Assembly (NCBI RefSeq): GCF_902652685.1
Contig: NZ_CACRUY010000014.1
Coordinates: 40,260 to 104,259 of the forward strand
Length of the DNA stretch: 64,000 bases
From: Mycobacterium sp. Marseille-P9652
GTDB lineage: Bacteria; Actinomycetota; Actinomycetes; Mycobacteriales; Mycobacteriaceae
Direction: 5' to 3'
Positions 1 through 64,000 of this stretch are shown here, piece after piece. The position numbers and the translations under genes were made by a program. The first letter of the stretch is position 1, and each line of letters begins with the position of its first letter. Below the pieces are notes generated by a model that was not told where the DNA came from, made no database searches, and saw only the letters and a list, made by a program, of their open reading frames with translations.

Positions 1-850
1 GGTCGTGGTCGGCGGCCAGCTCCACCAGCAGCAGCCAGTCGCCCTCGACCGGGGCGCTCACCCCCAAGTGCTCGCGGGTCAGCGCGGCGGCCCGGCCGTC
101 GATGAGCTCCAGCGCGGCGATCCCGTCGGCGTCCCGGAAGCTCCGGCCCGCCTCCACCAGCGCGTCCAGCGTGGCGAACCCGCAGACCGCCGTCACCCGG
201 TGTGACGGGGTCGGGTGCAGGCGCAATTCCAGCGACGTGATGACCCCGAGGGTTCCTTCGGCGCCGACGAACAGGGCCGGCAGGTCGTAGCCGGTGTTGT
301 CCTGGCGAACACGGCTGTGGCGCCGGAACAGTGACCCGTCCGGCAGCGCCACCTCCAACCCAAGGACCTGCTCGCCCATGTTGCCGTAACGTACCGTGCG
401 CAGGCCGCCGGCGTTCGTCGACGCCATGCCGCCGACGGTGGCCGTGTCGCGGGCGGCGAGGTCCACACCGAAGACCAGCCCCGCCCCCTGCGCCGCCCGT
501 TGCACCGCGGCGAGCGTGGCGCCGGCACCGGCCTCGACGCGGCGCTCGACGCTGTCGACATCACCCAGATCACGCAGCCGCTCGGTGGACAACAGCACGT
601 CGTCATGCTCGGGGACAGTGCCCGCCACCAGCGACGTGCGACCCCCCTGCACCGTCACGTGCGTCCCGGCGTCGCGGCACACCCGCAGCACCTGCGCCAC
701 CTGCTCGGCCGAGCCGGGGCGCACCAGGGCGCTGGCCCGTCCGCGATACCGCCCCGTCCAGTCCGCCCCGCGGCCGGCCAGCACGTCGGGGTCGGTGACC
801 ACATGGTTCGGCCCCACGATGTTCTTCAGTTCGGAGAGGCTGCCCGGCAT
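1..850 (-). CDS. FAD-binding oxidase (GlcD-like), 3' end outside window
   Basis: This frame stays open from an ATG at 850 to the left edge, so the C-terminal part of the protein is missing. The visible ~283 residues are the FAD-binding type-4 (PCMH/GlcD-like) fold. They include the flavin-loop stretches GGRTSLVAGTVPE, TVGGMASTNAGGLRTVRYG and GAEGTLGVITSLELRLHP, which are typical of glycolate oxidase, D-lactate dehydrogenase or D-2-hydroxyglutarate dehydrogenase relatives. The substrate is unknown. In M. tuberculosis the gene next to PE4 (Rv0161) is a predicted FAD oxidoreductase of about 449 residues, so this is its likely positional ortholog. Here four extra genes separate it from the PE genes. 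The family call is firm and the reaction is not. Confidence 0.85.
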   Translation of the reverse strand, partial: MPGSLSELKNIVGPNHVVTDPDVLAGRGADWTGRYRGRASALVRPGSAEQVAQVLRVCRDAGTHVTVQGGRTSLVAGTVPEHDDVLLSTERLRDLGDVDSVERRVEAGAGATLAAVQRAAQGAGLVFGVDLAARDTATVGGMASTNAGGLRTVRYGNMGEQVLGLEVALPDGSLFRRHSRVRQDNTGYDLPALFVGAEGTLGVITSLELRLHPTPSHRVTAVCGFATLDALVEAGRSFRDADGIAALELIDGRAAALTREHLGVSAPVEGDWLLLVELAADHD

Positions 851-899
851 GCTCGCGGTTATAGCACGTGACGGGAAAACGCCCGTCCGACGGCGAAAT

Positions 900-1247
900 T
901 CAGCCCGCGTCGCGGCTTCTATGCTTGCCGAGGAAGTTCGACCATGACACCACCTCGGGGTGTTGCCGGAGCAGGGCGCGCCGCTGGCGCTCGGTCATGC
1001 CACCCCAGACCCCGTACTCCACCCTGTTGTCCAACGCCTCGGCCGCGCACTCCTGCGTGACCGGGCAGCGACGGCACATGGCCGCGGCCTTGCGCTGGGA
1101 GGCACCGGTGACGAACAGCTCGTCGGGATCGTTTTCGCGGCACAGGGCTTTCGACACCCAACCGGCCGAGTCCTCGTCGTCCGCGCTGCGGACCACGCCC
1201 CACACGCCCGCGCCGTATCGTCGGCCGGGAAGATCTGACACTGACAC
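900..1247 (-). CDS. WhiB-family iron-sulfur regulator, WhiB4-like
   Basis: A 115-residue protein starting at GTG 1247. It has the four WhiB cluster cysteines (C36, C58, C61, C67; spacing C-x21-C-x2-C-x5-C) that bind a 4Fe-4S cluster, and the GVWGG turn at 79-83 followed by the basic MTERQRRALL helix used for DNA or sigma-factor contacts. The C-terminal half (FVTGASQRKAA, ALDNRVEYGVWGG, QHPEVVSWS) reads very like M. tuberculosis WhiB4, a redox-responsive repressor of antioxidant genes. However, M. tuberculosis whiB4 sits beside ponA2, not here. This could therefore be an additional WhiB4 paralog or a relocated whiB4, and I give no symbol. It lies immediately upstream of the FAD oxidase gene on the same strand (49-bp gap). 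Confidence 0.88.
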   Translation of the reverse strand: MSVSDLPGRRYGAGVWGVVRSADDEDSAGWVSKALCRENDPDELFVTGASQRKAAAMCRRCPVTQECAAEALDNRVEYGVWGGMTERQRRALLRQHPEVVSWSNFLGKHRSRDAG

Positions 1248-1368
1248 GAGGCGTTCCCTTCTTCAGGCCGAAGCCCCCCACAGCAGAATCTGGTGATTCC
1301 CCCCACCAGGCCCGCCTAAACACAAGTCAAACAACGTGGACGACTATGTCCCGATCACGATATCCCGG

Positions 1369-2109
1369 TCAGAACTCCTTGTGCGGCACATCGGTGACCA
1401 ACCCGCCGTCCATGATGAACTCGCTGCCCGTGGAGTACGACGACTCGTCGCTCGCCAGGAACAGGACGAACATCGACACCTCCCGCGCCTCCCCGGGTCG
1501 GCCCAAGGGGACCGTGACCATGTCTTCGGGGAGCTTAGCGGTCATCGGGGTGCGGATGAAGCCGGGATGGATGGAATTCACGCGAATGTTCAACGGCGCC
1601 AACTCCAGTGCCGCCGACTTGGCCAGGCCGCGCACCCCCCACTTCGATGCGACGTACGGGTGCACCGCCGGCGCCCCGCGCAGCCCCTCGATCGACGACA
1701 CGTTGATGATCGAGCCGCCCCCCGCCGCGGTCATCGGTTCGACGACGGCCCGCATGCCCAGGAAGGTCCCGGTCAGGTTGACGTCGATCACCCTCTGCCA
1801 CTTGGCCAGGTCGAAGTTCTTCAGCTGCCCCAGCGCGACGATGCCGGCGTTGTTGACCAGGACGTCGAGCCTGCCGAAATCGCCGGTCGCCGCGGCGACC
1901 GCCGCGTCCCAGTGGTCGGGCTGGGTGACATCGAGGTGGACGTAGCGGGCGGCGTCACCCAGTTCGGTGGCCAGCGCCTTGCCCTCGTCGTCGAGGATGT
2001 CGCCGATCACCACCTTGGCGCCTTCCTCCACGAGCACGCGCGCGTGCTCGGCACCCATGCCGCGGGCGCCACCGCTGATCAGCGCGACTTTGCCGTCTAC
2101 TCGTCCCAT
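1369..2109 (-). CDS. Short-chain dehydrogenase, 3-alpha/20-beta-hydroxysteroid dehydrogenase-like (FabG3-like)
   Basis: A 246-residue classical SDR. The NAD(P)-binding motif GGARGMG lies near residue 13, NNAG near 87, the catalytic serine in INVSSIEG, and the YxxxK pair in YVASK. An Asp after beta-2 (GDILDD) predicts NAD preference. Segments such as DARYVHLDVTQP-type and SDESSYSTGSEF closely resemble M. tuberculosis Rv2002 (FabG3), which reduces the 20-keto or 3-keto group of steroids, so a steroid or lipid ketone is a reasonable guess. A purine-rich site (GGAAC) precedes the ATG at 2109. The gene lies 23 bp downstream of the next minus-strand dehydrogenase and probably shares its transcript. 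Confidence 0.85.
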   Translation of the reverse strand: MGRVDGKVALISGGARGMGAEHARVLVEEGAKVVIGDILDDEGKALATELGDAARYVHLDVTQPDHWDAAVAAATGDFGRLDVLVNNAGIVALGQLKNFDLAKWQRVIDVNLTGTFLGMRAVVEPMTAAGGGSIINVSSIEGLRGAPAVHPYVASKWGVRGLAKSAALELAPLNIRVNSIHPGFIRTPMTAKLPEDMVTVPLGRPGEAREVSMFVLFLASDESSYSTGSEFIMDGGLVTDVPHKEF

Positions 2110-2132
2110 AGGGGCGGGGTTCCTTTCTCCGG

Positions 2133-3218
2133 TTAGGTGGCCACGAGATCTGGTGCGTAGAGGCCTTTGCCGGTGACCAGCGGCAGGTCCAGGGTGGTGC
2201 GGATGCCGGGCGGCGCGGCGATCACCGCGGGGATCGCGTTGACGATGCGGCCGGCCGCGCCCGCGATCGCGGCGTAGTTGTGGTCACCCTTGCGACTGCT
2301 CGGAACGATGTCCACGGCGTAGGACGGTTCACCGGTGATCTCGACGCGGTACGAGCCACCTCCGGCGGCGGGTTGCGGCCAGTCCGGTCGCAGGTCGGGG
2401 CGCAGCCGGGTGATGTGCTCGATGACGATCGCCGGCCGGCCGCCCGCCATTCCGCGGATCTCGAACTGCAGCGCGGCCAGCGTGCCCTTGGCGACCCGGC
2501 CGACCGCGATGTCGAAGTCCTCCGGCGCGGGTTCGCGCTGGTGCGACTCGGTGATCTGGTCGATCTCGATGCCCAGGCCGGCCGCCAGCTGCCGGATGGC
2601 CGTCCCCCACGCGATGCTGAGGACACCGGGCTGCAGCAACATCGGAGTGTCTTCCAGGGGACGGCCGAAACCCATGTAGTGCATGACCTCCGCGCCGTCA
2701 TAGGTGGCGTAGTCGGCGATCTCCATGCAGCGCACCTGCTCGATGCTCTGGCAGGTTCCCGCCAAGGCGAACGGGATCAGGTCGTTGATGAACCCCGGAT
2801 CCACACCGCTGATGAATAGGGTCGAATTGCCTTGTTGCGCAGCGTCTTCGATGCGGGCGATGTACTTGTCGGGCATCACGCCCCACGGATACTGCAGCAG
2901 GCCCGGAGCGGACCCGACCACGTTGCTGCCCGCCGCCAGGATGCGCCGGACGTCGTTCATCGCCTCGGGTAGGCGGGTGTCGCCCATCGCGCAGTAGACG
3001 ACGCATTCGGGGCCGGTGGCCAGGACGGCGTCGAGGTCGCCGACCGCCGCGACGCCCGTGTCGACCCCGGCACCGCACAGCGCTCCCGCGTCCTTGCCCA
3101 CCTTCTCCGGCGACGACACGCACACCCCGGTCAGGTCGAACGCCGGGTTGGCGACGAGTTCGGAGAGGGCCAGGCGTCCGACGTTTCCGGTGCCGACGTG
3201 CGCCACGCGAATCGCCAT
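2133..3218 (-). CDS. Dihydrodipicolinate-reductase-like NAD(P)-binding oxidoreductase
   Basis: A 361-residue protein with an N-terminal Rossmann motif (VAHVGTGNVG, residues 5-14) and the overall layout of the 2,4-diaminopentanoate/amine dehydrogenase-like family that shares the DapB N-terminal fold. Mycobacteria carry several such proteins of unknown substrate. The start is well marked by GGAGGAAC a few bases before ATG 3218. It is followed at 23 bp by the FabG3-like SDR, so the two probably form an operon. The divergent hydrolase gene starts at 3309, leaving a 90-bp shared promoter region that contains 'ctagacagtagtccacta'. True DapB function is unlikely because the protein is about 100 residues longer than DapB. 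Confidence 0.78.
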   Translation of the reverse strand: MAIRVAHVGTGNVGRLALSELVANPAFDLTGVCVSSPEKVGKDAGALCGAGVDTGVAAVGDLDAVLATGPECVVYCAMGDTRLPEAMNDVRRILAAGSNVVGSAPGLLQYPWGVMPDKYIARIEDAAQQGNSTLFISGVDPGFINDLIPFALAGTCQSIEQVRCMEIADYATYDGAEVMHYMGFGRPLEDTPMLLQPGVLSIAWGTAIRQLAAGLGIEIDQITESHQREPAPEDFDIAVGRVAKGTLAALQFEIRGMAGGRPAIVIEHITRLRPDLRPDWPQPAAGGGSYRVEITGEPSYAVDIVPSSRKGDHNYAAIAGAAGRIVNAIPAVIAAPPGIRTTLDLPLVTGKGLYAPDLVAT

Positions 3219-3308
3219 GAGTTCCTCCGTCCCGGAAGCCGCTCGAAACTTTCTAGACAGTAGTCCACTACTTGTCCGCCGCCTATCCGGGCAGAATGGA
3301 ATTCACCC

Positions 3309-4211
3309 ATGACCCAGCGAGACGACGTCGAATTCACCTCCGGTGCCGACCGCATCAGCGCGTGGCTCTATCGCCCGGCGGGCGACGGTCGCGCGCCGCT
3401 GCTGGTGATGGCGCACGGCCTCGGGGCGGTCCGGACCATGAGGCTCGATGCCTACGCCGAACGCTTCAGCGCGGCCGGTTACGCGTGCCTGGTCTTCGAC
3501 TATCGCAACTTCGGGGACAGCGGCGGCCAACCCCGCCAGCTGCTCGACGTCGGGATGCAGCTGGCGGACTGGGCCGCGGCGGTCTCGTACGCGCGCACCC
3601 TCGACGCCGTCGACCCCGACCGGATCGGCTTGTGGGGCACATCCTTCGGCGGTGGGCACGTGATCGCCACGGCGGCCCGGGTGCCGGGTATCGCGGCGGC
3701 CGTGGCCCAATGTCCGTTCACCGACGGCGTCGCGTCGCTGCGGGCGATCCCGCCGCTGACCGCCGCCCGCATCACCGAGCGGGCCGTCCGCGACATCGTC
3801 GGCGCCGCCACCGGGCGAACCCCGGTGATGATCCCGACCGCCGGAAGGCCCGGCGAGGTTGCGCTGATGACCGCTCCCGACGCCTACGACGGCTACCTCA
3901 GGCTCGTGCCGCCGGGTGTGCAGGTCCCCAACGAGGTCGCCGCCCGCATCGGCCTGAAAGTCCTCACCTACCGTCCGGGCCGGCTGACCGCGAAGGTCCC
4001 CTGCCCGATCCTGTTCTGCGTGTGCGAGACGGACTCGGTGGCGCCGGCGACGCCGACGCTGCGGTATGCGGCGAAGGCGCCGCACGGCGAGGTCAGGATG
4101 TATCCCGAGGGCCATTTCGCGATCTACGTCGGCGACGCTTTCGAGCGTGTGGTGGCCGACCAGCTCACATTCCTCGACAGGCACCTGAAGGGTGCGCGCG
4201 CCGAGCGTTAG
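3309..4211 (+). CDS. Alpha/beta hydrolase (dienelactone hydrolase/acetyl-xylan-esterase-like)
   Basis: A 300-residue alpha/beta-hydrolase. The oxyanion-side motif MAHGLG lies at about residue 36. The nucleophile elbow GTSFGGG lies near residue 113, the probable acid in ETDSVAP and the histidine in EGHFAIY near the C-terminus. No signal peptide or membrane segment is seen, so it is cytoplasmic. The family includes esterases and peptidase-like hydrolases often annotated as 'alpha/beta fold hydrolase', and the substrate is unknown. It is transcribed away from the dehydrogenase pair and towards the PE genes. Confidence 0.82.
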   Translation: MTQRDDVEFTSGADRISAWLYRPAGDGRAPLLVMAHGLGAVRTMRLDAYAERFSAAGYACLVFDYRNFGDSGGQPRQLLDVGMQLADWAAAVSYARTLDAVDPDRIGLWGTSFGGGHVIATAARVPGIAAAVAQCPFTDGVASLRAIPPLTAARITERAVRDIVGAATGRTPVMIPTAGRPGEVALMTAPDAYDGYLRLVPPGVQVPNEVAARIGLKVLTYRPGRLTAKVPCPILFCVCETDSVAPATPTLRYAAKAPHGEVRMYPEGHFAIYVGDAFERVVADQLTFLDRHLKGARAER

Positions 4212-4230
4212 CAAACTTCGGAGAGTTTGC
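4211..4230. terminator. Hairpin after the hydrolase gene
   Basis: A perfect 7-bp inverted repeat, GCAAACT - tcggag - AGTTTGC, begins on the last base of the hydrolase stop codon. There is no T-run after it, so it may be a U-tract-less terminator of the kind proposed in mycobacteria, or an operator for the PE gene downstream. The call is tentative. Confidence 0.3.
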
Positions 4231-4341
4231 GTCAAATCGCCGCCTGCACGACGGGACGGTTCTACTCTCGGATTACCCAGGACCCCGGGTTGCGGGTAGC
4301 TGATCGGGGCAGGGTCGCCGATGAGGGGAAGGACCGGCGGG

Positions 4342-5811
4342 ATGTCGTACTTGGTCAGCGCGCCCGACATATTGACGTCAGCTGCCGCCGATGTCGAGCA
4401 CATCGGTTCGGCGATCACGACGGCCGGCGCGAATGCGGCGGCCCCGACGACCGGATTGTTGGCCGCCGCCCAGGACGAGGTCTCCACGGCCATTGCACGG
4501 CTCTTCGCCGGCTACGGCCAGGAATATCAGGCGCTCGTGTCGCAGGCCGCGCTGTTCCACAGCCAGTTCACCCAGGCCCTCAACGCGGCGGGCGGCGCCT
4601 ACGCCCAGGCGGAGGCCACCGGCGCGGCGTTGTTGTCGGGCGGCCCGAGCGGCAACGGCCCCAGCCTGCTCGCGGCGGCGGTGCAGTCGCCCGCCGGCGA
4701 CCCGCTGTACGCCGTGATCATGGGCGGCACGAGCAACCCGCTACCCGACGCGAAATACCTGAACAACGTCTTCAACAACTACATCAAGCCCCTCTACCCG
4801 GCGGTGCAGCCGCCGCCGATCGGCCTGTTCACGCCCGAGCAGTTCTGGCCGGTGACGCCACAGCTGGGCAACCTCACCTTCGGACAGTCGGTGGCCAAGG
4901 GCGTGAGCCTGCTCAACACCGAAATCACCGGCCTCCTCAGCAATCCCAACAACAGCGCGGTCGTATTCGGCTACTCACAGAGCGCCACCATCGCGACCAA
5001 CGAGATCAATGCCCTCATCGCGGCGGGCGCACCCTATTCAACTATTGATCCCCTGCACACCAACATGTTGCAGTTCGTGCTCGTCGGCAATCCCAACAAT
5101 CCCGTCGGCGGGATCCTCTCGCGCTTCCCCGGGTTCTACCTCCCGTTCCTCGACGTGGCGTTCAACGGTGCGACGCCGTCGGGCCCGTACCACACGACGA
5201 CGTACACGATCCAATACGACGGCATCGCCGACACCCCGCAGTACCCGCTCAATCTCGTGTCGGATCTCAATGCCTTCATGGGCTACTTCTACGTGCACAA
5301 CATGTACCCGAACCTGACGCCGACCCAGATCGCCAACGCGGTTCTCTTGCCCTCGAGTGACCCCACCAGCCAGTACTACATGGTCATGACGCAGAACCTG
5401 CCGCTGCTACAGCCGATCCGCGACATCCCCTACGCGGGGCCGCCGATCGCCGACATCTTCCAGCCCGACCTGCGGGTGCTCGTCGACCTGGGCTATGCGG
5501 ACTACGGGCCCGGCGCCAACTACGCCAATGTGCCCACGCCTGCCGGCCTTTTCGACCTCCCCAACCCCTTCACCGTGATCCCGGATCTCGCGCTGGGTGC
5601 GGTGCAGGGGCCGTACGGCGCCGCCGTCGAGATCGGCGTCGAAGCGGGATTGGTGTCGCCGTCGTACTTCCCGAACACCTACCCGTGGGTTCCGTCCATC
5701 AATCCCGGCCTGAACTTCTCCTTCGGCCAGCAGAGCACGACGCTGCTGTCCCTGTTGAGCGGGGCAACGGGCAACCTGCTGCACATCATCCCGCCGCCGA
5801 ACTTCGGCTGA
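4342..5811 (+). CDS. PE-family protein with PE-PPE alpha/beta-hydrolase domain (PE4-like)
   Basis: A 489-residue protein using the canonical PE start MSYL at 4342; an in-frame ATG at 4321 is less likely. Residues 1-95 form the PE helical hairpin and end with the type VII secretion motif YxxxE (Y87-E91). A PE-PPE serine-hydrolase domain follows, with nucleophile elbow GYSQS (Ser212) and the conserved FPGFYLPFLDVAFNGATP region. Export through an ESX system and esterase or lipase activity at the cell envelope are expected from the family. M. tuberculosis has PE4 (Rv0160c) in the matching position. The next PE gene begins 83 bp downstream and is ~60% alike by eye, so the pair arose by duplication. 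Confidence 0.9.
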   Translation: MSYLVSAPDILTSAAADVEHIGSAITTAGANAAAPTTGLLAAAQDEVSTAIARLFAGYGQEYQALVSQAALFHSQFTQALNAAGGAYAQAEATGAALLSGGPSGNGPSLLAAAVQSPAGDPLYAVIMGGTSNPLPDAKYLNNVFNNYIKPLYPAVQPPPIGLFTPEQFWPVTPQLGNLTFGQSVAKGVSLLNTEITGLLSNPNNSAVVFGYSQSATIATNEINALIAAGAPYSTIDPLHTNMLQFVLVGNPNNPVGGILSRFPGFYLPFLDVAFNGATPSGPYHTTTYTIQYDGIADTPQYPLNLVSDLNAFMGYFYVHNMYPNLTPTQIANAVLLPSSDPTSQYYMVMTQNLPLLQPIRDIPYAGPPIADIFQPDLRVLVDLGYADYGPGANYANVPTPAGLFDLPNPFTVIPDLALGAVQGPYGAAVEIGVEAGLVSPSYFPNTYPWVPSINPGLNFSFGQQSTTLLSLLSGATGNLLHIIPPPNFG

Positions 5812-5894
5812 TCGGCCCCACCGGGTAGGACTTCTTCCTCTTTTTCCGCGACCTCCGAGCCGGCCACCATGGCCGGAAGCCGGAAGGAGGCGCC

Positions 5895-7340
5895 ATGCCG
5901 CACGTGGCCGTCGCCCAGGGCACGCTGGCCGCCGCGGCCACGGATCTGGAAGCGATCGGATCCGCGATCGCCGACGCCCGCACCGCGGCGGCCGGACCAA
6001 CCACCGCGCTGGCCGCGGCCGCGGGCGACGAGGTGTCGGCGGCCATCGCGGATGCGTTCGAGGGCTACGGCCGGGCCTACCAGTCCGTCATCATCCGGGC
6101 CGAGGCATTCCAAACGGGGTTCGCCGGCACGCTGGCCACCGCGGGAAACCTCTACGGGCAGGCCGAGTCGGCCGGCGCGAGCTGGCTTGCGACCTTCGTC
6201 AGCGGCCCGACCGCATCGACACCCGCCCCCGTCGGCGCGCTCACATCGTTGCTGCAATCGACCTCCGCGGACCCGCTCACGGCCCTCATCATGGGCGGCA
6301 CCGACAACCCGCAACCCGACCCCTCCTACGTCACGGCCATCAACGACGCCTACATCCAGCCCCTCTTTCCGGGAGCCCTCAAGCAGGGCGTGTACACGCC
6401 CGAGGCGTTCTGGCCGGTCACCGGGAACCTGACGTTCGGGCAGTCGGTCGCGCAGGGCGTCACGTTGCTCGACAACGCGATCAAAGCGACCATCAATCCG
6501 ACCAACAGCGCCGTGGTCTTCGGCTACTCGCAGAGCGCGACGATCGCCACCAACGAGATCAGGGCTTTGATGGCGATCGGCTCACCGCACACCGACCAGC
6601 TGTCCTTCGTTCTGGCCAGCAACCCCAACAATCCCGACGGCGGCTTGCTCGAACGCTTCCCCGGGTTCTACATCCCGTTCCTCGACGTGCCTTTCAACGG
6701 CGCCACGCCGCCGGGCAGCCCCTATCCGACGACCATCTATTCGATCCAGTACGAGGGCGTCGCCTCCACACCGCAGTACCCGCTGCACGTCCTGTCGGAC
6801 GTGAATGCCGTCATGGGATACATCTACCTGCACTCGGCCTACGAGAACGCCACGGCCACCCAGGTCGCCGGCGCCGTCCCCCTGCCGACCTCCCCTGGAT
6901 ACACGGGCAACACCCACTACTACATGCTGCTGACGCAGAATCTCCCTCTCGTGCAGCCGATTCGCGACATCCCGTATGTGGGCCCGCCGATGGCCGACCT
7001 GATCCAGCCGGACCTGCGGGTGCTCGTCGACCTCGGGTACGGCAACATCGGCACCGGCGCCGACTACGCGGACATCCCCACCCCGGCGCGGCTGTTCCAA
7101 ATCATCGACCCCGTCACCGTCGGCTACGACTTGCTCACGGGCGCCGTGCAGGGACCGCAGGGCGCGCTGGTCGACGTCGGGTTGCTCCCGCCGTCGTGCC
7201 TGCCCGACACCTATCCCTACGTCCCGTCGCTGAATCCGGGTCTCTCGTTGAACGTCGGGCAGCCGAGCGTGACGGGGCTATCCGTGCTGAGCGGCGCCCT
7301 CGGGTCGATATTGCATCTCATTCCGCCGGTGAATTGCTGA
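5895..7340 (+). CDS. PE-family protein with PE-PPE alpha/beta-hydrolase domain (PE3-like)
   Basis: A 481-residue protein starting at ATG 5895 behind a strong GGAAGGAGG ribosome-binding site. It has a PE domain in residues 1-95 with secretion motif Y87-E91, then a PE-PPE hydrolase domain with nucleophile elbow GYSQS at Ser212. That is the same residue number as in the upstream neighbour, showing recent duplication without gaps in the first half. It corresponds by position to PE3 (Rv0159c) of M. tuberculosis, reported as a secreted or cell-wall esterase. Unlike most PE genes it has no PPE partner. Its last 23 bp overlap the end of the convergent TetR gene. Confidence 0.9.
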   Translation: MPHVAVAQGTLAAAATDLEAIGSAIADARTAAAGPTTALAAAAGDEVSAAIADAFEGYGRAYQSVIIRAEAFQTGFAGTLATAGNLYGQAESAGASWLATFVSGPTASTPAPVGALTSLLQSTSADPLTALIMGGTDNPQPDPSYVTAINDAYIQPLFPGALKQGVYTPEAFWPVTGNLTFGQSVAQGVTLLDNAIKATINPTNSAVVFGYSQSATIATNEIRALMAIGSPHTDQLSFVLASNPNNPDGGLLERFPGFYIPFLDVPFNGATPPGSPYPTTIYSIQYEGVASTPQYPLHVLSDVNAVMGYIYLHSAYENATATQVAGAVPLPTSPGYTGNTHYYMLLTQNLPLVQPIRDIPYVGPPMADLIQPDLRVLVDLGYGNIGTGADYADIPTPARLFQIIDPVTVGYDLLTGAVQGPQGALVDVGLLPPSCLPDTYPYVPSLNPGLSLNVGQPSVTGLSVLSGALGSILHLIPPVNC

Positions 7341-7974
7341 CCACCGGATCCTCGGAGCCGAGCGGTGAATGCTGGCGAATCGCCTCGTCGCGGATCAGTC
7401 CCCGCAGCAGGGCGGTGCTGAACTCCGCGGCGATCTCCTTGGCCGAGCGCCGTCCGCTCGGCCGTAGCCAGCGGTAGCTGCCCAGCGTCATCCCGATGTA
7501 GCCGAGGGCCACCACGTGCGAATCGCATTCGAAGAACTCTCCGCTCGCGATCCCGCGGTCGATCAGCCCGTGCACGTGCTCGTAGACCTGAGCCTCTTTC
7601 TCGCGGACCTCGGCCACCTGTTCGGCGGTGAACCACTCGGTGATGTAGGGCTGCTCCTGGAAGTAGACGGCCGCCCGCTCCGGGTTGGCCGCGATCCCGG
7701 TCAGCAACCGGACGGTGTACTGGTAGAGGGCCTCGCGGGCCGTCCAGGACGGGTCGTCGTGGACGGCGGCCAGCGTGCCCTCGGCGGCCTGGCGGTAGAT
7801 GTCGAACAGGATCAGCGACTTGCTGGCGTAATAGTGGTACACGGTCGCCTTGTTCAGGCCGATCACGTCGGCGACATCGTCCATCCGGGTGCCGTGATAA
7901 CCGCGGGCGGCGAACAGCTTGGTGGCGACCGCCAGCAACTCCTCGCGGCGCGTCAGCCCGTTCTCGGGTGGCAT
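7318..7974 (-). CDS. TetR-family transcriptional regulator (Rv0158-like)
   Basis: A 218-residue TetR repressor. The N-terminal helix-turn-helix is at about residues 25-55 (RMDDVADVIGLNKATVYHYY), followed by an all-helical ligand domain. The position beside pntB and the PE3-like gene matches M. tuberculosis Rv0158. Its 3' end overlaps that of the convergent PE gene by 23 bp, so transcription of one will run antisense into the other. Two adjacent inverted repeats upstream of its start (8026-8053) are the probable operator for autorepression. The effector is unknown. Confidence 0.88.
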   Translation of the reverse strand: MPPENGLTRREELLAVATKLFAARGYHGTRMDDVADVIGLNKATVYHYYASKSLILFDIYRQAAEGTLAAVHDDPSWTAREALYQYTVRLLTGIAANPERAAVYFQEQPYITEWFTAEQVAEVREKEAQVYEHVHGLIDRGIASGEFFECDSHVVALGYIGMTLGSYRWLRPSGRRSAKEIAAEFSTALLRGLIRDEAIRQHSPLGSEDPVVSNSPAE

Positions 7975-8025
7975 CTCAACTCTCTATCGTCGCTGCCGGC
8001 GGGATGGCCGGATCCCGGGTAAGGC

Positions 8026-8053
8026 TAGTTATCAACTAACTGGTTGGCCAGTT
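8026..8053. promoter_or_regulatory. Tandem inverted repeats, probable TetR operator
   Basis: TAGTT-ATC-AACTA at 8026-8038 is followed directly by AACTGG-TTGG-CCAGTT at 8038-8053. Both are perfect palindromes with short centres. They lie about 50-80 bp upstream of the TetR gene and in the divergent promoter region of the tiny ORF at 8137. Autoregulation through this site is inferred from layout. Confidence 0.5.
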
Positions 8054-8136
8054 TAGGCAGGGTCATGGGTGTCGGACCGACGCGGATCGGACTAGACTCG
8101 CCCGAGAACCAGGTCGCGAATCGAAGGGGTGGACGC

Positions 8137-8262
8137 ATGGACCCGAGTCCTGACTACGACATGAGCGACGAGATCGAGTTCTTCCTCAAGTACGTGCCGT
8201 GGGGCCTGCGCGGTGTGGTCGACGGCAACGGTTACCCGCCGCCGGCCTACCCGCCCGTCTAG
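8137..8262 (+). CDS. Small hypothetical protein (41 aa)
   Basis: A short ORF with a good purine-rich leader (GAAGGGGTGG) before ATG 8137. An alternative start at 8044 would overlap the operator and is less likely. The peptide is acidic at the N-terminus (SDEIEFF), has an amphipathic middle (LKYVPWGLRG) and ends in a proline/tyrosine-rich tail (YPPPAYPPV). I recognise no domain. A possible -10 (TAGACT) lies near 8093. Similar tiny ORFs are annotated beside pntB in other mycobacteria, which supports a real gene. The function is unknown, and membrane association is only a guess. Confidence 0.5.
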   Translation: MDPSPDYDMSDEIEFFLKYVPWGLRGVVDGNGYPPPAYPPV

Positions 8263-8314
8263 ATCTATTGGTGGCGACCCGCCTCGCCCCCCGGTTCCGC
8301 CGCGCTCGCAATCG

Positions 8315-9735
<1,421 letters not shown>

Positions 9736-9739
<4 letters not shown>

Positions 9740-10065
9740 TTCACGGCCAGATCGTCGGTCTTCACGGGGACGGCCTTCTTCTTGCCCTTGAACATGCCGA
9801 GCATGCGGTCGGTGACGATGAACCCGCCGATGACGTTCAGCGTGCCGAACACCACCGCGACGAACAGGATGATCTGGATCGCCAGCGACGGGTGTTCCAC
9901 CGACCCGAACACCACCAGTGCGCCGAGCACGACGATGCCGTGAATGGCATTGGTGCCCGACATCAGCGGGGTGTGCAGCGTGTTCGGCACTTTTGAGATC
10001 ACGGCGAACCCGACGAACCCGGACAGCACCAGGATCGCCAGGTTGGCCAACAGGTCGTTGTACAT
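9736..10065 (-). CDS. pntAb: NAD(P) transhydrogenase subunit alpha part 2 (membrane)
   Basis: A 109-residue membrane protein with three hydrophobic segments (about residues 6-24, 42-58 and 62-82). It contains the signature PNTLHTPLMSGTNAIHGIV of the transhydrogenase alpha-subunit C-terminal domain. The split of the alpha subunit into a soluble PntAa and a small membrane PntAb is the usual actinobacterial arrangement. Its ATG follows the pntAa stop codon with no gap (TAG-ATG), and its stop overlaps pntB by 4 bp, so the three subunits are translationally coupled. Confidence 0.95.
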
Positions 10066-11157
10066 CTAGATGTCCTTCCCGCGAGTGACGCACGATCCCG
10101 CGATCACTTCGTCGTCGAAGTCGGGCGCCAGCTTGCCGTCCTGGATCAACAGTTCCAGTAGCGCCGTGATGTTCTTGCTGTAGAGCTCGCTCGCGTGCTC
10201 GGGCATGGTGGCCGGCAGGTTCAGCGGCGAGGCGATGGTCACGCCGTGCTTGACGACGACCTTCCCGGGCTCGGTGAGCTCGCAGTTGCCCCCGGTTTCG
10301 CCGGCCAGGTCCACGACCACGCTGCCGGGCTTCATCGCTTCCACCGCCGCGGCCGTCACCAGGCGCCGCGCCGGGCGGCCCGGAACCAGCGCCGTGGTGA
10401 TCACGACGTCGAATCCGCCGATCGCCTTCTCGAGGGCCTTCTGCTGCTGCGCGCGCTCCTCCTCGGTGAGCTCGCGGGCGTAGCCGCCCTCGCCGGCAGC
10501 GTCGATCCCGACGTCGAGCCACTGCGCCCCCACCGATCGCACCTGGTCGGCCACTTCGGGGCGCACGTCGTACCCGGTGGTGCGCGCGCCCAGCCGCTTG
10601 GCCGTCGCGAGCGCCTGCAGCCCCGCCACGCCGACACCGAGCACCAGCACGGTCGCCGGCTTCACCGTGCCGGCCGCGGTTGTCAACATGGGGAAGAACC
10701 GGGTCAACTCGGTGGCCGCCAGCAGCACCGCCTTATATCCGGCGACGTTGCCCTGCGACGACAGGGCGTCCATCGCCTGGGCACGCGAGATGCGGGGGAT
10801 CGCCTCGAGCGCGAACGCCTGGACGCCGGCGTCGGTGAGGGCACCGATCGAGTTCTCGGCGTTGCGCGGGGCCAGGAAGCCGATCAGCGTCTGACCGCGC
10901 TTGAGCCTGCCGACCTCATCGGGTGTCGGCGGCGCGACCTTGACGACGATGTCGGCGGCCCAGGCGTCGCCGATGGTCGCTCCGGCCTGGGTGTAGAGCT
11001 CGTCTGGCAGCAGCGCCTTATCGCCGGCGCCGGCCTCCACCACCACCGCAACGCCGGTGCCGACCAGCGACGCGACCGCCTTCGGCACCAGGGCGACGCG
11101 CCGCTCATCGGCCCCGGACTCGGCGACCACTCCCACCGTCGTGTGCGGATCTGTCAT
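10066..11157 (-). CDS. pntAa: NAD(P) transhydrogenase subunit alpha part 1
   Basis: A 363-residue soluble dI subunit that binds NAD(H). The alanine dehydrogenase/PNT N-terminal domain is followed by a Rossmann motif VLGVGVAGLQALATAKRLGA (about residues 170-190). The stretch RARTTGYDVRPE-type (residues ~190-200) and the conserved RQD-loop region of the family are nearby. It is the first gene of the pntAa-pntAb-pntB operon. No clear operator was seen in the 75 bp between its start and the DUF1348 gene. Confidence 0.95.
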   Translation of the reverse strand: MTDPHTTVGVVAESGADERRVALVPKAVASLVGTGVAVVVEAGAGDKALLPDELYTQAGATIGDAWAADIVVKVAPPTPDEVGRLKRGQTLIGFLAPRNAENSIGALTDAGVQAFALEAIPRISRAQAMDALSSQGNVAGYKAVLLAATELTRFFPMLTTAAGTVKPATVLVLGVGVAGLQALATAKRLGARTTGYDVRPEVADQVRSVGAQWLDVGIDAAGEGGYARELTEEERAQQQKALEKAIGGFDVVITTALVPGRPARRLVTAAAVEAMKPGSVVVDLAGETGGNCELTEPGKVVVKHGVTIASPLNLPATMPEHASELYSKNITALLELLIQDGKLAPDFDDEVIAGSCVTRGKDI

Positions 11158-11233
11158 GGCGCGTACATCTACTTTCCTTACTTCACTGACTTGCCGGCCG
11201 GTGATCTCCGGCGCCCAGCTACCCTAACCGGCG

Positions 11234-11695
11234 CTACCAGAGCGGAATGTCCTGCCCGTGTTCCGCTGCCGGGCGCGGACCGAAGTAGCGGCGCTCGGAT
11301 TCGTCGATCGGCACGTCGTTGATGCTGGCCTCACGGCGCGCCATCAGCCCCGATGCGCTGAACTCCCAGAGCTCGTTGCCGTAGCTACGAAACCACTGGC
11401 CGCTGTGGTCGCGGCATTCGTACTGGAACCGCACCGCGATGCGATTGTCGTGAAAGTCCCACAGGTTCTTGCGCAGCGCGTAGTCGAGCTCGCGTTGCCA
11501 CTTGCGGGTCAGGAAGGCGACGATCTCGTCGCGGCCGACGAGATGTTCGTCGCGGTTGCGCCAGCGCGAGTCGGGCGTGTAGGCGAGGCTGACGCGCTGG
11601 GGGTCGCGGGTGTTCCAGGCGTCCTCGGCGGCCTGGACCTTCTGCAGCGCGGTTTCATACGTGAACGGCGGGAACGGCGGGCGCGACTCGGTCAT
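11234..11695 (-). CDS. DUF1348 / NTF2-like protein
   Basis: A 153-residue protein from ATG 11695 (or ATG 11704, three residues longer). The sequence ([44 protein letters not shown]) is the DUF1348 nuclear-transport-factor-2-like cone fold. These are small enzymes or binding proteins of unknown substrate, common in soil and environmental bacteria. The C-terminal [10 protein letters not shown] tail is typical. It lies just upstream of the transhydrogenase operon on the same strand (76-bp gap) and is divergent from fadE2. I do not recall a gene here in M. tuberculosis, so it may be an accessory insertion. Confidence 0.8.
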
Positions 11696-11844
11696 GGCGT
11701 CCATCGTGCTCGACTTGCGCCCGGATCGTTCCCCAGGCCGTGCACGACGCACATGTGTCGTGCACGCGATGCAATGTCGCGGACGGAGCCACAAGACGAG
11801 TGGCCCTGACACGCCGTCAACCTGGGTGTCCTATCGTGGCGGAC

Positions 11845-13068
11845 ATGGATTTCTCGATGTCGGCGAAGGCCATCGACTATCACCAACGGCTGTCCGACTT
11901 CATGACCGAGTACGTCTTCCCGGCCGAGGCCGAATACGACAAATACCGCGAGGAAGCCGGCCCGCACGACTTCACCGTTCCGCCGATCATCGAGGACCTG
12001 AAGGTCAAGGCCAGGGAACGCGGGCTGTGGAACCTGTTCCTGCCGGCGGAGTCCGGTCTGACCAATCTCGAGTACGCGCCGCTCGCCGAACTGACCGGCT
12101 GGAGCCTGGAGATCGGCCCCGAGGTGACCAACTGCGCCGCACCCGATACCGGCAACATGGAGACCCTGCACCTGTTCGCCACCGAGGAGCAACGCAAGCA
12201 GTGGCTGGAGCCGTTGCTCAACGGGGAGATCCGCAGCGCCTTCTCGATGACGGAGCCGGCCGTCGCCAGCAGCGACGCCCGCAACATCGAGACGTCGATC
12301 GTGCGCGACGGCGGCGACTACGTCATCAACGGGCGCAAGTGGTGGACCTCCGGCGCCGCGGATCCGCGCTGCAAGATCCTGATCGTCATGGGCCGCACCA
12401 ATCCCGAAGCGGCGGCACACCAGCAGCAGTCGATGGTGCTGGTGCCCATGGACACCCCCGGCGTGACGGTCGTCCGGTCGACGCCCGTCTTCGGCTGGCA
12501 GGACCAGCACGGCCACTGTGAGGTCATCTACGACAATGTCCGGGTGCCGGTCACCAACCTGCTCGGCGAGGAGGGCAGCGGCTTCGCGATCGCCCAGGCC
12601 CGGCTGGGGCCGGGGCGCATCCACCACTGCATGCGCGCACTCGGCGGAGCCGAGCGGGCGCTGGCGCTGATGGTCGACCGGGCCCGCAACCGGGTCGCGT
12701 TCGGCCGACCCCTGGCCGAGCAGGGTGTGGTCCGGGAGTCAATCGCCAAGTCCCGCAACGAGATCGACCAGGCCCGGCTGCTGTGCGAGAAGGCCGCCTG
12801 GACCATAGACCAACACGGCAATAAGGCCGCCCACCTGCTGGTGTCGCAGATCAAGGCGGTGGCGCCACGGGTGGCCTGCGACGTGATCGACCGCGCGATC
12901 CAGGTGCACGGCGCGGCCGGGGTCAGTGACGACACCGTGCTGGCGCGGCTCTACGGCTGGCATCGGGCGATGCGGATCTTCGACGGCCCCGACGAGGTGC
13001 ACATGCGGACCATCGCCCGCTACGAGGTGGGCCGGGAGAAGTCGGCCTTCGCGGCGGCGGTCACCTAA
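11845..13068 (+). CDS. fadE2: Acyl-CoA dehydrogenase FadE2
   Basis: A ~407-residue acyl-CoA dehydrogenase starting at ATG 11845; the in-frame extension up to 11740 reads as non-family sequence. FAD/substrate motifs include AFSMTEPAVASSDA (~residue 137) and WWTSGAADPRC. The C-terminal helical domain has RVAFGRPLAEQG and IQVHGAAGVSDDT. The catalytic base position falls in the FDGPDEVHMRTIAR region, like the long-chain/Acad11-type subgroup. It oxidises acyl-CoA esters in beta-oxidation or side-chain catabolism. The position next to ptpB and the pnt operon matches Rv0154c. ptpB starts 2 bp after its stop, so they are co-transcribed. Confidence 0.92.
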   Translation: MDFSMSAKAIDYHQRLSDFMTEYVFPAEAEYDKYREEAGPHDFTVPPIIEDLKVKARERGLWNLFLPAESGLTNLEYAPLAELTGWSLEIGPEVTNCAAPDTGNMETLHLFATEEQRKQWLEPLLNGEIRSAFSMTEPAVASSDARNIETSIVRDGGDYVINGRKWWTSGAADPRCKILIVMGRTNPEAAAHQQQSMVLVPMDTPGVTVVRSTPVFGWQDQHGHCEVIYDNVRVPVTNLLGEEGSGFAIAQARLGPGRIHHCMRALGGAERALALMVDRARNRVAFGRPLAEQGVVRESIAKSRNEIDQARLLCEKAAWTIDQHGNKAAHLLVSQIKAVAPRVACDVIDRAIQVHGAAGVSDDTVLARLYGWHRAMRIFDGPDEVHMRTIARYEVGREKSAFAAAVT

Positions 13069-13070
13069 CA

Positions 13071-13898
13071 ATGGCCGCGGCTCTCCGAGAATTGCCGGGG
13101 GCGTGGAACTTTCGCGACGTGGCGGACGGCGCCGGCGCGCTGCGCCCGGGGCGACTGTTCCGGTCGAGCGAGCTGAGCCGACTCGACGACGACGGCCGGG
13201 CGACGCTACTCAACCTCGGCATCACCGACGTCGCGGATTTGCGCGCCTCCCGCGAGGTGGCGCGCCGGGGGCCGGGCCGGGTGCCCGACGGCGTCGACGT
13301 CCACCTGCTGCCGTTCCCTGACCTGTCCGACCAACAGGGTGACGACGCCGACGACGGAGCGGCGCCGCACGAGCACGCGTTCCAGCAGTTGATGAACAAC
13401 AGCGCGCCGGACGCGTCCATCAACGAGACCACGGCCCGCTACATGGTCGACGAATACCGGCAGTTTCCCACCCGCAACGGGGCGCAGCGCGCGGTGCGCC
13501 ACGTCATCACGCTCCTGGCCGCGGGACGCCCGGTGTTGACGCACTGCTTCGCGGGCAAGGACCGCACCGGCTTCGTGGTGGCGACGGTGCTGGAGGCGGT
13601 CGGCATCGACCGGGACACGATCGTCGCCGACTACCTGCGCAGCAACGACGCCGTACCCGACCTGCGGGCCCGGATCTCGGAGATGATCGCGCAGCGCTCC
13701 GACACCGAACTGACGCCGGAGGTCATCACCTTCACCGAGGCGCGATTGTCGGATGGGGTGCTCGGCGTCCGCGAGGAGTACCTGGCCGCGGCCCGCCAGA
13801 CCATCGACGACGAGTTCGGGTCACTGGACCGCTACCTGCTCGACGCCGGTGTCACCGCCGCCGAACTCGACGGGTTGCGCGGCGCGCTCCTCAGCTGA
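13071..13898 (+). CDS. ptpB: Protein tyrosine phosphatase PtpB
   Basis: A 275-residue phosphatase beginning ELPGAWNFRDVAD, with catalytic P-loop HCFAGKDRTG (Cx5R signature; Cys near residue 160) and the lysine in place of a hydrophobic residue that marks the PtpB/dual-specificity lipid phosphatase group. Segments PGRLFRSSELSRLDD and VADYLRSND are near identical to M. tuberculosis PtpB (Rv0153c), a secreted phosphatase acting on host phosphotyrosine and phosphoinositides. No Sec signal is visible, as in M. tuberculosis. The 'AAPHEHAFQQLMNNSAPD' lid region is shorter or different from the M. tuberculosis lid. It is co-transcribed with fadE2. Confidence 0.95.
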   Translation: MAAALRELPGAWNFRDVADGAGALRPGRLFRSSELSRLDDDGRATLLNLGITDVADLRASREVARRGPGRVPDGVDVHLLPFPDLSDQQGDDADDGAAPHEHAFQQLMNNSAPDASINETTARYMVDEYRQFPTRNGAQRAVRHVITLLAAGRPVLTHCFAGKDRTGFVVATVLEAVGIDRDTIVADYLRSNDAVPDLRARISEMIAQRSDTELTPEVITFTEARLSDGVLGVREEYLAAARQTIDDEFGSLDRYLLDAGVTAAELDGLRGALLS

Positions 13899-14013
13899 GG
13901 ACACCCATCCGTCCGGTGGCTCTGCGCATTTGGGCCAATTCCCGTACGCGCGTGCGAAAAGTCTTTACTGTGTCTGCCAGGGGGTTCTTGGATGACGACG
14001 CCGGAAGGGCCCG

Positions 14014-15771
14014 ATGACTTACCTAGCAACCGAACCGCAGCTCTTGGCCGCTGCGGCCGCCGATGTCGACGGAATCGGCTCGGCCCTCAGCGCGGCGAAT
14101 GCGGCTGCGGCAGGACCGACTTCCGGGTTGCTGGCCCCCGCGGCCGACGAGATATCGGCGACCGTCGCCGAACTGTTCGGGACGTACGGCCAGGAGTACC
14201 GCGCGCTCGTAGAGCAGGCGACGGTGTTCAACAACGAATTCAGCCGGCTCCTGGCTACCGCCGGTGGCGCCTACGCGGCAGTGGAGACGGCGGCGTCCAA
14301 CGCGCTCGGCACGCTCGGGGCGGACGCGCAGTCGCTGGTCGGCGGAGCGCCCGCGGCCCCGGGTGGCACACCGTTCGTGGATCCACCGAATCCCCTGACG
14401 CCGCCCACCGTTGCGCTGGTCATGGGCGGCAGCGGCAACCCGATACCCAACACGACGTTCGTCAACGGCGTCCTCAAGTGGGCAACGCTGACCGGTTATT
14501 CGTGGAACACCGCCCAGGCCATCTTCACGCCCGAGAACCTGTATCCCCTCACCGGCTCCAAGAGCCTGCCGCTCAACATATCGGTGAACGAGGGCGTCCA
14601 GATCCTGGACGCCTCCATCAAACAGAGTCTCGCAGGCGGGAACAGCGTTCTCGTGCAAGGGTATTCGCAGAGTTCCATCATCTCCTCGCTCGAGATGCGG
14701 AACCTGATGAACCCGGCCCTCAACCCCAACCCGCCGAGTTCTACCCAGCTCGCGTTCAACCTGCTGGGCGACCCGATGAACCCCAACGGCGGCCTGCTGG
14801 CGCGGTTCCCCGGCCTCTCCCTGCCAAGCATCGGCCTCGAGTTCTACGGCGCCACACCGCCGGATGCGCCCTGGCACACTGCCATCTATTCGCTCGAGTA
14901 TGACGGGTTCGCCGACTTCCCGCGCTATCCGATCGACGTGCTGTCGGACCTCAACGCCGTCGCGGGAATCCTGTATGTGCATCCCAACTACCCGCACCTG
15001 GATCCGGCCACGCTGCCGCCCGGCGACATCGTGACGCTGCCCGTCGAATCGACGTACACCGGCAACACCACCTATTACATGGTGCACACCCAGAACCTCC
15101 CGTTGTTGGAGCCCTTCCGCTCCATCCCGGTCATCGGCAACCCGCTCGCAGACCTGCTCCAACCGGACATGCGGGCGCTGGTCAACGTCGGCTACGGCGA
15201 CCCCAACTACGGCTACTCGACCTCACCCGCCAACGTGCCGACGCCGTTCGGGCTGATCCCACCGGTAAGTCCCGGAGTTCTCGGGGCCGACCTGGTGACG
15301 GGCGCCCAACAGGGAATCACCGCTGCCACAGGGGACCTCGTGGCCGAGGGGCTCTCGTTCCCGCCGTCCGTTTCGTTGTCCGGCATGACCAATCCGCTGA
15401 CGTCGCTCACCCTGTCCTCGCCGGGCGCGCTGCTGTCGCCGCCGTCGATCGGGGGCTACGCCCAGACGCTGCAGCACGCGATCACCAACATTCCCAACGC
15501 GGTGAGCAGCGCCGTGTCCGATGCGTTCTCGATCGTCCAGCCCACGGTCGACATCGCGAACGCCGCCATCATCTCCATCCCGGCCTACGACGCCAGCCTC
15601 TTCGCGCAGGGGATCGGGCAGGCGTTGGGCGGCGATCCGGTCGGGCTCATTCGTGCGGTCGGCGACCCGCTCGCGGCGAGTGCCGGACTGTTCAGTGTCG
15701 CGGGCGGTGTCGAAGGGCTGGTGGTCATTCTGACCACCGTGAACGTCCTCAAGGACATCGCCAGCATCTGA
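14014..15771 (+). CDS. PE-family protein with PE-PPE alpha/beta-hydrolase domain (first of three)
   Basis: A 585-residue protein. Residues 1-95 are a PE domain with YxxxE secretion motif at Y87-E91. The PE-PPE hydrolase domain has its nucleophile elbow GYSQSS at Ser218, then LARFPGLSLPSIGLEFYGATPPD and the YDGFADFPRYPIDVLSDLNA core. A C-terminal extension (about residues 420-585) of low complexity ends in a hydrophobic, possibly membrane-associating region. By position and length it matches PE1/PE2 (Rv0151c/Rv0152c). It shares the YDGFADFPRYPI signature with the next two genes but not with the PE3/PE4-like pair, so the three form their own subfamily. Confidence 0.9.
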   Translation: MTYLATEPQLLAAAAADVDGIGSALSAANAAAAGPTSGLLAPAADEISATVAELFGTYGQEYRALVEQATVFNNEFSRLLATAGGAYAAVETAASNALGTLGADAQSLVGGAPAAPGGTPFVDPPNPLTPPTVALVMGGSGNPIPNTTFVNGVLKWATLTGYSWNTAQAIFTPENLYPLTGSKSLPLNISVNEGVQILDASIKQSLAGGNSVLVQGYSQSSIISSLEMRNLMNPALNPNPPSSTQLAFNLLGDPMNPNGGLLARFPGLSLPSIGLEFYGATPPDAPWHTAIYSLEYDGFADFPRYPIDVLSDLNAVAGILYVHPNYPHLDPATLPPGDIVTLPVESTYTGNTTYYMVHTQNLPLLEPFRSIPVIGNPLADLLQPDMRALVNVGYGDPNYGYSTSPANVPTPFGLIPPVSPGVLGADLVTGAQQGITAATGDLVAEGLSFPPSVSLSGMTNPLTSLTLSSPGALLSPPSIGGYAQTLQHAITNIPNAVSSAVSDAFSIVQPTVDIANAAIISIPAYDASLFAQGIGQALGGDPVGLIRAVGDPLAASAGLFSVAGGVEGLVVILTTVNVLKDIASI

Positions 15772-15817
15772 CGCCCGACTCCGGCCCGGAACCCGGCGGG
15801 AAAACAACGTAAACGCC

Positions 15818-15845
15818 AGACGAACCGACGTGATCGCTTTAGGCT
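15818..15845 (+). promoter_or_regulatory. Candidate promoter of second PE gene
   Basis: AGACGA (15818-15823) and TAGGCT (15840-15845) are separated by 16 bp. The block aligns with the one upstream of the third PE gene (23 of 32 positions identical by eye over CCxGACxAACCGxCGxGATCxCTxTAxGCT). The -10 fits the TAnnnT form of a SigA-type promoter. The assignment rests on this conservation and not on start-site data. Confidence 0.4.
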
Positions 15846-15931
15846 TGCTGCTGTCGGCTCCGCGATGACAGGGGGGCATCGGGGCCGTCGGCACCGCTGC
15901 AACAACCTTTTTCGCTGAGAAGGGAAAGCCG

Positions 15932-17650
15932 ATGACCAGCCTGATCACTCAGCCCCAACTCCTGGCGTCGGCGGCGGCCGAGGTGTCATCGATCAACTCG
16001 ACGCTCAACGAAGCCACGGCGGCCGCCGCCGGCCCCACCACCAGCGTGATGGCGGCGGCCCAGGACGAGATCTCGGCGATCACCGCGCAGCTTTTCGGTG
16101 CGTACGGTCAGGAATACCAGGCGCTGCTCGCCCAAGCCTCCGCGTTCCACGGCCAGTTCGTGGCTGCGCTGGCCTCGGCCGGAAACGCCTACGCGCAAAC
16201 CGAAGCCGACATCGCGGCCGCGCTGGGTCTCGGCGGCGCTCCGGCCCCGGTGTTCGGCGCGGCACCCCCGGATCCCAACGTTCCGGTTCTGGCCAACCTG
16301 ATCATGACCGGCAGTGGCACCGCCACACCGTCACCCACCTACCTCAACAACGTCGCGAGCCGCTACCTTTCCGGTCTCTACGGAGGCAACAACTACATCG
16401 GCGCCCTGCAGGCCGTGTCGACGGCCGAGGGCTTGTACCCCTACACCGGCGTCAAAGATCTGACGCTCGACATATCCCTGGCCCGCGGCGTCACCGAGCT
16501 GAACAACGCGATCACCGCGGTCCTCGGCCCGGCGCCCACCGGCAATGTCGTTTCCGTTCTGGGCTACTCGCAGAGCTCGATCATCGCGTCACTGGAGATG
16601 CCCAAGCTCATCGCCGAGGGCTACAACTCATCGAATGTCTACTTCACCCTGCTCGGTGACCCGGCGAACCCCAACGGCGGCCTGATCGCGCGATTCCCCG
16701 GCCTGACGCTGCCGAGCCTCGGCCTCACCTTCGGCACGTCGACCCCGAGCAACCTCTTCCACACCGACATCTACACCCTGGAATACGACGGTTTCGCCGA
16801 CTTCCCGCGCTACCCGATCAACTTCCTCTCCGACCTCAACGCGCTGGCGGGCATCGTCTTCATCCATGGCTCGTACCCCACGCTGACGAGCGCACAGCTC
16901 GGGGCGTCTTACCTGCTGCCGGGATCGGAATCGCTGGGGACTCCCGGCAGCATGACCGACTACCACCTCATCCCCACCCAGAACCTGCCGCTGCTGACGC
17001 CGCTGCGGGCCCTCCCGATCATCGGCGACCCGCTGGCGGACCTGATCCAGCCGGACCTCAGGGCGATCGTGAACTGGGGCTACGGCGACCCGAACTACGG
17101 CTACTCGACCAGTCCGTCCAATGTTCAGACCCCGTTCGGGTTCCTGCCGCCGCTGAGCGCGACCACGGCTCTGGGTCCGCTACTGGTCACCGGCACCCAG
17201 CAGGGCGTCAGCGCCTTCACAAAGGACCTGGCGAACATCCTCCCGTCCGCGCAGGCGACCGGCAACGCCGCGCTCAGCGCGCTGACCGCGCCGTCCGCGT
17301 CCATACCGGCGAACCTGCCCGACCTCATCGCCGCCATCCAGAACGCGAACAACAACATCGTCGGCACGTTCACGAGCGACGTCTCGACCGCCTATGCGAC
17401 GCTGCTGCCCACCGCGGACATCGCTACGGCCGTGGCGATTTCGGTTCCGTCCTACGACGTGAACCTGTTCCTGGACGGTATCTCCGAGGCGATCACCGTC
17501 GACCCGGTGCAGGGGCTCCTCGATGCGTTCGGCCGTCCGATCGCCGCCGACGTCGGACTGGTGACGCTGGCGGGAGGCTTCGAAGCCCTCAACTTCGTCA
17601 ATGCCGGCAGGACGATCTTGACCGGAGTGCCGGCCCCCGGCCCCAACTGA
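15932..17650 (+). CDS. PE-family protein with PE-PPE alpha/beta-hydrolase domain (second of three)
   Basis: A 572-residue protein starting at ATG 15932 behind GAGAAGGGAAA. The PE domain (1-95) has the Y87-E91 secretion motif. The PE-PPE hydrolase domain has elbow GYSQSS at Ser213, IARFPGLTLPSLGLTF and YDGFADFPRYPINFLSDLNA. The C-terminal part contains FTSDVSTAYATLLPTADIAT and SVPSYDVNLFLDGIS, blocks shared almost exactly with the third copy. The enzyme is expected to be exported by an ESX system and to hydrolyse acyl esters. M. tuberculosis has only two PE genes at this point, so one of the three here is extra. Confidence 0.9.
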   Translation: MTSLITQPQLLASAAAEVSSINSTLNEATAAAAGPTTSVMAAAQDEISAITAQLFGAYGQEYQALLAQASAFHGQFVAALASAGNAYAQTEADIAAALGLGGAPAPVFGAAPPDPNVPVLANLIMTGSGTATPSPTYLNNVASRYLSGLYGGNNYIGALQAVSTAEGLYPYTGVKDLTLDISLARGVTELNNAITAVLGPAPTGNVVSVLGYSQSSIIASLEMPKLIAEGYNSSNVYFTLLGDPANPNGGLIARFPGLTLPSLGLTFGTSTPSNLFHTDIYTLEYDGFADFPRYPINFLSDLNALAGIVFIHGSYPTLTSAQLGASYLLPGSESLGTPGSMTDYHLIPTQNLPLLTPLRALPIIGDPLADLIQPDLRAIVNWGYGDPNYGYSTSPSNVQTPFGFLPPLSATTALGPLLVTGTQQGVSAFTKDLANILPSAQATGNAALSALTAPSASIPANLPDLIAAIQNANNNIVGTFTSDVSTAYATLLPTADIATAVAISVPSYDVNLFLDGISEAITVDPVQGLLDAFGRPIAADVGLVTLAGGFEALNFVNAGRTILTGVPAPGPN

Positions 17651-17741
17651 TTCGCCAGGCGCCGCGAATGACGCTGTGCTAGTTGCCTGTCGGCGATCGA
17701 AGCACCCTCGAACGCCCGCGCGCTAAATGCGCGCAACTGCC

Positions 17742-17769
17742 GGACAAACCGGCGCGATCCCTCTACGCT
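17742..17769 (+). promoter_or_regulatory. Candidate promoter of third PE gene
   Basis: GGACAA (17742-17747), a 16-bp spacer and TACGCT (17764-17769). The same arrangement and flanking bases occur before the second PE gene, so promoter and gene were probably duplicated together. A hairpin-like GCGCGCTAAATGCGCGC lies just upstream (about 17718-17734) and could close the previous transcript. Confidence 0.45.
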
Positions 17770-17816
17770 GACGAAGTGCCGAGGTGGCCAATCGCCAGGC
17801 GAGAGGATCTGCGCCG

Positions 17817-19514
17817 ATGAGTTACGTTCTCGCTCAACCATCCACGATGACGGCGGCCGCCGCGGACATGGCGGCGATCGGCTCGACGATCAGCGAGGCC
17901 AACGCCACCGCCGCGGGCGCTACCACGGGGGTCGTGGCCGCGGCCGCCGACGAGGTGTCGGCCGCCACGGCAGCGCTGTTCGATGCCTACGCTCGGGATT
18001 ACCAGGCGCTCATCACGCAGGCCGGCGCCTTCCACGACCAGTTCGCCGCCGCCCTGGCGGCCGCGTCGGGAGCCTACGTGGAAGCCGAAGCGGCGGCGTC
18101 CAATTCGCTGCGGTCACTCGCCGCACCCGCCGCCGGCGTGCCCGCGCTCAACGCCGCCGCGACAAACGTCGACGCGGGGCTGATCCTGGGCGCCAGCGGC
18201 GTGCCGATACCCAACGCGCAGTACATCGCCGCGGCCTACGCCAAGTACATTTCGCCCTATTTCACCACCAACAACCTGCAATCGGTGTTCACCCCCGAGG
18301 GGCTGTATCCGATCACCGGCATCAAGGACCTGACCCTCAACATCTCGGTCGACCGCGGCCTCACGATCCTGCAGAACGAGATCCTCGGCCAAGCCGCCAT
18401 CGGAAAGCCGTTCACCGTGTTCGGCTACTCGCAGGGCGCCATCCTGGCCGCCCTGGAACTGCCGAAGCTCGCCGGCCTGGGGCTGCACCCGGGCGACGTG
18501 AGCTTCGTGCTCGTCGGCAACGAGATGACCCCGAACGGGGGCATGCTCGCCCGCTTCCCGGGACTGAACATTCCGAGCCTCGGCCTGCCGTTCTACGGCG
18601 GGATGGATGCGAACACGGGGTTCACGGTCATCAACAACACGCTGGAGTACGACGGCTTCGCCGACTTCCCGCAATACCCCATCGACTTTCTCTCCGACCT
18701 CAATGCGGTCATGGGCATCGTGTACGTGCACGGCACGTACCTGAGCATCCCGCAGTCGCAACTCGCTCTGGCCTTCGACCTGCCGACGTCCCCCGGTTAC
18801 AACGGCGGCACCACCTACCGCATGATCCCCAGCCCGCACTTGCCCCTCGTCGAGCCGCTGCGCTCCATTCCCTACATTGGGAACCCGCTCGCCGAGCTGC
18901 TCCAACCCGATCTCCGATACCTCGTCAACTGGGGCTACGGAGACCCGGCTTACGGCTGGTCCACCGGCCCTGCGGACGTGACGACCCCGTTCGGCGTGTT
19001 CCCGCCGCTCAGCGCGACGACGTCGCTGCCCGGCTACCTGGTCAGCGGAACCCAGGAGGGTGTCGCCAACGCGCTCAACGCTTTACAGGCCGAGGGCCCG
19101 CCGCAGTTCTCGCTGCCCGACCTCGGCGGCGGTGGGCAGTCCCCGTTGCCGTCGCCGGGCACGCTGCTGTCCCCGGCGTCGCTCAACGGGTTCATCAAGG
19201 GCCTCGAGTCGGCCAACACGAACGTCGTCGGCGCCTTCACGGCGGACGTGTCGACGGCCTACGCGACGCTGCTGCCGACCGCCGACATCGCGACCGCGCT
19301 GGCCGTCACCCTGCCGTCCTACGACGTCAACCTCTTCCTGAGCGGAATCTCGCAGGCCCTCAACGGTGACCCCGTCGGGGGCATCGTCAACGCGATCGGA
19401 GGGCCGATCGTCGCCGACATCGGCTTAGGGACCGTCTCGGGCGGTGTCGAATTCCTCATCGGAGTGAGCGCGCTGCAGACCATCCTCCTCGGCACACCGC
19501 ACCCGGCGCCCTAG
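17817..19514 (+). CDS. PE-family protein with PE-PPE alpha/beta-hydrolase domain (third of three)
   Basis: A 565-residue protein using the canonical MSYV start at 17817 with GAGAGGA upstream; an in-frame start at 17784 lacks PE character. The PE domain has the Y87-E91 secretion motif. In the hydrolase domain the elbow reads GYSQG (Ser205), the classic GxSxG lipase/cutinase form, whereas the other four PE proteins in the window have GYSQS. The C-terminal blocks TADVSTAYATLLPTADIATALAVTLPSYDVNLFL copy the second PE gene (this motif is split here for length: TADVSTAYATLLPTADIAT, then LPSYDVNLFL). Its stop codon overlaps that of the convergent oxidoreductase on a CTAG palindrome. Confidence 0.9.
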   Translation: MSYVLAQPSTMTAAAADMAAIGSTISEANATAAGATTGVVAAAADEVSAATAALFDAYARDYQALITQAGAFHDQFAAALAAASGAYVEAEAAASNSLRSLAAPAAGVPALNAAATNVDAGLILGASGVPIPNAQYIAAAYAKYISPYFTTNNLQSVFTPEGLYPITGIKDLTLNISVDRGLTILQNEILGQAAIGKPFTVFGYSQGAILAALELPKLAGLGLHPGDVSFVLVGNEMTPNGGMLARFPGLNIPSLGLPFYGGMDANTGFTVINNTLEYDGFADFPQYPIDFLSDLNAVMGIVYVHGTYLSIPQSQLALAFDLPTSPGYNGGTTYRMIPSPHLPLVEPLRSIPYIGNPLAELLQPDLRYLVNWGYGDPAYGWSTGPADVTTPFGVFPPLSATTSLPGYLVSGTQEGVANALNALQAEGPPQFSLPDLGGGGQSPLPSPGTLLSPASLNGFIKGLESANTNVVGAFTADVSTAYATLLPTADIATALAVTLPSYDVNLFLSGISQALNGDPVGGIVNAIGGPIVADIGLGTVSGGVEFLIGVSALQTILLGTPHPAP

Positions 19515-20479
19515 GGTTCGAGCACGACCTTGCCCAGCACGCCGCCGTCGGCCAGGCTCTGCAGCGCGGCCTGCGCCTCGGACAGCGGATACCGTTGCGG
19601 CGGAGGGGGTTTGAGGCCCAGCGAAACTAACTGGCTGAGTCCCCACGAGAACAGGGCCGCCGAGCCGGGGACCTTGTTGAGGTATTCGCCCCACGCCACC
19701 CCGACCACGCTGACGTTGCGCAGCAACAGCCGATTGACCTTGACGGTCGGGATGCTGCCCGCCGCGAAGCCGATCACCAGGAGCTTGCCGTCGATGGCCA
19801 GCACCCGGATCGCGTCGTCGAACGCGGGGCCGCCGATGGGGTCGACGACGATGTCCACGCCCCGCCCGCGGGTGTATTCGCGCACCTGCGCGGCCCAGTC
19901 CTCGGAGAGCGGCACCACGAGGTCGGCCCCGACGGACGACACGAAGTCGGCCGCCGCCTCGCGGTGCACCACGCCGATCACCTTGCGGGCGCCCATCGCC
20001 TTGGCGACCTGAATCGCCGCGGTCCCGACCCCGCCGGCGGACCCGAGCACCAGCACGGTGTCGCCCGGACGCATGGCGGCGCGGCGGGCCAGGGCGAAGT
20101 ACATGGTGTTGTAGTTGACCAACAGCGACACCGCTTCGGCGTCGTCGAGTTCGGCCGGACTGCGGATCACGTTCGGCACCGGGACCGCGACTCGCTCGGC
20201 ATAAGCGCCGAGGATTCCGAACGCCGAAACGCGTTCTCCTTCACGGAATCCCGAGCCGGGCGGCGCGGAAACCACCACACCGGCGGCCTCCATTCCGGGG
20301 ACGAACGGGGGCGGCAGCTTCAGCTGGTACTCGCCCTTGGCCAGGAGCAGGTCCGGAAAGCAGACGCCCGCCGCGTAAACCTCGATGACGACGCTGTCAC
20401 CATCGCCGGTGACCTCGTCGATGTCGGTGTACACGACGCCGGAAGGGCCGGACAACTGTTGAACCACACAGGCTTTCAT
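19511..20479 (-). CDS. NADPH:quinone oxidoreductase family protein (Rv0149-like)
   Basis: A 322-residue MDR-family enzyme without the catalytic zinc ligands. The GroES-like N-terminal domain has PFVPGMEAAGVV. The nucleotide-binding domain has LGSAGGVGTAAIQVAKAMGA (the AxxGxxG-type NADPH motif of quinone oxidoreductases). The length equals that of M. tuberculosis Rv0149. It is the last gene of the six-gene minus-strand operon starting at 25853 and lies 5 bp after the SDR gene. It may act on enone or quinone intermediates produced with its SDR and aldehyde dehydrogenase partners, although that pathway is inferred. Confidence 0.9.
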   Translation of the reverse strand: MKACVVQQLSGPSGVVYTDIDEVTGDGDSVVIEVYAAGVCFPDLLLAKGEYQLKLPPPFVPGMEAAGVVVSAPPGSGFREGERVSAFGILGAYAERVAVPVPNVIRSPAELDDAEAVSLLVNYNTMYFALARRAAMRPGDTVLVLGSAGGVGTAAIQVAKAMGARKVIGVVHREAAADFVSSVGADLVVPLSEDWAAQVREYTRGRGVDIVVDPIGGPAFDDAIRVLAIDGKLLVIGFAAGSIPTVKVNRLLLRNVSVVGVAWGEYLNKVPGSAALFSWGLSQLVSLGLKPPPPQRYPLSEAQAALQSLADGGVLGKVVLEP

Positions 20480-20484
20480 CAGCT

Positions 20485-21345
20485 TTACAGCTTGAAGGCG
20501 GCCCTCTGGGCGTTGGACAGGTCGCTGATCACGCCCCAGTGCGAGGCGATTTCCTCGACCGTCGGCGGCTTGTCGAAGGTCTCGCCCTCATTCTGGAACA
20601 GCGCGGCGCGCTGCACCTTGCCGCCGCCGACGATGTAGATCGAGGCGCTGTCGGGGCATTCCTCGGTGCACAGGTAGGCCACCACGGGGGCGACGAACTC
20701 GGGCGTGAGCTTCTCGAGCACCTCCTTGGGCAGGATGTCCTCGGTCATCCGCGTCGCGGCGATTGGGGCCAGCGCGTTGGTGTGAATGTTGTACTTCGCC
20801 CCCTCCTGCGCCAGCGTGTTGATCAGGCCGACGAGGCCGAGCTTGGCCGCGCTGTAGTTGGCCTGGCCGAAGTTGCCGAACAGGCCACTGGTCGAGGTGG
20901 CGACGACCACGCGGCCGTAGCTCTGCTCCCGGAAGTGCGGCCACGCGGCGCGGATCACGTTGTAACCGCCGTACAGGTGCACCTTGAGCACCGCGTCCCA
21001 GTTCTCGAACGACATCTTGTGGAAGGTGCCGTCGCGCAGGATGCCGGCGTTGCTCACCACACCGTGCACCGCGCCGAACTCGTCGAGCGCCGTCTTGATG
21101 ATGTTCTCGGCGCCCTGCTGGTCGGCGACGCTGTCGTAGTTCGCGACCGCGCGGCCCCCGGCGTCCTTGATCTCGTTGACGACGTGGTCGGCCATGTTGT
21201 GGCCCGCTCCGGTGCCGTCGCGGGCGCCGCCGAGGTCGTTGACGACGACGCTGGCGCCCTCGCGGGCAAGGGTCAGGGCGTATTCACGCCCGAGCCCTCC
21301 CCCGGCTCCGGTGACGACGATGACGCGATCCTGCACTCCGGGCAT
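20485..21345 (-). CDS. SDR-family dehydrogenase, MFE-2-like (Rv0148-like)
   Basis: A 286-residue protein, exactly the length of Rv0148, starting at ATG 21345 behind AGAGGAACC; the open frame continues further up but without family sequence. It has NAD motif TGAGGGLGREYALTLAREGA, VVNDLGG after beta-2, NAGIL, catalytic Ser in ATSTSGLFGNFGQANYSAAK (YSAAK is the YxxxK pair), and the longer C-terminus (EGETFDKPPTVEEIASHW) found in the dehydrogenase unit of peroxisomal multifunctional enzyme 2. A (3R)-hydroxyacyl-CoA dehydrogenase role is plausible. It lies in the operon with an aldehyde dehydrogenase and a quinone oxidoreductase. Confidence 0.92.
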   Translation of the reverse strand: MPGVQDRVIVVTGAGGGLGREYALTLAREGASVVVNDLGGARDGTGAGHNMADHVVNEIKDAGGRAVANYDSVADQQGAENIIKTALDEFGAVHGVVSNAGILRDGTFHKMSFENWDAVLKVHLYGGYNVIRAAWPHFREQSYGRVVVATSTSGLFGNFGQANYSAAKLGLVGLINTLAQEGAKYNIHTNALAPIAATRMTEDILPKEVLEKLTPEFVAPVVAYLCTEECPDSASIYIVGGGKVQRAALFQNEGETFDKPPTVEEIASHWGVISDLSNAQRAAFKL

Positions 21346-21416
21346 CAGGTTCCTCTCTGAAGTTGTGTGATTGCAGTCGAATGGGTTTCGGCGCTGACCG
21401 GCGGGTGCCGGGTCGA

Positions 21417-22853
21417 TCAGAACATCTTGCGCGCCATCTTGAACGCCATCTTGCTGTAGGGCGGGTAGATGAAGCTCGACATGTCCGGCCGGGTGGGCTT
21501 GGTGAGCACCGACTTGCGGTGGCTGAACTCCTCGAATCCGTACTTGCCGTGGTAGGCGCCCATGCCGGACGGCCCGACCCCGCCGAACGGCAGCTTGGCC
21601 GTCGACACCTGGAATGCGATGTGGTTGATCAGCATGCCGCCGGCCGGCACCTCCCTGATCACCCGCTCGCGGGTCTCCCGCGCCTTCGTGAACAGGTACG
21701 CGGCCAACGGCTTTGCGCGCGAGTTGACGAATCGTATTGCCTCGTCGAGGGATTTGACCGTGATGACCGGGAGGATCGGCCCGAAGATCTCGTTCTGCAT
21801 CAGCGGGCCGTCCGGGTCGGGATCGACGACCACCGCCGGCTGGATGCGCAGGCTCGACGGGTCGCAACGGCCGCCGACGGTGACCTTGCCGTCGCCGCCG
21901 GCGAGGTATCCGCTGATGCGGTCGAACTGGCGCCGGTTGACGATGCGCACGCCGTCGGGCTTGTCCGACGTGAACTTGGTGACGGCCGCGTTGATCTTGT
22001 CCACCAGCTCGTCGCGGATCTTCGCGTCCGCGACCACGTAGTCGGGCGCCACGCAGGTCTGCCCGTTGTTGAGCAGCTTCATCCAGGCGATGCGCTTGGC
22101 GGCGACGTCGACGTCGGCGTCCGCGGCGACGATCACCGGGCTCTTGCCGCCGAGTTCGAGCGTGCAGGGCGTCAGGTGGGGCGCCGCCCCCTCGTAGACC
22201 TTGCGGCCGATCTCGGTGCCGCCGGTGAACATCACCCGGTCCAGGCCCTGGGCGATGAGCTCCTGGCTCACCGAGCCGTCACCCTCCACCACCGCGATCG
22301 CGTCGCTGTCGAGGTAGCGCGGCACCAGCTCGGCCATCAGGTGCGACGACGCCGCCGCGATCTCGGACGGCTTGAGGATGACCGCGTTGCCGGCGGCGAT
22401 CGCCCCGACCGCCGGGCCCAGCGTCAGGTAGAACGGATAGTTCCAGGCGCCGATGATCAGCACGGTGCCGTACGGCTCGTACTCCACCCAGCCGCGGCCC
22501 GGGAGCTGCGGAACCTCCAGCAACTTGTACCGGCGGCGGGTCCACCGGCGCACGTGCTTGGCCGCGTACTTCGCCTCGCCCGCGGTGGTGGCGACGTCGG
22601 CGATGTAGGCCTCGAACGGGTTGCGGTCCAGGTCCTCGACGAGCGCGGCGGCGATCTTGTCCTCGTTCTCCTCCATCAGCTTCTGCAGCTGCAGCAGCTG
22701 CCGCTTTCGCCAGTCGAGGTCGCGGGTGCGCCCCGTCGCGAAGGTCTTGCGGAGGCGCGCCACCACACCGGGGATGTCGACCTGCTGGGCGGTCGGCACC
22801 CCATTGGTGGGGGATTCGGATGTCTTGGGCGCAACCGATTCGGTGGTCATCAT
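21417..22853 (-). CDS. Aldehyde dehydrogenase family protein (Rv0147-like)
   Basis: A ~478-residue NAD(P)-dependent aldehyde dehydrogenase of the class-3/fatty-aldehyde type. The catalytic glutamate lies in LELGGKSPVIVAADADVD and the catalytic cysteine in NNGQTCVAPDYV. The cofactor loop is FTGGTEIGRKVYEGAAPHLT, and the C-terminal IYPPYSKMAFKMARKMF is hydrophobic/basic and may touch the membrane, as in fatty aldehyde dehydrogenases. I place the start at ATG 22853, preceded by AAGGACA; an upstream frame to 22913 is less likely. It oxidises aldehydes to acids, perhaps long-chain. It lies in the operon between the methyltransferases and the SDR gene. Confidence 0.92.
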   Translation of the reverse strand: MMTTESVAPKTSESPTNGVPTAQQVDIPGVVARLRKTFATGRTRDLDWRKRQLLQLQKLMEENEDKIAAALVEDLDRNPFEAYIADVATTAGEAKYAAKHVRRWTRRRYKLLEVPQLPGRGWVEYEPYGTVLIIGAWNYPFYLTLGPAVGAIAAGNAVILKPSEIAAASSHLMAELVPRYLDSDAIAVVEGDGSVSQELIAQGLDRVMFTGGTEIGRKVYEGAAPHLTPCTLELGGKSPVIVAADADVDVAAKRIAWMKLLNNGQTCVAPDYVVADAKIRDELVDKINAAVTKFTSDKPDGVRIVNRRQFDRISGYLAGGDGKVTVGGRCDPSSLRIQPAVVVDPDPDGPLMQNEIFGPILPVITVKSLDEAIRFVNSRAKPLAAYLFTKARETRERVIREVPAGGMLINHIAFQVSTAKLPFGGVGPSGMGAYHGKYGFEEFSHRKSVLTKPTRPDMSSFIYPPYSKMAFKMARKMF

Positions 22854-23017
22854 TGTCCTTCCCTGAACGGGCCGTCGCGAAGGCGCCCGCTGCTCGTCGC
22901 GCTGAACGCTCATTGGGTGATACCCGCGATCCTAACCATCCGGTTGGGAGAGCAGTAGGAAAGATCCGCCGGGAGGACGAGGCCGGCCGCGCGGGCGGGG
23001 AGAATCGGGCCTTTCTG

Positions 23018-23944
23018 TCAGCCCTTGGTCGCGGTCACGAAGCTGTTGGCGAACGGCCGGTCGTCCGAGCGGGGCGGACGACCGAGGCGCAGGGCCTCGT
23101 CGCGCGCGTTGACGGCGCGGGTGGTCCAGCCGTGCGCGGCGAACCACTCGGCGCTGTCGGGGCGGCCCTCGTCGTCGAACCAGAGGTCGAACGGGTTGAA
23201 CGAGGTGTCCTCGCCGCGCGCCTCGCGCTTCGCGCGCAGTTCGGCCCACTTCTCCTCGGCCTCGCGGCGCCTTTCGGGGTCGATCCCGAAAATCTCGACG
23301 GCCACCCGGCTGCCGGGCGCGCTCAGCGCGTCGATCGAGGTGAACATCGCCTCCTGCGCCGTCGCGGGGAGGAACGGCAGCAGCCCCTCGGCCAGCCAGG
23401 CGGTGGGGCGGGCGTCGTCGAAGCCGGCGTCGCGCAGCGCCCGCGGCCAGTCGTGGCGCAGATCGACGGGCACCGGCCGCCGGTCGGCGACGGGCGACGC
23501 GCCCTGGGCGGCAAGGGTGGCCGACTTGTACTCGAGCACCTTGGGCAGGTCGATCTCGTAGACGACGGTGTCGTCGGGCCAGGCCAGCCGGTAGGCGCGT
23601 GAGTCCAGGCCCGCGGCGAGGAGCACAACCTGACGAATGCCGGCGTCCGTCGCGTCCGCGAAGTACCCGTCAAAGAAGTGGGTGCGGACGGCCTGGTAGT
23701 CGATCATGTTCTGCGCGTTCACCGCGAAGTCCGGATCGTCGTCCTCGTCCGGGGCCGCCCACCACGCCGCCACCTGCTCGCGGACGCCGGCCAGCTCGGG
23801 CGTGGACACCAGCGGCTCGGCGAACTCGTCGCGGATCAGCGGGTCGGCACCCGCGGTCTCGCGCGCGCGGGCCAGCGCGACCATGACCGCGGTCGCCCCG
23901 ACGCTGGTCGCGATGTCCCAGGAATCGTCCAGGCTCCGCGCCAT
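23018..23944 (-). CDS. SAM-dependent methyltransferase, TIGR00027/LCM family (copy 1, Rv0146-like)
   Basis: A 308-residue protein of the large mycobacterial family of putative S-adenosylmethionine methyltransferases (leucine carboxyl methyltransferase-like). Motifs in order are [28 protein letters not shown] motif [30 protein letters not shown], and [12 protein letters not shown]. The substrate is unknown. Its ATG directly follows the stop of copy 2 (TAG-ATG), so the two are translationally coupled. It is followed by the aldehyde dehydrogenase gene after 164 bp. Confidence 0.93.
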   Translation of the reverse strand: MARSLDDSWDIATSVGATAVMVALARARETAGADPLIRDEFAEPLVSTPELAGVREQVAAWWAAPDEDDDPDFAVNAQNMIDYQAVRTHFFDGYFADATDAGIRQVVLLAAGLDSRAYRLAWPDDTVVYEIDLPKVLEYKSATLAAQGASPVADRRPVPVDLRHDWPRALRDAGFDDARPTAWLAEGLLPFLPATAQEAMFTSIDALSAPGSRVAVEIFGIDPERRREAEEKWAELRAKREARGEDTSFNPFDLWFDDEGRPDSAEWFAAHGWTTRAVNARDEALRLGRPPRSDDRPFANSFVTATKG

Positions 23945-24892
<948 letters not shown>

Positions 24893-24905
24893 CTAGCTCC
24901 TCGGG

Positions 24906-25853
24906 TCAGGCGGACGAATCGTCGAGCCGCGCCCGCAGCAGGGTGCTGCGGACCGCCTCGTCGGAAAGGTCGTCGGGCACCGGGCGGCCCAGCCGGGCCA
25001 TCTCGTCCCGGTTGTTGACGGCGCTCACCTGCCATCCGTGGTCCGCCAGCCACTCGGCGGCGTCCGAACGGTCGGGCTCGTGGAAGGTGAGCGCGTGGAC
25101 GTTGACGTCGAGGCCCAGACGCTCCCGCATGCGCCGCCAGCGCTGCGAGTTGCTCCGGGTGTTCAGGCCGAACGCCTCAACGGCGATGCTGCTGCCCGGC
25201 GCGCTGAGCGCGGTGACCAGCTCGAACAGCCGGTCCTGCGCGTCGCTCGGCAGGTACGGCAGGAGGCCCTCGGCCAGCCACGCCGTCGGCTGGGTGCGGT
25301 CGAATCCGGCGGCACGCAGCGCGGCCGGCCAGTCGTCGCGCAGGTCCACCGGCACCGGGCGCCGGCTGGCGGTCGGCACCGCGCCGTGCTCTTCGAGCGT
25401 GCGGGTCTTGTACTCCAGCACCTTGGGCTGGTCGATCTCGTAGACGGCGGTTCCCGCCGGCCAGTTCAGCCGGAAGGCGCGCGAGTCCAGCCCGGCGGCC
25501 AGGATGACCACCTGCCGGATCCCGGCGGCGGCCGCATCGGCGAAGTACTCGTCGAAGAAGTGGGTGCGGACCGCCTGGTAGTCGATGCCCAGCCGATACG
25601 CGCGCTTGCCCTGCTCATCGCCGTCCAGCCAGGCCAGTTCGGGGTCCGCGAGACGCGCCCACGAGATGCCGGCAGAGGACACCAGGATCCGGGCGAACTC
25701 GTCGGAGATCAACGGGGCGGGACCGGCCGTTTCCGCCGCCCGCGCCGCGGCGACGCCGAGCGCGGTGGCGCCGACCAGTTCGGTGATGGCCCAGGAGTCA
25801 CCCTCGGTTCGCAGGGAGGACGGTGCCGGGGAGCAGTCATCGAGATCAGTCAT
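24906..25853 (-). CDS. SAM-dependent methyltransferase, TIGR00027/LCM family (copy 3)
   Basis: A 315-residue paralog that opens the operon. Motifs are [61 protein letters not shown] and [12 protein letters not shown]. The N-terminal ~15 residues and the region after motif IV are the most divergent among the three copies, so the enzymes probably differ in substrate. M. tuberculosis has only two methyltransferase genes between Rv0144 and Rv0147, as far as I recall, so one copy is extra here. A 55-bp gap separates it from the TetR gene upstream. Confidence 0.92.
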
Positions 25854-25908
25854 GACCGCATCATGCTACCGGAGTAAGTTAGGCAAACTATGCGCTTTGT
25901 GCGCCAGG

Positions 25909-26553
25909 TCACTGCGGTCCGGCGTCAGGCCGCCACAGCGCGCCCTCCAGGAGCCGGCGCAGCACGTCGCTCACCGCCAGGATCTCCTCGTAGCTGCGGA
26001 TGTAGCCGGAGTAAAACCCCACGCCGCACATCAGGACGAGCAGCGTTTCGACCAGGGCGGCCGGGTCGATGTCGCCAGCAACCTCCCCGTGCTCGATCGC
26101 GTCGTTGACCGCCCGCGTCAGGAATTCCCGGGTAATGGTGACCGAGTCGTTGTCCGTTTGGCTCAATTCCGGATGCCGCTGCGATTCCAGCACGCCGGTG
26201 ATGAGAAACGCCGACACGGCCGGATTGTCGGAATTGGCCCGCACCGCGGCCGAGATGAATGCGGTCAGCCGACCGGTCAGGGTGGTCTCGCGCTGCGCCT
26301 CCCGGATGCCAGCGGTGATGACCACGTCATTGGTTTGCTGCAGAACCTCCCGGTAGAGCAGTCGCTTGCTGGAGAAGTAGTGATTGATGGCCGGCCTGGT
26401 CAAATCGGCGCGCGCCGCGATGGCCTGGAAAGTCGCACCGTCGTACCCGCGTTCGCTGAACACCAGGCGTGCGGCCTGCACGATGCGCTCACGCGTCTCG
26501 TCCGCTTTCGCGGCGGGGGGGCGTCCGGGCCTGCGGCTCGCCGTCGGCGACAT
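25909..26553 (-). CDS. TetR-family regulator (Rv0144-like), coupled to pirin
   Basis: A 214-residue TetR protein. The basic start RRPGRPPAAK is followed by a helix-turn-helix at about residues 40-60 (ATFQAIAARADLTRPAINHYF). It is read from the same transcript as the pirin gene: the pirin stop and this ATG share one base (TAATG), a classic coupling arrangement. A strong palindrome at 27577-27600 upstream of pirin is the probable operator for this protein. The position next to the methyltransferase operon matches Rv0144, which is annotated longer in M. tuberculosis. The ligand is unknown. Confidence 0.88.
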   Translation of the reverse strand: MSPTASRRPGRPPAAKADETRERIVQAARLVFSERGYDGATFQAIAARADLTRPAINHYFSSKRLLYREVLQQTNDVVITAGIREAQRETTLTGRLTAFISAAVRANSDNPAVSAFLITGVLESQRHPELSQTDNDSVTITREFLTRAVNDAIEHGEVAGDIDPAALVETLLVLMCGVGFYSGYIRSYEEILAVSDVLRRLLEGALWRPDAGPQ

Positions 26554-27539
26554 TACTCGAGTGTGCCACCGCCGCGGTGAGGCATTAAAGCGTTGGGCGG
26601 AATTGTGCCGAACTTGCCGGCCTGATAGTCCTGCAGCGCCTCGATCAATTCCGAGCGCGAGTTCATGACGAATGGCCCGTAGTGGAATACCGGTTCGCGG
26701 ATCGGTTGGCCGCCCAGCAGCAACACCTCGTACCCCGTCGGGGATGACGAGTCCTGGACGCCGTGGGCGCCGACGGTGATCCGGTCACCGGGCCCGAGGA
26801 CGGCCAGCTGACCGGCATGCAACGGGTGGCCGGACGGCCCGACGTGTCCGCTGCCGGACAGCACGTAGAGCAGCGCGTTGAAGTCGCGCCGCCACGGCAG
26901 GCTGAGCCGGGCCCCCGGCGCAATGGTGGCGTGCGCGAGGGTGATCGGGGTGTGGGTGACACCGGGCCCGCGGTGGCCGTCGATCTCCCCGGCGATGATG
27001 CGGACCAAGGCTCCGCCGTCGTCGGAGGCCAGCAGGCCGACGTCCCCGCCCTCGATGGCCTGGTAGCGGGGCGGCGCGAACTTGTCCTTCTTGGGCAGAT
27101 TGACCCACAGCTGGATGCCGTGGAACAGGCCGCCGCTTTCCACCAGCTCGGCGGGCGGGGTCTCGATGTGCAGGATGCCCGACCCGGCCGTCATCCACTG
27201 GGTGGCGCCGTCGGTGATCAGGCCGCCGCCGCCGTGCGAGTCCTGGTGCGCGAACTTGCCGTCGAGCATGTAGGTGACCGTCTCGAAGCCGCGGTGCGGG
27301 TGCCAGTCGGTGCCGCGCGGCTCCCCCGGCTCGTAGTCGACCTCGCCCATCTGGTCCATGTGCACGAAGGGGTCCAGGGCGGCGGCGCTCACCCCGGCGA
27401 AGGCGCGAACGACCGGAAATCCCTCACCCTCGTAGCCGCGCGGGCCGGTGGTGATCGACCGGACGGGGCGCTCCCTGTCGGCGGGACCGGCGGGGGTGAC
27501 CCGCGGCAAAGTCAGGGTGTCTGCGGTGACGGCTGGCAT
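26553..27539 (-). CDS. Pirin-family protein
   Basis: A 328-residue bicupin starting at ATG 27539 behind GGAGGTCA. The N-terminal cupin contains the pirin metal site HPHRGFETVTYMLDGKFAHQDS (His-rich metal ligands plus Glu), followed by GATQWMTAGSGILHIE, and the C-terminal pirin domain has the usual FHYGPFVMNS. Pirins bind Fe/Mn. Some are quercetin dioxygenases and others act as redox-sensing partners of regulators. Coupling to a TetR gene suggests a small flavonoid- or redox-responsive unit, which is inference. I do not recall this gene at the equivalent M. tuberculosis locus. Confidence 0.93.
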   Translation of the reverse strand: MPAVTADTLTLPRVTPAGPADRERPVRSITTGPRGYEGEGFPVVRAFAGVSAAALDPFVHMDQMGEVDYEPGEPRGTDWHPHRGFETVTYMLDGKFAHQDSHGGGGLITDGATQWMTAGSGILHIETPPAELVESGGLFHGIQLWVNLPKKDKFAPPRYQAIEGGDVGLLASDDGGALVRIIAGEIDGHRGPGVTHTPITLAHATIAPGARLSLPWRRDFNALLYVLSGSGHVGPSGHPLHAGQLAVLGPGDRITVGAHGVQDSSSPTGYEVLLLGGQPIREPVFHYGPFVMNSRSELIEALQDYQAGKFGTIPPNALMPHRGGGTLE

Positions 27540-27576
27540 GTGACCTCCGATAAGGGACTGCGAAGAACTGCCCCCT

Positions 27577-27600
27577 ATAACCGGACTATGGTCCGGATAT
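27577..27600. promoter_or_regulatory. 24-bp palindrome, probable TetR operator
   Basis: ATAACCGGAC-TATG-GTCCGGATAT: the arms match at 9 of 10 positions. It lies 38 bp upstream of the pirin start and 90 bp upstream of the divergent ClC gene, placed to control the pirin-TetR operon and possibly ClC. Shape and length are typical of TetR sites. Confidence 0.65.
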
Positions 27601-27689
27601 TCCCGAGCGGCGTTCAACCTGCCCCCGCCCGCTTAAGATGACGTCGTGCTTGGGGGACCAGTCCGACGGTCGCGGGCCGGACGCGCTGC

Positions 27690-29144
27690 GTGAGCGAGCC
27701 GGAAGAAGACGAACCCCAGCCCCACGTGGCGACGGTCCGCGGCGCCGGCGGCCGGTTCGGCGCGTCGATCCGAAAATCGGGCTACCTGCAGAAGTGGTTG
27801 GTGCTCGGCGTCACGATCGGCGTCATCTCCGGCCTGGGCGCCGTGGTCTTCTATCTGGCGCTGAAGTACACGGGCGAGTTCCTGCTGGGCTACCTGGCGG
27901 ACTACCACATCCCGCGGCCCGTCGGCGAGGGCGGCGGGCGCGGATCCACCGGCTTCCAGCGCGCGTGGGCGATTCCGTTGGTGACGACGGGCGGGGCGCT
28001 GCTGTCGGCCCTGCTGGTCACCAAGTTCGCCCCGGAGGCCACCGGGCACGGCACCGACGCCGCGATCGAGGCGGTGCACACCGACCCTCGCGCCATCAGG
28101 TTCCGGGCGGTGCTGGTCAAGATGGTCGCGAGCGCGCTGACGATCGGCTCGGGAGGCTCGGCCGGCCGGGAGGGGCCGACTGCGCAGATGTCGGCCGGCT
28201 TCGGTTCGCTGCTCACCCGCCGGCTGCATCTGTCGGACGAGGACGGCCGGATCGCGGTGGCGCTGGGCATCGGCGCCGGCATCGGGGCGATCTTCGCGGC
28301 GCCGCTGGGCGGCGCCGTCCTCGCGGCGTCCATCACCTACCGCGACGATTTCGACTACGAGTGCCTGCTGCCGGGGTTCATCACGTCCGGCACGGCGTAC
28401 GCGGTGCTCGGCTCGTTCCTCGGCTTCGACCCGCTGTTCGGCTACATCGACGCCGAGTACCGCTTCGAGCGGGCCTGGCCGCTGCTGTGGTTCGTGGTCA
28501 TCGGCGTGGTCGCGGCGGCGGTCGGCTACCTGTTCGCCCGGTGTTTCCACGCCTCGGTGCGCATCGCCCACCGGCTGCCCGGGGGCCCGATCGTCAAGCC
28601 GGCGATCGGCGGGCTGCTGGTCGGCCTGCTGGGGTTGGTCATCCCGCAGATCCTGAGCAGCGGCTACGGCTGGGCTCAGCTGGCCGCCGACCGGGGATCG
28701 CTGATGGACATTCCGATGTGGATCGTGCTTGTCCTGCCCGTCGCCAAGATCGTCGCCACGTCGCTCTCGATCGGCAGCGGCGGATCGGGCGGACTGTTCG
28801 GCCCGGGGATCGTGATCGGCGCGTTCGTCGGCGCCGCCGTCTGGCGGCTGGGTGAGGCGTTCGCCCTGCCCGGGGTGCCCCACGAGCCGGGTGTGTTCGT
28901 CGTCGTGGGCATGATGACCTGCTTCGGCTGCGTCGCGCGGGCGCCGCTCGCGATCATGATCATGGTCGCGGAGATGACCGGCTCGTTCTCCGTCGTCCCG
29001 GGGGCGATCCTCTCGGTCGGGATCGCCGCGCTGCTGATGTCACGCACCAACGTCACGATCTACGAGGCGCAGCGCCTCAACCGCGAGACGGCGGCCGCCG
29101 AGCGCGCGGCCGCCGAGAGCGGGCAGGCCGACCAGGCCGCCTGA
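27690..29144 (+). CDS. ClC-family chloride channel/antiporter (Rv0143c-like)
   Basis: A 484-residue membrane protein with GTG start at 27690 and ~10-12 hydrophobic segments. The ClC selectivity-filter motifs are present: GSGGSAGREGPTAQ (GREGP, filter 2, near residue 153) and GSGGSGGLFGPGIVIGAFVG (GxFxP-like, near 360). The pore-helix start IGAGIGAIFAAPLGGAVLA is also present. Bacterial ClC proteins are Cl-/H+ antiporters or channels. The gating glutamate position is the E of GREGP. No CBS domains are seen. The C-terminus (ERAAAESGQADQAA) is hydrophilic. The gene converges on dps. Confidence 0.93.
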   Translation: MSEPEEDEPQPHVATVRGAGGRFGASIRKSGYLQKWLVLGVTIGVISGLGAVVFYLALKYTGEFLLGYLADYHIPRPVGEGGGRGSTGFQRAWAIPLVTTGGALLSALLVTKFAPEATGHGTDAAIEAVHTDPRAIRFRAVLVKMVASALTIGSGGSAGREGPTAQMSAGFGSLLTRRLHLSDEDGRIAVALGIGAGIGAIFAAPLGGAVLAASITYRDDFDYECLLPGFITSGTAYAVLGSFLGFDPLFGYIDAEYRFERAWPLLWFVVIGVVAAAVGYLFARCFHASVRIAHRLPGGPIVKPAIGGLLVGLLGLVIPQILSSGYGWAQLAADRGSLMDIPMWIVLVLPVAKIVATSLSIGSGGSGGLFGPGIVIGAFVGAAVWRLGEAFALPGVPHEPGVFVVVGMMTCFGCVARAPLAIMIMVAEMTGSFSVVPGAILSVGIAALLMSRTNVTIYEAQRLNRETAAAERAAAESGQADQAA

Positions 29145-29155
29145 CGCCGGTCGCC

Positions 29156-29707
29156 CTACTCCGACGTGGTGCGCGCGCTGCTGGCCGCGTCCTTCTCCGT
29201 CGACGCGCCCTCGTGGGTCAGCGCCCCGCCGGCGCTCTCCAGGTGCGCCCGCACGAACCACTGGAACTTCTCCAGGCTGCCGGCCTGGTCGATCAGCAGG
29301 TCCTGGGTGACCGGGTCGAGCTCCTCGGTCTCGGCGATGCTCGCCCGGATGTCCTCGATGACCCCGGTGTAGACCAGGTCGAGCGCCGCGAGGTGGGACT
29401 GGACGCAGTCGCGGCCCACGGAGTAGTCGTCCCAGGTGCGGTCCTTGATGATCGCTCCCGGCGTCCCCTGCGGCGAGGCGCCCAGGGCCGCGATGCGCTC
29501 GGCGACGTCGTCGGCGAAAGCGCGGACCGCGTCCACCTGCGGGTCGATCATCTCGTGCACCCCAATGAAGTTGGGCCCCACGACATTCCAATGAATGTGC
29601 TTGAGCGTCAGATGAAGATCGTTGTAAGTGCTCAGTTGCTTCTGTAGCAGTTCAGCAAGCCGGGCGCCCTGCTTGTCGGTCAGGCCCGGGATAGTGAACT
29701 GGGTCAT
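29156..29707 (-). CDS. dps: Dps-family DNA-binding ferritin-like protein
   Basis: A 183-residue protein starting at ATG 29707. It matches the mycobacterial Dps1 type: HIHWNVVGPNFIGVHEMIDPQV-type ferroxidase region (ligands H, D, E across the dimer interface), TPGAIIKDRTWDDYSVGRD, and EKFQWFVRAHLESAGG. The C-terminal tail (about residues 165-183) is hydrophilic but poor in lysine/arginine compared with the DNA-binding tail of M. smegmatis Dps1, so DNA binding may be weaker. It stores iron and protects DNA in stress. M. tuberculosis lacks dps, so this is an addition to the syntenic block. A SigF-like promoter lies 43 bp upstream. Confidence 0.93.
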   Translation of the reverse strand: MTQFTIPGLTDKQGARLAELLQKQLSTYNDLHLTLKHIHWNVVGPNFIGVHEMIDPQVDAVRAFADDVAERIAALGASPQGTPGAIIKDRTWDDYSVGRDCVQSHLAALDLVYTGVIEDIRASIAETEELDPVTQDLLIDQAGSLEKFQWFVRAHLESAGGALTHEGASTEKDAASSARTTSE

Positions 29708-29749
29708 CGATTGCCCCCTGCTATTGGATACGGTCACGTCTGCAACGGG

Positions 29750-29774
29750 ATACCCGATGGCTCCGCCCGTAACC
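29750..29774 (-). promoter_or_regulatory. SigF-type promoter of dps (near consensus)
   Basis: On the minus strand GGTT-N15-GGGTAT (-10 at 29750-29755, -35 at 29771-29774). The -10 is perfect. The -35 reads GGTTA and lacks one T of the GGTTT consensus. It lies 42 bases upstream of the dps ATG. Mycobacterial dps genes are known SigF targets. Confidence 0.55.
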
Positions 29775-29790
29775 AACGCCTTTTCGGCGT

Positions 29791-30723
29791 CTACAGCCGG
29801 CTGATGTGCTGCACCGGAAGCCGCGCCCCGCGCCGGGGCTCGTACGCCAGCCCGCTGACTTCCAGCAATCGCACCGCCCGGTGGCGGTGGGGCCGCATCG
29901 GTTCGAGCAGTTCACACATGCCCGCGTCGTCCACCGGGTGGCCCAGCAGCGTCCAGCCGACCATCTTCGGGATGTGGTAGTCGCCGACCGAGAGGGCGTC
30001 GGCGTCCCCGAACGCCCGCTGCGCGGTTTCGGCGGCGGTCCAGATCCCGACCCCGGGCAGCGACGTCAGCGCCTCACGGGCCAAAGCCGGCGGCCGCGCG
30101 GCCAGCCGTTCCAGGGATGCCGCGCGGCGCGCGCACAGCACCACCGTCCGGGCGCGCCCGGGATCGACGTTGGCGCGGTGGAACTCCCACGACGGGATGG
30201 TGCGCCACGCCTCGGCCGACGGCGGGACGCGCATTCCGGCGGGCGCCGGTCCGGGTGCCGGCGTCCCGTACCGGGTCACCAGCAGGCGCCACGACCGGAA
30301 GGCGTCGGCGCCCGGCACCCGCTGCTCGATGACCGCCGGGATCAGCGCCTCCAGGACGAGCCCGGTGCGTCCGAGCCGGAAGTGCGGGACGCGGCGGTGC
30401 CCGGGGGCGACGACCGGGTCGACGGGTGCGAAGCCCGACGCGTCGTCCTCGAGGCCGAGCAGCGCGGGCAGCGCCTCGACGAATTCCTCGGCGCCGTCGC
30501 CCCACGCCTCGCAGTGGGCGGCGTCGGCCGCGGCGCGGCTGATCCGCGCGGTGACCGAACCGCTCGGGAGCAGGCTGGTGCGCCAGATCGTGCCGTCACC
30601 GGGCGCCTGAAAGCACGGGTCCCGCAGTCCCCGGCGAAGCGGCGCCAACGTGTGCCCGAAGCTGGCGGGGCCCGGGAACGTGACCGTGCGCGCGCTTTTC
30701 ACCGCTGTCGAAACCGCCCTCAT
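29791..30723 (-). CDS. DNA-3-methyladenine glycosylase II (AlkA)-like protein (Rv0142-like)
   Basis: A 310-residue protein from ATG 30723. The C-terminal half has a helix-hairpin-helix-GPD signature (LTSLPGVGIWTAAETAQRAFGD) and a following aspartate in ADALSVGDYHIPK, the place of the catalytic Asp in AlkA. The N-terminal ~120 residues resemble the AlkA beta domain only loosely. It would remove alkylated bases from DNA. The M. tuberculosis equivalent, Rv0142 (308 residues), is annotated as hypothetical. It is divergent from the SnoaL-like gene, with starts only ~35 bp apart. Confidence 0.8.
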   Translation of the reverse strand: MRAVSTAVKSARTVTFPGPASFGHTLAPLRRGLRDPCFQAPGDGTIWRTSLLPSGSVTARISRAAADAAHCEAWGDGAEEFVEALPALLGLEDDASGFAPVDPVVAPGHRRVPHFRLGRTGLVLEALIPAVIEQRVPGADAFRSWRLLVTRYGTPAPGPAPAGMRVPPSAEAWRTIPSWEFHRANVDPGRARTVVLCARRAASLERLAARPPALAREALTSLPGVGIWTAAETAQRAFGDADALSVGDYHIPKMVGWTLLGHPVDDAGMCELLEPMRPHRHRAVRLLEVSGLAYEPRRGARLPVQHISRL

Positions 30724-30758
30724 TGACCGCTGCTGATCTCCCAAGACAATATTGCGGT

Positions 30759-31160
30759 GTGGCGACGCCTTTCGATGACCCGCAGGGCGAACTCGCCTGG
30801 ATGTTCCTCGAGAGCATCAGCGAGGGCGGCGATGTGGACGAGGGCTTCGCGCTCCTCAGCGACGACTTCACCTATTGGAGCCTCTACACGCGGTCGTCGT
30901 GCGACAAGGACACCCTGCGGCGGGCGATCGACGAACGCAAGCGGGTGCTCGAAGTGACCATCGACTTGGCCCGGTGCGTCAACGAGGGGGAAACGGTGGT
31001 CGTGGAGGCGCAGGCCAGCGGCACCACCACCGACGGTGTGAAGTACGAGAGCCCCTTCGTGTGCATCTTCGAGACCCGCGACGGGGTGATCGTCTCGATG
31101 CGTCTCTACAGCGACACCCGGGCGCAGGAAGCAGCGATGCCCGGGTGGATCCCCTACTGA
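30759..31160 (+). CDS. SnoaL-like/NTF2-fold protein (Rv0141c-like)
   Basis: A 133-residue protein from GTG 30759, giving a length close to Rv0141c (136). An in-frame TTG at 30723 would overlap the divergent gene's start. The sequence (MFLESISEGGDVDEGFALLSDDFTYW, VCIFETRDGVIVSMRLYSD) shows the small cone-shaped NTF2/SnoaL fold with the conserved YxD C-terminal strand. These proteins include isomerases, cyclases and limonene-epoxide-hydrolase relatives, and nothing here tells which. It converges on the DUF427 gene with only 4 bp between stops. Confidence 0.8.
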   Translation: MATPFDDPQGELAWMFLESISEGGDVDEGFALLSDDFTYWSLYTRSSCDKDTLRRAIDERKRVLEVTIDLARCVNEGETVVVEAQASGTTTDGVKYESPFVCIFETRDGVIVSMRLYSDTRAQEAAMPGWIPY

Positions 31161-31164
31161 GCCG

Positions 31165-31545
31165 CTATTCGGGTGCGACGCTGATCTCGGCCTTGTTGGG
31201 ATAGAACGCGACGTGCCCCGCGATCGCCGCGACGGCCGGATAGGGCTGCTCGTAGGTCCAGATGACGTCGTCCACTGTGTCACCGGCCGCGGTGGTCACG
31301 CTGTAGTAGCTGGCGTCCCCCTTGAACGGGCAGTGGGTGCTGGTGGCGGTGCGGGTCAACCGGTCGGCGACCACGTCGTCCATCGGAATGTATTGCACCG
31401 CAGGCAAAGTCGCTTCACGCAGTTCCAGCGCCGACGTCGTGTCCGCGACGAGTTCGCCCTTGACGCGCACCTGCACGCGCCCCTTGGTCGGCTCGATCGT
31501 GATCGGGTGCCCGGCGCTGGGTTCCTTGATTTCCGGGTGGCTCAT
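31165..31545 (-). CDS. DUF427 domain protein (Rv0140-like)
   Basis: A 126-residue protein with the same length as Rv0140, starting at ATG 31545 behind CAGGAGGAA. DUF427 signatures are VRVKGELVADTTSALELRE, VQYIPMDDV, THCPFKGDASYYSV and WTYEQPYPAVAAIAGHVAFYP. The fold is a small beta-barrel with a conserved CPFKG cysteine. The biochemical role is unknown, although in some actinobacteria related proteins are fused or linked to redox enzymes. It lies 71 bp downstream of the epimerase gene. Confidence 0.92.
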   Translation of the reverse strand: MSHPEIKEPSAGHPITIEPTKGRVQVRVKGELVADTTSALELREATLPAVQYIPMDDVVADRLTRTATSTHCPFKGDASYYSVTTAAGDTVDDVIWTYEQPYPAVAAIAGHVAFYPNKAEISVAPE

Positions 31546-31616
31546 GGTGGGTTCCTCCTGAAGACGCGGATGACGATTGCAACGCCGGCGCGCGTTCGGG
31601 GCTTCCCGGCCGGACG

Positions 31617-32639
31617 TTATTCGGCGGCGGCGGCCCGGTTGTCCCTCTTGCCCGTGCGCATCGCCGCCCAGAACCGCGCGGCCTCGCGGATGGAGTCCTC
31701 GACCGGCCGGGGCTGCCAGCCCAGCTCGCGCACCGCCTTGCCGTGATCGACCGGCGCCTCGGCGCGCATCATGCGCACCGAAGCCAGGCTGAGTTCGGCG
31801 TCCTTCCCGGTGACCCGCGCCCGCAGGCTGCCCAGCGCGCCCAGCGCGTACAGCACCGGCACCGAGATCGAGCGTCGCGGCGGGGGCACGCCGGCCTCGT
31901 CGGCCGCGATGCGCACCACCTCCGTCAGCGGGATCATCTTCTCGCTGACGAGGTAGCGCTCGCCGGGTCGGCCGCGCTCGGCGGCCAGGATCATCGCCCG
32001 CGCGGCGTCGTCGACGCCGACGACCTCCAACTGGATGCCGTCCATCAGGAAGGGCAGCTTGCCGAAGACCGCCCCCGCGATGAATGCGCCGTGCGGGGTC
32101 CGGCCCCAGTCGCCGCTGCCGTAGGTCGTCGAGACGCACATCGCCACCGCGGGCAGGCCGAACTCGGCGACGTATCGCATGACGAGGTCCTCGGCCTGCA
32201 CGCGGGAGCGGGTGTAGGCGGAGAGCCGGCGCACGTCGGCGACGTCCTCCTCGGTCGCCACGTGCCCGTGCCGCCGGCCCACCGTCGCGTAGGTGCTGGT
32301 GAAGACGAACCGGTGCAGGTTCGCGTGCACCGCTACGTCCAGGACGTTGCGCAGGCCCTCGACGTTGGTGCGGAACAGCGGCGCGGGGTCACGCAACCAG
32401 GCCCGGGTGTCGACGACGCAGTAGTAGACGTCGTCGACGCCGTCCATCGCCTCGCGCAGGGTGTCGGAGTCGAAGACGTCGCCGTGAAACCGGGTCAGCG
32501 CGAGGTCGTCGATGGCGCGGGTATTGGCGTTCGGCCGCACCATCGCCCGCACGTCGTAGCCGTCGGCGACGAGCATCCGGGTCACGTGCGAACCGAGGAA
32601 TCCGTTGGCGCCTATGACCAGCTTGGGCTTCGCGCTCAC
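31617..32639 (-). CDS. NAD-dependent epimerase/dehydratase, extended SDR (Rv0139-like)
   Basis: A 340-residue protein, equal to Rv0139, with GTG start at 32639 overlapping the previous stop by 4 bp (GTGA). It has Rossmann motif VIGANGFLGSHVTRML, FHGDVFD, NVEGLRNVLD and a catalytic YTRSR region (Y-x3-R in place of the usual YxxxK), so the active-site lysine appears substituted or shifted. The family includes dihydroflavonol-4-reductase-like and 3-beta-HSD-like enzymes. The substrate is probably a lipid or sterol-type ketone, which is speculative. Confidence 0.88.
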   Translation of the reverse strand: MSAKPKLVIGANGFLGSHVTRMLVADGYDVRAMVRPNANTRAIDDLALTRFHGDVFDSDTLREAMDGVDDVYYCVVDTRAWLRDPAPLFRTNVEGLRNVLDVAVHANLHRFVFTSTYATVGRRHGHVATEEDVADVRRLSAYTRSRVQAEDLVMRYVAEFGLPAVAMCVSTTYGSGDWGRTPHGAFIAGAVFGKLPFLMDGIQLEVVGVDDAARAMILAAERGRPGERYLVSEKMIPLTEVVRIAADEAGVPPPRRSISVPVLYALGALGSLRARVTGKDAELSLASVRMMRAEAPVDHGKAVRELGWQPRPVEDSIREAARFWAAMRTGKRDNRAAAAE

Positions 32640-33142
32640 TGCGCTCCTCCGTTCTGCTCCATCCAGCGCGCCGCGTCGTCGTCGAGCGTGCCCAGTTCCC
32701 GGGCCTTGCGGCACCACTTCAGTCCGGCGCGCAGGAAACGCAGCGGGTTGTAGATGTCCTCCTGGCGGCGCCACTGACCGTCGCCGGCGTAGGTGACGAT
32801 CGAGATGTTCGTCGCGGTGATCACCGTGCCGTCACCCGGGTCCTTCATCGGGTTGTCCAGCTCGCAGATCACCCGCCCGGTCGGCTCGTCGATCACCGAC
32901 CACAGCGACGGGAAGGCCACCATGTGGCTGCCCGGGAAGGTGGTCATCGTGCGCTGGATCCACGTGCGCACCTCGTCGCGGCCGTGCATGGTGCCCGCGG
33001 CGTGCTCGACGTACTCGACGTCCGGGGTGTACTGCTCGACCCACCCGTCCCAGTCGCGCGTCTCGGCGGCGCGGGACACCGTCGCCTCGAACTGCACGAA
33101 GGCGTCGGCCAGTTCGCTGCGGGAGAACTGTCGGGCGGTCAC
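32636..33142 (-). CDS. SnoaL-like/NTF2-fold protein (Rv0138-like)
   Basis: A 168-residue protein (Rv0138 is 167) with features of the SnoaL_4 group: [33 protein letters not shown], split by NTF2 strand patterns, and a C-terminal [19 protein letters not shown]. The Tyr/Asp/His set typical of ketosteroid-isomerase-like pockets is present. The stop overlaps the start of the epimerase gene, indicating a shared pathway, perhaps modification of a cyclic or lipid substrate. It is divergent from msrA. Confidence 0.88.
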
Positions 33143-33221
33143 GCGCGCTCCTTTGCGCCGCTACACGTCATCGGCGGAGTGTAGCCTGGCGCGTGTCGTC
33201 GGTTACCGAGGAGGAGAACCA

Positions 33222-33740
33222 ATGAGCACGCAAAAGGCGATCCTTGCGGGCGGCTGCTTCTGGGGCATGCAGGACCTGATCCGCAAACTACCCGGCGTGG
33301 TCTCGACCCGAGTCGGCTACAGCGGTGGCGACGTCCCGAACGCGACCTACCGCAATCACGGAACGCACGCCGAGGCCGTCGAGATCGTGTACGACCCGGC
33401 GGTCACCGACTACCGCACACTGTTGGAGTTCTTCTTCCAAATCCACGACCCCACAACGAAGAACCGCCAGGGCAACGACCGCGGGCTCAGCTACCGGTCG
33501 GCCATCTTCTACCTCGACAACGAGCAGAAGCGCGTCGCGCTCGACACGATCGCCGACGTCGAGGCCTCCGGCTTGTGGCCGGGCAAGGTGATGACCGAGG
33601 TCAGCCCGGCCGGCGACTTCTGGGAGGCCGAGCCGGAGCACCAGGATTACCTGCAGCGCTACCCGAACGGGTACACCTGCCACTTCGTGCGCCCCGGCTG
33701 GAAGCTGCCGCGTCGCGCGTCCGCACCGACGACCGGCTAG
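33222..33740 (+). CDS. msrA: Peptide methionine sulfoxide reductase MsrA
   Basis: A 172-residue MsrA with the active-site motif [11 protein letters not shown] (catalytic Cys at about residue 13) near the N-terminus. It also has [24 protein letters not shown] and the [14 protein letters not shown] segment that binds the substrate methyl. The start ATG 33222 follows GAGGAGGAG. It reduces the S-epimer of methionine sulfoxide in oxidised proteins. The equivalent in M. tuberculosis is Rv0137c (182 residues). The resolving cysteine may be the C-terminal CHFVRPG cysteine. Its stop shares a CTAG with the convergent gene. Confidence 0.95.
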
Positions 33741-34594
33741 GAGCTGCCCTTCGGGCGCAGCATCGCGACGACGGCGTCCACCGCGTCCCGATCCCCCTGC
33801 GGCGCCGGGAGTTCGCGCTCCGGTTGCCGCCCCCACAGCAGCAGGGTGCGCACCGCGGGATGGCAACTCACGACCGGGCACCCGAGGTCCTGCGGGGCGG
33901 GCTCGATCGTCGTCACCGCACCGCCGGTGACCGCAACGTCGCGGGCCCCCGGCGAGCGCAGGACGACTGTGCCGCGATCCCCGGAGCGGGCCGGAAACAC
34001 GTTGGGCCGCATGCCCGCAACCGTCGTCGCCGCGTGTGAGGCCAGCCGGGGGTCGCTGAGCGCGTCAACGCCCGTCCGGTCTGATCCGGCGATGTCCCAG
34101 CGATGGAGCACGAGTTCGCTTTCGATGTGCAGGATCAGCGTCGGTGCGTCCAACCGTGCGCCCGTGAACGCGACGCGACGACCATCGCCGGCGGCCGACA
34201 GCCGCTCCACCGCCACCGTCGCCCTCAGCGCCTCCCGAAAGAAACTCCGCCGCAGGCGCGTTGGCGACAGCGCTCGGTACGGCGCCTCACGTTCTTCGAA
34301 GTCCCGTGTCGCGCGCGTCGGCAACCCCGCGAGCTCGCCTTCGACCAGATCCGCGATCTCGGCCGACCCCGCGGCGAGGTGCGCGGTGAGCTCGTGAACC
34401 GTCCAGCCGGCACACCGTGTGGGCGCGTGCGGATCCGCCGACAACAGGCTCCGGGTGATGGCGACGAACGCCGCTTCCGCGGGTGGCCTCGTCAAGGGCA
34501 AAAGCCTTGCCGCTCCGGGTAGTTCGGCAATGGTCCGCGCGCATCCGGCGCGAAACGAGGGGCGGGCGAGCGCGTCGACGAGCAGTTTGTTCAC
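33737..34594 (-). CDS. Mycothiol-dependent maleylpyruvate isomerase/DinB-like family protein
   Basis: A 285-residue protein. The region [27 protein letters not shown] has the W-x-V-x-x-L-x-x-H pattern of the mycothiol/DinB metal-binding domain (MDMPI_N). A later [14 protein letters not shown]-type histidine could complete a metal site. The C-terminal part carries a MDMPI_C-like stretch ([18 protein letters not shown]). Members use mycothiol as cofactor or transferase partner. The substrate is unknown. It is not in the M. tuberculosis locus as I recall. Stop codons of this gene and msrA overlap on CTAG. Confidence 0.8.
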
Positions 34595-34675
34595 GCCGAC
34601 AACACAAGCACGGCCGGGGCGGCACCCGCTGGCGGGATTGCGACATCGCGGTGGCCCGACCGTGCAACGGGCGAC

Positions 34676-36001
34676 TTATCGCCTGTGCACCACGATCCGC
34701 CCGCCGTCCTTGGGGGTGTAGGCGACGCCGCGGCCGTGCCACTTCTCCGCGGGCTCCGTCGTCGTCTCGATGGTGAAGTGTCGCAACACCGTTCGCAGCA
34801 CCACGTCCATCTCCATGTTGGCGAACGCGGCACCCACGCACCGGCGGGTGCCGCCGCCGAACGGGATCCAGGCGAACGAGGAGGGCTTGTTGCCGATGAA
34901 CCGATACGGGTCGAAGCGGTCCGGTTCGGGAAAGGCCTCGGGGTCGTCGTGGATCTGCGAGATGCTCACCAGCAGCGAGTCCCCGCGCGGGATGACCCAC
35001 TCGCCGAGCCGGAACGCCGGCGGGTAGACGCGGCGGGCGGCGAAGTCGATCACCGTGCGGGCCCGCTGCACTTCCAGGATGGTCGCCTGGCGCAGCTCGC
35101 CGCCACCGGAGTCGGCCTCCTCGACGAGCGCCGCCAGCAGGTCCGGGTGACGCGTCAGCCGCTCGAAAGCCCACCCCAGCGTGGAGGCCGTCGTCTCGTG
35201 CCCGGCGGCGAGCAGGGTGAGCAATTCGTCGCCGATGTCCTTGCGCGACATGGCCGTACCGTCGTCGTAGGTGCTGCGCAGCATCAACGCCAGCACGTCG
35301 GTCCGCTCGGCGAAGTTCGGGTCGGCCCGCTCCGCCTCGATGAGTTTGTCGATGACGACGTCGTACCGGCGGCGCCATTCGTCCAGCCGCCCCCAGGGGC
35401 TGAACCGGCCATAGGTGCGCTGGGGCTTGGGCATGGTCGCCATGCGCGATCCCAGCGTGACCCACGGGGGGATGAGCCGGCGCAGCTCGTCGAGTTCGGC
35501 GCCCTCGGCCCCGAAGACGGCGCGCAGGATCGCGTTGAGCGTGATGTGCATCATCGACGGCAGCGTGGGGAACGACTGCCCCTCCGGCCACTTGGCGGTC
35601 TCGCGCAGCGTCTCCTCTTCGATGATCGCCTCGTAGTTCTTCATGCTCTTGCCGTGAAACGGCGGGGCGAGCAGGCGCCGCCGGCGCCGGTGGTCGTCAC
35701 CGTCGAGCGCGAACACCGAGCCGGAGCCGAACATCCTGCTCAGGTTCGGCTGGATGTTGCCGAGCTCCTCGGGGCTGGTGGTGAAGATCTGCTTGGCCAG
35801 CTGCGTGTCGCCGACGATCACGACGCGGCCGTAGATCGGCAGCTCCAGCGTGAAGACATTGCCGTGGCGGCGGGCCAGCCACCGCATCATGGGCCGCCGC
35901 GTGAACGCAAAACCCAAGCCCGCCAGAACCTTTGGCAGGCGGGCCGTGGGGGGTAGCCTGACGTCGGCGGGTGCCGGCGCCTCGGTGACGACTTCGCTCA
36001 T
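34676..36001 (-). CDS. cyp138: Cytochrome P450 CYP138
   Basis: A 441-residue P450, the same length as M. tuberculosis CYP138 (Rv0136), from ATG 36001; a further open frame upstream is not P450. I-helix AAGHETTASTLGWAFERL (~residue 250) gives the oxygen-activation A-G-x-E-T-T. The K-helix EVQR provides ExxR. The haem loop is FAWIPFGGGTRRCVGAAFAN, with the ligand cysteine in RRCVG. It hydroxylates an unknown, probably lipid-like substrate with electrons from ferredoxin. It is divergently transcribed from a TetR gene, with two copies of a 16-bp palindrome between them. Confidence 0.94.
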   Translation of the reverse strand: MSEVVTEAPAPADVRLPPTARLPKVLAGLGFAFTRRPMMRWLARRHGNVFTLELPIYGRVVIVGDTQLAKQIFTTSPEELGNIQPNLSRMFGSGSVFALDGDDHRRRRRLLAPPFHGKSMKNYEAIIEEETLRETAKWPEGQSFPTLPSMMHITLNAILRAVFGAEGAELDELRRLIPPWVTLGSRMATMPKPQRTYGRFSPWGRLDEWRRRYDVVIDKLIEAERADPNFAERTDVLALMLRSTYDDGTAMSRKDIGDELLTLLAAGHETTASTLGWAFERLTRHPDLLAALVEEADSGGGELRQATILEVQRARTVIDFAARRVYPPAFRLGEWVIPRGDSLLVSISQIHDDPEAFPEPDRFDPYRFIGNKPSSFAWIPFGGGTRRCVGAAFANMEMDVVLRTVLRHFTIETTTEPAEKWHGRGVAYTPKDGGRIVVHRR

Positions 36002-36041
36002 GACGGTGATGCTCCCATTTTCTCCCCCCGGGGCCCCGGGT

Positions 36042-36057
36042 GGTACGACGGTGTACC
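36042..36057. promoter_or_regulatory. Operator copy 1, GGTAC-N6-GTACC
   Basis: A perfect inverted repeat GGTAC-GACGGT-GTACC in the cyp138/TetR intergenic region. An identical-arm copy lies 34 bp away (centre to centre). It is probably bound by the adjacent TetR protein to control both directions, inferred from layout. Confidence 0.65.
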
Positions 36058-36075
36058 GCACACCTTTCCCCGTAC

Positions 36076-36091
36076 GGTACTCTGTGGTACC
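36076..36091. promoter_or_regulatory. Operator copy 2, GGTAC-N6-GTACC
   Basis: GGTAC-TCTGTG-GTACC, with the same arms and spacer length as copy 1 but a different spacer sequence, so the arms are what is conserved. It lies 37 bp before the TetR GTG start. Confidence 0.65.
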
Positions 36092-36127
36092 AGGCATGAC
36101 AAGGTGCTCACTCACGAAAGGCCCGCC

Positions 36128-36736
36128 GTGACGACAGCCCTGACAGCAGCGGAGGGTGACGCCGGGATCGGCGACCCGTTCCGGCTCCGCCTGCTCGACG
36201 GCCTCGCCGCCTCGATCGACGAGCGCGGCTATCGCGCCAGCACGGTCGCCGACGTCGTCCGCCACGCCCGCACCTCCAAGCGCACGTTCTACAGCCAGTT
36301 CGCCGGCAAGGAGGAATGCTTCCTCGAGCTGCTGCAGGCCGACGTCGAGAAGCTCGGCGAGCGCATCGCCGCGGCCGTCGACCCCGATGCCGACTGGCAG
36401 CACCAGATTCGCCAGGCGGTCGAGGCCTACGTCGGGCACATCGAGTCACGGCCGGCGTTGACGCTGAGCTGGATTCGTGAGCTGCCGTCACTGGGGGCGG
36501 CGGCCCGGCCGGCGCAGCGCCGCGGCCTGCAGCTCCTATCCGGACTGCTGGCCGGCCTCAGCGCGGGCCCGGGGTTCCGGCGGGCCGGGCTGCCACCGTT
36601 GACGCCGCCGCTTGCCGTCATCCTGCTGGGCGGCCTGCGCGAGCTGACCGCGCTGGCCGTCGAGGACGGGCGCCCGGTGCGCGAGATCGTCGAGCCAGCC
36701 GTCGACGCGTCGATCGCGCTCCTCGGCCCCCGCTAG
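36128..36736 (+). CDS. TetR-family regulator of cyp138 locus (Rv0135c-like)
   Basis: A 202-residue TetR protein from GTG 36128 (Rv0135c has 201). The DNA-binding domain is at ~residues 20-62 (STVADVVRHARTSKRTFYSQFAGKEECF), followed by a helical ligand domain. A GTG at 36104 would add eight residues. It is divergent from cyp138 with the twin palindromes between, so it likely represses itself and cyp138 and is released by the P450 substrate or a related molecule. Confidence 0.9.
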   Translation: MTTALTAAEGDAGIGDPFRLRLLDGLAASIDERGYRASTVADVVRHARTSKRTFYSQFAGKEECFLELLQADVEKLGERIAAAVDPDADWQHQIRQAVEAYVGHIESRPALTLSWIRELPSLGAAARPAQRRGLQLLSGLLAGLSAGPGFRRAGLPPLTPPLAVILLGGLRELTALAVEDGRPVREIVEPAVDASIALLGPR

Positions 36737-36775
36737 GCTCGACAGCCGGAAGACCTCGACGAATTGGAGACTGCG

Positions 36776-36988
36776 ATGCGCCTTTCGACCCGAAACCAGC
36801 TGAAGGGGACCATCACCGAGGTCAACCTCGGCAGCGTAATGGCGATCGTCAAGGTCAGGCTCGACGGCGGCGACCAGATCGTCACGTCGTCCGTCACCAA
36901 GGACGCCGCCCTGGACCTCGGCCTCAAGGAGGGTCAGCCGGCAACGGTGTTCATCAAGTCCACCGAAGTCACGATCGGCGTCGAGTAG
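36776..36988 (+). CDS. Molybdopterin-binding (Mop/TOBE) protein
   Basis: A 70-residue single TOBE/Mop domain: STRNQLKGTITEVNLGSV, VKVRLDGGDQIVTSSVTKDAA and ATVFIKSTEVTIGV are the standard molbindin pattern that binds molybdate or tungstate in oligomers. The start is ATG 36776 with TTGGAGA upstream. It lies 6 bp before the alcohol dehydrogenase gene, so the two are co-transcribed. It could buffer intracellular molybdate. No link between molybdate and the zinc dehydrogenase is evident. Confidence 0.92.
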   Translation: MRLSTRNQLKGTITEVNLGSVMAIVKVRLDGGDQIVTSSVTKDAALDLGLKEGQPATVFIKSTEVTIGVE

Positions 36989-36994
36989 CCTCAC

Positions 36995-38038
36995 ATGGCA
37001 GCCACTATGCGCGCCGAGCGCTTCTACGCCGACACCAAAAAGGTTGTGCTGGAGGATGTTCCGATTCCCGAGCCGGGGCCCGGGGAGGTTCTGGTCAAGG
37101 TCGCGTTCTGCGGCATCTGCCACTCCGACCTCAGCCTGATCAACGGCACCTTTCCGCCCCAGCAACCCGTGGTCACGCAGGGGCACGAGGCGTCGGGCAC
37201 GATCGCCGCGCTCGGGCCGGGTGTGACCGGGTGGGCCGAGGGCGACCGGGTGGTGGTCGCCGCCGGCCGGCCCTGCCAGAGCTGCCCCAACTGCCGCCGC
37301 GGCGACGTGGTGAACTGCCTGCGAATCCAGTTGATGGCCTTCGCCTATGACGGCGCGTGGGCCGAGTACACGGTGGCGCAGGCGGCGGGCCTGACCCGCG
37401 TGCCGGAGAACGTGCCGCTGGAGCAGGCCGCGATCCTGGCCGACGCGGTGTCGACGCCGTACGGCGCCGTGGTGCGCACCGGCAAGGTGACGGTCGGGGA
37501 ATCGGTCGGCGTGTGGGGCGTCGGCGGCGTGGGCACGCACATCGTGCAGCTCGCCCGGTTGGTCGGCGCGGTCCCGATCGTCGCCGTCGACATCGAACCC
37601 GTCGTCCTCGACCGGGCTCTCGAACTCGGCGCCGACTTCGCCTTCAGCTCACGCGACGACGCGCTGGGCGACAAGATCGCGGAGGTGACCGGCGGGCGCC
37701 GCCTCGACGTCGCCTTCGACGCCGTCGGGCTGAAGTCCACGTTCGAGCAGGCGCTGGACTGCCTGGGCGTCGGCGGCCGGCTGGTGGGTGTGGGGATGAG
37801 CGCCGAGGCGCCGACCGTCGGCCCCACCGCGCTGTTCGGGCTGACCCGCAAGCAGGCTCTCGGGCACCTCGGCTACCAGAACGTCGACATCGAGACGCTG
37901 GCGAAGCTGGTTTCGCTTGGGCGCCTTGACTTGTCGCGGTCGATCAGCGAGGTCGTCTCGCTCGAGGACCTGCCGCTGGGCATCGAGAAGCTGGAGCGCC
38001 GCGACGGCAACCCCATCCGAATCCTGGTCAAGCCCTGA
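36995..38038 (+). CDS. Zinc-dependent alcohol dehydrogenase (MDR family)
   Basis: A 347-residue medium-chain dehydrogenase with the catalytic zinc site CGICHSDLS plus GHE (QGHEASG). Structural zinc cysteines are in PCQSCPNCRRGDVVNC. The Rossmann motif is GVWGVGGVGTHIVQLARLVGA with VDIEPVVLDRA after it; the Asp favours NAD. It oxidises alcohols or reduces aldehydes; substrate unknown. It is co-transcribed with the Mop gene. A ~60-bp hairpin repeat follows the stop, between this and the convergent ephF. Confidence 0.92.
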   Translation: MAATMRAERFYADTKKVVLEDVPIPEPGPGEVLVKVAFCGICHSDLSLINGTFPPQQPVVTQGHEASGTIAALGPGVTGWAEGDRVVVAAGRPCQSCPNCRRGDVVNCLRIQLMAFAYDGAWAEYTVAQAAGLTRVPENVPLEQAAILADAVSTPYGAVVRTGKVTVGESVGVWGVGGVGTHIVQLARLVGAVPIVAVDIEPVVLDRALELGADFAFSSRDDALGDKIAEVTGGRRLDVAFDAVGLKSTFEQALDCLGVGGRLVGVGMSAEAPTVGPTALFGLTRKQALGHLGYQNVDIETLAKLVSLGRLDLSRSISEVVSLEDLPLGIEKLERRDGNPIRILVKP

Positions 38039-38047
38039 CGTTTTCCC

Positions 38048-38107
38048 GTCGAACGTCGACGTGTTGCGGCGAACGGCGTGATTGATCGACAACGACTCGA
38101 CGCTCAG
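38048..38107. repeat. Intergenic hairpin repeat, copy 1
   Basis: A ~60-bp imperfect inverted repeat: left arm GTCGAACGTCGACGTGTTG, right arm CAACGACTCGACGCTCAGC, whose complement is GCTGAGCGTCGAGTCGTTG. It fills the gap between convergent genes (adh and ephF). A second copy with near-identical arms, in the opposite orientation, lies at 53669-53731, also between convergent genes. It may act as a two-way terminator, or be a dispersed palindromic unit. Confidence 0.55.
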
Positions 38108-38110
38108 CGG

Positions 38111-39001
38111 TCACCCCTCGTAACGCAGGAAGGCACGCAGCCGGTCGAGCACCAGCTCGGGCGCCTGCTCGACGATCCAATGGCCGACACCGTCGACCAG
38201 TTCGACGTCGAAATCGCTGATCCGCTCGTCGTATCCGGCGAGCAGGTCGGGGACGAGCACCGGGTCCTTGGTGCCGGTCAGCCAGCGCACTGGGACGTCG
38301 ACGCGAATGTCGTTGTACTCCCCGCGCAGCCAGCGCACCAGCTCCGTGGTCTGGAAGGTGCGGTACCACCGCGACCCGGCGACCGCGTGCCCGGGCTCGC
38401 GCATGCAGTCGATGTAGAAGCGCACGTCCTCCTCGGGCGCCAGGAAGCCGCCGCCGACCCACGCCGCCAGCGAGCGGTAGAACCGGGCGTTCGGGTCACT
38501 GATCAGCCGCGGCCCGACGACCGGCAGCAGGATCGGGATCTGGTACCAGAACCGCCAGAGGTTGCGCAGCAGCGACAGGTCCGGCTTCACCCACGGCGCC
38601 ACGGTGTTCAGCCCGAAGAATCCGCTGACCTTCTCGGGATGGCGCAGCATCAGGATGAACGCGACCGGGCCACCCCAGTCGTGCGCGACCAGCCGCACCG
38701 GCCCCACGCCCAGGCGGTCCAGGACCCCGGCCAGGTCGTCGGCCATGTCGTTCTTGAGGTACCGGGACCGCGGGGCCGAACTCCAGCCCGCCCCGCGCAG
38801 GTCCGGGCACAGCACCCGGTAGCCGTCGGCGGCCAGCGGACCGATCAATTCGTGCCACTCCCACCAGTTTTGCGGGAACCCGTGCACCAGCATCACCGGG
38901 GCGCCACCGGGCGGCCCGGCCTCGGCCACGTGAATCGTGACGCCGTTCCCGACGTCGACATACCGGTGTTCCACGCCGTCCAGGGTGGGCATTGTGACCA
39001 T
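38111..39001 (-). CDS. ephF: Epoxide hydrolase EphF
   Basis: A 296-residue alpha/beta-hydrolase with the oxyanion HGFPQNWWEW and the nucleophile elbow HDWGG (Asp, not Ser, marking epoxide hydrolases or dehalogenases). The cap domain has the expected tyrosines, and the base histidine lies in VGHWIVEQAP. It starts at ATG 39001 (a second ATG at 38992). It opens epoxides to diols. The closest equivalent by position is Rv0134 (300 residues). In M. tuberculosis it sits beside Rv0133; here ~8 kb of other genes have been inserted between them. Confidence 0.92.
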   Translation of the reverse strand: MVTMPTLDGVEHRYVDVGNGVTIHVAEAGPPGGAPVMLVHGFPQNWWEWHELIGPLAADGYRVLCPDLRGAGWSSAPRSRYLKNDMADDLAGVLDRLGVGPVRLVAHDWGGPVAFILMLRHPEKVSGFFGLNTVAPWVKPDLSLLRNLWRFWYQIPILLPVVGPRLISDPNARFYRSLAAWVGGGFLAPEEDVRFYIDCMREPGHAVAGSRWYRTFQTTELVRWLRGEYNDIRVDVPVRWLTGTKDPVLVPDLLAGYDERISDFDVELVDGVGHWIVEQAPELVLDRLRAFLRYEG

Positions 39002-39018
39002 GCCCCAAGAACCTAGTG

Positions 39019-40251
39019 CTAAGCCAGGAATCGTTCGACATAGGGCGCGAACCGGGCGCGCAGATCCGGCTCGCTCAGGCCGAACATTTCGCACGACGTC
39101 TCGACGTTGCCGAGCCGGCCGCGCCGGTGACCCTCGAGGTACGCGCCGACGGCCGCGCGCGCCTCGTCGGTGAAGGGTTCCCCCGCCAGCGCATAGACGC
39201 GCTCGGCGACGCCGACCTCGTCGGCCATGAAGTCGTCGAACCGGATGTCGACCGAGCGGTCCGGGCCGATGGTGTCGCGGTCGCGGACGAGCGCGGTCAG
39301 CATGTCGTCGAGGCGGTCGATCCACGACGCCGCGATCCGCTCAACCGGCACGGGCGATCGGTGCATGCGGGCGGAGTAGGTGATCATCGCGACCATCGAC
39401 AGCGCCACCGGCACCGGGTCGCGGTGGGTGAACACGACGATGCTGCCTGGAAAAACCCGGTTCAGCACCGGCACCTGCTCGAGGTGCTGGGGCGATTTGA
39501 GCAGCCAGCGCCGCCCGCCGCGCAGGAACTGCATGGCACGCAACTGCGTCGCCAGGTATTCATAGTGCGGCGTCTGGTCGTGGGCCTGGTAGTAGGCCCG
39601 CCAGCGTGGCACCTCCCCGAGGGTTTCGAAGAGCATGGTCGAGATGTCGTTGGCCAGCAGCTGGATCTCTTCGTGCACGTGGTCGGTGGTCATCTCGTGC
39701 ATGAGCGGGAAGTGCGGCATCACGGTGTTGATGACGCCGACGGCCATGTCCATCCGCGTGCGCCGCGGGTCCGGCTCGACCCCCGCCTCGCCCGGCAGCG
39801 GAAACGGCTCGACACTTTCCCAGTAGGGCATCGTGCGGAAGGTGGTCGGCGCGGCCAGCATGTTGTGCAGGTGGGTGGTGCCGGTGCGGGGCAGTCCGGC
39901 GATGACGACCGGCGGTTGCAGCTCGATGTCGTCGATCTCGGGGTGGCGCCTGCGCAGGTCGGTCAGCAGCAGCCGGTTCTTCAGCAGCTGCAGCAGCTGA
40001 CCGTAGAAGTTGACCACGCCGGCCGGGTGCAGGCCCTCGATCTCGCGCAGCGCGGCGAGGTAGACGTCGAGCCGCTCGCGGTAGTCGTCCGGGCCGAAAT
40101 CGTTCAGTCCCGTGTCGGCGCAGGCCTGCGCGTGCAGCGCGCCGGCGTCCAGCGTGCACTGCGGCGCCAGGGCGGCCATCATGTCCAGGATCTGCCGGGC
40201 CTCGGCGCCGAACTGCGGCACCTCGAGGTCGTCGAGGCGAACGGTGGTCAC
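39019..40251 (-). CDS. Sulfotransferase family protein
   Basis: A 410-residue protein with the 5'-PSB loop for PAPS, GLPRTGTTHLHNML (residues 119-132), and the downstream 3'-phosphate contacts LLKSPQHLEQ and FTHRDPVPVALSM (RDP). This matches the long sulfotransferase family common in mycobacteria (e.g. the group with Rv3529c). It transfers a sulfuryl group to a lipid, sterol or phenolic acceptor, not identifiable here. It has a GTG start at 40251, 28 bp from the divergent TetR gene, whose product probably regulates it. It is absent from the M. tuberculosis locus. Confidence 0.88.
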   Translation of the reverse strand: MTTVRLDDLEVPQFGAEARQILDMMAALAPQCTLDAGALHAQACADTGLNDFGPDDYRERLDVYLAALREIEGLHPAGVVNFYGQLLQLLKNRLLLTDLRRRHPEIDDIELQPPVVIAGLPRTGTTHLHNMLAAPTTFRTMPYWESVEPFPLPGEAGVEPDPRRTRMDMAVGVINTVMPHFPLMHEMTTDHVHEEIQLLANDISTMLFETLGEVPRWRAYYQAHDQTPHYEYLATQLRAMQFLRGGRRWLLKSPQHLEQVPVLNRVFPGSIVVFTHRDPVPVALSMVAMITYSARMHRSPVPVERIAASWIDRLDDMLTALVRDRDTIGPDRSVDIRFDDFMADEVGVAERVYALAGEPFTDEARAAVGAYLEGHRRGRLGNVETSCEMFGLSEPDLRARFAPYVERFLA

Positions 40252-40262
40252 GGCGACTTATG

Positions 40263-40280
40263 TTACTGTCAGTTTCGTAA
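40263..40280. promoter_or_regulatory. Possible TetR operator in sulfotransferase/TetR gap
   Basis: TTAC-TGTCAGTTTC-GTAA, with an inner palindrome ACTG-T-CAGT at 40265-40273. It lies within the 28 bp between divergent starts and would cover both. The arms are short, so confidence is low. Confidence 0.35.
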
Positions 40281-40855
40281 TGGCAGTGGATTTCGGGCGA
40301 CCCCGCGACCCCCGGATCGACGGTGCGGTGCTGCGCGCGACGGTCGAGTTGCTCGGCGAGAGCGGTTACCCCGGGCTGTCGGTCGCCGCGATCGCCGAAC
40401 GGGCCGGCACCAGCAAGCCGGCGATCTACCGCCGCTGGCCGAGCAAGGCGCACCTGGTGCACGAGGCCGTGTTTCCCCTCGGGGCCACGACGGCGATCCC
40501 CGACAGCGGCTCACCGCCCGACGACCTGCGCGAGATGGTGCGCCGCACGATGGCCGTCCTGACCACACCGGCGGCCCGGGCGGCGCTGCCGGGGTTGGTC
40601 GGCGAGATGGCGGCGGACCCCACGCTGCATTCCGCGCTGTTGGAGCGGTTCGCCGACGTCATCGCCGGCGGCCTGGCCGAGTGGCTGCGGATCGCCGCGC
40701 GCGCCGGCCGGGTCCGCCCCGACGTGACCGCCGAGGAGTTGGCCGAGGCGATCGCCGGCATCACCCTGCTCGGGCTGCTGACGCGCGGGGACGCGCTCGA
40801 CGGGACCTGGGTCGACCGCACCACCGAGTTACTGCTGAAAGGAATCGGCGTATGA
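40280..40855 (+). CDS. TetR-family transcriptional regulator
   Basis: A 191-residue TetR protein from ATG 40280. It opens FGRPRDPRID and has a helix-turn-helix LSVAAIAERAGTSKPAIYRRW (about residues 33-53), which has the AIYRRW recognition-helix style of the TetR_C_11/'GRPRDPRID' subgroup. Its stop overlaps the DUF1214 start (ATGA), so the two are coupled, and it is divergent from the sulfotransferase. It probably controls both units. Confidence 0.9.
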   Translation: MAVDFGRPRDPRIDGAVLRATVELLGESGYPGLSVAAIAERAGTSKPAIYRRWPSKAHLVHEAVFPLGATTAIPDSGSPPDDLREMVRRTMAVLTTPAARAALPGLVGEMAADPTLHSALLERFADVIAGGLAEWLRIAARAGRVRPDVTAEELAEAIAGITLLGLLTRGDALDGTWVDRTTELLLKGIGV

Positions 40856-41964
40856 CGCACGAGTCGGCCGTCGCGTGGCGGGAACTGCTGGAAGTGCTTG
40901 GTGCCGCCGATGTTTCGTTCCTCCAGGGCGACCGCGCCGTGACCGACGACCGGCATGTCGCGGACGGCTACCGGATGCTGGCCAGCACGCTGGGGGTGGC
41001 GTTCGACGCCTACCTCTTCCCCGAACCCGGGCGCCCGCAGTTCGCCGCCGTCAACACGCCGTTCCGGCGCGACCGGCGCTGGGGCGGCGACAACACCGAC
41101 GCCTACTACTTCCTGTGCCCGGTCGATCCGGCGCGGCGCTACCGCATCAGCGGCAACGCCGGGGACAGCGTCTACTTCTCGGTGACCGCCTACAACGAAC
41201 CGACGCCCGGCGCGTGGTCGGACCGGGTCGTCGCGATCGTCCGCGACAGCGACCTGGACGTCGACGCCGACGGCAACTTCTCCTTCGAGTTCGGCCCGAC
41301 GCCCGACGCCGCCGTGCTGATGACCCGCGACTACCAGGCCGACCCCCTGACCGGCCGGCCCGTCAGCTGGCGCATCGAGGCGCTCGAGGAGCCCGGGCCG
41401 ATACGGCACGGCGACACCGAAACCGCGGCCCGGCTGCGCGCGGCCACGGCGTGGCTGCGCACGATGTTCGCCATCGTTCCGCTGACGGTGGGGACGCGCG
41501 CCGACGACGAGCACGCGCTGGGGCACGAAACCGTCCATGCCGCAAACGCATTCGCCGAGCCCTACCAGGTGCCCGACGCCAACTTCGGCTGGTCGGCGCG
41601 CGACGCCTGCTATTCCTACGGCAGTTTCGTGCTCGACGATGACGAGGCGCTGGTGATCACGCACCGGCCCCCGCCGTGCCGGTTCTGGAACCTGGTGGTG
41701 TGGAACCAGTTCATGGCGACCTACGGCGCCTCGGAGGGCCCGGACGCCCGCTGCTCGATCAACGGCCACAGCGCCGTGCCCAACGCCGACGGGTCGGTGA
41801 CGGTCGTGTTGTCCCGCGAGCGGACCGGCCACCCGAATTCGCTGACGACGCTGGGCTATCCGCGGGGCAACCTGGCTTTCCGGTGGTTCCTCGCCGAGGA
41901 CCTGCCGGCGCGACCGCAGGTGGAACTCGTCAAGGCGGCGGACGCCCCGGCCGCCGCGAGCTGA
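40852..41964 (+). CDS. DUF1214 domain protein
   Basis: A 370-residue protein starting at ATG 40852 inside the TetR stop; a much longer open frame upstream is antisense to the sulfotransferase and has no family content. The C-terminal two-thirds carry the DUF1214 beta-rich pattern (YRISGNAGDSVYFSVTAYN, YSYGSFVLDDDEALVITHRP, FWNLVVWNQFMATYG). A related mycobacterial protein group is often annotated as hypothetical and next to sulfotransferase genes. The function is unknown, and no signal peptide is seen. Confidence 0.82.
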   Translation: MTHESAVAWRELLEVLGAADVSFLQGDRAVTDDRHVADGYRMLASTLGVAFDAYLFPEPGRPQFAAVNTPFRRDRRWGGDNTDAYYFLCPVDPARRYRISGNAGDSVYFSVTAYNEPTPGAWSDRVVAIVRDSDLDVDADGNFSFEFGPTPDAAVLMTRDYQADPLTGRPVSWRIEALEEPGPIRHGDTETAARLRAATAWLRTMFAIVPLTVGTRADDEHALGHETVHAANAFAEPYQVPDANFGWSARDACYSYGSFVLDDDEALVITHRPPPCRFWNLVVWNQFMATYGASEGPDARCSINGHSAVPNADGSVTVVLSRERTGHPNSLTTLGYPRGNLAFRWFLAEDLPARPQVELVKAADAPAAAS

Positions 41965-41971
41965 CCCGGGA

Positions 41972-43015
41972 TCACCCCACTTCCCGTACGAGCTCGATCG
42001 CCCGGCCTAGGGTGGCGATCTTCGCGTCCAGCGTGTCACCGGCTGGGTACAGGCGAACCGTGTTCACGCCGGCGTCCCGCCACACCGCGAGCCGGGCACG
42101 CACCATGTCCTCGGTCCCGATGAGCGTGGTGGCGAGCACCATCTCGTCGGTGACGAGCGCGGCCGCGCCGTCGCGGTCGCCGCGCTGCCAGCGCTCGCGC
42201 ACCCGCGCGGCGACCTCGGCCCAGCCCTGCCGGCTGTAGGCCCGGTTGTAGAAGTTCGTGCTCGACGAGCCCATGCCGCCGAGGCTGAACGCGAGTTCGC
42301 GCTTGCGCGCGGCGACCATCCCGCGCAGCGCGTCCTCGTCCGCGGCGAAGGCCACCTCGGCGCCCTGGCAGATGTCGATGTCGGCGCGGGTGCGGCCTTC
42401 GGCGGCCAGCCCGTCGTCGAGGTGAGCGAAGTAGGCGTCGCCGGCGCCCTCCGGGACGAAGCTGGTGCCCAGCCACCCGTCGGCGATCCGGCCGGTCAGC
42501 CGCAGCATCGCCGGCGAGAGTGTGGCCAGGTAGATGGGGATGGGGTGCTCGGGCCGCGTCGACAACCGCATCGGCACGGCCTCGCCGCCGGGGCGGGGAA
42601 TCTGAAACTCCTTGCCGGAGTGGGAGATCTTGCCGCCGGTGAACGCCTGACGCACGATCTCGACCGTCTCGGCCAAGCGGGTCAGCGGCCGGGCGAACGA
42701 GACACCGTGCAGGCCCTCGATCACCTGCGGACCGGAGGCGCCCAGGCCGAGCAGGAAGCGCCCGCCCGACAGGTTCGACAGGGTGATCGCGGTCTGGGCG
42801 ACGGCGACGGGCGAACGGGTGCCGACCTGCAGCACGCCCGAGCCGAGCAGCATCCGGTCGGTCCGCGCCGCGAGGTACCCCAGCGCCGACGGCGCGTCGG
42901 TGCCCCACGCCTCGGCGACCCAGCACACGTCGAGCCCCAGCATCTCCGCCTCGACCGCGAGGGTGAGCACGTCGCGCGCGGCGCTGGAGAATTCGACCGT
43001 GGTCGCGGTGCGCAT
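41972..43015 (-). CDS. LLM-class F420-dependent oxidoreductase
   Basis: A 347-residue luciferase-like monooxygenase fold protein of the F420-dependent subgroup, with LGSGVLQVGTRSPVAVAQTA, GGRFLLGLGASGPQVIEG, and PIPIYLATLSPAMLRLTGRIADGWLG (the last split as PIPIYLATLSP and MLRLTGRIADGWLG). These enzymes pass hydride to or from cofactor F420; the substrate is unknown. It overlaps the SRPBCC gene upstream by one base (TGATG), so they form an operon. It converges on the DUF1214 gene. Confidence 0.9.
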   Translation of the reverse strand: MRTATTVEFSSAARDVLTLAVEAEMLGLDVCWVAEAWGTDAPSALGYLAARTDRMLLGSGVLQVGTRSPVAVAQTAITLSNLSGGRFLLGLGASGPQVIEGLHGVSFARPLTRLAETVEIVRQAFTGGKISHSGKEFQIPRPGGEAVPMRLSTRPEHPIPIYLATLSPAMLRLTGRIADGWLGTSFVPEGAGDAYFAHLDDGLAAEGRTRADIDICQGAEVAFAADEDALRGMVAARKRELAFSLGGMGSSSTNFYNRAYSRQGWAEVAARVRERWQRGDRDGAAALVTDEMVLATTLIGTEDMVRARLAVWRDAGVNTVRLYPAGDTLDAKIATLGRAIELVREVG

Positions 43016-43539
43016 CAGCGCACCCCGTGCTCGGCCAGCCTCTTGATCGCCGCCAACGTCTTGCCCATGGCGCCCTCGAACTCGCGCAACCGGACGAAGA
43101 CGATCTTCTCTTCCTTGTCGGACATCGCCTCGATCGCCAGCGACAAACCCGAGCGCCCGGGGCCCATCTGCATCCAGTAGCTCAGCACCGTGCCGCCGTC
43201 GCGCGGCGTCATCCGGAACCGCCAGGTGGCCGCCGGATCGCCGGGATCCCCGACGGCCCAGGCGAATTCGCGCGGTTCGTCACAGGCGACGATCTGCGCC
43301 GGGGCGCTCCACTGCCCGAACGCCGGGTGTTCGTTGTGCCCGACGAAGCGCGCGCCGAGACAGGGGCCCTCGGCGCCGTCGGCCCACTCGATCGACTGCA
43401 GCTCGTTGCTCAGGGTGGGCATCAGCTTGATGTCGGAGACCAAACTCCACACCCTGGCGGGCTCGGCGTCGATCCAGGTCGACGCCTCCACCGTCGGTTT
43501 GTCCGCGTACCGGGCGCCCGTCCATTCCACGCAGCCCAT
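43015..43539 (-). CDS. SRPBCC-family (polyketide cyclase/START-like) protein
   Basis: A 174-residue protein: VEASTWIDAEPARVWSLVSD, then ARFVGHNEHPAFGQWSAP and EPREFAWAV and GGTVLSYWMQMGPG. This is the helix-grip fold with a large hydrophobic cavity used for binding or cyclising lipids, polyketides and sterols. It is coupled with the F420 enzyme (1-bp overlap), suggesting that they act on the same small molecule. Confidence 0.86.
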   Translation of the reverse strand: MGCVEWTGARYADKPTVEASTWIDAEPARVWSLVSDIKLMPTLSNELQSIEWADGAEGPCLGARFVGHNEHPAFGQWSAPAQIVACDEPREFAWAVGDPGDPAATWRFRMTPRDGGTVLSYWMQMGPGRSGLSLAIEAMSDKEEKIVFVRLREFEGAMGKTLAAIKRLAEHGVR

Positions 43540-43609
43540 TGTGCTCCCGCGGAAGCCGCGAAGCGCGGCCCGATACCGGATCGAGACCGCGCCCGCGGTG
43601 CTGCGTCGC

Positions 43610-44713
43610 TCAGGCCGCGATGGGCACCCGAGCGGCCGGCTCGTCCGCGGCCTTGCGGACCAGCGAGTCCGGAAAGGCGAGCTTGACGATCTTGCGGACC
43701 ACGGTGCCGAACTGCCGCAGCAGCGGCCCGCGGTTGTAGGGGATTCCGTAGCGTTCGCAGATCTCCTGGACCTCGGGCGCGATCTCGGCGTAGCGGCGGG
43801 CCGGCAGGTCCGGGAACAGGTGGTGCTCGATCTGGTGCGACAGGTTGCCCGACAGCAGGTGGAACAGCCGTCCGCCGGTCAGGTTCGCCGAACCCAGCAC
43901 CTGGCGGAAATACCACATGCCGCGCGACTCGTCCCTGGTCTCCTCGACGGTGAATTCCTGCGTGCCTTCCGGGAAGTGCCCGCAGAAGATGATCATGTAT
44001 GACCACACGTTGCGCACCAGGTTGGCCGTCAGGTTCCCGGTGAACACGAACGGCGCGAACGGCCCGGCCAGCAGCGGGAAGGCGACGTAGTCCTTGAGCG
44101 TCTGCCGGCGGGTCTTCTTCCAGATCTCCCGCAGGGTTTCGCGCTTGTCCCGCAGTGTGATCTCACCGGCGCGGATGCGCTCGGTCTCCAACTCGTGCAG
44201 CGCGACGCCGTACTGGAACAGCACCATCAGGAGGAAGGCGTAGACCGGGTTGCCCAGGAAATACGGGCTCCACCGCTGGTCCTCGCTCATCCGCAGGATG
44301 CCGTAGCCGATGTCGCGGTCCATGCCGACGATGTTGGTGTAGGTGTGGTGCATGTAGTTGTGGGAGTGCCGCCACTGGTCGGCGGGGCACGCCGTGTCCC
44401 ATTCGAACGCGCGGCCGGAGATGGCGGGGTCGCGCATCCAGTCGTACTGGCCGTGCATCACGTTGTGGCCGATCTCCATGTTGTCGAGGATCTTCGACGC
44501 GGCCAGCATGGCCGTGCCGACCAGCCAGGCCGGCGGCAGGAAGAGCAGCGCCCGCCCGCCGACCTCCAGCGCGCGCTGCGCCTTGATGACGCGGCGGATG
44601 TAGTCGGCGTCCTCGCTGCCGAGGTCGGCGATGACGCGTTCCCTGATGGCGTCGAGCTCGCGGCCGAACGCGTCGGCCTGTTCGCGGGTGAGGGCGATCT
44701 TGTTGTGTGCCAT
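43610..44713 (-). CDS. Membrane fatty acid/acyl-CoA desaturase (DesA3-like)
   Basis: A 367-residue membrane di-iron desaturase with three histidine boxes: HNVMH at 83-87, HSHNYMHH at 116-123 and HQIEHH at 293-298. The Q-x-x-H-H form of box 3 is typical. Two hydrophobic pairs flank them (e.g. residues 55-72 and 213-245). The stretch HNVMHGQYDWMRD and the box-2 region resemble M. tuberculosis DesA3 (Rv3229c, Delta9 stearoyl-CoA desaturase). The partner reductase gene lies upstream (59-bp gap) and a TetR gene is divergent from that, giving a self-contained desaturation unit. It is a paralog in addition to the genuine desA3, or desA3 relocated. Confidence 0.9.
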   Translation of the reverse strand: MAHNKIALTREQADAFGRELDAIRERVIADLGSEDADYIRRVIKAQRALEVGGRALLFLPPAWLVGTAMLAASKILDNMEIGHNVMHGQYDWMRDPAISGRAFEWDTACPADQWRHSHNYMHHTYTNIVGMDRDIGYGILRMSEDQRWSPYFLGNPVYAFLLMVLFQYGVALHELETERIRAGEITLRDKRETLREIWKKTRRQTLKDYVAFPLLAGPFAPFVFTGNLTANLVRNVWSYMIIFCGHFPEGTQEFTVEETRDESRGMWYFRQVLGSANLTGGRLFHLLSGNLSHQIEHHLFPDLPARRYAEIAPEVQEICERYGIPYNRGPLLRQFGTVVRKIVKLAFPDSLVRKAADEPAARVPIAA

Positions 44714-44772
44714 GGTGTTTCCTCCAGTGCGGGAAGTGTCAGAGGGCTTGGGGTGTCACAGGGCTTGAGGTA

Positions 44773-45843
44773 TTAGAGGGACAGTTCGACGTCGCCGACC
44801 GGCACGGACACGCAGATCTGCACGTCCTCGTCGGGTCCGGTCGAGACGGCGCCGGTGGTCAGGTTGCGCACCGTGCCGGTGAGCTTGCGGCGGGTGCAGG
44901 TGTGGCAGATGCCCATCCGGCATCCGTTCTCCGGCGTCAGGCCGGCGGACTCCGCCTGCTCGAGCAGTGGCCGCCCGTCGTCGGCGGCGTCGATGCCGCT
45001 GTCCGCGAACGTGATTCGCCCGCCGGATGGGCTCGCCGGCACCTCGAACGCCGGCGGCACGAAGCTCTCGCTGAAGACGTTGTCGCAGTGCTCGCGCACC
45101 GCCTCCACCAAAGCCGTTGGGCCGCAGACGAAGACGGCGTCGGGCGAGGGCATGGCGGCGGCCAGGTGGTCGGGGCCGAACCGGCCGGTCAATTCACCGC
45201 CGCCGGCGCGGGTGTATCCGTGCAGCACGCGCACGCCGCGCAGCGCGTCGAGCTCGTCGCGGTAGCACGCCTCGTCCGGCGTACGGGCGTAGTGGATGAA
45301 CGCGACGTCGCCCCGGTGGCCCGAGGCGAGCAGCGTCCGCAGCATCGCCATGACGGGCGTGATGCCGCTTCCGCCGGACACCAACAGGATCCGCTGTGGC
45401 CGCACCGCCGGCAGCACGAAGTCGCCGCCGACGCCGGCCAGACCGACCACCATGCCGCGGCGCGCGTGCTCGTACAGGTAAGCCGAGACGAGCCCGCCGT
45501 CGTGGCGGCCGATGGTCAGCTCGAGCGTTTCACTGCCCTCGGCGTTGGCCGGCGAGTAGCAGCGGGTGTGCCGGCGACCGTCGATCTCGACGGTGAGGTT
45601 GACGTACTGGCCGGCCTTGACGGCGTGGGCGGTGGTGAAGCTGTCGTTGGGGGCGAGCGTGAGGGTGACGCTGCGCGGCGTGGTGCGGCGCACGTCGACG
45701 ATCTTGGCGCGGGCCTCGCCCAGCGTCCAGGTGGGCGCCACCAGTTCGGTGTAGCGGTCGACGCCGTGCGGCCCGGTGAGGAGGTCGATGAGATCGGAAC
45801 CCAAGACCCGTCTCCGCAAGGCACGAGTTGTTTGAGTGAACAT
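44773..45843 (-). CDS. Ferredoxin/flavodoxin-type reductase with C-terminal 2Fe-2S domain (desaturase partner, Rv3230c-like)
   Basis: A 356-residue protein from ATG 45843. The flavin domain has RCYSPANAEG (RxYS FAD motif) and the NAD(P) domain has LLVSGGSGITPVMAMLRTLL. The C-terminal plant-type ferredoxin domain carries the cluster cysteines in GCRMGICHTCTRRK plus QICVS. This single-chain layout matches Rv3230c, the electron donor of DesA3. It precedes the desaturase and should pass NADPH electrons to it. It is divergent from the TetR gene. Confidence 0.9.
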   Translation of the reverse strand: MFTQTTRALRRRVLGSDLIDLLTGPHGVDRYTELVAPTWTLGEARAKIVDVRRTTPRSVTLTLAPNDSFTTAHAVKAGQYVNLTVEIDGRRHTRCYSPANAEGSETLELTIGRHDGGLVSAYLYEHARRGMVVGLAGVGGDFVLPAVRPQRILLVSGGSGITPVMAMLRTLLASGHRGDVAFIHYARTPDEACYRDELDALRGVRVLHGYTRAGGGELTGRFGPDHLAAAMPSPDAVFVCGPTALVEAVREHCDNVFSESFVPPAFEVPASPSGGRITFADSGIDAADDGRPLLEQAESAGLTPENGCRMGICHTCTRRKLTGTVRNLTTGAVSTGPDEDVQICVSVPVGDVELSL

Positions 45844-45905
45844 ATGTATACCGTGCGGTGTGACGACGCAGGTAGTCAAGGGTTTACACCCCGTTTGTGG
45901 TAGGC

Positions 45906-45918
45906 TTCACATAGTGAA
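45906..45918. promoter_or_regulatory. Palindrome over the TetR start, TTCAC-ATA-GTGAA
   Basis: A perfect 5-bp-arm inverted repeat whose right arm contains the GTG start codon of the TetR gene. It is placed to block the TetR's own transcript and lies 63 bp from the reductase start. Another GTGAAC occurs close to the reductase start (about 45835). Operator role is inferred. Confidence 0.4.
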
Positions 45919-46582
45919 CAGCCGTACTCCTAGCTCACGATTGCGCGGATCGAGCCGCTCGCGCGAGACGCCGTCGCGTGAGGAGCGCAAGGAGGCGACG
46001 CGACGCGCCATCATCGCCGCGGCGCTCAAGCTCCTGCAGGACCGCAGCTTCTCCAGCCTGAGTCTGCGCGAGGTGACCCGCGAGGTCGGCATCGTGCCCG
46101 CGGCCTTCTACCGCCACTTCGAGTCGATGGAGGCGCTCGGGCTGGTCCTGATCGACGAGTCGTTCCGCTCCCTGCGCGACACACTGCGCGAGGCCCGCGC
46201 GGGCAAGCTCGACCCGAACAGGGTGATCGAGTCGTCGGTCGAGATCCTGATCGCCAGCGTGGCCGAGCGGCGCGAGCACTGGCGGTTCATCGGGCGCGAA
46301 CGCAACAGCGGGCTGTCGGTGCTGCGCTACGCCATCCGCACCGAGATCCGGCTCATCACCGCCGAACTGGCGACCGACCTGGCGCGGTTCCCCCGGCTGC
46401 ACGAGTGGAGCACCGAGGACCTCAACATCCTTGCGACCCTGTTCGTCAACTCGATGATCGTGATCGCCGAGGCCATCGAGGACGCGCAGAGCGCCGAGGC
46501 GCTGGAGGACATCCGGCGCATCGCCGTGAAGCAGTTGCGCATGATCGCCATCGGGATCGCGGGCTGGCGGAGCAGTCCCTGA
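45914..46582 (+). CDS. TetR-family regulator, probable controller of the desaturase unit (DesT/FasR-like)
   Basis: A 222-residue TetR protein from GTG 45914. It has an unusual basic N-terminus rich in R/S, then helix-turn-helix SSLSLREVTREVGIVPAAFYRHFES (about residues 51-75, shown in two pieces: SSLSLREVTREVGIVP, AAFYRHFES). The sequence resembles the FasR/DesT-type fatty-acid-sensing repressors. In Pseudomonas, DesT represses the desaturase-reductase pair desCB. The same gene arrangement here points to an equivalent circuit. Confidence 0.85.
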   Translation: MNSRTPSSRLRGSSRSRETPSREERKEATRRAIIAAALKLLQDRSFSSLSLREVTREVGIVPAAFYRHFESMEALGLVLIDESFRSLRDTLREARAGKLDPNRVIESSVEILIASVAERREHWRFIGRERNSGLSVLRYAIRTEIRLITAELATDLARFPRLHEWSTEDLNILATLFVNSMIVIAEAIEDAQSAEALEDIRRIAVKQLRMIAIGIAGWRSSP

Positions 46583-46629
46583 CCCTCCTCAGGCTCGCCG
46601 CGTCATCGCAGTGAACAGTCGAACACTGA

Positions 46630-47025
46630 TCACTCCGTGGTCTGCGTGAGGTCGGGCTCGACGTTCTCGTCGACGACCTCGTACAGCGATTCGCCGTCCT
46701 CGGGTGCGCCGTCGATCTGCCCCCGGTGGGCGCGGGCGGGGGGGGCGGGCTCGACCGCGTCGCGGACGTCGATGTCGTCAGGGGAGACGTCGGGCTGCTC
46801 CTCGGCGAGACGGGCGTCGAGGGACTCACCCTCACGCTCCTCGCGCGCCGTCATCCCGAAGCGGTTGGCCCCGCTCCATCCCTCGGGCGGGTCCACGACG
46901 ATGTCCCCGTCGTCGTTGTGCACCTCGTCGGAATCGGTGCCTTCGCTCGCGTTCAGCGTGTCGCCCGGACCGCCCTCCTCGGGGAAGTCCGAGGCGTCCA
47001 TGTCGGCTTGGGGGTTCTCGGTCAT
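46630..47025 (-). CDS. Acidic DUF5709-type hypothetical protein
   Basis: A 131-residue, very acidic protein. The core PPEGWSGANRFGMTAREER, then EGESLDARLAEEQPDV, resembles DUF5709, a mycobacterial/actinobacterial family of unknown function sometimes linked to stress. No signal or transmembrane segment is seen. A weak promoter-like GTTT-N16-GGGCAA lies just upstream. It lies between the GNAT gene and the desaturase TetR. Confidence 0.7.
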   Translation of the reverse strand: MTENPQADMDASDFPEEGGPGDTLNASEGTDSDEVHNDDGDIVVDPPEGWSGANRFGMTAREEREGESLDARLAEEQPDVSPDDIDVRDAVEPAPPARAHRGQIDGAPEDGESLYEVVDENVEPDLTQTTE

Positions 47026-47072
47026 GGCCTTTCGATTGCCCGCCGGGTCCGGGCCCTAAACGCCGCGCCCGG

Positions 47073-47678
47073 TCACCTCGGCGGCCGCCACATCGCCCAC
47101 AGCGTCGGGCCGCCCTCCGGCAACCGGATCTCGCGGGTGACCTCGAAGCCGAACCGCTCGTAGTACGGCACGTTTTCGGGTTTGCTCGACTCGAGGTAGG
47201 CGGGGCAGTATTCCGCGTCACAGCGGTCGAGCCGGGATCGCATCAGGACCTGCCCGAAGCCCTTGCCCCGCACGTCCGGATCGCTGCCGATCGCGGCCAG
47301 ATACCAGTGCGGCTCCTCGGGATGCACGCTCTTCATCAGCTCGAGCACGGCCAACGCCTTCCGGGTGCGCAGCCCGAACGCCCGGATCATGCTCGGCATC
47401 ATCGCGAATTCCTCGCGGCCCGAATGCTGCCAGCGGTTCGGCGGATCCCACAGCGCCGCGGCGCCGATGCCCGGGCCGTCACAGGCCACCTCCGCGCCGC
47501 CGCCGGACAGGTGGTGGTGGCGGGTGATCGCGGCGAACAAGCGCCTGAGTTGCGCAGGGCGCGAAGGGGGATTCGGGAGGATCCACATCATCACCGGGTC
47601 GTCGTAGAACGCCCGGCTCATGGTGCGCGAGAGCTCGCGGATGTCGGACTCGCGCGCGGGGCGCGCCTGTGGGCTCAT
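47073..47678 (-). CDS. GNAT-family N-acetyltransferase (Rv0133-like)
   Basis: A 201-residue protein, equal to Rv0133. The acetyl-CoA-binding P-loop is in DVRGKGFGQVLMRSRLD (R-x-x-G-x-G/A), preceded by HWYLAAIGSDP and followed by YLESSKPENVPYYERFGFEV. The N-terminal ARESDIRELSRTMSRAFYDDPVM is the usual GNAT start. The substrate is unknown. It is divergent from fgd2. Confidence 0.93.
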   Translation of the reverse strand: MSPQARPARESDIRELSRTMSRAFYDDPVMMWILPNPPSRPAQLRRLFAAITRHHHLSGGGAEVACDGPGIGAAALWDPPNRWQHSGREEFAMMPSMIRAFGLRTRKALAVLELMKSVHPEEPHWYLAAIGSDPDVRGKGFGQVLMRSRLDRCDAEYCPAYLESSKPENVPYYERFGFEVTREIRLPEGGPTLWAMWRPPR

Positions 47679-47743
47679 CAGGTCAGGCTAGGCGACGCCG
47701 CGGCGCGAGGTGTGACGAGCGACGCCGCGGGTACTTTGACCCG

Positions 47744-48832
47744 GTGACCGGGATGTCGCGTAGGTCGTTCGGGCGGATGGCCGCCGGCGCGGGCGTGCTG
47801 GGGCCCGCCGGAATCTCCGCCGCCTGCGGCGGTGACCGGGGCCGGCCCGCCGGTCCCCCGACCCCGCCGGGCAAAGGGGTAGGCGTCGTGCTGTCGCACG
47901 AGCAGTTCCGCACCGACCAACTCGTGGCGCAGGCCCAGGCGGCCGAACGGGCCGGCTTCCAATACGTCTGGGCCAGCGACCACATCCAGCCGTGGCAGGA
48001 CAACGAGGGCCACTCGATGTTCCCCTGGTTGACCCTGGCGCTCGTGGGCCAGAGCACCAGCCGCCTCACGTTCGGCACCGGCGTCACCTGTCCCACCTAC
48101 CGCTACCACCCGGCGACGGTGGCTCAGGCGTTCGCGTCGCTGGCGCTCCTCTACCCCGGCCGGGTCTTCCTCGGCGTCGGCACCGGCGAGCGCCTCAACG
48201 AACAGGCCACCACCAACAGCTTCGGCAAGTACGCCGAGCGCCACGACCGGCTGGTCGAGGCCGTCACGCTGATTCGCCAACTGTGGGGCGGCGGCCGGGT
48301 TTCGTTCAGCGGCAAGTACTTCCAGACCGACTCGCTGAGGCTGTACGACACCCCGCCGACGCCCCCGCAGATCTTCGTGGCGGCCAGCGGGCCCAAGAGC
48401 GCGACGCTGGCGGGCCAGTACGGCGACGGCTGGATCACCCAGGCGCGCGACCTCTCCGATCCCCGGCTGCTCGCCGCGCTCGCCGCCGGCGCTCGAGCGG
48501 CCGGTCGCGATCCGGCGACCCTCGGCAAGCGCGCCGAGGTGTTCGCCGTCGTCGGCGACGCCGCCGCGGCCGCCCGCGCGGCGACGTTGTGGCGCTTCAC
48601 CGCCGGCGCGGTCGATCAGCCCAACCCCGTCGAGATCCAGCGCGCCGCCGACGCCAACCCCATCGACAAGGTGCTCGCCAACTGGGCGGTCGGCACCGAC
48701 CCGGCAACCCACGTCAACGCCGTGCAAAAGGCGTTGGACGCCGGGGCCGTTCCGTTCCTGCACTTCCCTCAGGACGATCCGACCGCGGCCATCGACTTCT
48801 ATCGCACGAACGTCCTGCCGAAGCTGCACTGA
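47744..48832 (+). CDS. fgd2: F420-dependent hydroxymycolate dehydrogenase-type enzyme, Tat/lipoprotein (Rv0132c, Fgd2)
   Basis: A 362-residue protein from GTG 47744 (ATG 47753 alternative). The N-terminal MSRRSFGRMAAGAGVLG has the twin-arginine signal and ISAACGG a lipobox, so it is probably exported and lipid-anchored. The luciferase-like core has VGVVLSHEQF, DHIQPWQDNEGHSMFP and VFLGVGTGERLNEQ. M. tuberculosis Rv0132c, first called Fgd2, acts as an F420-dependent oxidase of hydroxymycolates rather than on glucose-6-phosphate. Whether this organism makes ketomycolate in the same way fits but is not shown. It converges on the CDF transporter. Confidence 0.9.
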   Translation: MTGMSRRSFGRMAAGAGVLGPAGISAACGGDRGRPAGPPTPPGKGVGVVLSHEQFRTDQLVAQAQAAERAGFQYVWASDHIQPWQDNEGHSMFPWLTLALVGQSTSRLTFGTGVTCPTYRYHPATVAQAFASLALLYPGRVFLGVGTGERLNEQATTNSFGKYAERHDRLVEAVTLIRQLWGGGRVSFSGKYFQTDSLRLYDTPPTPPQIFVAASGPKSATLAGQYGDGWITQARDLSDPRLLAALAAGARAAGRDPATLGKRAEVFAVVGDAAAAARAATLWRFTAGAVDQPNPVEIQRAADANPIDKVLANWAVGTDPATHVNAVQKALDAGAVPFLHFPQDDPTAAIDFYRTNVLPKLH

Positions 48833-48836
48833 TCCG

Positions 48837-49760
48837 TCAGTTCGGCGGTGCGCTCGGGATTTCGGGTTGGATGTAGACCGCCCGCACCGACGGCACCGCC
48901 TGACGGATGCGCGTCTCCGCGTCGCGAATCACGGCGGCGGCAACGGCGAATTCGGGCTCGGGGCCGCACACGACCCTGGCGGCGACCACGAGCTGGTCCG
49001 GGGCGAGGTACTGGGTGCGCAGGTCGGTCACCGCGTCGACGTGCTCCTCGCGTTGCAACACCGAGCGAATCACCTTGCACTGGTTCGCCGTTGCACCCTC
49101 GCCGATCAGGAGGCTGTGCGTCTCGACGATCAGCACCAGGGCGATCCCGCCGAGGAGGACGCCGATGGCCAGGGTGCCGATCGCGTCCCAGATCGGGTCA
49201 CCGGTGACGGCCGTGAGGCCCACGCCGGCGAAGGCCAGGGCCAGGCCGATCAGTGCGGCGCTGTCCTCGAGCAGGACCACCGGCGGCTCGGGCACGCGCG
49301 AATTGCGGATGAACTGCCACCAACTGTCGGATCCCTTCAACCGCTTCGACTGTTTGCGCACCGTGTGCAGGCTGTAGCCCTCCAGCAGCGCGGCCACGCC
49401 CAGGATCGCGATCGCGATCTGCGGTGAGGTCAGCGGTTCGGGGTTTCGGAGCTTGCGACAGCCCTCATAGAGGGCGACCACCGAGCCGAGCGCGAACACC
49501 AGCAGGGCCACGACGAACGAGTAGAAGTACCGGCTGCGGCCATACCCGAACTGGTGCAACGCATCCGGGCGCCGGTGCGCCTGGCGCTTGCCGAACATCA
49601 GCAACAGCTCGTTCATGCTGTCGGCGACGGAGTGCAGCACCTCGGCGAGCATCGCCGCACTGCCGGTGACGAGGAAGCCCACGAGCTTGGCGACGGCGAT
49701 CCCCGCGTCGGCACCGAACGCCACCAGTACGGACTTGGTCGTGCTGTCGGCGGCCACCAC
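48837..49760 (-). CDS. Cation diffusion facilitator (CDF) metal transporter
   Basis: A 307-residue protein from GTG 49760 with six hydrophobic segments. TM2 carries the LAEVLHSVADSMNELLLMFG metal site (H/D, LHSVADS) and TM5 the LLEDSAALIGL (EDSAA) variant of the HxxxD site. The C-terminal cytoplasmic domain starts near EEHVDAVTDLR. It exports Zn2+, Mn2+ or Fe2+ against protons. The SigF promoter on this strand has its -10 ending just 6 bp before the GTG, so the mRNA is probably leaderless. Confidence 0.92.
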   Translation of the reverse strand: MVAADSTTKSVLVAFGADAGIAVAKLVGFLVTGSAAMLAEVLHSVADSMNELLLMFGKRQAHRRPDALHQFGYGRSRYFYSFVVALLVFALGSVVALYEGCRKLRNPEPLTSPQIAIAILGVAALLEGYSLHTVRKQSKRLKGSDSWWQFIRNSRVPEPPVVLLEDSAALIGLALAFAGVGLTAVTGDPIWDAIGTLAIGVLLGGIALVLIVETHSLLIGEGATANQCKVIRSVLQREEHVDAVTDLRTQYLAPDQLVVAARVVCGPEPEFAVAAAVIRDAETRIRQAVPSVRAVYIQPEIPSAPPN

Positions 49761-49766
49761 CCGGGC

Positions 49767-49791
49767 ATACCCTTGGCCGCCAGCGCGAAAC
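49767..49791 (-). promoter_or_regulatory. SigF promoter of the CDF transporter gene
   Basis: On the minus strand GTTT (49788-49791), 15-bp spacer, GGGTAT (49767-49772): a full match to the known mycobacterial SigF consensus GTTT-N15-17-GGGTAT. The expected start site falls on or beside the GTG at 49760. Confidence 0.75.
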
Positions 49792-49809
49792 GACCGTCGG
49801 CTGCAAGCC

Positions 49810-49834
49810 GTTTCAACACCCGGGGCCCGGGTAC
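49810..49834 (+). promoter_or_regulatory. SigF promoter of the hemerythrin gene
   Basis: GTTT (49810-49813), 15-bp spacer, GGGTAC (49829-49834). It is divergent from the CDF promoter and separated from it by only 18 bp, so the two are back-to-back. The hemerythrin ATG is 43 bp downstream. Confidence 0.7.
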
Positions 49835-49877
49835 CCGCAGGCCAATCCGCGATCAAGGCTCCGATGGAAGGCAAGTT

Positions 49878-50456
49878 ATGGACGCGATCACTTTTCTCCG
49901 CCAGGACCACAAGAGCGTGCTCGGGTTGCTGGAAACCCTCGACGGCGCCCCGTCCGGGTCGGGCGCCGAGGCCAGCGGCCTGGAGACGGTGGTGAACAAC
50001 CTGATCATCGCCGAGTCGCAACACGAGGCGATCGAAGAGCAGTTCTTCTGGCCCGCGGTGCGAAATGCCATCGGCGACGGGATCGTCGACAAGGCGCTCG
50101 AGCAGGAGCAGGCCGGAAAGAAGGTGCTGCAGCGGCTGGAGGACGGCAAGCCGGGCGAGGCCGACTATCACGACGCGCTGCAGGAATTCGTCAAGCTGGG
50201 CCGCGAGCACATCGCCTACGAGCAGGACGTGGTGTGGCCGCAGGTCGAGGCCGTGATCGGCCGCGACGACCTGGAGAAGATCGGCGGAAAGCTCGAAGCG
50301 GCAAAGAAAGTCGCGCCGACGCGGCCGCACCCGAACACCCCACCGAACCCCGCCGTGCTCAAGACGGTCGGCATGGGCGCGGCGGTCATGGACCACGTGC
50401 GCGACGCCGTCACCGGCCGCGCCGACGACAACCCGCCCGACCCGCAGGTCAAGTAG
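49878..50456 (+). CDS. Hemerythrin-like HHE domain protein
   Basis: A 192-residue protein from ATG 49878 behind ATGGAAGG. The four-helix HHE pattern is present: MDAITFLRQDHKSVLGLLE, then ESQHEAIEEQFFWPAV, and later GREHIAYEQDVVWPQVE (H...HxxxE iron ligands). After residue ~150 the protein carries an extended tail with PHPNTPPNPA and ends without domain content. It binds a di-iron centre, used for O2/NO sensing or iron/redox stress defence in mycobacteria. It ends at a strong terminator shared with the convergent catalase. Confidence 0.9.
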   Translation: MDAITFLRQDHKSVLGLLETLDGAPSGSGAEASGLETVVNNLIIAESQHEAIEEQFFWPAVRNAIGDGIVDKALEQEQAGKKVLQRLEDGKPGEADYHDALQEFVKLGREHIAYEQDVVWPQVEAVIGRDDLEKIGGKLEAAKKVAPTRPHPNTPPNPAVLKTVGMGAAVMDHVRDAVTGRADDNPPDPQVK

Positions 50457-50466
50457 CAGAGAGGAA

Positions 50467-50500
50467 AAAGGCCGGGCGTTGATTTCAACGCCCGGCCTTT
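50467..50500. terminator. Bidirectional intrinsic terminator
   Basis: AAAGGCCGGGCGTTGA-TT-TCAACGCCCGGCCTTT: a 16-bp perfect stem with A-run on one side and T-run on the other, between the convergent hemerythrin and catalase genes. It serves both strands. Confidence 0.9.
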
Positions 50501-50522
50501 CTCACTGTCGAATCAGGTCGAA

Positions 50523-51419
50523 TCAGATTGTGGGAATGCGTTGTTCGTGCGTGAAGGGCTTGTCGGCGTTGATCGCCGGCGAGCCGTTCGGGTTCTGCTC
50601 GGCGCCCGTGTTCTGACGGGTCGTGCCGCCCAGCCACTCTTCCTGCGGCTTCTCCACGTACTGCCATTCCATGCCCTCCGGCCACGGGCCCTGACCCTGG
50701 TTCCACGGCCCTCGAATGGACTCGCCGCCGCCGTTCGACATGTTGAACGCGACGTTCGCGAAGCGGGGGTCCGCCGGCAGTTGTCCCGGCGGGAAGTTGA
50801 CCGGCAACTCGTTGAGGGCCGCGGTGAACTGCTGGTAGTGGGCCACCTCGCGTGTCATCAGGAAGTTGAGCGTGTCCTGGACGCCGGGGTCGTCGGTGAA
50901 CTGCTTGAGGTATTCGTAGACGATCTTCGCCCGGGATTCGGCGGCCAGGTTGCTGCGCAGGTCCACCGTCGGGTCGCCATTGGCGTTGACGTAGGAGCCC
51001 ATCCACGGCACGCCCTGGGAATTGCTCACGTCCGGGCCACCTCCGGTCAGCGCGAGGTACAGCGGGTTCACCGCAACCTGGTGGACGATCTGGTCGCGCC
51101 CGTCGCCGCTGGACACCGCGGGCATCCAGTCGCACTTCTCGTTGGCGATCTTCAGATCGTCATTGAGCCCGTCGAGCAGCATGGTGATCATCGAACCGAC
51201 CATTTCGAGGTGACTGAGTTCCTCGGTGGCGATGTCCATGAACAGGTCGTACATTTTGGGGTTTTTGTCCCGGAGGACGAAGGCCTGGGTGAAGTACTGC
51301 ATGGCGGCCTTGAGTTCCCCGTTGGCGCCCCCGAATTGCTCTTGCAGCAGCGTGGCGAACCGCGGATCCGGGGCGCTCACCCGGACCTCGAATTGCAGGG
51401 CTTTGTTATGGACGAACAC
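50523..51419 (-). CDS. Manganese catalase (non-haem)
   Basis: A 298-residue protein of the manganese catalase ferritin-like family. It has metal ligands Glu35 (GANGELKAAMQYFTQAF) and Glu67/His70 (ATEELSHLEMVG), with a later TREVAHYQQF (Glu/His) and AAESRAKIVYEYL. It degrades H2O2 with a di-manganese centre, independent of KatG. The C-terminal third (WNQGQGPWPEGMEWQYVEKP) is typical. M. tuberculosis lacks this enzyme as far as I know. Control by a SigF-type promoter 42 bp upstream links it to general stress. Confidence 0.94.
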   Translation of the reverse strand: MFVHNKALQFEVRVSAPDPRFATLLQEQFGGANGELKAAMQYFTQAFVLRDKNPKMYDLFMDIATEELSHLEMVGSMITMLLDGLNDDLKIANEKCDWMPAVSSGDGRDQIVHQVAVNPLYLALTGGGPDVSNSQGVPWMGSYVNANGDPTVDLRSNLAAESRAKIVYEYLKQFTDDPGVQDTLNFLMTREVAHYQQFTAALNELPVNFPPGQLPADPRFANVAFNMSNGGGESIRGPWNQGQGPWPEGMEWQYVEKPQEEWLGGTTRQNTGAEQNPNGSPAINADKPFTHEQRIPTI

Positions 51420-51460
51420 GGGGCCTCCTAAGCCTTCGGGACTGGTGTAATTCGCGGCGG

Positions 51461-51485
51461 GTACCCGTGGTAGATGCCGACAAAC
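51461..51485 (-). promoter_or_regulatory. SigF promoter of manganese catalase gene
   Basis: On the minus strand GTTT (51482-51485), 15-bp spacer, GGGTAC (51461-51466), with the ATG 41 bp downstream. Same spacing as the other SigF-like sites here. Confidence 0.72.
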
Positions 51486-51565
51486 GTTGTGGCAGCGGGC
51501 TTACTCGGCCCATACGCGGCGGGCGGGGGCGCCCGGCGAAAACCGATGGTGCACAATCCCGTCTT

Positions 51566-52273
51566 ATGGACATCGCCGACACCAACGCTCGGCACGAACT
51601 GGCGCTGCGCATGGCCGAGCTGGTGCGCGAGATCGCCGCCCCCCGGCCACTCGAGCGGGTGCTGGCCGAGGTCACCACCGCAGCGAGGGAGCTCATACCG
51701 CGGGTCGACCTCGCGGGAGTCCTGCTGGTGAAAGGTGGCGGCGAATTCGAGTCGGTGGCCGACACCGACGGTCTCGTCGCGGAACTCGACAGGCTTCAGC
51801 ACGATTTCAGCGAGGGTCCCTGCGCCGAGGCGGCGCTGCGGGAAACGTTGGTCCGCAGCGACGACATGCGTGACGAGACGCGGTGGCCCCGCTACGCGCC
51901 GGCGGCCGTCGAGCGCGGGGTGCTGGGCAGCCTGTCGTTGAAGCTGTACACGGCGGACCGCACCGCCGGCGCGCTCAACCTCTTCAGTTTCGAGGCGGGC
52001 GCATGGGATTCGGAGGCCGAGACCATCGGCATGGTGTTCGCCGCGCACGCCGCCGCCGCGATCCTGGCGGCGCGTCATGGTGAGCAGCTGCATTCCGCGA
52101 TGTCGACCCGGGACCGGATCGGTCAGGCCAAGGGCATCATCATGGAACGCTTCGGCGTCGACGACGTCCGCGCCTTCGATCTGCTGCGCATGCTCTCGCA
52201 GGAGAGCCAGCTCAAGCTCGTCGACATCGCGCAGCGCGTCGTGGACACCCGCGGCACCGGCGGGGAACTGTGA
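51566..52273 (+). CDS. GAF-ANTAR domain RNA-binding regulator
   Basis: A 235-residue protein from ATG 51566. The N-terminal GAF domain (about 15-150, LVREIAAPRPLERVLAEVT to NLFSFEAGAWD) senses a small molecule. The C-terminal ANTAR three-helix domain (about 170-225: RDRIGQAKGIIMERFGVDD, then RAFDLLRMLSQESQLKLVDIA) binds twin hexaloop RNA and prevents termination. It is divergent from the Mn-catalase gene. Mycobacteria have many such proteins, and the target RNA is unknown. No ANTAR hairpin pair was recognised nearby. Confidence 0.9.
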   Translation: MDIADTNARHELALRMAELVREIAAPRPLERVLAEVTTAARELIPRVDLAGVLLVKGGGEFESVADTDGLVAELDRLQHDFSEGPCAEAALRETLVRSDDMRDETRWPRYAPAAVERGVLGSLSLKLYTADRTAGALNLFSFEAGAWDSEAETIGMVFAAHAAAAILAARHGEQLHSAMSTRDRIGQAKGIIMERFGVDDVRAFDLLRMLSQESQLKLVDIAQRVVDTRGTGGEL

Positions 52274-52353
52274 GGAACGGCTCGGCGAGACGCCCGCTTA
52301 CGATGGTGGGGCCCTAATCGACGAGTCCGGCGCGGCGTTGCGCCGGGGAACGG

Positions 52354-53658
52354 GTGGCCACCGTGTGGGATTTCGAGACGGACCCGGAATATCAGGCCAA
52401 GCTCGACTGGGTCGAGAAATTCATGGCCGAGGAACTCGAGCCGCTGGACCTGGTGGCCCTCGACCCCTACGACAAGAAGAACGCCGAGATGATGGCGATC
52501 CTGCGGCCCCTGCAGCAGCAGGTGAAGGACCAGGGGCTGTGGGCCGCGCACCTGCGGCCGGAGCTCGGCGGCCAGGGGTTCGGGCAGGTGAAGCTCGCCC
52601 TGCTCAACGAGATCCTCGGCCGGTCGCGCTGGGCGCCGTCGGTGTTCGGCTGCCAGGCGCCCGATTCGGGCAACGCCGAGATCCTCGCGCTGTTCGGCAC
52701 CGACGAGCAGAAGGCCCGCTACCTGCAGCCGCTGCTCGACGGCGAGATCACCTCCTGCTACTCGATGACCGAGCCGCAGGGCGGATCCGACCCGGGGCAG
52801 TTCGTCACGGCCGCGACGCGTGACGGCGACGACTGGGTGATCAACGGCGAGAAGTGGTTCTCCACCAACGCCAAACACGCGTCGTTCTTCATCGTCATGG
52901 CCGTCACCAATCCCGAGTCCCGGACATACGACAAGATGTCGCTGTTCATCGTTCCCGCCGAGACACCGGGCATCGAGATCGTGCGCAACGTCGGCGTCGG
53001 CGCCGAATCGTCCAAGCGCGCCAGCCACGGCTACGTCCGCTACAACGACGTGCGGGTGCCGGCCGACCACGTGCTGGGCGGCGAGGGCCAGGCATTCATG
53101 ATCGCCCAGACTCGGCTCGGCGGCGGCCGCATCCACCACGCGATGCGCACGATCGCGTTGGCGCGCAGCGCATTCGACATGATGTGCGAGCGCGCGGTGT
53201 CGCGCAAGACGCGGCACGGCCGGCTGGCCGACTTCCAGATGACGCAGGAGAAGATTGCCGACAGCTGGATCCAGATCGAGCAGTTCCGGCTGCTGGTGCT
53301 GCGCACGGCGTGGCTGATCGACAAGCACCACGACTACCAGCAGGTGCGCCGCGACATCGCGGCGGTGAAGGTCGCCATGCCACAGGTCCTGCACGACGTC
53401 GCGCACCGCGCCCTGCACCTGCACGGCGCCCTGGGCGTCTCCGACGAGATGCCGTTCGTCAAGATGCTGGTGGCCGCCGAGTCGCTGGGCATCGCCGACG
53501 GCGCGACCGAACTTCACAAGATGACGGTGGCCCGTCGCACGTTGCGCGAATACCAGCCCGTGACAACGCCTTTCCCGTCCGCGCACATCCCGACGCGGCG
53601 TGCCGAGGCGCAGGCCCGACTGGCGGAGCGCCTGGAACACGCCATCGCCGAGTTCTAG
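52354..53658 (+). CDS. fadE1: Acyl-CoA dehydrogenase FadE1
   Basis: A 434-residue acyl-CoA dehydrogenase from GTG 52354 behind GGGGAAC. FAD motif CYSMTEPQGGSDPGQFVTAA, NGEKWFSTNAKHASFF, the helical-domain HHAMRTIALARSAFDMM, and HGALGVSDEMPF. The substrate is probably an acyl-CoA or cholesterol side-chain intermediate. By order it matches Rv0131c (447 residues). It converges on htdZ, with a hairpin repeat between the two. Confidence 0.92.
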   Translation: MATVWDFETDPEYQAKLDWVEKFMAEELEPLDLVALDPYDKKNAEMMAILRPLQQQVKDQGLWAAHLRPELGGQGFGQVKLALLNEILGRSRWAPSVFGCQAPDSGNAEILALFGTDEQKARYLQPLLDGEITSCYSMTEPQGGSDPGQFVTAATRDGDDWVINGEKWFSTNAKHASFFIVMAVTNPESRTYDKMSLFIVPAETPGIEIVRNVGVGAESSKRASHGYVRYNDVRVPADHVLGGEGQAFMIAQTRLGGGRIHHAMRTIALARSAFDMMCERAVSRKTRHGRLADFQMTQEKIADSWIQIEQFRLLVLRTAWLIDKHHDYQQVRRDIAAVKVAMPQVLHDVAHRALHLHGALGVSDEMPFVKMLVAAESLGIADGATELHKMTVARRTLREYQPVTTPFPSAHIPTRRAEAQARLAERLEHAIAEF

Positions 53659-53668
53659 ACCTCCCTCG

Positions 53669-53731
53669 GTCGAGCGTCGACTTATTGCCCAGAACCCAAG
53701 GTCCGTTTCGCGCCAACAACTCGACGTTCGG
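53669..53731. repeat. Intergenic hairpin repeat, copy 2
   Basis: Left arm GTCGAGCGTCGACTTATTG and right arm CAACAACTCGACGTTCGGC (complement GCCGAACGTCGAGTTGTTG). It is the same element as at 38048-38107 read on the other strand, again placed between convergent genes (fadE1 and htdZ). The arms match at most positions with G-T wobbles; the middle differs. Confidence 0.55.
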
Positions 53732-53740
53732 CGCGGGGGA

Positions 53741-54196
53741 TCAGGTGATGTAGCGGACGATGCTTTCGGCGACACACGCCGGCTTGGGCGAGCCCTCGAT
53801 CTCGACCGTCGTCGACATCGTCGCCTGCACGGCACCGTTCCCCAGGTCGTCGACACTCACCAACGACGTGTTGGCGCGCACCCGAGAACCGACCGGGACG
53901 GGTGCCGGGAAGCGAACCTTGTTCAGGCCGTAGTTGATTGCCAGCTTGATCCCGTTGACGGTGTAGATCTGGTGCTGCAGCCGCGGCAGCAGCGCCAGGG
54001 TCATGAACCCGTGCGCGATGGTCTTTCCGAACGGGCCCTTGGCCGCCCGTTCCGGGTCGACGTGAATCCACTGGTGGTCACCGGTCGCGTCGGCGAACAG
54101 ATTGACGTCGTCCTGGGTGATGGTCACCCAGTCGCTCTGGCCGATCGTCTCGCCGGTGGCGGCCGTCAGGTCGGCCACCGAATCGAAGGTGCGCAT
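53741..54196 (-). CDS. htdZ: (3R)-hydroxyacyl-CoA dehydratase HtdZ (MaoC-like)
   Basis: A 151-residue hotdog-fold R-hydratase with the catalytic pair Asp/His in FADATGDHQWIHVDPERA (Asp ~40, His ~45) and the loop GPFGKTIAHGFMTLALLP. The length equals that of M. tuberculosis Rv0130 (HtdZ). It hydrates trans-2-enoyl-CoA to (3R)-hydroxyacyl-CoA. Placed opposite fadE1, it may take the FadE1 product, though the two are on different strands. Confidence 0.94.
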   Translation of the reverse strand: MRTFDSVADLTAATGETIGQSDWVTITQDDVNLFADATGDHQWIHVDPERAAKGPFGKTIAHGFMTLALLPRLQHQIYTVNGIKLAINYGLNKVRFPAPVPVGSRVRANTSLVSVDDLGNGAVQATMSTTVEIEGSPKPACVAESIVRYIT

Positions 54197-54267
54197 TGGT
54201 CCTCCTGAGGGGTGGTAACGATGCCCGCCTGCACCCTATCCGAGCCCGCCGCTGGGGTCGTCGGGCG

Positions 54268-54292
54268 GTTTGCGGCGGGGCCGCACGGGTAC
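54268..54292 (+). promoter_or_regulatory. SigF promoter of the small acidic protein
   Basis: GTTT (54268-54271), 15-bp spacer, GGGTAC (54287-54292). The ATG at 54302 is only 9 bp downstream, so the transcript would have a leader of a few bases at most. Confidence 0.7.
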
Positions 54293-54301
54293 AGGACAGC
54301 G

Positions 54302-54475
54302 ATGACGGAGAACAAGGGCCACAAGACTGAGGACGACGTCGAGCCCGAGGCGCACGAGTCTCGCTCGCGCGCCGCGGCGGGGGAGCCCGACGGCTCGTAC
54401 GTGGGCGCCGCGGGCTCCGACGACACGTTCGACGCCGGGGAGACGGGCGCCGAGGCCCGGGCCGAGCGAGGCTGA
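54302..54475 (+). CDS. Small acidic hypothetical protein (57 aa)
   Basis: A tiny, highly charged, probably disordered protein (NKGHKTEDDVEPEAHESRS, then GSYVGAAGSDDTFDAGETG). It is too short for domain recognition and composed like stress-induced disordered proteins. The SigF promoter is its only positional evidence; no homology was recalled. It is followed by the metallophosphoesterase gene 34 bp later. Confidence 0.55.
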   Translation: MTENKGHKTEDDVEPEAHESRSRAAAGEPDGSYVGAAGSDDTFDAGETGAEARAERG

Positions 54476-54509
54476 CGGGCTGACGCGCCGGGGGGCGCAG
54501 AATGACGCC

Positions 54510-55007
54510 GTGCGACTGCTGCTGATCGCCGATACCCATGTGCCCAAGCGGGCGCGCGACCTGCCCGCGGAAGTCTGGGACGAGGTCGCGGCGGCCGACG
54601 TCGTGGTGCATGCGGGCGACTGGGTCGCACCACAACTGCTCGACGAGCTCGAGTCGAGGGCGGCCACCCTGGTCGCGTGCTGGGGCAACAACGACGGGCC
54701 GGAACTGCGGCGGCGGCTTCCCGAACGCGCGGACGCGACGCTGGACGGGGTGCGCTTCACCGTGGTGCACGAGACGGGTGCCGCGGCCGGCCGTGAGGGC
54801 CGGATGTCGCGGCTGTATGCGGACACCGACGTCCTGGTGTTCGGCCACAGCCACATCCCGTGGGACTCGACGGCCCCCACCGGCCTGCGCCTGCTCAACC
54901 CCGGCTCGCCGACCGACCGTCGCCGCCAACCGTTCTGCAGCTACATGACCGCCACCGTCGGGGACGGCCAATTGACCGCCGTCGACCTGCATTTCCTCAA
55001 CAAGTAG
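54510..55007 (+). CDS. Metallophosphoesterase (YfcE/MJ0936-like)
   Basis: A 165-residue protein from GTG 54510 with all calcineurin-fold metal motifs: DTH (LLIADTHVPK), GD (VVHAGDWV), GNND (CWGNNDGPE), H (VVHETG) and GHSH (VFGHSHIPWDS). It is the compact YfcE-type phosphodiesterase size. It hydrolyses a phosphodiester with two metal ions; the substrate is unknown. It has no SigF site of its own but may be read with the small acidic protein gene. Confidence 0.9.
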   Translation: MRLLLIADTHVPKRARDLPAEVWDEVAAADVVVHAGDWVAPQLLDELESRAATLVACWGNNDGPELRRRLPERADATLDGVRFTVVHETGAAAGREGRMSRLYADTDVLVFGHSHIPWDSTAPTGLRLLNPGSPTDRRRQPFCSYMTATVGDGQLTAVDLHFLNK

Positions 55008-55063
55008 CGGGTATCTAACCCATACACAGCTGACACACACATTTAGCTCGTAGACAGAGGTAT

Positions 55064-55525
55064 ATGGGGGCAGTTCAATCGGGCACCGATCTGGTCGCCG
55101 AGGTGTTCGGCGTCGTCGGCAGATTCCGCCGGCAACTTCGCCGATCGGCCGGTCGCGGGTTCGATTCGGCGCGGCTCAGCGAGGCGCAGGCGGAACTGCT
55201 GTGGCTCGTCGGCCGGCAACCGGGCATCTCGGTGAGCGCCGCCGCGGCGGAACTCGGCCTGGTGCCCAACACCGCCTCCACGTTGGTGTCCAAGCTGGTC
55301 GCCAACGGCCTGCTGATCCGGACCGTGGCTGAGACGGACCGCCGCGTCGGGCGGCTGCGGCTCGCCGAGCCCACCCAGCAGCTCGTCGACGCGTCTCGGG
55401 CCGCACGGCGCGCACTGCTATCGGACGTGCTCGACGAACTCGACGACGAACAGATCGAATCCCTGACAAGGGGATTGGAGGTCCTTGACATGATGACCCG
55501 ACGACTCCAGGAGCGGCGCTCATGA
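55064..55525 (+). CDS. MarR-family transcriptional regulator
   Basis: A 153-residue winged helix MarR regulator with the dimerising N-terminal helix, LSEAQAELLWLVGRQPGISVS, recognition helix AAAELGLVPNTASTLVSKLV and wing TVAETDRRVGRLRLAEPTQ. The stop overlaps the ABC ATPase start (ATGA, 55522-55525), so the repressor and exporter are coupled. The likely role is drug- or lipid-responsive repression of the exporter. Confidence 0.9.
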   Translation: MGAVQSGTDLVAEVFGVVGRFRRQLRRSAGRGFDSARLSEAQAELLWLVGRQPGISVSAAAAELGLVPNTASTLVSKLVANGLLIRTVAETDRRVGRLRLAEPTQQLVDASRAARRALLSDVLDELDDEQIESLTRGLEVLDMMTRRLQERRS

Positions 55526-56340
55526 GCGAACTACCGATGGCGATCGACTGCCGGAACCTGACCTACCGCTACGGCAACTTCACGGCGGTCGACGACGTCA
55601 CGCTGCAGGTGCGGCCCGGTGAGACGATGGGCCTGCTGGGCCCCAACGGCGCCGGGAAGACGACGCTGGTCCGGATGCTCACCACGTTGACGCCGGTGCA
55701 GCAGGGCGAGTTGCGAATCTTCGGCATGGACACCCGCGCCGAGACCGTCGACATTCGCAGCAACATCGGCTATGTGCCGCAGCAGCTTTCCGTCGAGCCG
55801 GCATTGACCGGGCGGCAGAACGTGCAGTGGTTCGCGCGGCTGTACGGGGTGCCGCGGGCCGACCGGGCGCAACGGGTGGACGAGGCGCTCGCCGCCATGG
55901 AGCTCCTCGACGTGGCGGACCGCCGCGCCGGCACCTACTCGGGGGGCATGGTCCGCCGTCTCGAGGTGGCCCAGGCGCTGGTGAACCGCCCGTCGCTGCT
56001 GGTGCTCGACGAGCCGACCGTCGGCCTCGATCCCATTGCGCGGGACGGGGTTTGGGGTCAGGTGCAGAGGATGCAGGCCCAGTTCGGCATGACCGTGCTG
56101 CTCACCACCCACTACATGGAGGAGGCCGACGCGTTGTGCGATCGCGTCGCGCTGATGCACCGCGGCGTGCTGCGCGCCGTGGGGACCCCCGCGAAGCTGA
56201 AGTCCAAGGTGTCGCCCGGCGCGACGCTCGAGGACGTGTTCCGCCACTACGCGGCCTCCGACCTGGCGGGGCAACCGGAGACCTCCGGCTCGTTCCGCGA
56301 AATCCGTTCCAGCAGAAAGGTTGCCAGCCGTGCCAGCTGA
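55522..56340 (+). CDS. ABC exporter ATP-binding protein (DrrA-like)
   Basis: A 272-residue ATPase with Walker A GPNGAGKTTLVRML (near residue 36), Q-loop YVPQQLSVEPALTG, ABC signature YSGGMVRRLEVAQAL, Walker B LLVLDEPTVGLDP, and H-loop LLTTHYMEEAD. The layout matches the daunorubicin-resistance DrrA/ABC-2 exporters. The M. tuberculosis locus lacks it. The permease follows, overlapping by 11 bp. Confidence 0.94.
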   Translation: MSELPMAIDCRNLTYRYGNFTAVDDVTLQVRPGETMGLLGPNGAGKTTLVRMLTTLTPVQQGELRIFGMDTRAETVDIRSNIGYVPQQLSVEPALTGRQNVQWFARLYGVPRADRAQRVDEALAAMELLDVADRRAGTYSGGMVRRLEVAQALVNRPSLLVLDEPTVGLDPIARDGVWGQVQRMQAQFGMTVLLTTHYMEEADALCDRVALMHRGVLRAVGTPAKLKSKVSPGATLEDVFRHYAASDLAGQPETSGSFREIRSSRKVASRAS

Positions 56341-57148
56341 CCACGCAACCCAGGCGACCCTGGTCCGCGCGCCGCGGGGGGCCGAGCGCGTCCCCGCCAC
56401 GCTGAGCCGCGTGGGCGCGTTCGCGATCGTGGAGCTGCAGAAGCTGCAGCACGACCGCACCGAATTCGTCACCCGCATGGTGCAACCCGCGCTGTGGCTG
56501 CTGATCTTCGGCACCACGTTCAGCCACCTGCACGTCATCAACACCGGCAAGGTGTCCTACCTCGCGTTCCTGGCGCCGGGCATCATCGCGCAGTCGGCCC
56601 TGTTCATCTCGATCTTCTATGGCATCCAGATCATCTGGGATCGAGACGCGGGCGTCCTCGCCAAGCTCATGGTGACGCCCGCGCCCGCGTCGGCGCTGAT
56701 CACCGGCAAGGCGTTCGCGGCCGGGGTGCGGTCCGTCGCGCAGGTCGTCGGCGTGATGGCGCTGGCATACATCATGAACATCGGCCTGACCGTCAACCCG
56801 CTGCGGGTACTCGCGGCGATGGTGGTCGTGATGCTGGGCTCCGCGTTCTTCGCCTGCTTGTCGATGACGCTGGCCGGACTGGTGCTGAGCCGGGACCGCC
56901 TCATGGGCATCGGCCAGGCCATCACGATGCCGTTGTTCTTCGGGTCCAACGCCCTCTACCCGGTGGACGCGATGCCGGCGTGGCTGCACGCGCTGAGCAA
57001 GGTCAACCCGCTCAGTTACGAGGTCGACGCGCTGCGGGCGCTGCTGATCGGCACCCCGTTCAACCCGGTCGACGTCCTAGTGCTCGCGGTGGCCGCAGTC
57101 ATCGGAATCGGCACGGCGTCAACGCTTTTGCGTCGGCTGGTCGCCTAG
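56330..57148 (+). CDS. ABC-2 type exporter permease
   Basis: A 272-residue membrane protein with six hydrophobic segments (about 45-62, 75-95, 120-140, 155-178, 182-200 and 245-265) and the ABC-2 signature MGIGQAITMPLFFGSNALYPVDAMP. The start is GTG 56330 inside the ATPase gene, with AGAAAGG upstream; TTG 56321 is less likely. It forms an exporter with the DrrA-like ATPase. The substrate could be a drug or lipid. It lies next to fbpC but is probably not connected. Confidence 0.92.
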   Translation: MPADHATQATLVRAPRGAERVPATLSRVGAFAIVELQKLQHDRTEFVTRMVQPALWLLIFGTTFSHLHVINTGKVSYLAFLAPGIIAQSALFISIFYGIQIIWDRDAGVLAKLMVTPAPASALITGKAFAAGVRSVAQVVGVMALAYIMNIGLTVNPLRVLAAMVVVMLGSAFFACLSMTLAGLVLSRDRLMGIGQAITMPLFFGSNALYPVDAMPAWLHALSKVNPLSYEVDALRALLIGTPFNPVDVLVLAVAAVIGIGTASTLLRRLVA

Positions 57149-57229
57149 GGCAGGCGAATAGCCTCTCCGGCAACACCGTTCACTCGACAGCCTGTCGCGA
57201 CCGAGTCCGCGCCGTCACGCGATCGTTAG

Positions 57230-58339
<1,110 letters not shown>

Positions 58340-58364
58340 GAACACCCCTCGCAACACCCGAGCC

Positions 58365-58407
58365 GGCATCGGCAGTGGCGCAACCGGTCAGCGCCGCTGC
58401 CGATGCC
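58365..58407. terminator. Bidirectional intrinsic terminator after fbpC
   Basis: GGCATCGGCAGTGGCG - caaccggtcag - CGCCGCTGCCGATGCC, followed by a T-run (58410-58414). A 16-bp stem with one mismatch, between convergent fbpC and the DUF1275 gene. Confidence 0.88.
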
Positions 58408-59126
58408 TATTTTTCTGCGTCGGCCCGGTCGGCCTCGGCCCGCTCCTTGAGCAGCGCCCGGCGATCCTGATGGAAGTACGTGTAGGCGGTCGTCAGCGCG
58501 CACACCGCGGTGGCCATCACCAGCATCCAGGTCCCGTTCGTCACGACGCTGATGAAGCCGCCCACCGCGGCGCCGAGCATGAAACTGGCCAAGAGCAGGA
58601 AGTAGCCGAGCCAGTCGTCCACCTTCCCCGCGCCGGCGATGTGGCGTTCGATGCCCTGCCCCATCTTCACGATCGTGCCGGTCACGTAGCTCAGCGGGAC
58701 CGACACCTCGCCGTTCTTGACGAACGATGTGTTCAACGCCCCGTTGGCGAAGGCCAGCACCAGGATTGGGGCGAAGTCGAGGAAGTTCTCCTCCCAGCCC
58801 TCGTCGATGACGTCGAGGCCGGTGGCGATCAGCAGGCTGATCGTGGTGAGCACGGTGGGGCCGTGCGGATGATTGACCCAGAAGTGGCGCCGGCACACCG
58901 AGGCGACCACCACGCCCGTCACGAACGAAACCATCAGCAGCGCCGCGCTTGCGGCGAGCCATGGTTGGTGTGTGAAGTAGGACAGGACGGCGCGTTGCGC
59001 GTTGCCGGTCATGAAGACGACGAAATAGCCCTGGGAATGGGTGAAGGAGATCGCCCCCAGCACCCCGGCCACCACCGCCAGCACCCAGGAGAGCCGCGCC
59101 TCGCTGTTGAAGGTTTCACTCGCCAC
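58407..59126 (-). CDS. DUF1275 (YoaK-like) membrane protein
   Basis: A 239-residue membrane protein with six hydrophobic segments and the DUF1275 motifs DAISFTHSQGYFVVFMTGN-type (here VLGAISFTHSQGYFVVFMTGN, residues ~22-42, stretch shown in part: SQGYFVVFMTGN), FANGALNTSF and PLSYVTGTIVKMGQ. The family is widespread, and its transport role is unproven. It has the position of M. tuberculosis Rv0128, also a transmembrane protein, but I cannot confirm they are the same. The C-terminus ends in a charged tail (LLKERAEADRADAEK). Confidence 0.8.
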   Translation of the reverse strand: MASETFNSEARLSWVLAVVAGVLGAISFTHSQGYFVVFMTGNAQRAVLSYFTHQPWLAASAALLMVSFVTGVVVASVCRRHFWVNHPHGPTVLTTISLLIATGLDVIDEGWEENFLDFAPILVLAFANGALNTSFVKNGEVSVPLSYVTGTIVKMGQGIERHIAGAGKVDDWLGYFLLLASFMLGAAVGGFISVVTNGTWMLVMATAVCALTTAYTYFHQDRRALLKERAEADRADAEK

Positions 59127-59259
59127 ACGAACATGCTTTCAGAAGCCCGTGCCAATCGCAGGGCGCGCATAGCAAACTCCTATGCAGCAAACCCTCTCGG
59201 GCGGATTTCTATGTGACCAATCGCTGTGTGACGAACAGAGTGTGACGAAGCCGTCGCGC

Positions 59260-60608
59260 CTACGCGGCGGTGAGCCGGGCGATGGAGCGCAACGGGATCG
59301 GCAGCCAACCCGGCCGGTGCCGGGCCTCGTAGCCCGCCTCGTAGACGGCCTTGTCGAGTTCGTACGCGGCCAGCACGTGTGCCGAGTCCCGCGGGTCGAT
59401 CCCCGCGACCGCCGCATACCCGTCGCAGAAGGCCTTGGAGTTGCGCTCGACCCACTCTCGGGCGCGGGCGGCCAATTGCTTGTCGGTGGGCTGCTCTACC
59501 AGCGGTCCGTAGGCGGCGTACTCGAACGAGCGCAGCACGCCGGCCACGTCGCGCAGCGGCGAGTCGGGAGCCCGCCGCTCGTCGAGCGGCTGGCCGGGCT
59601 CGCCTTCGAAGTCGATCAGCAGCCAGCTCTCCGGGGTGCGCAGCACCTGGCCCAGGTGCAGGTCGCCGTGCACCCGCTGGACGGTGATCGTCTCGTCGGC
59701 GAGCTTGCCGAACCGCTCCTCGATGATCGCCGCGTACTCCCGGAGCTCCGGCACCGCGGCCACGGTCGACGACAGCCGCGCGAGCATGTTGTCCACCGGG
59801 AACGGCGCCTGCGCCGTGCCGAGTTCCTGGGCCAGGGTGGCGTGCACGGACGCGACGGCCTCCCCCAGCCGGTTCGACTCGGCGGCGAAGTCCCCGCCGA
59901 CCTCGTAGGCGTACAGGTCGCCCTCGGCGAACAGGTCGCGCACACTGGCGGTCGCCATCGCCCACCCCTCGGCGGCGTTCGACGCGAACTCGGTCACCAT
60001 GCCCAGCGGCCACGCCTCGTCGCCGGGTGGCGTCATCTCGTAGGTGCCCAGCAGCCGGGCGACGTGCGGGTTGGCCGCCCGGCCGAGCACCCGGTTCAGC
60101 TCGATGTCGGGGTTGATGCCGGCGCTCACGCGGCGGAACACCTTGAAGATGGCGCGCCGGTCGAAGATCACGCTGGTGTTGCTCTGCTCGGCGTCGGACA
60201 CGTGCGGCATGGCCTCCAGCGGGAGGGTGACACCGGGCTCCTTGGTGAAGGTGAGTTTCCCGGAATCGGGTGTGTCGCGTTCGCCGCCCGCGTCGATGAG
60301 CGACAGCAGGAATTGCGGCGCGGCCGCGTCGTAGAGCGCGTCGAAACCCGTCCGGTCGTCGGCGGCGCCGATCGTCGCGACCGTGCTGTACTCGGACACC
60401 GGCGCCGAGTCCCACCCGACGATCACCTGGTAGCGCTCCGCGGGCCCCGTCGTGTACTCGGCGTCCACCAGGACGAGGTCAAGGTCGTCGCGCAGTGGGA
60501 CGACGACGGCGGCCTCGGCCGCCACCAGCTTCCGGTTGCGTCCGGCGTACCACCGCTGCTGAGGCAGCCACTCCGCCCAGGGCAGCTCGCCCGGGCTTCC
60601 AGTGCTTG

Positions 60609-60612
<4 letters not shown>
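59260..60612 (-). CDS. mak: Maltokinase Mak
   Basis: A 450-residue kinase of the aminoglycoside phosphotransferase fold. N-terminal [11 protein letters not shown] is the cap, with [23 protein letters not shown] in the ATP-binding N-lobe (stretch split: [17 protein letters not shown]). The catalytic loop is [11 protein letters not shown] (HxDxHxxQ) and metal-binding [12 protein letters not shown]. It phosphorylates maltose, made from trehalose by TreS, to maltose-1-phosphate for GlgE alpha-glucan synthesis. Its ATG overlaps the treS stop by 4 bp, matching Rv0127 after Rv0126. Confidence 0.96.
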
Positions 60613-62393
<1,781 letters not shown>

Positions 62394-62514
62394 CATTTCC
62401 ACGATGCCACGTGTACCCGAGGCGCGACCGTGGGAATCACGCCCGCGGAGAACCGCCCAATTACGCCTGGCGGCAACGTAATTCGCCGCCAGGCCAACGT
62501 CTTTCGGACGAGGA

Positions 62515-63600
62515 TCAGGCCGGCGGCCCGTCCGCCAGCGTCACCTGCTGGGTGCGGTTGTCGCCGCCCGCCGTGCGGAAGCTCACAGCGATCGTGTCAC
62601 CGGGGTGGTGCGGGACGAGCACGTCGGTCATCCCGGTGGCCCCGTTGATCGCCACGCCGTCGACCGACGTGATGACGTCGCCGGGGGAGATCCCGGCCGC
62701 CGCGGCCGGGCCGCTGGTGACCACTCGCTGAACCTTCGCGCCGTTGCCGCCGTTGTCGACGACGCCCAGGCCGAGGAACGCCGTCGGGCCGATGTGCACG
62801 GTGCGCGATGCGGCGCCCGACCGGATCTGGCCGGCGACCCCCATTGCGGTGCCGATCGGGATGGCGAAGCCCTGCCCGCCCGACATCTTGTAGCTGTCGG
62901 TGGCGGCGGTGTTCATGCCGATCACCTGCCCGGCGTTGTTGACCATCGGCCCACCCGAGTCGCCCGGCTTGATCGGGGTGTCGGCCTGGATCAGGCCGCT
63001 CAGCGTCTCCTGGGCACCGGTCAGGGTGTCGTCGGCCGAGACCGTTTGGTTCAGCGCGAGGACCTTGCCGGCGACCGCGCTCGGCGTGCCGCCCTGGCCG
63101 CCGGCGTTGCCGAGGGCGACGACGGGCTCGCCGACCGACGCCGGTCCGCCGATCGCGGCGGTCGGGAGCCCGGCGGCGCCGCGCAGTTGCAGCACCGCGA
63201 CGTCCTGGTTGCGGTCGTAGCCGACCACGTCGACGGCGTAGGTCTGCCCGTTGCCGACGTCGAACGCGCTGATGTCGGTGGCGCCCGAGATCACGTGGTT
63301 GTTGGTGAGCACAACTCCGTTGGGGTCGATGACGATGCCGGTTCCGGCGCCCACCGCATTGTTGTAGCCGAACCGCGTGTTGATGTTGACGACCTGCGGG
63401 CCGACCTGGCCGACCAGGGCCGACGGGTCGAGCGGCGCCTGCGGCCGGTCGCCGAATTTGTCGAGCGCCGGCGTCGACGGCACGGCGGGCGCCGCCGTGG
63501 CGGTGGCGGGGCTGAGCCCCAGCCCGAGGCCCAGCCCGACGGCGGCCAGCACCCCGACGAAGCCCGACCACCCGACGGGGCGGTGGTGCGATCTGCTCAT
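62515..63600 (-). CDS. pepA: Secreted trypsin-like serine protease PepA (Mtb32A-like)
   Basis: A 361-residue HtrA-type protease. The N-terminal signal has a basic start (SRSHHRPVG), a hydrophobic stretch ([19 protein letters not shown]) and an AxA-type site (TATAAPA). Catalytic triad: His in [11 protein letters not shown], Asp in NQDVAVLQL, Ser in [13 protein letters not shown]-terminal PDZ domain runs from about residue 265 ([26 protein letters not shown]). I chose ATG 63600 because the GAAGGCGA before it is a ribosome-binding site. Rv0125 is a known T-cell antigen. Confidence 0.95.
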
Positions 63601-63725
63601 TTCGTCGCCTTCCATGCGGTAAACATCGGGATGCCCAGGCCTGGAGGTCTGGCTGGCAATTCCCTGTGGGTATTAACCGTAATGCAGTTGGCTAACCACG
63701 GCAGAGGCGGATTCTTATTGGCTGC
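63601..63725. other. pepA upstream region, nothing recognised
   Basis: About 125 bp of the pepA leader and promoter region. I see no ORF, no clear operator, and only a modest AT-rich stretch (attaaccgtaatgcag) at about 63670-63690 that may contain the promoter. Confidence 0.4.
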
Positions 63726-63890
63726 CTATCTTTCTTTGCTGACGGCGTGCGCGATGTCCCGGCTGGCGCCGAAGATCAGGTCCATCAGGGTGACGTCGCG
63801 GTAGGAGAAGCGCCACCAGCCGTCTACGCCTCGAAGCGGGCGAAGTGGTGTTCGGCCCGCATGCGGAGTAGCGACGCGGGTTCGCGAGAC
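63726..63890 (-). pseudogene. Frameshifted remnant of an unidentified gene
   Basis: On the minus strand two protein-like stretches lie in different frames: REPASLLRMRAEHHFARFEA, stopping at TAG 63824-63826, then VDGWWRFSYRDVTLMDLIFG and ASRDIAHAVSKER, ending at TAG 63726-63728. Joined by a one-base frameshift at about 63826-63830 they would form one C-terminus. I do not recognise the family. The insertion-sequence-like sequence immediately beyond suggests a disrupted gene. Confidence is limited by the short length. Confidence 0.4.
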
Positions 63891-63915
63891 GTAATCGTCT
63901 GCGACGGGCGTCGGG

Positions 63916-64000
63916 GCATTGTCAATCGGTTAGTGCAACATCTGGTCAGGCGGCTTGGTCGAGGAGTTGGGCGAGTCGTTGGGCGGGGGTGTCGAGGTTG
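63916..64000 (-). mobile_element. Probable end of an insertion sequence (IS30-like), cut by window edge
   Basis: On the minus strand the last 52 bases read ...NLDTPAQRLAQLLDQAA then stop (TGA at 63946-63948), which looks like the 'TPAxRxxxLL' C-terminus of IS30-type transposases. Next comes ccagatgTTGCACTAACCGATTGACAAT, a sequence of the kind seen at IS30-family ends. The left boundary at about 63916 is estimated. Too little is in view for a firm family call. Confidence 0.4.

Follow-up and report, generated by a model that had tools for sequence, protein, structure and literature searches.

The question raised by this locus is whether four sites of the form GTTT-N15-GGGTAY, located upstream of genes for a CDF family cation exporter, a hemerythrin-like protein, a manganese catalase and a 57-aa acidic protein, are promoters recognized by the sigma factor SigF, and how far such a group of promoters may extend. 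The window, i.e. the whole stretch of 64,000 nucleotides that was analyzed, is part of one of the 128 contigs of the 5.70 Mb genome of Mycobacterium sp. Marseille-P9652. A midpoint-rooted tree was built from two flanking proteins of the window and of 23 of 80 related loci, and in it the window adjoins Mycobacterium bohemicum with a local support of 0.912. As the MaoC gene of the window matches RV0130 and antigen 85-C is matched by the gene at 57239-58339, the surroundings appear to resemble the Rv0127-Rv0133 region of M. tuberculosis. In a search bearing on the suggested absence of this part of the locus from M. tuberculosis, the Rv0130 sequence had three matches at E <= 1e-90 (the best 93% identical) in 396 genomes of the genus, a sample that seemingly does not include M. 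tuberculosis, and one match (93% identical) in 198 relatives of genome G173. Features of the window are listed in Table 1.

Table 1. Predicted SigF-type sites in the window and the genes that they precede, in order of position.
Feature	Position	Strand	Details
Dps-like protein	29156..29707	-	Matches 1uvh, a starvation-induced DNA protecting protein (E 2.7e-93); 109 bits with the NCBIfam Dps model, slightly short of cut-off 114
Candidate SigF-type site, dps	29750..29774	-	GGTT-N15-GGGTAT, also GTTA-N14
131-aa acidic protein	46630..47025	-	No Pfam family
Candidate SigF-type site, 131-aa gene	47036..47061	-	GTTT-N16-GGGCAA
Candidate SigF-type site, fgd2-like gene	47710..47734	+	GTGT-N15-GGGTAC; 9 nt before start
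F420-dependent hydroxymycolic acid dehydrogenase (fgd2-like)	47744..48832	+	TIGR04465 712.2 bits (cut-off 470)
CDF family cation exporter, 306 aa	48837..49757	-	PF01545 125.2 bits (cut-off 26.6), TIGR01297 136.4 bits (cut-off 82.35), both computed with the start one codon earlier
Predicted SigF-type promoter, CDF gene	49767..49791	-	GTTT-N15-GGGTAT; hexamer 9 nt from start (49757)
Predicted SigF-type promoter, hemerythrin gene	49810..49834	+	GTTT-N15-GGGTAC; hexamer 43 nt from start (49878)
Hemerythrin-like protein, 192 aa	49878..50456	+	PF01814 (hemerythrin HHE) 47.8 bits (cut-off 25.3)
Manganese catalase, 298 aa	50523..51419	-	PF05067 234 bits (cut-off 27)
Predicted SigF-type promoter, catalase gene	51461..51485	-	GTTT-N15-GGGTAC; hexamer 41 nt from start (51419)
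Predicted SigF-type promoter, 57-aa gene	54268..54292	+	GTTT-N15-GGGTAC; hexamer 9 nt from start (54302)
57-aa acidic protein	54302..54475	+	No Pfam (E up to 1) or NCBIfam (E up to 0.001) family
Probable maltokinase, next after treS	59260..60612	-	TIGR02457 242.2 bits, under cut-off 375.05
Trehalose synthase TreS	60609..62396	-	TIGR02456 939.8 bits (cut-off 678.35)
Candidate SigF-type site, treS	62413..62438	-	GATT-N16-GGGTAC

A sequence scan of the window recovered the four sites at exactly the coordinates and on the strands given in the original prediction, and each of them faces a start codon directly downstream, as had been claimed; when the distances are taken from GGGTA, they amount to 10 (CDF), 44 (hemerythrin), 42 (catalase) and 10 nt (57-aa gene). 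All four conform to the published SigF consensus of a -35 GTTT and a -10 GGGTA at N14-19 (PMC4694148). The earlier estimate of well under one such site by chance in the window also held, with a mean of 0.04 expected and four observed, and shuffling the window 100 times with its dinucleotides preserved never produced as many as four sites. At spacers of 8 to 25, no GTTT-N-GGGTA match was found in the window at any length except 15.

The motif scan of the whole genome that had been proposed yielded 27 strict sites in 5.70 Mb (13 forward, 14 reverse), compared with two for the same pattern read backwards; by simple arithmetic, 0.30 of these 27 would be expected by chance in 64 kb, where four were observed. 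Allowing N14-16 and any base after GGGTA gave 79 matches versus 18 for the backwards pattern, and the wrong spacers N19-30 gave 35 matches over 12 spacers, or 2.9 per spacer. According to a reading of the list of open reading frames, as distinct from curated gene calls, a plausible start codon lies at most 60 nt from 18 of the 27 genome sites, a count that includes the start of a metallothionein gene and excludes a doubtful TTG start (L025). For the other nine, no start codon could be clearly recognized over that distance, and some of them fall inside probable coding sequence.

The conservation of the sites in relatives, the other sequence check that had been suggested, was borne out for the catalase, hemerythrin, CDF and 57-aa genes. 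The best 80 of 246 loci found were fetched by means of the catalase protein, and their choice is therefore independent of the motif; being related, they are not independent samples. The counts given below for catalase (within 200 nt), hemerythrin, the 131-aa gene and the control genes include loci with an upstream stretch of at least 100 nt and a match of at least 60% identity, the limit being 45% in the case of catalase and hemerythrin. The catalase itself aligns with solved manganese catalases, and its score against the NCBIfam equivalog ManCatBAC is below the cut-off (187.6 vs 350). Within 200 nt upstream, and with spacers of 14-16 allowed, the catalase site scores 9/9 in 77 of the 80 loci and 8/9 in the remaining three, and with an upstream limit of 150 nt it scores 9/9 in 75 of the 80. 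Around the motif of the 9/9 sites, whose own columns are necessarily at 100% because of the way the sites were selected, the upstream flank and the central part of the spacer are variable, with at most 56% and 47% agreement in any column, respectively; bases adjoining the boxes and the flank downstream show partial conservation (up to 89%). Seven control genes from these loci served for comparison, and a score of 8/9 or better was obtained for 5 of their 150 upstream regions (ANTAR 3/26, ABC 2/17, ACAD 0/23, MaoC 0/26, PDE 0/17, MarR 0/17 and GNAT 0/24); two genes were dropped from this count, namely the 131-aa gene (17/24 at 8/9) and the fgd2-like gene with its start placed too far upstream, giving 387 aa (0/25 at 8/9). 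Among 3000 pieces of 200 nt drawn at random from the loci, without exclusion of the real sites, 138 reach 8/9. The MarR gene of the window has an 8/9 site that is common to none of 17 relatives.

The orientation of the hemerythrin gene constitutes a natural test of the SigF sites that is independent of the motif search. The gene is present in 75 of the 80 loci, and its site scores 9/9 in 61 of them, 8/9 in two and 5-6/9 in 12; gene order explains 11 of these 12 low-scoring loci, in which hemerythrin lies behind catalase on the same strand. An own site was found in 63 of the 64 loci where hemerythrin is not placed in this way (convergent 60/61, divergent 3/3; the exception, L063, is convergent), as opposed to none of the 11 co-directional loci, where the hemerythrin start lies 21 to 96 nt beyond the end of the catalase match. 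These 11 loci include ones from Mycobacterium and Nocardia species and are not 11 independent events; the presence of both genera therefore suggests that probably at least two lineages are involved. The pattern bears on the simplest alternative, i.e. that the four sites are chance matches, which would be in keeping with the roughly three sites per spacer expected in the genome and with the nine genome sites that lack an obvious start codon nearby. Such an origin was rejected and is given next to no credence here, in view of the low expectation for the window, the enrichment at a single spacer, the rarity of comparable sites upstream of the control genes, a catalase site kept in all 80 loci, and the lack of a hemerythrin site in 11 of 11 loci in which the gene lies behind catalase.

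A similar arrangement was previously described for MSMEG_6211 to MSMEG_6213 of M. smegmatis, where GTTT-N15-GGGTA is located 40 nt from the start codon of manganese catalase and 51 nt from that of hemerythrin, and both genes are down in a sigF mutant (PMC4694148). The log2 ratios reported for that mutant in exponential/stationary phase are -5.43/-3.87 for MSMEG_6212 and -4.18/-5.96 for MSMEG_6213 (Singh et al. 2015, PMC4694148), as well as -4.39/-4.12 for MSMEG_6211, the site of which is GGTT-N15-GGGTA at 9 nt (PMC4694148). The same data set lists the starvation-induced DNA protecting protein MSMEG_6467 (-5.72/-5.55) and the trehalose synthase MSMEG_6515 (-2.03/-2.58) (PMC4694148). Judging from family and name, the dps and treS genes of the window would be orthologues of these two genes. 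In contrast to M. smegmatis, the divergent partner of hemerythrin in the window is the CDF exporter, and the cluster is situated among Rv0130-like, antigen 85-C-like, fgd2-like and treS genes. A GGTT-N-GGGTA site facing away from hemerythrin occurs in 14 of the 80 loci and is followed in eight of them by a 46-59-aa acidic ORF, which is probably MSMEG_6211.

The genome of Mycobacterium sp. Marseille-P9652 contains sigF, preceded by a gene that reads in translation as rsbW-like. Two of its proteins exceed the NCBIfam SigF cut-off of 372 bits, with 493.1 and 430.7 bits, and this would accord with a scenario in which the sites are real and are used mainly by the second member of the SigF family, a sigma factor encoded on contig C8, the cluster thus obeying a paralogue with a signal of its own. 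This scenario appears rather unlikely, as the catalase and hemerythrin genes of M. smegmatis, which have the same promoters, are reported to depend on sigF (PMC4694148). We favor the interpretation that the four sites are, very probably, working promoters for RNA polymerase carrying a SigF-family sigma factor, which switches on the CDF, hemerythrin, catalase and 57-aa genes and probably also dps, the 131-aa gene, the fgd2-like gene and treS. The description of the sites as SigF-type promoters, as originally put forward, is supported by the excess in the genome, by conservation and by the published SigF dependence of catalase and hemerythrin in M. smegmatis; in the present species SigF would control these genes likewise.

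The CDF exporter gene has a patchy distribution, being present in 7 of the 80 loci, and in all seven its site is kept as GTTT-N15/16-GGGTAG with a score of 9/9. The protein is matched at E <= 1e-90 in 129 of the 396 genus genomes, and the 30 best matches were taken as loci. Among these 30, the 13 CDF genes of at least 61% identity (own included) score 9/9 in 12 cases and 8/9 in one, versus none of the 17 genes of 56-60% identity at 8/9 or more. Catalase is found in the fetched stretch of 11 of the 13 close CDF genes; in L122 and L126 the CDF gene lies away from catalase in the fetched stretches, and the sites still score 8/9 and 9/9. The exporter aligns partially with FieF/YiiP-type chains (best E 5.9e-08), scores 30.8 bits against a cut-off of 500 for the NCBIfam equivalog of the manganese exporter MntE, and is likewise under the cut-offs of the remaining named CDF equivalogs listed in NCBIfam. 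A limited literature search on the catalase and hemerythrin loci, on manganese catalase in non-tuberculous mycobacteria and on a SigF-controlled cation exporter returned no publication recognizable by title or abstract as linking SigF to a cation exporter.

For the 57-aa protein, matches at E <= 1e-5 were obtained in 217 of the 396 genus genomes (own included), the weak ones perhaps representing other acidic proteins. Its site was identified in 24 of 24 loci among the 80 catalase loci (one at 9/9 and 23 at 8/9) and in all 30 best matches, own included (27 scoring 8/9), with L168 having its best site at a different distance; in relatives it mostly reads GTTT-N15-GGGAA. The best-match samples for the 57-aa and CDF genes overlap in species with the 80 loci and comprise the closest relatives only.

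The strict pattern is narrow, and a relaxed scan of the window, which gave 11 matches at 10 places, pointed to four further candidate sites that deviate from the consensus by one or two bases and precede dps, the 131-aa gene, the fgd2-like gene and treS. The predicted stress island of four sites accordingly stands as a cluster but looks larger than was proposed. For dps and treS, which were matched in 90 and 77 of 118 genomes, respectively, the loci are those of the 30 highest-ranking matches per gene, the window's own among them, and the dps, treS and fgd2-like counts cover loci of at least 60% identity with at least 80 nt upstream. GGGTA precedes dps in 30 of 30 loci (own plus the 29 closest others), 18 of which score 9/9 and 12 score 8/9, and GGGTAC is found at a constant distance from treS in 29 of 30 loci (own plus the 29 closest others), L232 having none. 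Upstream of the fgd2-like gene GGGTA occurs in 24 of the 25 named loci examined, with scores of 8/9 in 20, 7/9 in four and 5/9 in one; at both this site and that of treS the -35 box is imperfect. For the 131-aa gene, the 24 loci comprise 17 with a site of 8/9 (gap 5-11), four with 7/9 and three with 6/9, and in several of the remaining loci the start may be misplaced, since the match begins at residue 9-17. As the closest relatives share much sequence, the conservation of these four sites is weaker evidence than that of the catalase site.

The imperfect matches also bear on a narrower interpretation, namely that only catalase and hemerythrin, perhaps with dps and treS, are SigF-dependent, and that the CDF, 57-aa, 131-aa and fgd2-like sites are look-alikes or belong to another sigma factor. 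The 57-aa site is mostly GGGAA, the 131-aa site is GGGCA, and in the fgd2-like site GTTT is mostly replaced by GTGT; moreover, SigF consensus sites precede sigH3, whiB1, whiB4 and phoP, the expression of which was unchanged in a sigF mutant (Humpel et al., noted in PMC4694148), and the motif is therefore no proof of dependence. However, GGGAA and GGGCA sites precede M. smegmatis genes reported to be SigF-dependent (KatA MSMEG_6232 and MSMEG_6305; PMC4694148), and the CDF site is perfect in each of the seven loci that bear the gene, which makes the narrower interpretation decidedly unlikely. On the broader one, the CDF gene, the two small acidic protein genes and the fgd2-like gene would be under SigF control as well.

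The cluster is SigF-type and of a known kind, as catalase, hemerythrin, a Dps and TreS of M. smegmatis have already been reported as SigF-dependent (PMC4694148). The CDF exporter, the 57-aa protein, the 131-aa protein and the fgd2-like enzyme are probable new members, and the likely SigF regulon of non-tuberculous mycobacteria would thereby gain a cation exporter, an F420 enzyme and two small acidic proteins. If the partner-switching system published for M. smegmatis (PMC7693655) operates here as well, it would release SigF, which would then turn on the divergent CDF and hemerythrin genes together with the catalase and 57-aa genes, and probably co-induce dps, the 131-aa gene, the fgd2-like gene and treS. 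Transcripts would be nearly leaderless where the start codon lies 9-10 nt past the hexamer. Manganese catalase would serve in peroxide removal, Dps in iron handling, the CDF protein in export of a divalent metal and TreS in trehalose synthesis, and hemerythrin may function in O2 binding or redox control. The identities originally assigned to the catalase, CDF and hemerythrin genes are borne out by the family models; for hemerythrin, which had no match at E <= 1 among solved chains, a role in peroxide defense is made less likely by MSMEG_6212, reported to affect erythromycin susceptibility and not H2O2 susceptibility (PMC4660385).

More tentatively, it is possible that in this clade at least eight SigF promoters over 33 kb tie peroxide and metal defense (manganese catalase, hemerythrin, Dps and CDF) to the cell envelope and trehalose (F420-dependent hydroxymycolic acid dehydrogenase and TreS), along with two small acidic proteins, and that the exporter comes and goes within this arrangement; in L036 and L046 its promoter would be retained, directed towards the dehydrogenase gene's 3' end, and could yield antisense RNA. 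A comparable promoter set was described in hypoxic M. smegmatis, where GGGTA is found in the -10 region of 56 induced promoters, 44 of them with an extended -35/-10 motif (PMC6448022); there the start sites were mapped, whereas the promoters of the window are predicted. The relaxed scan of the window returned two other matches, at 1296-1321 and 5679-5704.

In three of the related loci fetched by their catalase protein (L032, L036 and L046), the CDF cation exporter gene was not found upstream of hemerythrin, and a GTTT-N15/16-GGGTAG site matching all nine motif positions (9/9) is present there, 115-116 nt from the hemerythrin start. The same site lies 117 nt from the hemerythrin start in four CDF-bearing loci (L030, L031, L049 and L053). 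In L036 and L046 the left-over site is, by our own reading of the sequence, directly followed by the fgd2-like gene (F420-dependent hydroxymycolic acid dehydrogenase) at its 3' end; this end was absent from the stretch inspected past the site in L032. On the 24-tip tree the CDF-bearing tips are scattered, which suggests repeated loss of CDF, and its spread by transfer may be an alternative explanation.

At the hemerythrin promoter, 14 related loci (L039, L040, L042, L043, L045, L048, L051, L067-L071, L073 and L094) carry GGTTGAAAC-N-GGGTA on the opposite strand, overlapping the -35 box, with a script-detected acidic ORF of 46-59 aa downstream in eight of them (L043, L045, L067, L068, L069, L071, L073 and L094). 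Near position 5400 of L043, L065, L073 and L094, a strict SigF-type hexamer lies upstream of catalase, and a 328-aa protein, matching the fgd2-like gene at 35-41% (tblastn), starts 9 nt past this hexamer.

The organism's own genome encodes two sigma factors scoring above the SigF cut-off.

Sigma factors above the SigF cut-off in the own genome (G000)
Feature	Contig	Position
Sigma factor	C1	286665-287339
Sigma factor	C8	87542-88219

Seven relaxed SigF-type sites occur in a 32-kb stretch on another contig (C28:662-32413); three are also strict (L015-L017), ahead of one epimerase-like and two glycosyltransferase-like genes. Further strict sites of the own genome (L023 and L024) precede genes for the copper metallothionein MymT, which scores 99.1 bits against a cut-off of 80, and for another hemerythrin, which scores 49.1 bits against a cut-off of 25.3.
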